Shown piece after piece: positions 1 to 23,452 of a stretch of DNA of 23,452 nt (positions are counted from its first letter, which is position 1; each line of letters begins with the position of its first letter). Source of the DNA: an archaeon (lineage in GTDB: Archaea > B1Sed10-29 > JAJSAI01); assembly GCA_024274695.1 (NCBI GenBank), contig JAJSAI010000018.1, positions 1 to 23,452 on the forward strand, given 5' to 3'. A model generated the notes under the pieces. That model was not told where the DNA came from, searched no databases, and saw only the letters and a program-made list of their open reading frames with translations. The translations under genes were made by a program, and so were the position numbers.

Positions 1-166
1 CGTCGTGGAAGAGGAGAACGCCCTCCTGGAATCCTTTTATGCCTTTTATGGTTACGCAGGTGTACCCGTTGAACCCTTCTTCCATTAGCTTGCGCAGGTA
101 CTCCCGCGCGTTGGTCACGCTAAGGTCTTTTCCTCTCTCAAGAGGATTGCCTGCTGTGATCTTCAT
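1..166 (-). CDS. Partial unknown protein, N-terminal 55 residues (possibly DUF2226-like)
   Basis: The frame is open from an ATG at 166 to the window edge, so only the N-terminus is present. It begins MKITAGNPLERGKDLS and contains a G-F-N-G-Y stretch followed by a likely beta strand ending in GVLLFHD. The style resembles the N-terminus of archaeal proteins in the uncharacterised DUF2226 family, but that is from memory and is uncertain. Its ATG shares the bases ATGA with the TGA stop of the upstream NYN-domain gene, so the two are probably translationally coupled and co-transcribed. No function can be assigned from this fragment. Confidence 0.6.
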   Translation of the reverse strand, partial: MKITAGNPLERGKDLSVTNAREYLRKLMEEGFNGYTCVTIKGIKGFQEGVLLFHD

Positions 167-612
167 GTTCTTTTCTCCTTGAGTATTATCACGTGGTCGG
201 CCGTGTTCCTCAGGGTGGCCGAGAACGGTTCCGAGCCTATGACCACTGTTTCTTTCCCGTACTTCTTTGCCTTCATTATCACGGACTGGAAGTCACCGTC
301 CCTGGTCACCAGCGCTATCACGTCAACGTTGCTGGTGAATATTGTTTCCATGACCTCGGCTGCCATGGGCGCGTCAATATCGTCAGAGGTTACTATCACC
401 GGCTCGAATCCCTGGTTAACCACCGCTTCTATAAGCTTTTCAGGAGCAAACTGGTTTAAAAAAACTTTGCTGACTTTTATTGGCCCGAACTTCCTAAGCT
501 CTTTTTTCACGACGCCCAGGTCAGTGTCAAACTCGCGTCTCAGCATGTTGGGACCGTCCACAAAAACAGCGACTCTCTTTTCCCCAAGTTTTCTTTTCCG
601 CAAGTTTATCAA
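163..612 (-). CDS. NYN (PIN-like) domain protein, archaeal TIGR00288/LabA-DUF88 type
   Basis: This 149-residue protein is one NYN domain, a PIN-like fold usually linked to metal-dependent RNA cleavage. Visible motifs are F-V-D-G-P-N at 17-22 with D19 as the first acidic residue, D77-D78-x-D80 in the middle, and T-R-D-G-D-F at 103-108 with D105 and D107. This is the acidic set expected of the metal site. The start is TTG at 612: an in-frame TGA lies three codons upstream, and a GGTGA Shine-Dalgarno (619-623 on the complement) lies six bases before it. The stop overlaps the start of the next gene by four bases. Family membership is strong; the RNA substrate is unknown. Confidence 0.85.
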   Translation of the reverse strand: MINLRKRKLGEKRVAVFVDGPNMLRREFDTDLGVVKKELRKFGPIKVSKVFLNQFAPEKLIEAVVNQGFEPVIVTSDDIDAPMAAEVMETIFTSNVDVIALVTRDGDFQSVIMKAKKYGKETVVIGSEPFSATLRNTADHVIILKEKRT

Positions 613-659
613 GATGTTTCACCTTGTGCTCTCCGGGTATTGATAGAGAACGTATTACT

Positions 660-669
660 ATTTAATAAG
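660..669 (-). promoter_or_regulatory. TATA-like element for the NYN gene
   Basis: On the complement the sequence reads cttattaaat. A start site about 26 bases downstream would give a leader of roughly 25 bases that contains the GGTGA site of the TTG-initiated NYN gene. This is inferred from spacing only. Confidence 0.4.
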
Positions 670-711
670 TATTTCTCTCAGGGCCCTTCCGCGTGACGCT
701 GCCTCCAGAGG

Positions 712-721
712 TTTTTATAAG
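712..721 (+). promoter_or_regulatory. TATA box for the flippase-aIF5A operon
   Basis: The element tttttataag is centred about 29 bases before the ATG at 746, the spacing expected for a leaderless archaeal transcript. It decides the start of the downstream gene: the alternative TTG at 737 would lie upstream of the predicted transcription start. Confidence 0.5.
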
Positions 722-745
722 AGGGGATGATTAATCTTGGGACGT

Positions 746-1765
746 ATGATCAACAGGACCATCTGGTTCACGGTCGGGATGGGCCTGATAGTGTTCGTTC
801 TCATAGGTTTTTCAGCGGGAATGGACAAGTCTCTTCCAGTGGTCCTGCACGCTTTTGAGGAAAACAAGGGTTTCTTGTTGCTCGCGCTGGCGTGCCAGTT
901 CCTTTCGCTCGTCACGGTTTGGCTCAGGTGGCACTACCTTACCGTGATGAGCGGTGTGAAGGCAAGGCCCTGGGACACGTTCCTGATCTCATTAGCCGGT
1001 GGCGCGATTAACAATCTTACTCCCAGTGCGAGAATGGGTGGGGAAGCAGTGAAAATGTTCCTGCTCAACAAGAGGGCTGAAGTGCGCACTGGGCTCAGCG
1101 CTAGCACTATCGTGTCCGAGAAGGTTTTTGACGGCATAGTGTTCAGCGCGGTCTCTGTCATGGCAATAATCTCGGCCGCAGGGTTTTTGTCAGGATGGGT
1201 TCTAGGGGTTTCTGTGCTGGCGCTGGGCTTTGCGGTCTTCCTGCTAATGGTCACCCTTGAAATAGCGTACCACAAGAACAAGGGAGAAAGAATAGTCCAC
1301 TGGGTGATAAGAAAGCTGGGCTGGCTTATCAACAGGTACAGGCCCCTGCCGATGGTCAGAAAGCATGCTCTTGAGAGTCTTGAGATATTCAACAAGAAGA
1401 CAAAGGGCCTTCTGAAAATGAAGAGAGCATGGTTCTACGGGCTCTCCTTCTCAGCCTTGACATGGGTTTTTGACATTCTCAGAGGGTATTTTATATTCCG
1501 GGCTCTGGGTCTTAACGTGAGCCTGCAGGTGATCGCGCTGGTGCTCGTGCTCGCAATGCTCGTGGGGAGCATTCCCCTCCTTCCAGGCGGCCTGGGAAGC
1601 ATTGAGCCTGTAATGATAATTATTTATACCTCTTCCGGCATTTCACTTGCAGCAGCAGGAATGCAGACCATAATCGACCGGACGCTTTCCTTCTGGCTGG
1701 TGACTGGTCTCGGGATTCTTGCTGCTTACAGAACAGGAGTCAAGATGGTGAGAGAGAATGTCTGA
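746..1765 (+). CDS. Flippase-like integral membrane protein (LPG synthase TM / TIGR00374, UPF0104 family)
   Basis: This hydrophobic protein of 339 residues has several long apolar segments spread over its length. Two signatures of the family are visible: a R-M-G-G-E-A-V-K stretch in the first third and L-P-G-G-L-G-S-I-E followed by D-R-x-x-x-F-W near the C-terminus. These match the transmembrane domain of lysylphosphatidylglycerol synthase and its archaeal stand-alone relatives, which are proposed lipid-linked flippases; the substrate here is unknown. ATG 746 is preferred because a TATA box ends 25 bases upstream; TTG at 737 is the alternative. Its 3' end overlaps the aIF5A gene by eight bases, so the two are co-transcribed although they have no obvious functional link. 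Confidence 0.85.
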   Translation: MINRTIWFTVGMGLIVFVLIGFSAGMDKSLPVVLHAFEENKGFLLLALACQFLSLVTVWLRWHYLTVMSGVKARPWDTFLISLAGGAINNLTPSARMGGEAVKMFLLNKRAEVRTGLSASTIVSEKVFDGIVFSAVSVMAIISAAGFLSGWVLGVSVLALGFAVFLLMVTLEIAYHKNKGERIVHWVIRKLGWLINRYRPLPMVRKHALESLEIFNKKTKGLLKMKRAWFYGLSFSALTWVFDILRGYFIFRALGLNVSLQVIALVLVLAMLVGSIPLLPGGLGSIEPVMIIIYTSSGISLAAAGMQTIIDRTLSFWLVTGLGILAAYRTGVKMVRENV

Positions 1766-2153
1766 CGTGATGAGGGCAGAGGTAAAGGATCTGAAGGAAG
1801 GAAAGCTCGTCGTTATTGACGGAGAACCTTGCAGGATAGTTAGCATACAAAAGTCAAAGCCTGGAAAGCATGGTGCCGCCAAGGCAAGGGTTGAGGGCAT
1901 AAGTCTTTTCACGGGCCAGAAGAAGACATTGCTCAAGAGCACTGACTCGCCCTGCGAGATCCCAATACTCTTGAGGAAGAACGCACAGGTTGTTGCAGAC
2001 CTCGGGGGAGACAGGGTCCAGCTCATGGACCTGGAGACCTACGAGACGTACGAGCTTGACGTGCCAGAAGACCTGAAAGGAAAACTGTCCCCCGGGGACG
2101 AGGTGGAAGTGAACGAGGTCATGGGCAGGAGGTTCATCGCGAGGAAGAGGTAG
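1758..2153 (+). CDS. eif5a: Translation initiation factor aIF5A (hypusine-containing)
   Basis: This 131-residue protein has the expected length of aIF5A. The N-terminal SH3-like domain carries the exposed loop S-K-P-G-K-H-G-A-A-K, in which K37 is the lysine that deoxyhypusine synthase modifies. The C-terminal half is an OB-fold-like domain ending in a basic tail. aIF5A binds the ribosome and relieves stalling at difficult peptide bonds such as polyproline. The ATG at 1758 lies six bases after a GGTGA site (1747-1751) that is inside the upstream flippase gene. The stop is TAG. Identity is very secure. Confidence 0.97.
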   Translation: MSDVMRAEVKDLKEGKLVVIDGEPCRIVSIQKSKPGKHGAAKARVEGISLFTGQKKTLLKSTDSPCEIPILLRKNAQVVADLGGDRVQLMDLETYETYELDVPEDLKGKLSPGDEVEVNEVMGRRFIARKR

Positions 2154-2168
2154 GACAAAAACCCCTGC

Positions 2169-2675
2169 TTATTCTCCCTTGGCCTCCTCCAGCCTTTTCT
2201 TATAGTTTTCCGTGTCTTCTTTCACCCATTCTTTAACATCATAGTACAGTAGGTTCCCGTTCTCGTCGTCAGTGACAACCCGTTCTATTCCCGCGTTTAT
2301 CAGTACTCTCTTGCACCTGTCGCAGGGGTGAGAGGGGGTGGGCTTCCCGTCAGCGGTTTCCCCGTAAATGTAGAGGGTTCCTCCGAGGACAGAAGTCCCG
2401 TTCCTGGCAGCATTTATTACCGCGTTCTCTTCAGCGTGCACTGCGGGACAGTAGTCGTACGCGCCCCAGTGAGGAGCGTTGACCATGTTCTTGAGGCATC
2501 CTACTTCCTCGCAGTTGACGACTCCTCTCGCGGGCCCGTTGTACCCAGTGGAAACAATCGCGTCATTCACGACTATTATTGCACCGAACTTCCTGCGGAG
2601 GCACCCGCTCCTCTGGCTCACGCTCTTCGCGATGTTCAGGTAGTACAAATCCTTTGGAATCCTTTTCCCGGGCAT
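2169..2675 (-). CDS. dCMP deaminase-like cytidine/deoxycytidylate deaminase
   Basis: This 168-residue enzyme belongs to the zinc-dependent CDA fold. H80-A-E82 and P117-C118-x2-C121 supply the zinc ligands and the catalytic glutamate. The Y-N-G-P segment near residue 45 and the inserted cysteine-containing segment (C55, C60, C76) are typical of the dCMP deaminase/ComEB group. The expected reaction is dCMP to dUMP, feeding thymidylate synthesis. The start ATG at 2675 lies about 28 bases below a TATA-like aattaaaa on the complement (2700-2707), so a leaderless transcript is likely. It converges on aIF5A with a 15-base gap. A related deaminase specificity cannot be excluded. Confidence 0.9.
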   Translation of the reverse strand: MPGKRIPKDLYYLNIAKSVSQRSGCLRRKFGAIIVVNDAIVSTGYNGPARGVVNCEEVGCLKNMVNAPHWGAYDYCPAVHAEENAVINAARNGTSVLGGTLYIYGETADGKPTPSHPCDRCKRVLINAGIERVVTDDENGNLLYYDVKEWVKEDTENYKKRLEEAKGE

Positions 2676-2699
2676 GATTGTATATAAGAGAATTCTGGG

Positions 2700-2729
2700 T
2701 TTTAATTCCTTCCATAGCAGTTTTTAAAG
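2700..2729. promoter_or_regulatory. Back-to-back TATA elements for the deaminase and the Yip1-like gene
   Basis: aattaaaa on the minus strand (2700-2707) is about 28 bases from the deaminase ATG at 2675. gtttttaaag on the plus strand (2720-2729) is about 28 bases from the Yip1-like ATG at 2753. Both spacings fit leaderless divergent transcription. Confidence 0.45.
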
Positions 2730-2752
2730 GCAGAATTCCTTTTATTCCACTA

Positions 2753-3331
2753 ATGGTATTGGCAAAAGCGTTCTCAACACTCCTCAGGCCTGAGGAGGCG
2801 GAGAAGAACTCCCGGGGGATGACTTTTCTTAATGCTGTTTGCAGCGTTTTCCTGGCGTCCGCGTTTCCTGCAACGCTCGTGTCCCTGCTGGTGCTCGTGG
2901 TGGTGATAGATCCTCTGCTGGTCAGGATGCTCGGCAGAACGGTTAACGTTTCTCTCCTACTTCCCCCGATCGTCTGGGTTTCGTGCGTCGCGCTTTCCCT
3001 AGTGTGCTGGTCAGTGTTCTCCTTGTTCTACTGGGTGGTGGGAAAACTGTTTGACGGTAAAGGGAGCCTCAGCAGGTTCGCGGTCGCGTACTCCCTCCCG
3101 TACTCTGCGCTGGTCCTGCTCTCGACCCTCGTGCTGGTTCCTGCACTCGGAATCCTGGTCTTGGTAGGGCTGTTCCTGTGGAACCTGGTGGTGGTCTTCG
3201 AGCTGTACAAGGGAGTCATGAAGCTCAGCACCGAAAAGGCACTGCTTGCCATTGTCGTGCAGTTCCTGCTGCCTGTTCTGGTGATGATCCTGCTCGCGGT
3301 GTTCGCCGCGATATTCGCATGGCTCGCGTGA
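2753..3331 (+). CDS. Yip1-domain-like integral membrane protein
   Basis: This 192-residue protein begins MVLAKAFSTLLRPEEA, a short cytoplasmic amphipathic start ending in a P-E-E segment, followed by four or five strongly hydrophobic helices separated by short polar turns (for example around G-K-L-F-D-G-K-G). This layout is typical of prokaryotic Yip1-domain (PF04893) membrane proteins, whose function is poorly defined. An in-frame ATG exists at 2678, but it lies upstream of the TATA box at 2720-2729 and adds a 25-residue stretch unlike the family, so 2753 is chosen. It stands alone between the deaminase and proS. Confidence 0.7.
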   Translation: MVLAKAFSTLLRPEEAEKNSRGMTFLNAVCSVFLASAFPATLVSLLVLVVVIDPLLVRMLGRTVNVSLLLPPIVWVSCVALSLVCWSVFSLFYWVVGKLFDGKGSLSRFAVAYSLPYSALVLLSTLVLVPALGILVLVGLFLWNLVVVFELYKGVMKLSTEKALLAIVVQFLLPVLVMILLAVFAAIFAWLA

Positions 3332-3340
3332 TACAGAAAA

Positions 3341-3381
3341 CTTTTTAACGTTCCCTGTGTCATAATGTTCTCGTCCGGTGA
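3341..3381 (+). promoter_or_regulatory. proS promoter and Shine-Dalgarno
   Basis: A TATA-like ctttttaac at 3341-3349 should direct initiation near 3371-3374. A GGTGA at 3377-3381 lies six bases before the proS ATG at 3388, so this gene has a very short leader with a usable ribosome binding site. Confidence 0.45.
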
Positions 3382-3387
3382 AGGATT

Positions 3388-4836
3388 ATGGCAGAGGAGA
3401 AGGTGGAGCGCTTTTACGACTGGTTCCTGCGCGTGCTGGAAGAAGGAGAATTCATAGACCAACGGTATCCGGTCAAAGGGTTTATAGTGCACAGGCCAAA
3501 CGCGGCAATTATAGAAAAGCATGTTTATGATATGATCGAGGGAGAGCTTGAAAAAGAAGGGCACAAGAGAAGCATGTTCCCCTCTGTGGTACTAAAATCT
3601 TTTTTCGAGAAGGAGGCCGAGCATGCTGAAGGCTTTGCTCCAGAAGTGTTCTGGCTAGAGCCCATCAAGGGAGAGTCTGAGGAAAGGCTTGCCCTGAGGC
3701 CAACGAGCGAGACGATAATGTACTACATGTACGCTCTGTGGGTCAGGAGCTACCGTGACCTGCCCATGAAATTGTACCAGTCCTGCCAGATCTGGAGGCT
3801 TGACACTAAGGCAACCAAAGCACTCCTCAGGGACCGGGAATTCTACTGGATAGAAGCTCATGACGTGTTCAGAACTCCTGGAGAGGCAGAGGAACAGGTT
3901 CTGACCGACGAGAGGATAATGCAGAAGACAGTCTGGGAGAGGCTTGGTATACCTTTCGTGTTCCTGAAGAGGCCGGAGTGGGACAAGTTCCCCGGAGGAG
4001 AGGCCACGTACGCTTTCGAGACCCTTGCTCCTGATGGTAGGGCCCTGCAGTTCGGGACGACCCACAACCTCGGCCAAAAGTTCTCCAAAAGCTTTGAAAT
4101 ACAATACCTTGACGAAGACGGGGAAAAGAAGATGCCGTACCAGACATGCTTCGGCCCGGGAGTATCAAGGATACTCGCGTGCCTCATAGCAGTTCACGGT
4201 GACGATAAGGGCGCAGTGCTCCCGTTCGAGGTCGCTCCAGTGCAAGTGGTAGTAGTGCCGGTCCTGTTCAAGGACAATATGAAAGAAAAGGTCATGGAAA
4301 AGGCAAGGGAACTGCACAAAACCCTTTCCAAAGACTATCGTGTGGTGCTTGATGACTCTGATAAGACTCCTGGAAACAAGTACTATCACTGGGAGCTCAG
4401 GGGAGTGCCCATCAGGATAGAGGTAGGGCCAAGGGACGTTGAAGCAGGCAAGGTCACGCTCGTGCCCAGGGACACGGGAGAAAAAAAGCAGGTCCCCGAA
4501 GAGAACGTCTTGGATGCGGTAAAAGAGGAAGCGGCTGCGATGCTGGAGAGAATGAAGGAAAAGGCAAAAAAGGATTTTGAGTCAAGAGTGGCTGAAGCGT
4601 CCAGCATGGAAGAACTTGGGAAGAAACTGGACGAGGTAAGAGGTTTCGTAAAGGTGCCTTTCTGTGACGTAGAATCTTTTGACGGCCTCGCGTGCGCTGA
4701 CGAGATAGGAGAGAGGTTCAAGGCCTTCGTCAGAGGAGTGCCCGCGCACAATCCCGAGAAACCTCCTGAGGGCGCAAGGTGTATAGTGTGCGGCAAGCCG
4801 GCAAAGCATATCGTGTGGGTTTCCAGATCATACTAA
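3388..4836 (+). CDS. proS: Prolyl-tRNA synthetase, archaeal/eukaryal type
   Basis: This 482-residue class II synthetase attaches proline to tRNA-Pro. Motif 2 begins with R-P-T-S-E at 104-108. Motif 3 is G-P-G-V-S-R at 256-261. An HGTP-type anticodon-binding domain follows at about 285-380. The C-terminal zinc-binding domain shows paired cysteines (C-D-V-E near 430, L-A-C, then C-I-V-C-G-K near 470), and the protein ends in tyrosine, as archaeal and eukaryal ProRS do. The bacterial editing insertion between motifs 2 and 3 is absent. The length is normal and the frame is intact. The ATG at 3388 is supported by GGTGA six bases upstream. Confidence 0.97.
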   Translation: MAEEKVERFYDWFLRVLEEGEFIDQRYPVKGFIVHRPNAAIIEKHVYDMIEGELEKEGHKRSMFPSVVLKSFFEKEAEHAEGFAPEVFWLEPIKGESEERLALRPTSETIMYYMYALWVRSYRDLPMKLYQSCQIWRLDTKATKALLRDREFYWIEAHDVFRTPGEAEEQVLTDERIMQKTVWERLGIPFVFLKRPEWDKFPGGEATYAFETLAPDGRALQFGTTHNLGQKFSKSFEIQYLDEDGEKKMPYQTCFGPGVSRILACLIAVHGDDKGAVLPFEVAPVQVVVVPVLFKDNMKEKVMEKARELHKTLSKDYRVVLDDSDKTPGNKYYHWELRGVPIRIEVGPRDVEAGKVTLVPRDTGEKKQVPEENVLDAVKEEAAAMLERMKEKAKKDFESRVAEASSMEELGKKLDEVRGFVKVPFCDVESFDGLACADEIGERFKAFVRGVPAHNPEKPPEGARCIVCGKPAKHIVWVSRSY

Positions 4837-4863
4837 GACAAAAAGAAGAGGCTGAGGAAAGGG

Positions 4864-4882
4864 AAAACCAAAGGGGTTTTTT
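4864..4882 (+). terminator. Hairpin and T-run after proS
   Basis: AAAACC (4864-4869) can pair with GGTTTT (4875-4880) across a five-base loop, and the run of T continues to 4882. It sits between convergent proS and the H1-tail membrane gene and could end transcription from proS. The stem is short, so the T-tract may matter more. Confidence 0.4.
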
Positions 4883-5346
4883 CACCTCTTTTTCCTGCGG
4901 GTCCTTCTGGCGGTTTTCTTACTGGAAGTCGCTGTCTTCTTCTTGCCGGAGGATTTTGATCTTGCGGTTTTCTTGCGCGTGGCAGGTTTTTTCCGAGTCT
5001 TCTTAGCGGAGGTCTTGACAGGCTTTACTTCTTGTCTGGCTCTCCTTTCTTCGTACCGTTCCACTCTTCCCGAAACCCACCGGGACACCAGCTCGGGCGT
5101 GATGTATATCCCCGAGACCCAGAGTACCGCTCCCACAAGCCAGAGCGTGAGACCGGCGTAAATGTACCCGTGGGCACACGCCTGAACCGGGCACATTCTC
5201 ACGAACGCCTCTCCTGTCATCGGATCAACATCCTGGCATGGCACGAGAGGACAGGTTGTTGACATTATGATATAAACAGCGCCTATGACGGCGAGGAGTA
5301 TTCCAAGCCTCTTCACGTACTCATTAAGATGAGTTTCCCGTCTCAT
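4882..5346 (-). CDS. Two-helix membrane protein with a histone-H1-like Lys/Arg tail
   Basis: From the ATG at 5346 the protein has 154 residues. A short basic N-terminus is followed by helix 1 (about 12-30), a 30-residue loop with four cysteines arranged as C32-P-x3-C37 and C52-P-x3-C57, helix 2 (about 61-82), and a tail from about 90 that is almost wholly K, R, A, T and S from 105 to 154. The positive-inside rule puts both ends in the cytoplasm and the cysteine loop outside, where disulfides could form. The tail resembles histone H1 C-termini, so DNA or RNA binding at the membrane is a reasonable inference. I do not recognise the family. A longer upstream frame exists, but a TATA element 24-30 bases before 5346 supports this start. 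Confidence 0.75.
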   Translation of the reverse strand: MRRETHLNEYVKRLGILLAVIGAVYIIMSTTCPLVPCQDVDPMTGEAFVRMCPVQACAHGYIYAGLTLWLVGAVLWVSGIYITPELVSRWVSGRVERYEERRARQEVKPVKTSAKKTRKKPATRKKTARSKSSGKKKTATSSKKTARRTRRKKR

Positions 5347-5368
5347 GACAACAAATAAAAACAGAAGT

Positions 5369-5378
5369 GTTTTTAAGT
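5369..5378. promoter_or_regulatory. Symmetric TATA element serving divergent leaderless genes
   Basis: The sequence gtttttaagt reads acttaaaaac on the other strand. It lies about 24-30 bases from the minus-strand ATG at 5346 and about 24-29 bases from the plus-strand GTG at 5399. One element could therefore serve both directions. Both start assignments depend on it. Confidence 0.5.
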
Positions 5379-5398
5379 CTTTCGGGGATAAAATCACT

Positions 5399-6055
5399 GT
5401 GAAAGAGAATATTCTCCTCCTGGGAGATAGCGTTGAGCTACTGAAAAAGGTACCTGACGAGACTGTTGATCTCATTTTTGCAGATCCCCCATTTACACTC
5501 GAAGAGGTGCATCCCCCTGTCCGATGCGACTATTTAACTTGGACAAGGCAGTGGATGAAGGAATGTGTCAGGGTTTTGAAGAGGACTGGTTCAATTTATA
5601 TTCAGATGAGCAGTGATTATGCTCCTTTTGTGTTTAATATCGCAATAAAAGAGGGGCTTTACTATAAGAATTGGATTGTATGGAAGCATTCATATGTATG
5701 TCAAGAAAGAAAGAGGTTTGGGAAAGCATATACACCTATCCTTTTCTTCACGAGGCACTCTTCGAAGTATTCTTTTAATGTTCAAGAAAAAGAAGACTGT
5801 GTAGATACCTGGTTTACAGATAAATCAGAGGAAGAGGCTACTAGAAAAATAGACGAGTTGTCAACACCCTCAAGTATTTTGGAGAGAATAATAAAAACAA
5901 GCAGTAACAAAGGAGATCTAATTCTTGATCCGTTTGTAGGTTCTGGAACGTCACTGGTTGTGGCAAAAAAGTTTAACCGTAGATATATTGGTTTCGATTC
6001 ATCAGAATATAAAATAAAGTTAGCACTAAGAAGATTAAAACAGGTCAGCTCTTAA
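5399..6055 (+). CDS. DNA methyltransferase, N4-cytosine/N6-adenine beta-class, orphan
   Basis: This 218-residue protein has motif IV, D-P-P-F, near its N-terminus and motif I, D-P-F-V-G-S-G-T, near its C-terminus. That order places it in the beta class of amino-methyltransferases, acting on N4-cytosine or N6-adenine. The final G-F-D of the SAM pocket and a C-terminal P-S-S-I-L-E-R-I-I segment are also typical. It is compact, with little room for a large target-recognition domain. The GTG at 5399 fits the TATA at 5369-5378; an in-frame ATG at 5345 would overlap the start codon of the divergent gene. No restriction enzyme is visible nearby, so it may be solitary. The gene is AT-rich (21/60 G+C at 5641-5700) and marks the left edge of the island. 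Its end overlaps valS by 11 bases. Confidence 0.85.
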   Translation: MKENILLLGDSVELLKKVPDETVDLIFADPPFTLEEVHPPVRCDYLTWTRQWMKECVRVLKRTGSIYIQMSSDYAPFVFNIAIKEGLYYKNWIVWKHSYVCQERKRFGKAYTPILFFTRHSSKYSFNVQEKEDCVDTWFTDKSEEEATRKIDELSTPSSILERIIKTSSNKGDLILDPFVGSGTSLVVAKKFNRRYIGFDSSEYKIKLALRRLKQVSS

Positions 6056-7268
6056 TTGTTATAGAGTTATTGTCTAATAGGATTTCTCCAGCGCCTTCTT
6101 CTTCGAAAGAAATATCTTTTACGAAGAGAGATAGAAGAGTTTCTCTGATGAATTCACGAAGTTTATCAGTAGTTGGTCCGTGGAATATTACTTTTGAAAT
6201 CTCCTCTTTTAAAGAAAGTGAGTTCTTGCTTTTGTAGGTTCTTATAGCAGAGACAAAGTTTAAAACAGTTTTTGTCACTTCCTCTTCTACCTTTGGAGAT
6301 TCTGCTTCATATTCTGGCCACTCTTCTAAGTGTACTGACTCTGTTTCAGAATGGTTTAGGAATTCATGGTATATCTCCTCTGTTATATGCGGGATGAATG
6401 GAGCCATCAACCGATTGAATTCGTCAAGAAGTTTGTAACATACTTTCCCCACAACTTTATCCCCTGCGTAAACTCTTGGCTTTATCATCTCTAAGTAATA
6501 ATCGCATACCTCTGACCACCAGAAGGACCGCAGGATTTCAAGTGCTTTAGCGAACTCGTATTTGTCAAGTAGATCTGTAACCTCTTTCTTCACTTCGTTT
6601 AATCTTCCAAGTATCCACTCGTCCATGATCTTTATGTCCTTATAATCTAGTGATTTCTCTTCTTTGGATAAGGTGCTGAATGTCTTGTGAAGGAGGAATG
6701 CAGAGTTAAAGTATTTTTGGAGGAATTTGCTGGCATAAATTAGTTTCTTCCAGTCAAGCGGGTAGTCTTCTCCTAGAGATGCGCTTAGAGCCCACTGTCT
6801 TAAACAATCCGCCCCGTACTTTTCAAGGACTTCCTCTGGAGGTACTATGTTCCCATGAGATTTGTCCATTTTTTTACCATCTGGGCCTGCTACCATACCA
6901 TTTATGACAATGTCTTTGAACGGCGCTTTTCCGGCTAAAATCAGGGCTCTGAAAATGGTGTAGAAGGCCCAAGTTCTGATTATGTCATACCCTTGCGGTC
7001 TCAAGGTCACAGGGTATGTTTTCTTGAAAAATTCCTCGTTTCTCTTCCATTTCGTTATAACGAGAGGAGTTATGGATGAATCTACCCAGCAATCGCAAAC
7101 ATCTGTAGAGCCATTTATGTTCGTAGAACCACATTTGGGGCATTTGTCTACTGGCGCGGATTCTACAGCTGGATCCACTGGAACTCCCTTTAACAGTTTT
7201 TCACCGTCAGGAGGAATGATCCCCCCACAATCTTCACAGTACCAGAAGGGGATGGGAGTACCATACAC
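6045..7268 (-). CDS. ValRS C-terminal half: K-M-D-K-S segment and anticodon-binding domain
   Basis: This 407-residue frame could restart at GTG 7268, one codon after the TAA and in the same frame. It begins with Y-G-T-P-I-P-F-W-Y and contains the second zinc-like cysteine set (C-E-D-C, C-P-K-C), the W-V-D-S-S motif, K-M-D-K-S and the alpha-helical anticodon-binding region. I see no convincing Shine-Dalgarno before GTG 7268, so expression would need readthrough or termination-coupled reinitiation. Its 3' end overlaps the convergent methyltransferase gene by 11 bases. Confidence 0.5.
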   Translation of the reverse strand: MYGTPIPFWYCEDCGGIIPPDGEKLLKGVPVDPAVESAPVDKCPKCGSTNINGSTDVCDCWVDSSITPLVITKWKRNEEFFKKTYPVTLRPQGYDIIRTWAFYTIFRALILAGKAPFKDIVINGMVAGPDGKKMDKSHGNIVPPEEVLEKYGADCLRQWALSASLGEDYPLDWKKLIYASKFLQKYFNSAFLLHKTFSTLSKEEKSLDYKDIKIMDEWILGRLNEVKKEVTDLLDKYEFAKALEILRSFWWSEVCDYYLEMIKPRVYAGDKVVGKVCYKLLDEFNRLMAPFIPHITEEIYHEFLNHSETESVHLEEWPEYEAESPKVEEEVTKTVLNFVSAIRTYKSKNSLSLKEEISKVIFHGPTTDKLREFIRETLLSLFVKDISFEEEGAGEILLDNNSITIKS

Positions 7269-7271
7269 TCT

Positions 7272-8471
7272 TTATCTTGATCTAATCCAATCCCATGTTA
7301 TGCTGTTAGCCCAGTCTTCAAATCTCTTAAACATGTGTTGAGGGTACCAGTTTATCTCTTTTCCGGCTCTGAGAATGTCTGGAACAAACTCTTTTATGCG
7401 AATGAACCACTGGGGTACTGGAATAAGTTCTACGGGCGTCCTGCATGTTGCTCTCTCAGCGTGTACTAACACATTATGAGTGTATGGTTCTACTTTTACA
7501 AGGTATCCGTCCCTCTTAAGTTTTTCAGCAACTTTTTGCCTTGCTTCCTCCGCTGAAAGTCCTGCAAACTCTTGTCCAAGGTCAGTAAGTTTGCCTTCCT
7601 TGTCTATGAGAGAGTATATTGGAAGATTGTATTCTCTTTGGAGTATTACGTCCATTTCATCCCCGAAGGTACATAGATAAACGGCACCTGTTCCAAATTC
7701 CCTGTCCACTCTTTCATCGGCGATTATTGGAACACTTCTGTTGACATAAGGCACCACCGCTTTTTTCCCGACCAGGTGAGTATACCTCTCATCTTCCGGG
7801 TGAACGAATATCGCCACGCACGCATACAAGAATTCTGGACGGGTTGTTGCGATGGTTATCTTGTCCTTATCCCCGTTGGCGATTGGGAATTGTATATACC
7901 ATAGATGCCCAGGCCTTTCTTCATACCCTACTTCTGCTTGTGCTAGTGCAGTTCCACACTTGGGACACCATAGTACTGGTGCTTCACTTCTGTAGATAAG
8001 ACCCTTGTTGAAAAACTCCAACAGTGAGTACTGCACGAGAGATCTGTACTCTGGGGTGTGTGTCTCGTAATATTGGTCCCAGTCAGCAGAATATCCTAAC
8101 TGAACATACTGCTTTTTCATTTTCTTAATTGCTTTTTCAGTCCAGTCAATACAAGTCTCTATAAACTGTTGTCTATCCTCTTTTTTGACTCCATACTCAC
8201 TTTCTACCTTGAGCTCTGTGGGAAGGCCATGACAATCGAATCCAACAGGAAAGAGCACAGAGTAACCTCTCATTCTTTTGTACCTTGCTATAAAATCAAT
8301 CCAAGTATGATTCAACGCGTGACCCATGTGCAAGCTTCCAGATGTGAAGGAAGGAGGGTTGTCTATACTATAAACAGGTTTATCTGTATCCGGATCAAAC
8401 TTGAAGAGAGATAGTTTTTCCCATTTTTCTTGCCATTTCTTTTCCGTTTGCTGAGGGTTATACCGGGGCAT
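7272..8471 (-). CDS. ValRS N-terminal half: catalytic HMGH segment plus editing domain
   Basis: This 399-residue open frame is the upstream part of the interrupted valS. It holds the HMGH half of the Rossmann fold, the CP1 editing domain and the return strand up to W-D-W-I-R-S-R, and ends at the TAA at 7272-7274. It has its own GGTGA ribosome binding site, and a TATA-like tttttaaaac on the complement at about 8503-8513. If translated alone it would lack the KMSKS loop and the anticodon-binding domain and could not charge tRNA by itself. It might retain editing activity; that is speculation. Confidence 0.6.
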   Translation of the reverse strand: MPRYNPQQTEKKWQEKWEKLSLFKFDPDTDKPVYSIDNPPSFTSGSLHMGHALNHTWIDFIARYKRMRGYSVLFPVGFDCHGLPTELKVESEYGVKKEDRQQFIETCIDWTEKAIKKMKKQYVQLGYSADWDQYYETHTPEYRSLVQYSLLEFFNKGLIYRSEAPVLWCPKCGTALAQAEVGYEERPGHLWYIQFPIANGDKDKITIATTRPEFLYACVAIFVHPEDERYTHLVGKKAVVPYVNRSVPIIADERVDREFGTGAVYLCTFGDEMDVILQREYNLPIYSLIDKEGKLTDLGQEFAGLSAEEARQKVAEKLKRDGYLVKVEPYTHNVLVHAERATCRTPVELIPVPQWFIRIKEFVPDILRAGKEINWYPQHMFKRFEDWANSITWDWIRSR

Positions 8472-8493
8472 GTTCTTTCACCACTTAACGATA

Positions 8494-9789
8494 TCAGATA
8501 AAATGTTTTAAAAATTTGTGGACATTAGTTATGTAGTTATATCTTTTTAAAACAGTATTGTACCCTTCTTTTTTAATCTTGATTTGTGTTTCATCGTTCA
8601 AATTTAGAGCATGGATAAAAACATCAGCAGTTTCTTCAGAATACTGATTATACAAAAAGCCGTCTTTCCCATGGGTTATTTGCTCAGACAAACCATCTAC
8701 ATTTGAGGCAACGCATACACCGCCCTTATCCCGACACCAAATTCTAACTTCTGCGCACACCAGCCCAAAAGGCTCTGAAATTGATGGGATGACTATTAGT
8801 TTAGTATTTTTCCATTGACATAATCCAACCAATTCTTTTTTAGGTATCTTGAATGGAATAATAACTCCTCTTAATTTTAGCTTTTTAAACAAAAATTTTA
8901 AAAGATCCAAGTTTGGTTGATATCGCGTTGACTGATGTGCTATTAGCACAAAAAAGAGGTCTTTTTCTTTTTTTTGAATTTTTTGCCACAAATACAATAA
9001 TTGTTCAAATCCTTTATATTTTTCTGCCCTTCCAAAACTTATGATTACTTTGGAGTGTAATGGGATTTTATACTTTAATAATATTCTTTTTGTTTCCCTT
9101 TCTGGAATTGTAATCATTTCATTTTCAGGGATTACTCCATTTATGAGGTCTACTGCTTTTTTTCTGTCGAGTCCGTAGTCACTTATCAAATGCTTTTTCA
9201 TGAAATTGCTTATACAACCGATGTACACGTTATCGTAAAAGTTTGCTAGGTCAATACCTCCCTTTTCCCATTTGAAACGTATTGGGTCATGAGGTTTTCC
9301 CGCACGTTCTTGATTTAGTCCTGTACTATGAGGTACCCATACGATTGTAGCGTTCTTTATTTTGCTTTTAATTCGTGGCGCCTGCCTTAAGAAGTAGTAC
9401 CCTGCGTATGCATAGGGTGTGTCAAAAAGGAGGTCTAATGTCTCTTTGTCATGTCTGAAGTTGTTTAGCATTATCGATGCAGAGGAGAGAGAACTTGCGT
9501 TCCATTGAGTTAACGAACCGTATTGAAAGGTCCCTTCAGAACCATCGGATACAAAGTAAATCTGGCCGCCGTATTTTGATGTCACTTTTTGGGCTCTTTT
9601 AAGATATCTAGTATTGTATCCTAATGCACCTTTTTTTAGTGAGGGTGTTACAATGTTAAATTTTAAAGAAGCACTAATCCTAGAATGAAGGATCTGCATT
9701 ACACCAATAAATGATCTTGTAATAGTCCCTACACCACAATAACAACTCTCAATACCGTCATAGGTGTGTAAGAATAAATGTTTCATCAT
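8494..9789 (-). CDS. Glycosyltransferase, GT-B fold, family-4-like
   Basis: This 431-residue protein has the GT-B layout. An N-terminal domain carries a G-V-G-T turn at 19-22. The C-terminal nucleotide-sugar domain shows S-F-G-R-A-E-K-Y-K-G-F at 251-261 and S-I-S-E-P-F-G-L at 336-343, the E-x-F-G motif of GT4/GT5 enzymes. A later stretch, S-N-V-D-G-L-S-E-Q, fits the usual end of the donor site. Cytoplasmic sugar transfer is expected; donor and acceptor cannot be told. The sequence is AT-rich. It lies 22 bases upstream of valS on the same strand and is divergent from the radical SAM gene. Two ATGs (9789 and 9786) are possible starts. Confidence 0.85.
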   Translation of the reverse strand: MMKHLFLHTYDGIESCYCGVGTITRSFIGVMQILHSRISASLKFNIVTPSLKKGALGYNTRYLKRAQKVTSKYGGQIYFVSDGSEGTFQYGSLTQWNASSLSSASIMLNNFRHDKETLDLLFDTPYAYAGYYFLRQAPRIKSKIKNATIVWVPHSTGLNQERAGKPHDPIRFKWEKGGIDLANFYDNVYIGCISNFMKKHLISDYGLDRKKAVDLINGVIPENEMITIPERETKRILLKYKIPLHSKVIISFGRAEKYKGFEQLLYLWQKIQKKEKDLFFVLIAHQSTRYQPNLDLLKFLFKKLKLRGVIIPFKIPKKELVGLCQWKNTKLIVIPSISEPFGLVCAEVRIWCRDKGGVCVASNVDGLSEQITHGKDGFLYNQYSEETADVFIHALNLNDETQIKIKKEGYNTVLKRYNYITNVHKFLKHFI

Positions 9790-9800
9790 ACTTCAACTCT

Positions 9801-9863
9801 TTACTATATTTCAAATATCATTTACTATTTGAATGTATAACTGAAAAGTTATAATTAAATATA
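9801..9863. promoter_or_regulatory. Divergent promoter region with an 8-bp inverted repeat
   Basis: Between the glycosyltransferase and the radical SAM gene, TTCAAATA (9810-9817) and TATTTGAA (9826-9833) form perfect arms around an eight-base spacer. On the minus strand the left arm overlaps a gaaatatag TATA-like element about 20 bases before the glycosyltransferase ATG. On the plus strand ttaaatata (9855-9863) would start a leader that contains the GAGGT site at 9891-9895. The repeat could be an operator covering the minus promoter. Confidence 0.4.
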
Positions 9864-9901
9864 GCTTAAATGTACAATCAATAGCATCCCGAGGTTAAAT
9901 A

Positions 9902-11314
9902 ATGGAAAAAGAGTTTGACATTGTTTTTATTGACCCACCAAAAGTGATACTGGGTCTTCCGGAAGAAGGCAGGTCTGGGTCGTTTTTTACTTCAGAAACA
10001 GTAAAGATAAATGCAATAAACATAGGGGTTCTTAGCTTGTTTTCTTATCTTTCTTCGAAAGGTTTTAGTTGTAAGATACTGAATTTTTCAGAAGACTCTG
10101 ATTTTTCTAACGCCAAGCGTGAAATAGAAAAAATACGAGCATCCTACTTTGGGATCGGATCTCAAAGTGGTTTCGATTACCTTGAAACCCTAGAGTTGGC
10201 CCGTTTAATCAAAGAAAGTAATCAGGACAGTAAAGTGGTTATTGGAGGGCAGCATGCCGGACCCTTGGAGGAGATACCTCTGAAAGAGTCTAGAGATATT
10301 GACATCGTAGTAAAATTTGAAGGAGAGTACGTTTTAGAGGATATTCTTAAAGGAAAACTTCTTAGAGAGATTCCTGGAATTGTTTATAGAAAAGGAAATA
10401 AAATCGTGAATAATAACGGAAGATATGATCCAGTCAACATAAATGAACTTCCGTTTCTTGAATATGAAGGTTACCCAAATTATAAAAAGTACACGCCTGT
10501 CGTTGAAGAAAGTAGGGGTTGTCCCTACGGTTGTAAATATTGTACAAGCAACTGGGTGAATAAAAGACAGGTTTCAATAAAAAAACCAGAGAGATTTCTT
10601 GAAGAGATGGAATATTGCATTAGCATCTATGGTACAAAAGTAAGCTACGCGGTAAATGCGTGTACGTATGGTATGAACCCTGATTATGGAAAAAAGATTG
10701 CGATTGGTATGAAAAAATTTAATGTGAAATGGTCCTCAGAGTTTAGAGTAGATTCTCCTTGGGAAGTATATATTGATGAACTTTTGGACTCTAATTATGA
10801 AGTAGTCAATGTGGGGATGGAATCTGCGAGTCCAGAGGTTTTAATAAATATGGGGAAAACTAGAGACCCTGCGTATTACATTGGTAAAACTAAAAAACTT
10901 ATACAAAGAGTTATCAAAAGTGATGCTGTTCTCAGAGTAAATTTTATGTTTTATGCAGGGGAAACACTTAAGACAGTAAAGGAAACTCTTTCATTTTTAA
11001 TGTCTAATCCTGAAATAGATGCCATACTCTATTCTCCAGTAATAGTACTCCGTAACACTCCCCTCATGGAAAATTTTGACTTTTTTAAAAGAAAATATGG
11101 TGCTCGATATGCTAAAATAGAAAGTTGGACATCTAGACATCTTTATCCGATTCATCCCTCCAGATACTTTACTTTTGAAGAATCAATGATTCTCTCATCT
11201 CTATTCGAAAGGATTTTTAGTGACCCAGAATCATGGTGTACTGCTCAAAAATATGAAATTCACCAAACCGAAGAGGATATTCTAGCATTAAAAAGGGTAC
11301 ATTTTAATGAATAA
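9902..11314 (+). CDS. Radical SAM protein with N-terminal B12-binding-like domain
   Basis: This protein has 470 residues. Residues 1-150 resemble a cobalamin-binding Rossmann domain (V-F-I-D-P-P near the start, V-V-I-G-G-Q-H-A-G at 112-120, then F-E-G-E-Y). The radical SAM core follows, with the 4Fe-4S cysteines C207-x3-C211-x2-C214 in S-R-G-C-P-Y-G-C-K-Y-C. Later V-G-M-E-S-A and N-F-M-F-Y-A-G-E-T segments are typical of the SAM barrel. The class includes methylases and cyclases of unactivated carbon; the substrate here is unknown. GAGGT lies six bases before the ATG at 9902. The gene overlaps the deacetylase-like gene by eight bases, so a role in glycan or lipid tailoring is suggested by context only. 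Confidence 0.88.
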   Translation: MEKEFDIVFIDPPKVILGLPEEGRSGSFFTSETVKINAINIGVLSLFSYLSSKGFSCKILNFSEDSDFSNAKREIEKIRASYFGIGSQSGFDYLETLELARLIKESNQDSKVVIGGQHAGPLEEIPLKESRDIDIVVKFEGEYVLEDILKGKLLREIPGIVYRKGNKIVNNNGRYDPVNINELPFLEYEGYPNYKKYTPVVEESRGCPYGCKYCTSNWVNKRQVSIKKPERFLEEMEYCISIYGTKVSYAVNACTYGMNPDYGKKIAIGMKKFNVKWSSEFRVDSPWEVYIDELLDSNYEVVNVGMESASPEVLINMGKTRDPAYYIGKTKKLIQRVIKSDAVLRVNFMFYAGETLKTVKETLSFLMSNPEIDAILYSPVIVLRNTPLMENFDFFKRKYGARYAKIESWTSRHLYPIHPSRYFTFEESMILSSLFERIFSDPESWCTAQKYEIHQTEEDILALKRVHFNE

Positions 11315-12053
11315 ACCCAACACCACAGTATACAAAGAAATTCACCAGAAGGATTTTGTCGAGAGAGAAATGCAGCCCTCTTCATTCATTAGAATAGATG
11401 ATGTTGGAATAAGTAATGATCGTCTTTCTGATCTCTTAGAAGTTATAGAAAAAAATTCTGCAAAAGCAATTTTAGGGATAATCCCCACAAGAGTAAATGA
11501 AGAGTTGCGTGATCTCCTTTCTACGTTTAAATGCATAGAAATCGCACAACATGGTTATACTCACAGTCAACTTCTACCGCCGGGAGAGGAAAAAGGAGAA
11601 TTCTCCGAAACTCTCCCAATTCACGAGAATGAGCGGAGACTAGACAAAGGCTGGGAAATAATCTGCAGAAACTTTAAACCTAAACACAAAACATTTATTC
11701 CTCCATGGCACACTCTCCCACCAATAAAATCTCTTTTACAAAAAAACTATGAGTTGTTTTCATCTTACGGAAATAAATTCAAAGTATATTCTAATGGGAG
11801 CAGGTACATCCTTTCTGCTCCTGTAAACTTAGACCCTGTAAAGGACTATGCTTTAAAAAAGTTTTATCCTACAAAGGCTATTTGTTCATCGATTGATGAA
11901 GTTGTTGCTCGCTATGGGTATGTTGGTTTCCTATTACATCCTAATTACCTGCCCGAAAACAATCTTAATGAGATAGATCAAATAATTCAATATATAATCT
12001 CGAAATATCCCGTTTCATTTTTCTCTGAAATCTTAAAGGAGGGGAAGCAGTGA
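11307..12053 (+). CDS. Polysaccharide-deacetylase-like (NodB/CE4) hydrolase
   Basis: This 248-residue protein has the NodB motifs in order: I-D-D at 30-32 (the catalytic-base and metal aspartates), H82-x3-H86 in A-Q-H-G-Y-T-H, and F-I-P-P-W-H near 131-136 as the third motif. A late H-P-N-Y segment may be motif 5. The family removes N-acetyl or similar acyl groups from sugars using a divalent metal. No signal peptide is seen, so it probably works in the cytoplasm on a sugar or lipid-linked precursor. The ATG at 11307 sits inside the end of the radical SAM gene, with AAGGG nine bases upstream. Its stop overlaps the next gene by four bases. Confidence 0.8.
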   Translation: MNKPNTTVYKEIHQKDFVEREMQPSSFIRIDDVGISNDRLSDLLEVIEKNSAKAILGIIPTRVNEELRDLLSTFKCIEIAQHGYTHSQLLPPGEEKGEFSETLPIHENERRLDKGWEIICRNFKPKHKTFIPPWHTLPPIKSLLQKNYELFSSYGNKFKVYSNGSRYILSAPVNLDPVKDYALKKFYPTKAICSSIDEVVARYGYVGFLLHPNYLPENNLNEIDQIIQYIISKYPVSFFSEILKEGKQ

Positions 12054-12898
12054 AGCCAGATATCTCTGTTATTATTAAAAACTATAACCATGAAAAGGAG
12101 CTAGCTGCATTACTAGCCTGCTTAGAAAACCAGACTAAAAGATCATTTGAGATCATCATCGGCGACGATGGATCTTCAGATAACAGTAAAAAAGTTGCTC
12201 TACAGCACATGAAACAATCCAACTTATCCTACACTCTTTTCTGTCAAGAGGATAAAGGCTTTAGGCTCAGCACTCTCATAAATAACTGCATTTCTTTCAG
12301 TTCTGCTGATAAATTGATTCTTCTTGATGCAGATATGCTCGTCGGACGCACATTTGTTGAAGAATACTTAAATCAATTCAAAAGAAATAAAAAAAGTATT
12401 CTTTGTGGAAAGATACTGTATATAAAAACAGAATTTGTTGAAAAAATACTAAAAGATCCTTTAAAATATATTGACAAGTTGAGTCCCTTCCTTTTTAATA
12501 AGGAAGATTCGAGGATAATCAGATTCAACAACGTTGCTCCTTATAAAAAAGTGTGGGGAGGGAATGTTGGTCTTTATAAAAAAGCAGTAATGGGAATAGG
12601 TGGGTTTGATGAAGAATTCACAGAGTGGGGTGGAGAGGACACCGATCTGGGGTTTAGATTAATGCGACTAGGGTATTCAATAAAACTTCTGGACGATTGT
12701 ACTTCATATCATTTAGGGGCAGATTTTCCCCCATTAAAAGAGACATTAAACAGAGGGGGAGTTAAACTTTTTGAAAAAAAGTTACAGTCTAATGAAGGAA
12801 TTGTGCGGAATGAAAATCCTCCGGAATACGACGAGATATTAAGGGTATACACTAATAGAAGAGACAAGATAAAATGGTGGCGTTCCTCTTTGATTTAG
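12050..12898 (+). CDS. Family 2 glycosyltransferase, GT-A fold
   Basis: This 282-residue protein opens with I-S-V-I-I-K-N-Y-N-H, followed by D-D-G-S-S-D at 39-44 and the metal-binding D-A-D at 93-95. Near 170-200 are W-G-G-N-V-G and E-W-G-G-E-D-T-D-L-G, the acceptor-side motif shared with galactosyltransferase-like (7C) GT2 enzymes. There is no membrane segment. The start is GTG at 12050, sharing GTGA with the upstream stop and preceded by a strong AAGGAGGGG at 12037-12045. The 3' end overlaps the HAD gene by 25 bases. The product is probably an inverting transferase that extends a surface or lipid-linked glycan. Confidence 0.9.
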   Translation: MKPDISVIIKNYNHEKELAALLACLENQTKRSFEIIIGDDGSSDNSKKVALQHMKQSNLSYTLFCQEDKGFRLSTLINNCISFSSADKLILLDADMLVGRTFVEEYLNQFKRNKKSILCGKILYIKTEFVEKILKDPLKYIDKLSPFLFNKEDSRIIRFNNVAPYKKVWGGNVGLYKKAVMGIGGFDEEFTEWGGEDTDLGFRLMRLGYSIKLLDDCTSYHLGADFPPLKETLNRGGVKLFEKKLQSNEGIVRNENPPEYDEILRVYTNRRDKIKWWRSSLI

Positions 12899-13497
12899 AA
12901 GGTACCTTAGTTTTTGCACGCCATGTACACATTTCTGCTACAATGTACTCTCTTTCAAAAAAGAAACTCTCCTTTAAAGGATTCAAGTCATATCCAGGCG
13001 TAGATTACCCCACTCTAATTAAAAAAAACTATCCTCAACTACAAGATGAAGACCTTGAAGAAATAATAGCCAACGAAATAGAATATTTTGTTAAGAATGT
13101 TTCCAAAGTTATCCTTTTTAAGGACACTATTCCCACATTAAAAGAGATATATAAAAAAATTCCAATCGGTTTGGTGACAAATGAATACGAACAAGAGGTA
13201 AATGCGATATTAACTAATTTTAAATTATCAAAATTTTTCAAAAAAGTTTATTACTACAAAAAAGGGTCTCCAAAGAATTTCCAAACTCTAAGTGATTTTT
13301 CAAAGCGTGTTTCTTGTCCTATCCCAAAAATATGCGTAGTAGGGGACACCAATAGCGATGTTCTTTTTGCAAAAAAATATGGTTTGGAATGTTATGTAGT
13401 GGAAAGGTTTAAAGGAAATAAGATTGTAGAGTATGAAAGAATACACTTTATAAAAACTCTGCTGGATTTAATCGATATTTCATCCTCTGGACTTTGA
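12874..13497 (+). CDS. HAD-superfamily hydrolase, phosphatase-like
   Basis: This 207-residue protein has HAD motif I as F-D7-L-E9-G-T-L, motif II T102 in L-V-T-N-E, K134 in the motif III position, and motif IV G-D158-T-N-S-D162. A helical cap lies at about 20-85. Most sugar-phosphate or nucleotide phosphatases of this type have Asp, not Glu, two residues after the nucleophile, so E9 is unusual. The gene begins 25 bases inside the glycosyltransferase and ends 11 bases before the ileS start. In context it may dephosphorylate a sugar phosphate for the island pathway; this is inference. Confidence 0.82.
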   Translation: MVAFLFDLEGTLVFARHVHISATMYSLSKKKLSFKGFKSYPGVDYPTLIKKNYPQLQDEDLEEIIANEIEYFVKNVSKVILFKDTIPTLKEIYKKIPIGLVTNEYEQEVNAILTNFKLSKFFKKVYYYKKGSPKNFQTLSDFSKRVSCPIPKICVVGDTNSDVLFAKKYGLECYVVERFKGNKIVEYERIHFIKTLLDLIDISSSGL

Positions 13498-13508
13498 AGG
13501 TGGTATTA

Positions 13509-16388
13509 ATGTTTGACCACAAGACCCTGGCTGAAAAGCACCTGAAAAGATGGGAGGAGATAAACCTTCTTGACAAGAGGTGGGAGAAGAACGCTAAAGG
13601 CAAAAAGTTCTGGTACCTGGACGGCCCGCCTTACGCTAATGCACCCCCTCACATGGGACACGCGCTCACCAGAGCACTCAGGGAAGCAATAATCAAGTAC
13701 CATCTCCTGAAGGGGGATAGGGTAAGGCTCAAGCCAGGGTTTGACACTCACGGTCTTCCTGTGGAGGTTGAGGTCCAGAAAAAACTTGGCCTGACCACGA
13801 GCAAGGAAATAGAAGAGATAGGAGTTGAAAAATTCAACGAGGAATGCAGGAGGAACGCTACCGAACAGCTCTCCATATGGAAGGAGTTCTACAGGGATTA
13901 CGGGTCCAGCAGCATGTGGGACCTTGACAACCCTTACTTCACGTTCAACCCCGACTACGTTTACGCGACCTGGCGGTTCATCAAAAAGGCGCACGAAAAA
14001 GGACTGCTGTACAAGGGCAAGAAGACAGTGCCCTGGTGCCCGAAGTGCTCCACCGCACTTGCGGCTCACGAGGTCACGGAAGGGTACAAGGAAATAGAAG
14101 ACACGTCAGTGTACCTGAGGTTCAAGCTGAAAGGACGGGAGAAAGAATACCTTCTGGTGTGGACCACTACTCCCTGGACCCTGCCGGGGGATGTTGCCGT
14201 TGCAGTGCACCCCGAGTTCACGTACGCGAAGGTGAAGATCGGGGAAGACTACTACTGGATGCTTAAAGACCTTGTTGAGACCCTCACCCAAAAGCTTGGC
14301 GCGGAGAACTATGAAATAGTAGAAGAAAAGCAAGGGAAGGAAATGGAAGGCTGGGAGTACGAGCCGTTCATGTTGCCTGAAGTGCCCCTGCAAGAAGAGA
14401 TCCCGTTCAAGATAATACTCGCGGACTATGTGACCACCGAAGAGGGGACTGGCCTTGTGCACACCGCGCCGGGGTACGGTCCAGAAGACTACGAGTCCGG
14501 CCTGAAGTACGGGCTGCCTGTAGTGTGTACGGTGGACGAGAACGGGATAATGACTCAGGACGCTGGAAAATATGCAGGCATGCCTGTCTTCGAGGCTAAC
14601 AAGAGAATAGCAGAAGACCTGAAGGCCAAGGGAGTGATACTGAAAGAAGAAAAGATAGTGCACAGGTACCCTCACTGCTGGAGGTGCAAGAGCAAGCTGA
14701 TATACAGGGCTTCAGAACAATGGTTCTTCAAAGTGGGACCGCTCATAGACAAAATGCTTGAAGAGAACGAGAAAATAAAGTGGGTCCCGGACTGGGTTGG
14801 GAACAAGAGGTTCAAAGAATGGATAATGAACGCGCGGGACTGGTGCATAAGCAGGCAGAGGTACTGGGGGATCCCCCTGCCCATATGGCAGTGCAAGAAC
14901 GGGCACATTAAGGTCATCGGGTCAAAGAAAGAGTTCCTAGAGCAAGCGAGAGTGCCTGAAGACTTTGACCCTCACAAGCCATACATTGACGAGGTCAAAC
15001 TGAAGTGCGACGAGTGCGGAGAGGAAATGACGAGAGTGCCTGACGTGGCAGACGTTTGGTTTGATTCAGGAGCAGCCCCTTGGGCAAGCTTTTTCGGGGA
15101 CGACGAGGAGTTTGCCAAGTGGTTCCCCGCAGACTTCATACAAGAAGGCCTTGACCAGACCAGGGGCTGGTTCTACACCCTTCTCGTGGAAAGCACCCTC
15201 CTCTACGACCAAACCCCCTTCCTGTCCTGCCTGGTGAACGGACTGGTCCTGGACGAGAAGGGAGAAAAAATGAGCAAGAGCAAAGGGAACGTGACAGACC
15301 CCAGGGACCTCGTGAAAGAGCACGGCGCGGACGTTGTCAGACTATACCTCCTTATCAACAACGCGCCCTGGGAGAACTTCTGTTTTGACAAGGAGAACAT
15401 GAAAAAAGTTGCAGGGGACGTGCTGAACACGTACTGGAACACGTTCCTGTTCGCGAAGAAGTACTTCCAACTGCACGATTACAACGGGGAAAAGCCAATG
15501 CAGTTCGAGCCAGAAGACAGGTGGATCCTGTCACGGGCCAACAGAATGCTGCAGGTCATGGAGAGAGCGTACGATGAAGAGCTTAACACGAACAAGGCCG
15601 CCAGGGCGTGGGTTGATTTTGTGGTCAACGACCTGAGCAAGACGTACATCAAGCTCGTCAGGAACAGGATAAAAGAAGGCAAGAACCGGGAGGCTGTTTA
15701 CTACTGCCTGAAAGAAGCCATAGAGAAGGCAAGCATTGCAGGCTGCACCATAGCTCCCTTCATAACAGAGGAGGTGTACCTCGGCATTTCAGGAAAAGAG
15801 GAGAGCGTTCACCTGGAGGACTGGCCTGAAGCGGACGAGGAACTTATCGACGAAAAGCTTGAGCAGAGGATGGAAAAAGCGAAGCAGATAATAGAGGCAG
15901 GCTTGAGCCTGCGGAACGAGGTGAAAATAAAGGTAAGACAGCCCCTGCCAAAGGTCAGCGTGGAAACAGAAGACCCTGTTGTCATGGATGCTGTTAAGGA
16001 ACTAGGGCACCTGATAAAAGACCAGCTTAACGTGAAGAAGGTCCTGCTGGAGCCAGTCCAGGAGGATCTTGTCAGCAGAGAAGAGCAGTCCTTCAAGATC
16101 GGGCTGGACACAACCATAACGGATGAGCTCAGGAGAGAAGGGTACACGAGAGAGGTCATAAGAGCAATACAACAGGCCAGGAAAGAGCTGGGCCTGGTGG
16201 AAGCAGACAAGGTGATAGTCCAGATAATAGGCGGGGACCAGCTGAGGTCAGATCTTCTCGTGCAGGAAATAAAAGACGCGACAAACACTGTAGAGCTTGA
16301 TATCTCACAGGAGAAGACAGTAGAAGGAAAGGAAAAGAAGGCAAGGCTAGGGGAAGAAAAGGTAACAGTGATAGTCAAGAAAGCTTGA
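13509..16388 (+). CDS. ileS: Isoleucyl-tRNA synthetase
   Basis: This 959-residue class I synthetase charges tRNA-Ile. HMGH lies at 48-51, G-F-D-T-H-G-L-P soon after, then W-C-P-K-C, the CP1 editing domain with W-T-T-T-P-W-T-L-P, C-W-R-C, W-C-I-S-R-Q-R-Y-W-G, and K-M-S-K-S at 587-591. The C-terminal region is that of archaeal IleRS. The intact S-R-Q-R here is a useful contrast with the TAA-bearing valS. The ATG at 13509 is chosen because AAGGTGG (13497-13503) lies five bases upstream; a TTG at 13494 is in frame but less likely. The gene is GC-rich (34/60 at 15001-15060), and its start follows an AT-rich operon with no clear promoter of its own. Confidence 0.97.
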   Translation: MFDHKTLAEKHLKRWEEINLLDKRWEKNAKGKKFWYLDGPPYANAPPHMGHALTRALREAIIKYHLLKGDRVRLKPGFDTHGLPVEVEVQKKLGLTTSKEIEEIGVEKFNEECRRNATEQLSIWKEFYRDYGSSSMWDLDNPYFTFNPDYVYATWRFIKKAHEKGLLYKGKKTVPWCPKCSTALAAHEVTEGYKEIEDTSVYLRFKLKGREKEYLLVWTTTPWTLPGDVAVAVHPEFTYAKVKIGEDYYWMLKDLVETLTQKLGAENYEIVEEKQGKEMEGWEYEPFMLPEVPLQEEIPFKIILADYVTTEEGTGLVHTAPGYGPEDYESGLKYGLPVVCTVDENGIMTQDAGKYAGMPVFEANKRIAEDLKAKGVILKEEKIVHRYPHCWRCKSKLIYRASEQWFFKVGPLIDKMLEENEKIKWVPDWVGNKRFKEWIMNARDWCISRQRYWGIPLPIWQCKNGHIKVIGSKKEFLEQARVPEDFDPHKPYIDEVKLKCDECGEEMTRVPDVADVWFDSGAAPWASFFGDDEEFAKWFPADFIQEGLDQTRGWFYTLLVESTLLYDQTPFLSCLVNGLVLDEKGEKMSKSKGNVTDPRDLVKEHGADVVRLYLLINNAPWENFCFDKENMKKVAGDVLNTYWNTFLFAKKYFQLHDYNGEKPMQFEPEDRWILSRANRMLQVMERAYDEELNTNKAARAWVDFVVNDLSKTYIKLVRNRIKEGKNREAVYYCLKEAIEKASIAGCTIAPFITEEVYLGISGKEESVHLEDWPEADEELIDEKLEQRMEKAKQIIEAGLSLRNEVKIKVRQPLPKVSVETEDPVVMDAVKELGHLIKDQLNVKKVLLEPVQEDLVSREEQSFKIGLDTTITDELRREGYTREVIRAIQQARKELGLVEADKVIVQIIGGDQLRSDLLVQEIKDATNTVELDISQEKTVEGKEKKARLGEEKVTVIVKKA

Positions 16389-16595
16389 AAGGGAAAAACA
16401 AAAAAAAGGGAGAGAAAAAGGCTTCAAGCCACGGTGTGCAGGAAGAGGCTCACCCAACCTAAACGGCCGTTATAATAAAGTGCACAAAATAGTATATAAA
16501 GTTAACGGGAAAACAGCTTTTTACACGACAAAAAACCGTGTTCAAAATATTACTGCCGTAAAAAATACGCTAAATCAATTTTTCCTTTGGTTTTA

Positions 16596-16741
16596 TTCCA
16601 GGAAGATCATGTTTTGCGCGCGTTTCTCCGGAAAAAATTCAAATTTAGCCCGTTTCTCCAGGAAGAACGGCCAAAACATGGTTGGAAAAACAGCGGTATT
16701 TACGAGTTAAAAGCACTGTTTTCCGGAAGACTTCCGAAAAC
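16596..16741 (+). repeat. Repeated near-palindromic motif, consensus TTCTCC(A)GGAAGA
   Basis: Four copies are visible: TTCCAGGAAGA at 16596-16606, TCTCCGGAAAAA from 16625, TTTCTCCAGGAAGAA from 16653, and TTTTCCGGAAGA from 16719. The middle two share an identical CGTTTCTCC. Centres are spaced about 30, 30 and 65 bases, close to whole helical turns. In addition CATGTTTTG (16608-16616) and CAAAACATG (16672-16680) are perfect inverted arms that enclose two copies. The last copy is part of a palindrome with CGGAAG and CTTCCG arms (16724-16736) extended by GTTTT/AAAAC. Confidence 0.55.
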
Positions 16742-16749
16742 AACCCTAA

Positions 16750-16762
16750 CTTTTATATATTT
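16750..16762 (+). promoter_or_regulatory. TATA box of the Lrp/AsnC gene
   Basis: cttttatatattt is centred about 26 bases before the ATG at 16782, which fits a leaderless transcript. The bulged palindrome at 16718-16741 ends nine bases upstream, where an activator or autoregulator could act. Confidence 0.55.
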
Positions 16763-16781
16763 TTACGTGAGAAAAAGGATC

Positions 16782-17240
16782 ATGGCGTACGAGCTGGACG
16801 AGCTGGACAAACAGATTCTCAACCTACTGCAGGAGAACGCCAGGATGAAAAATTCTGAGATCGCGCAGAGGCTCGGAAAGCCCACGAGCACCATTTACGA
16901 GAGAATAAAGAAACTGGAAAAAGAAGGGATAATAAAAGGATACAAGGCAGTCATTGACTACGAAAAAGTAGGATACAAGATCGTTGGGTTCATCCTCGGG
17001 GAGCCTAAGTACACTGAAGATCTTGATTGGGTGGAGGTTGGCAAAAAACTTGCCAGAATCCCGGGAGTACAGGAGGTATACTTCCTGACAGGACAGGATG
17101 ACTATCTCCTCAAGCTCAGGGCCAGGGACTCTGATGACTACTCCAGGATCACGCAGGAAGCAGCAAAGATACTTTCAAAAAACGCTAGGGGAATGCTGTG
17201 CCCTAAGGTCCTGCTTGAAGAGAGCAGGATAGAACTGTGA
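16782..17240 (+). CDS. Lrp/AsnC family transcriptional regulator
   Basis: This 152-residue protein has a typical N-terminal winged helix: L-D-E-L-D-K-Q-I-L-N-L-L at the start, a recognition helix around L-G-K-P-T-S-T-I-Y-E-R-I, then E-G-I-I-K-G-Y. A C-terminal RAM/ligand domain follows, containing I-P-G-V-Q-E-V-Y and T-G-Q-D-D-Y-L-L-K. These regulators form octamers and sense amino acids or related metabolites. The start is ATG 16782 because of the TATA spacing; a longer frame upstream overlaps the operator-like region. The stop overlaps a methyltransferase gene. Repeated motifs upstream suggest autoregulation. Confidence 0.93.
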   Translation: MAYELDELDKQILNLLQENARMKNSEIAQRLGKPTSTIYERIKKLEKEGIIKGYKAVIDYEKVGYKIVGFILGEPKYTEDLDWVEVGKKLARIPGVQEVYFLTGQDDYLLKLRARDSDDYSRITQEAAKILSKNARGMLCPKVLLEESRIEL

Positions 17241-17974
17241 TGCTCATGAACGTTCTTGAGTTCCCTGACGGAAGTATAAAAGGAAGCAAACTGAAGTTCA
17301 TAGAAGAACTGGAGATGAGCCAGTACAAGAAATGGCAGGATATATACAAAGAGATAGGTGCTGTGCAGACAAACCCCAGCGCCTTCGTGCAAGAAGCAGT
17401 GCCAGTGCTCAAAAAGTACGGGGTAAAGAGGGTCCTTGACCTGGGCTGCGGCACCGGAAGGAACACAAGGTACCTGGCTAAACAAGGCTTTCAGGTCATG
17501 GGGGTGGACAAGTCCCCTGACGCTATAGAGATAGCCAGAATAAAGAGCCCAAGCATCAAATTCGAGGTTGCCGATGCGAGGGAAATCCCGTTCCCGGAAA
17601 ATGCGTTTGATGCCGTGGTATGTACTCATGTTATAGAGCATCATCTTGAGGACGAGATAAAGAAGATCATAAGCGAGATCGCGAGAGTAACCAGAAAGGG
17701 AGGCCTGCTGGTCCTTAGCACGATTTCTTCAAGGGACTCTGCTTTCGGCACTGGTAAGCGGCTTGCTGAGAACACGTACATTGGGCTGGACTCTTTCTGG
17801 GATGGTGGGGAAATCCATCATTTCTTCACAAGAACAGAACTAGTGAACCTCCTCGGAAGGTATTATGATCTTCTGGACATAAGGCACAGCACCTACCACA
17901 ATTTTGACCCCTCCAGCGAAGGATACCACAAGATCAAGATAGCCCACTGGCACGTTATAGGAATAAAAAGGTGA
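17237..17974 (+). CDS. Class I SAM-dependent methyltransferase (methyltransferase-11 type)
   Basis: This 245-residue protein has the SAM-binding motif V-L-D-L-G-C-G-T-G at 66-74, the acidic D91 after strand 2, A-D-A at 107-109, and a motif IV/V region F-D-A-V-V-C-T-H-V-I-E-H. A segment of about 60 residues precedes motif I and a mixed C-terminal region with several histidines follows. The substrate is unknown; the small-molecule or lipid subclass is likely. It is coupled to the Lrp-like gene: GTG 17237 shares GTGA with its stop, and ATG 17240 is an alternative start. A regulator-enzyme pair is implied. Confidence 0.85.
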   Translation: MMLMNVLEFPDGSIKGSKLKFIEELEMSQYKKWQDIYKEIGAVQTNPSAFVQEAVPVLKKYGVKRVLDLGCGTGRNTRYLAKQGFQVMGVDKSPDAIEIARIKSPSIKFEVADAREIPFPENAFDAVVCTHVIEHHLEDEIKKIISEIARVTRKGGLLVLSTISSRDSAFGTGKRLAENTYIGLDSFWDGGEIHHFFTRTELVNLLGRYYDLLDIRHSTYHNFDPSSEGYHKIKIAHWHVIGIKR

Positions 17975-17985
17975 CGGCAGGACCT

Positions 17986-19092
17986 TTACCTTTTCCTCTT
18001 GCGCTTGTACCCTGGCACGAGAGGCCTTATCTCCTCTTCCTCTATCTGCTTGGCTTTGGCGTAGAGTCTGTCAGCCGTCCTCAAGCGCACGGCAGAGTTT
18101 GCCAGGAACCTTATGAAAGGATCAGGTGACCTTATGGCCTCGGCCCGTTTCTCGCGGGGCATGGAGTAGAACCATGATTCCACTTCCTTTTTCAGTTTCC
18201 TGGGAAGAGGATTCCTCCGGCCCGGCCAGTACCACCTGCGCAGGTTCTTTATGTCAGAGATTATCCTCTGCCACACCCTGTCAGCGTCTTCCTCTGTTTT
18301 CGCCCGCACGCCCCTCGCCTCCATGAAAGAAGGCAGACTCACGGGAAGGCTCTGTCCTATTATACTCCCATCATCCGCCACCTTCAGAGGAGGCGTTTTC
18401 CTCTGGCTCACGAGATGCTTCCTCTGGAACAGGTTCACGTACTCTGACCTGAACTCCTCGTACTCTGCAGCGGCCCTCACCCGGTACAGATTAGCCTCCC
18501 ACACTTTCCTCACTGCTTCAGCTTCCTTGCCTGGAGGGGCTTCTCTCAGGGCCCTTTCTATCTCCTCATGCAATTTTACTCCTGCTATTCTCCACGCGTC
18601 CAGATACGCTCGCGCGGGATGCACGGTCATTTTCTGCAGGGCCCAGCTTATCCTGTCAATCTCCTTGGCGAACTCTTTTTGGATCCTGCGTATCTCAGGA
18701 GTCTGGGGCCCGAGGAACGCGAACCTTTCAAGGTCTATCACGGGAGTGTGGAGCAGGAATATGCTGGCGGCTTCCTTGGCTTTCTGCGGGTCAACGAACC
18801 CAGGGCGGGACAAGTCCAGCCTTTTCCGGCCCTTCTCGTCCTTCTTCCACCCGAACAAAGACCAGAGCTCCCGAACCTCTCTCCTGTAGCTCTTGGGCAC
18901 GTACTTGAGGTTGTAGCCTTCAGGCCCGGGCAGCAGGGCGTACGCCAGCAGTGCAAGATCCCTTTTTACGGTCTCGTAGGAAACGTTGTGCAAGCGCGCG
19001 AACCTCTCGAGAGACGCGTACCTTATCTCGTCCCTGTTCTCGTGCACGTAGTCAACAAGCTCCTTCAGCCTCTCAAGGCGTTTCCTGTCCAT
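17986..19092 (-). CDS. Unknown 368-residue basic protein with N-terminal HTH-like segment
   Basis: I do not recognise this family. Residues 25-52 (A-S-L-E-R-F-A-R-L-H-N-V-S-Y-E-T-V-K-R-D) look like a helix-turn-helix of the DeoR or sigma-region-4 style. The rest is mostly alpha-helical with many charged residues, W-rich patches (for example R-R-W-Y-W-P-G-R-R-N-P near 290), and a C-terminus ending K-R-K-R-K-R. No catalytic motif or membrane segment is evident. Its ATG at 19092 lies about 27 bases below a TATA-like gtttaaaag on the complement, so leaderless transcription is likely. It is GC-rich like its neighbours, converges on the methyltransferase with an 11-base gap, and diverges from the thermosome gene. 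A nucleic-acid-binding role is an inference. Confidence 0.75.
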   Translation of the reverse strand: MDRKRLERLKELVDYVHENRDEIRYASLERFARLHNVSYETVKRDLALLAYALLPGPEGYNLKYVPKSYRREVRELWSLFGWKKDEKGRKRLDLSRPGFVDPQKAKEAASIFLLHTPVIDLERFAFLGPQTPEIRRIQKEFAKEIDRISWALQKMTVHPARAYLDAWRIAGVKLHEEIERALREAPPGKEAEAVRKVWEANLYRVRAAAEYEEFRSEYVNLFQRKHLVSQRKTPPLKVADDGSIIGQSLPVSLPSFMEARGVRAKTEEDADRVWQRIISDIKNLRRWYWPGRRNPLPRKLKKEVESWFYSMPREKRAEAIRSPDPFIRFLANSAVRLRTADRLYAKAKQIEEEEIRPLVPGYKRKRKR

Positions 19093-19102
19093 GCAAGGTT
19101 AG

Positions 19103-19160
19103 AAGGACGAAATCCTTTTAAACCCCTTCAGAAGAAAAGATGATGGACATCCACTTATAC
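19103..19160. promoter_or_regulatory. Divergent promoters of the HTH-like gene and the thermosome
   Basis: tccttttaaac (19113-19123) is the minus-strand TATA of the HTH-like gene and overlaps one arm of a short inverted repeat AAGGA/TCCTT (19103-19107 and 19113-19117). cttata (19154-19159) is a plus-strand TATA candidate; initiation about 26 bases later would leave a leader that contains the AAAGGAGGT site at 19186-19193 for the thermosome. Confidence 0.4.
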
Positions 19161-19202
19161 GATTCCTGTTAACAAAAAACGGGTAAAGGAGGTAGATGAC
19201 TG

Positions 19203-20834
19203 ATGGCACAGGCAACACAGCCTATAATGATACTCCCTGAAGGAGCCACCAGGGTTCTCGGCAGGGACGCTCAGAGGACCAACATACTCGTGGGAAGGGC
19301 AGTGGCGACAGCTGTCAAGACAACCCTGGGACCGAAGGGCATGGACAAGATGCTCGTGGACGAAATAGGGGACATAACCATAACCAATGACGGAGCAACA
19401 ATCCTCGAAGAAATGCAGATAGAGCACCCTGCCGGGAAGATGCTGGTAGAGGTTGCCAAAACCCAGGACGAGGAAACCGGGGACGGAACAACCACTGCGG
19501 TGGTAATAGCTGGAGAGCTTCTGAAAAAAGCAGAGAGCCTCCTGGACCAGGAGATACACCCCAGCGTGATAATAAAAGGATACAGGATGGCTCAGGAAAA
19601 AGCATCCCAGATCCTGGACGAGATATCAGAACCGATAACCCCAGAGGACACCGAGAAGCTCACGAGAGTGTGCATAACCACAATGGGCAGCAAGGGAGTC
19701 ATCGGAGGAGCCAGAGAAAAGCTAGCGCAAGTGGTGGTGGAAGCGGTAAAGCAAGTGGCGGAAGAGAAGAACGGCAAGATAGTCATAGACGAGGACTACA
19801 TCAAGATCGAGAAAAAGCAGGGAGGAGACCTGAACGACACCGAGCTGATAAAAGGAGTTGTCATAGACAAGGAAAGAGTTCACAGCGCAATGCCGAAAGT
19901 GGTCAAGAACGCTAAGATCGCTCTCATTGACGCCCCTCTCGAGATAAAGAAGACCGAGACGGACGCTGAGATAAGCATCACAAGCCCCGAACAACTGCAG
20001 GCGTTCCTGAACCAGGAAGAGAAAATGCTCAAGGAAATGGTGGAAAAGATAGCCAGCACAGGAGCAACAGTAGTGTTCTGCCAGAAGGGCATTGATGACC
20101 TGGCACAGCACTACCTCGCGAAGGCGGGAATTTACGCTGTCAGGAGAGTCAAGAAATCAGACATGGAAAAGCTTGCTCTGGCAACAGGAGCAAAGGTCGT
20201 GAGCAGCCTGCATGATCTGACACCAGAAGACCTGGGAAGCGCTGAACTCGTGGAAGAGAGGAAGATTGCAGGAGAGGCCATGACCTTCGTGGAAGGCTGC
20301 GTTGACCCCAAGGCAGTGACAATCCTCATCAGGGGAGGAACAGAGCACGTGGTTGACGAGGCAGAAAGAGCAGTAGTAGACGGAATCGGATCCGTGAGCA
20401 GCGCGATAGAACTCGGAGAAATAGTACCAGGAGGAGGAGCAGTAGAAACAGAGCTGGCCCTCAGGCTCAGGGACTATGCCAAAGAGATAGGAGGAAGGGA
20501 ACAGCTTGCCATCGAAGCCTTCGCAGAAGCTCTCGAAGTGATACCAAGGACCCTGGCAGAGAGCGCGGGAATGGACCCAATAGACACTCTGGTAAGCCTA
20601 AGGACACAGCACGCTCAGGGCAACAAGAACATAGGAGTAAACGTGATGGAGTCCAACATAGCAGACATGCTGGAGCAGAAGGTGATAGACCCGACCAAGG
20701 TCAAGAAGCAGGCGATCGCCTCAGCCGCAGAAGCAGCAGAAATGATCCTGAAGATAGACGACATAATAGCGGCCAGCAAGAAATCAGCAGGAGAAGAAAC
20801 GGGAAGCAAAGGATTTGGAGGAGAGTTCGACTAA
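19203..20834 (+). CDS. thsA: Thermosome subunit (group II chaperonin)
   Basis: This 543-residue protein is full length for an archaeal thermosome subunit, an ATP-driven double-ring folding machine in the cytoplasm. It has L-G-P-K-G-M-D near 42-48, N-D-G-A-T-I near 62-67, and the ATPase motif G-D-G-T-T at 93-97. Later G-G-A-V-E-T-E-L-A near the second ATP site is also standard. The C-terminal tail G-F-G-G-E-F-D is short and lacks the repeated G-G-M common in the family. AAAGGAGGT at 19186-19193 lies nine bases before the ATG at 19203; another ATG at 19196 is out of frame. Only one subunit gene is seen in the window. Confidence 0.98.
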
Positions 20835-20858
20835 ACTCTCCCTCTTTTAAACCCCCTT

Positions 20859-21242
20859 TCAGCCGCCTCTTTTCCCAAACTCTTTCTCTGCCCAGCGCAC
20901 GTGGTCCAACAGTGCGGTCACCGCGTCCTTCCTGAGCTCGTAGTCCACGAGCCCTCTGGAGTAAGCCTCCATCACCAGATCGTACAGCATGTAAGCCAGG
21001 GAATAGTACTCCGCGGGGGTCACTTCCTCTGGAATGAAACCCACCGGCCTGAACAAGGAGCAGAATGAGATCACGTCCTCCAGCAAGCTCGGAGAGTGTA
21101 TCGCGTCATGCTTTTTGCGGGACAGGATAACCATCTCAAGAATCCTGAACATGTCCACGTGCTTCTCTGCAAGCCGCCGCGCCTGCTCCCTCGCGTGCTC
21201 CTCCCTAAGCATTCTGAGCACACGATAGTGTCCCGCGCCCAT
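20859..21242 (-). CDS. Unknown 127-residue helical protein
   Basis: I do not recognise this family. The sequence is almost all alpha-helical with alternating charged residues: R-V-L-R-M-L-R-E-E-H at the start, a central S-F-C-S-L-F-R-P-V-G-F-I-P-E-E-V-T-P hinge, and amphipathic helices after it. No membrane segment or catalytic motif is evident. The ATG at 21242 lies 25-33 bases below cttttatac on the complement (21267-21275), so a leaderless start is likely. It converges on the thermosome with a 24-base gap and is divergent from the Cas4-like gene. Confidence 0.7.
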   Translation of the reverse strand: MGAGHYRVLRMLREEHAREQARRLAEKHVDMFRILEMVILSRKKHDAIHSPSLLEDVISFCSLFRPVGFIPEEVTPAEYYSLAYMLYDLVMEAYSRGLVDYELRKDAVTALLDHVRWAEKEFGKRGG

Positions 21243-21304
21243 CCGAAAAACAATTACGCGGGGAAAGTATAAAAGACTTTGTCACGAAATTCCTGAAAAC
21301 TCGC

Positions 21305-21340
21305 CACGCGCGCGGGCGAAAAACTTTTTTCGCGCGCGTG
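21305..21340. promoter_or_regulatory. Perfect 10-bp CG-rich inverted repeat before the Cas4-like gene
   Basis: CACGCGCGCG (21305-21314) and CGCGCGCGTG (21331-21340) are perfect inverted arms around a 16-base spacer with an A/T-rich core, aaaaactttttt. The spacer sits about 24-35 bases before the ATG at 21354, where the TATA element should be, so the arms may be an operator framing the promoter. If transcription instead began from gtataaaag at 21267-21275, the repeat would be a hairpin in the leader. Confidence 0.5.
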
Positions 21341-21353
21341 CCTTGTTACTAGC

Positions 21354-21971
21354 ATGCCACGGTTCCTTAACTTCAGCCTGTTCGTGCCCTTCCACTACTG
21401 CAAGTACCAGGTCTACCTTTCAGAGTACCTGGGGATCAAAGCGCCCGCGTCCCCAGCGCTTGTTATCGGGCGGGAGAGGCACGAGCAGCTGGAACGAGAA
21501 TTCCTGCTGGAAGCAGAAGAGGTTGAAGTGCCCTTGCCAGAACTTGTGGGCAGGGTTCTGGAGGGCCTGGAGCCCGCGTTCGTGACCCGGGAGGTTCCCC
21601 TGTTCTCGCGTTCCCTGATGCTCAAGGGAAGGGCTGACGAGATCGAAGTGCATCCTGACAAAGCAGTTATCACGGACGACAAGCCCCGGTTGTCCGAGGG
21701 GGGCGCGAGCCAGGCGCTCGCGTACTCTCTTGCCTTCAAGGAACAGTTCCTTTTCCCAGGCAAGATCATGGCAAGGGTAAGACACAGGGACACCCTTGAA
21801 GACTTGTGGGCCGAGTGGCTGAACAGGAGTCACGTGCGCAGGATAAAAAAGGAGGCTGCTGAAATGCACGCGATCGCGGAAGGAAGAGAGCCGGAACCCT
21901 GTAGGAACCCGTTGAAGTGCTCCAAGTGCAGGTACCGTACAGTGTGCCCTGCCGCGGAAAGCAAGGAATAA
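21354..21971 (+). CDS. Cas4-like PD-(D/E)XK nuclease with iron-sulfur cysteines
   Basis: This 205-residue protein shows Cas4/RecB-family features. C16 lies in the N-terminal H-Y-C-K-Y, G-R-E-R-H at 39-43 supplies the motif I histidine, D95 is in G-R-A-D-E, D108-D109-K110 is the (D/E)xK core, and Q120-A-L-A-Y124 is the QxxxY motif. C189-x2-C192-x5-C198 near the C-terminus could complete a 4Fe-4S cluster with C16; C183 is an extra cysteine. Such enzymes cut single-stranded DNA ends. No cas1, cas2 or CRISPR array is present here, so it is a stand-alone member, perhaps acting in repair. The start is ATG 21354. Confidence 0.88.
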   Translation: MPRFLNFSLFVPFHYCKYQVYLSEYLGIKAPASPALVIGRERHEQLEREFLLEAEEVEVPLPELVGRVLEGLEPAFVTREVPLFSRSLMLKGRADEIEVHPDKAVITDDKPRLSEGGASQALAYSLAFKEQFLFPGKIMARVRHRDTLEDLWAEWLNRSHVRRIKKEAAEMHAIAEGREPEPCRNPLKCSKCRYRTVCPAAESKE

Positions 21972-21996
21972 AAACAGTCGCTTCCTTTCTTCCAGC

Positions 21997-22332
21997 ATGA
22001 TCCTGTGCATTGTGGAGGTCGCTGGCAAGGAGTCCAAAACTCTTGCGGAGGACCTTGCCCAAGAGGTCGTGAACCTGGAGCCCAGGTGGAAAAAAGCAGA
22101 AGACTATTTTGACGCTCTCGCGCTACTGAAAAAGAACGAGGACTCTGATTTCCTGGTGCTCGTGGCACCCCACGAGACCGGGAACGAGCAGTGGCAGCCT
22201 TTCCTGAACGCACTGGCAGAGTTCGAGGCCAGTTCTGGCAAGACCGTGCTAAAAGTATTCTACGAGGAGCCGGAAGACCTCAAGAAAGGACTACAGGAGG
22301 CCAAGGAAAAAATAATTGACAGCCTGGCCTGA
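21997..22332 (+). CDS. Unknown small alpha/beta protein, 111 residues
   Basis: I do not recognise this protein. It alternates predicted beta strands (I-L-C-I-V-E-V-A at the start, F-L-V-L-V-A-P-H-E in the middle, T-V-L-K-V-F-Y near 82-88) with charged helices, a small Rossmann-like or ferredoxin-like layout. The conserved-looking A-P-H-E-T-G-N-E-Q-W segment near 57-66 could be functional. It starts 25 bases after the Cas4-like stop. A TATA-like aataaaaac just upstream may give it its own leaderless promoter; otherwise it is in that operon. Its TGA abuts the rnhB stop. Confidence 0.65.
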   Translation: MILCIVEVAGKESKTLAEDLAQEVVNLEPRWKKAEDYFDALALLKKNEDSDFLVLVAPHETGNEQWQPFLNALAEFEASSGKTVLKVFYEEPEDLKKGLQEAKEKIIDSLA

Positions 22333-22977
22333 TCAGCAGTAATCCGAAAGCTTTTTCTGAGGCTTTTTCTGCCGCCGCGCGGTGGACCAGCTCCGCCTGA
22401 CCTCAGGGGGATACTCCTTAGAATGCTCTCTCAAGAACTTGATCGTCCGCTCGTCATGAGGGTACCCTGTCCCGAGCTCGGTCCCGTACTTCTCCTCTAT
22501 CTCCTTGATCCTCTTGTCCCGCAAGGTCTTCGCGATTATGGAAGCGGCGGAAACCACAGGGTACTTCTGGTCAGCCTTGTGCTCCATCACCAGCTCTGCG
22601 CTGCAGGAACAGTACTTTGAAAGCCTTCTCTCGAATGACAGTGGTGTTGGGTCAGGAAGGTCTATGAACACCTTGTCAGCCCCTGATTCTTCTATTATCT
22701 CGGCCATCTTCATCGCCTCTATCTCGTTCAAGGACATTCTTTTCCTGAGATTGTCTATCTCCTGCGCTGGCACCTCCCTGACTATTATCCTGCGCGCTAT
22801 GGATTCTATCTCGCGCGCGAGAGCCTCTCTCCTCCTGGGAGAGAGTGTCTTGGAGTCCTTCACTCCTGCCTTTTCCAGCCTGGCAAGGTCCTCTGCCCTG
22901 ACCAGCACTCCCACGATAACCATGGGGCCTATGACAGGGCCTCTTCCAGCCTCGTCTATCCCTAGCACCCTCATCAT
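22333..22977 (-). CDS. rnhB: Ribonuclease HII
   Basis: This 214-residue enzyme cuts the RNA strand of RNA-DNA hybrids and removes misincorporated ribonucleotides. The active-site carboxylates are visible: D8 and E9 in G-I-D-E-A-G-R-G, D106 in V-F-I-D-L-P, and D136 in H-K-A-D-Q-K-Y-P, followed by V-S-A-A-S-I-I-A-K. The C-terminus has the G-T-G-Y-P-H-D segment typical of archaeal RNase HII and a basic tail. Two adjacent ATGs (22977, 22974) are possible starts. It diverges from rpl35ae with a gap of 47 bases. Confidence 0.96.
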   Translation of the reverse strand: MMRVLGIDEAGRGPVIGPMVIVGVLVRAEDLARLEKAGVKDSKTLSPRRREALAREIESIARRIIVREVPAQEIDNLRKRMSLNEIEAMKMAEIIEESGADKVFIDLPDPTPLSFERRLSKYCSCSAELVMEHKADQKYPVVSAASIIAKTLRDKRIKEIEEKYGTELGTGYPHDERTIKFLREHSKEYPPEVRRSWSTARRQKKPQKKLSDYC

Positions 22978-23024
22978 AAAACTTTAAAACCAAGAACATT
23001 AAAAAAGAAAAAGGGTGAGCGGTG

Positions 23025-23279
23025 ATGAAGGCCACGATAGTGTCCTACAGGAGAGGAAGGCACACTAATAACCCTAACCAGGTCATAGTCGTGGTTGAAG
23101 GAGTAAAGGACAGGAAGACTGCCCTGAAACTGGTTGGAAAGAAGATAGTCGCGGCAGTTGGAAAGGACAAGAGGGTCACTGGCACAGTGCTTGCGGCCCA
23201 CGGGAACAAGGGAAGAGTCAGAGCAAAGTTCAACAGGAACCTGCCCGCGGAAAGGATCCCTGCGGAGATAATCGAATGA
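23025..23279 (+). CDS. rpl35ae: Ribosomal protein L35Ae (eL33)
   Basis: This 84-residue protein matches L35Ae of the large subunit: [10 protein letters not shown] at the start, [10 protein letters not shown], then G-K-K-I-V, and the conserved [18 protein letters not shown] segment near 52-69. GGTGA at 23014-23018 lies six bases before the ATG at 23025; a GTG one codon earlier is less likely. Its TGA shares the bases ATGA with the start of trm1, so the two are translationally coupled. Confidence 0.95.
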
Positions 23280-23452
23280 AGCTCAACAGAGTGAATGAAG
23301 GCAGGGTAACCCTCTTCGTCCCGGACCCTGAAGAGTACGGCAGCAAGTACGACGCCCCCGTTTTCTACAACCCCGTGATGGAGGAAGACAGGGATATTTC
23401 AGTGTCCCTGCTGAAAGCCAAGTGGGAAGGCAGAGAGTACAGGGTGGCGGAC
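23276..23452 (+). CDS. trm1: tRNA (guanine26-N2)-dimethyltransferase Trm1, N-terminal part
   Basis: The frame opens with ATG at 23276, overlapping the rpl35ae stop, and runs off the window after 59 codons. [11 protein letters not shown] is followed by [17 protein letters not shown], the N-terminal signature of archaeal and eukaryal Trm1. The SAM-binding core lies beyond the edge. The enzyme dimethylates G26 between the D and anticodon stems of tRNA. The V in place of R after F-Y-N-P is a minor difference. Confidence 0.88.

Follow-up and report, generated by a model that had tools for sequence, protein, structure and literature searches.

The gene for valyl-tRNA synthetase (ValRS), valS, in the analyzed window (23,452 nucleotides, the whole of contig C13 of a draft genome of 825 kb in 32 contigs, 91% complete and 0.25% contaminated) is interrupted by a single in-frame TAA codon. 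The TAA is true of the deposited sequence, yet most likely it results from an error in sequencing or assembly, one of many in this assembly. This explanation was the best supported because seven or more further in-frame stops, one per gene, as well as a frameshift were detected in conserved genes of the same genome, several of them single-copy.

valS is located on the reverse strand (8471..6045) and, apart from the TAA, is full length and intact. The frame begins with ATG at 8471, runs for 399 codons to the TAA at 7274-7272, and continues open in the same frame to the true stop at 6047-6045. The 5′ part (7275..8471, reverse strand, codons 1-399) encodes the HIGH half and the CP1 editing domain, and the 3′ part (6045..7271, reverse strand) encodes the KMSKS-like motif KMDKS and the anticodon-binding domain. 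The downstream frame comprises 408 codons when counted from the TAA and 407 from GTG 7268-7266 (reverse strand), a candidate restart codon that is preceded by ATCAAGATAAAGA, in which direct reading found neither GGAGG nor GGTG. Since two 400-codon halves of one enzyme adjoin in one frame, the interruption is not a matter of chance. Read through the TAA, the product has 808 amino acids and corresponds to a complete archaeal-type ValRS with the usual domain order. It scored 826.7 bits against NCBIfam TIGR00422 (cut-off 612.1) and 967.7 bits against PRK13208 (cut-off 738), and thus above both curated cut-offs, in agreement with the original prediction of a full-length enzyme whose frame is open on both sides of the TAA. 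The uninterrupted frame expected of a functional ValRS was not found, the TAA being present in the deposited sequence.

The TAA (7272..7274, reverse strand) occupies the Gln codon of the S-R-Q-R motif, in the context TGG ATT AGA TCA AGA TAA AGA GTG (i.e. W-I-R-S-R-stop-R-V). The read-through protein can be aligned end to end with the Thermus ValRS 1gax, the SRQ of which falls on the interrupted codon. Among 43 aligned ValRS sequences of relatives, 42 have Gln at this site and one has Asn. Because the ValRS of G005, a genome of the same order, has Arg here (SRRR), Gln comes close to being invariant without being strictly so. The identity of the lost residue was predicted correctly, as was the intact state of the motif in ileS (13494..16388, forward strand), which reads ISRQRYWG. 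None of the 86 columns that are near-invariant in the 43 relatives is broken when Gln is read in at the TAA, a count that includes the TAA-site column by assumption; hence, no decay is evident in valS besides the stop. A second odd change private to this valS is an Arg codon (AGA, 7281..7283, reverse strand), three codons upstream of the TAA, at a position with Ile or Val in all 43 aligned ValRS.

valS lies within an AT-rich block (positions 5300-13500 of the window, between proS and ileS) with a GC content of 34-41%, compared with 50-55% in the flanks. Besides valS, the block contains genes for a DNA methylase, two glycosyltransferases, a B12-binding radical SAM protein, a DUF2334 protein, and a HAD hydrolase, and it looks like a horizontally acquired island. 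The read-through ValRS groups most closely with enzymes from a different order of its class (family f9, with 61-62% identity), whereas identity to the ValRS of its own order is only 38-41%; in this grouping, the G005 branch is very long. Judged from these identities, valS has probably been replaced through transfer. Elsewhere in the window, a 368-amino acid ORF (17986-19092, reverse strand) is without a Pfam match, and an Rfam search of the window returned no match at the gathering thresholds.

To see whether valS is alone in bearing such a stop, tblastn searches with ORFs from stretches of the relatives G005, G008, and G012 were run against about 800 kb of the window's genome, and a reciprocal survey with the same filter was carried out for each of the three relatives. 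The nearest relatives available for comparison belong to other families of the same order and class. Since the closest named matches include a Micrarchaeota entry, the genome probably comes from a DPANN archaeon of Micrarchaeota affinity. Homology covered about 333 kb in the window's genome and 504 kb in the three relatives. A codon-usage scan for interrupted genes was also tried; it proved noisy and overlooked valS because of the AT-richness of this gene, and the homology survey was used instead.

Including valS, eight genes in the 333 kb had just one in-frame stop each and were conserved and complete on either side of it. The other seven genes encode (i) TFB (C29:9592, TAA); (ii) the large subunit of DNA polymerase D, PolD DP2 (C14:70042, TAG); (iii) GlmS (C5:5185, TAG); (iv) a class I/II aminotransferase (C9:5191, TAA); (v) a UbiA prenyltransferase (C12:8363, TAG); (vi) a DUF92 protein (C14:85257, TAA); and (vii) a radical-SAM protein (C29:14295, TAA). 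The stretches that hold these seven sites are labeled L123, L127, L130, L225, L226, and L147. For five of the seven (TFB, PolD, glmS, the aminotransferase, and DUF92), a search of the genome with the thresholds applied returned only the interrupted gene itself, for PolD in a second search as well. In addition, elp3 carries a one-base frameshift at about position 14520 of C10 (L128), at GAAAGG adjoining an A run, which is likely due to an A dropped from a short homopolymer. A second candidate frameshift was set aside. It concerned a Hef-like helicase and an ERCC4 nuclease (C24, about position 6480, L142), which are encoded by two overlapping frames here and form one protein in G005. This may be a natural gene pair, since a TTG overlapping the stop of the first part could serve as the start of the second.

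In the relatives, eight sites passed the filter before inspection (four in G005, three in G008, and one in G012). They were sorted one by one and by eye, and all were dismissed as antisense or out-of-gene, located in rRNA, located upstream of the start codon, or dependent on a weak gapped alignment; the G012 site (L263:18398), for example, showed a weak alignment with a gap adjoining the stop. Thus, no convincing single in-frame stop was found in the 504 kb covered in the three relatives. Eight stops against zero or one in the relatives correspond to a binomial p of 0.0006 to 0.004, and on this basis the window's genome is unusual in its scattered single lesions, located in genes that the cell could hardly spare.

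We infer that the affected bases are wrong in the assembly and not in the cell. The cell would carry a single normal valS without interruption; the TAA would be a wrong consensus base, a single substitution at the Gln codon, belonging to a scatter of base-call or consensus errors over the draft assembly. The private Arg codon just upstream of the TAA also counts in favor of this explanation. By rough arithmetic that assumes uniform substitution, eight stops would correspond to about 200 wrong bases in the 333 kb.

Several observations count against a consensus error. The eight stops are either TAA or TAG, without a single TGA. Under uniform substitution in the codons of this genome, about 4% of changes create stops and 22.5% of these are TGA, giving a chance of about 0.13 that none of eight stops is TGA. 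The replaced residues also lean towards Glu and Gln, which is what decoding of UAA and UAG would yield: the relatives have Glu at the sites in PolD (including the Pyrococcus-type DP2) and DUF92, Gln in valS, and mostly Glu, Lys, or Gln in TFB. Glu or Gln is favored at these four sites, and the other sites are variable or thinly sampled. Furthermore, gene ends are rich in TGA, which terminates 65% of homology-validated genes as compared with 35-49% in the three relatives, TAA and TAG together terminating 97 of 277. Finally, as only one clear frameshift was found, the errors would have to be mostly substitutions.

Several of these features favor the first alternative, namely that UAA and UAG have a sense meaning within certain genes, the probable decoders being Glu or Gln tRNAs that are loose at the first codon base, and still act as terminators elsewhere. 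The eight clean TAA and TAG codons lie in conserved genes, several of them single-copy, the residues at four of the sites lean towards Glu and Gln, and TAA and TAG are depleted as terminators relative to the three relatives. Nevertheless, we consider it quite unlikely. No UUA, CUA, or UCA anticodon was detected among the approximately 43 tRNAs, intron-containing ones included, in a scan that covered about 97% of the 91%-complete assembly. The Gln (UUG and CUG), Glu (UUC and CUC), and Lys (UUU) tRNAs that are present match their normal codons. ARAGORN reported three intron-containing candidates as Ser-tga, Arg-tcg, and Phe-gaa; inspection by eye identified them as Thr-UGU, Gln-UUG, and Lys-UUU, respectively, and none of them decodes UAA or UAG. 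The apparent introns of tRNA-Gln(UUG) (L150:10220-10324) and tRNA-Lys(UUU) (L231:6050-6159) seem, as judged by eye, to be situated in or close to the D arm and not in the anticodon loop.

Neither gene ends nor RNA structure pointed to decoding of these codons. A second stop within five codons downstream was found after 12% of TAA and 8% of TAG ends, as against 29% of TGA ends; since such back-up stops are rarer after TAA and TAG, there is no hint that these ends are leaky. No recoding structure was found downstream of the TAA in valS, where the RNA folds no better than shuffled sequences (z = -1.04). The relatives are without stops at the sites concerned. In a screen of more than 250,000 prokaryote genomes, only nine archaeal stop codons in the dereplicated set were inferred as sense (PMC8629427), so that almost no archaeal stop codon received a sense meaning. 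By its own statement, the screen is blind to context-dependent stops (PMC8629427). Our literature search turned up no publication about in-frame stops in Micrarchaeota. Stop readthrough, one of four possibilities that the original prediction had left unranked, is retained as a minor one on account of the lean towards Glu and Gln, the restriction of the stops to TAA and TAG, and the TGA-rich gene ends; neither a suppressor tRNA, nor a notable RNA structure, nor leaky TAA or TAG ends were found. Its more specific form, in which this archaeon of Micrarchaeota class reads UAA and UAG as Glu or Gln at some positions inside important genes (valS, TFB, PolD, glmS, and others) and uses them as terminators elsewhere, all without a dedicated suppressor tRNA, appears very unlikely.

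Slightly less credible still is a very recent true nonsense mutation that would have turned valS into a pseudogene of a redundant gene, with the working copy in a region of the genome missing from the assembly. As the genome is only 91% complete, such a copy might have escaped assembly, and because valS lies in an AT-rich stretch and groups with the ValRS of another order, it may at one time have existed alongside a native valS. A second copy elsewhere had indeed been suggested on account of the AT-rich setting, together with a search of the genome for it. The assembly contains one valS only, and in a genome of this completeness the lack of a second one makes a spare-copy pseudogene unlikely. 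Nor does valS show further decay, and a pseudogene would leave the same defect in the single-copy genes for TFB, PolD, and GlmS unexplained. Within the initial set of four possibilities, the redundant-copy pseudogene was thus weakened by the absence of a second valS and of decay, and consensus error was strengthened by the further stops and the frameshift.

A natural two-part ValRS, which would stop at the TAA, restart at GTG 7268, and have its halves join in trans, is the least credible alternative and highly improbable: the single codon between the TAA and the GTG would permit reinitiation in principle and the break is located after the editing domain, but direct reading found no Shine-Dalgarno-like motif ahead of the GTG, the motif in which the junction falls is strongly conserved and shows neither a linker nor an insertion nor a lost residue, and most of the seven other stops have no adjoining start codon. 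The proposed restart thus gained no positive evidence, including from the comparison with relatives that had been suggested along with it: in 60 relatives, some of them without a full-length match, no valS match carried an internal stop and no ValRS was divided at this point. No paper on a split ValRS was found in the literature.

If the TAA in valS is an error, the case serves only as a warning for drafts of uncultured archaea. How often single in-frame stops occur across the genome should be taken into account before any one of them is put forward as evidence for a split gene, a pseudogene, or a new code. If, on the other hand, the stops in valS, TFB, and PolD were together genuine, they would amount to dual-meaning UAA and UAG codons in archaea, a proposition that is directly testable and for which, to our knowledge, there is no earlier case.

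Compared with archaeal-type ValRS (PRK13208; TIGR00422), the valS product is alike in domain order, in its HIGH and KMSKS-like motifs, and in its scores; it differs in that the Gln of SRQR is replaced by the TAA and the nearby Ile/Val position by Arg. The α/β LeuRS of Aquifex aeolicus is a two-subunit class I synthetase, and its break likewise follows the CP1 editing domain. Unlike this enzyme, valS has no evolved junction or linker, no split relatives, and no restart signal, and unrelated genes of the same genome carry similar stops. In ciliates and some trypanosomatids, UAA and UAG encode Gln or Glu. The present genome resembles them in having in-frame TAA and TAG in important genes, at four sites where Glu or Gln is favored, but here TAA and TAG are still common terminators, the internal stops number only about eight in 333 kb, and no cognate tRNA was found. 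With errors in draft consensus sequences, finally, the genome shares both the single-base lesions, scattered among conserved genes that are intact apart from them, and the one-base change at a homopolymer.
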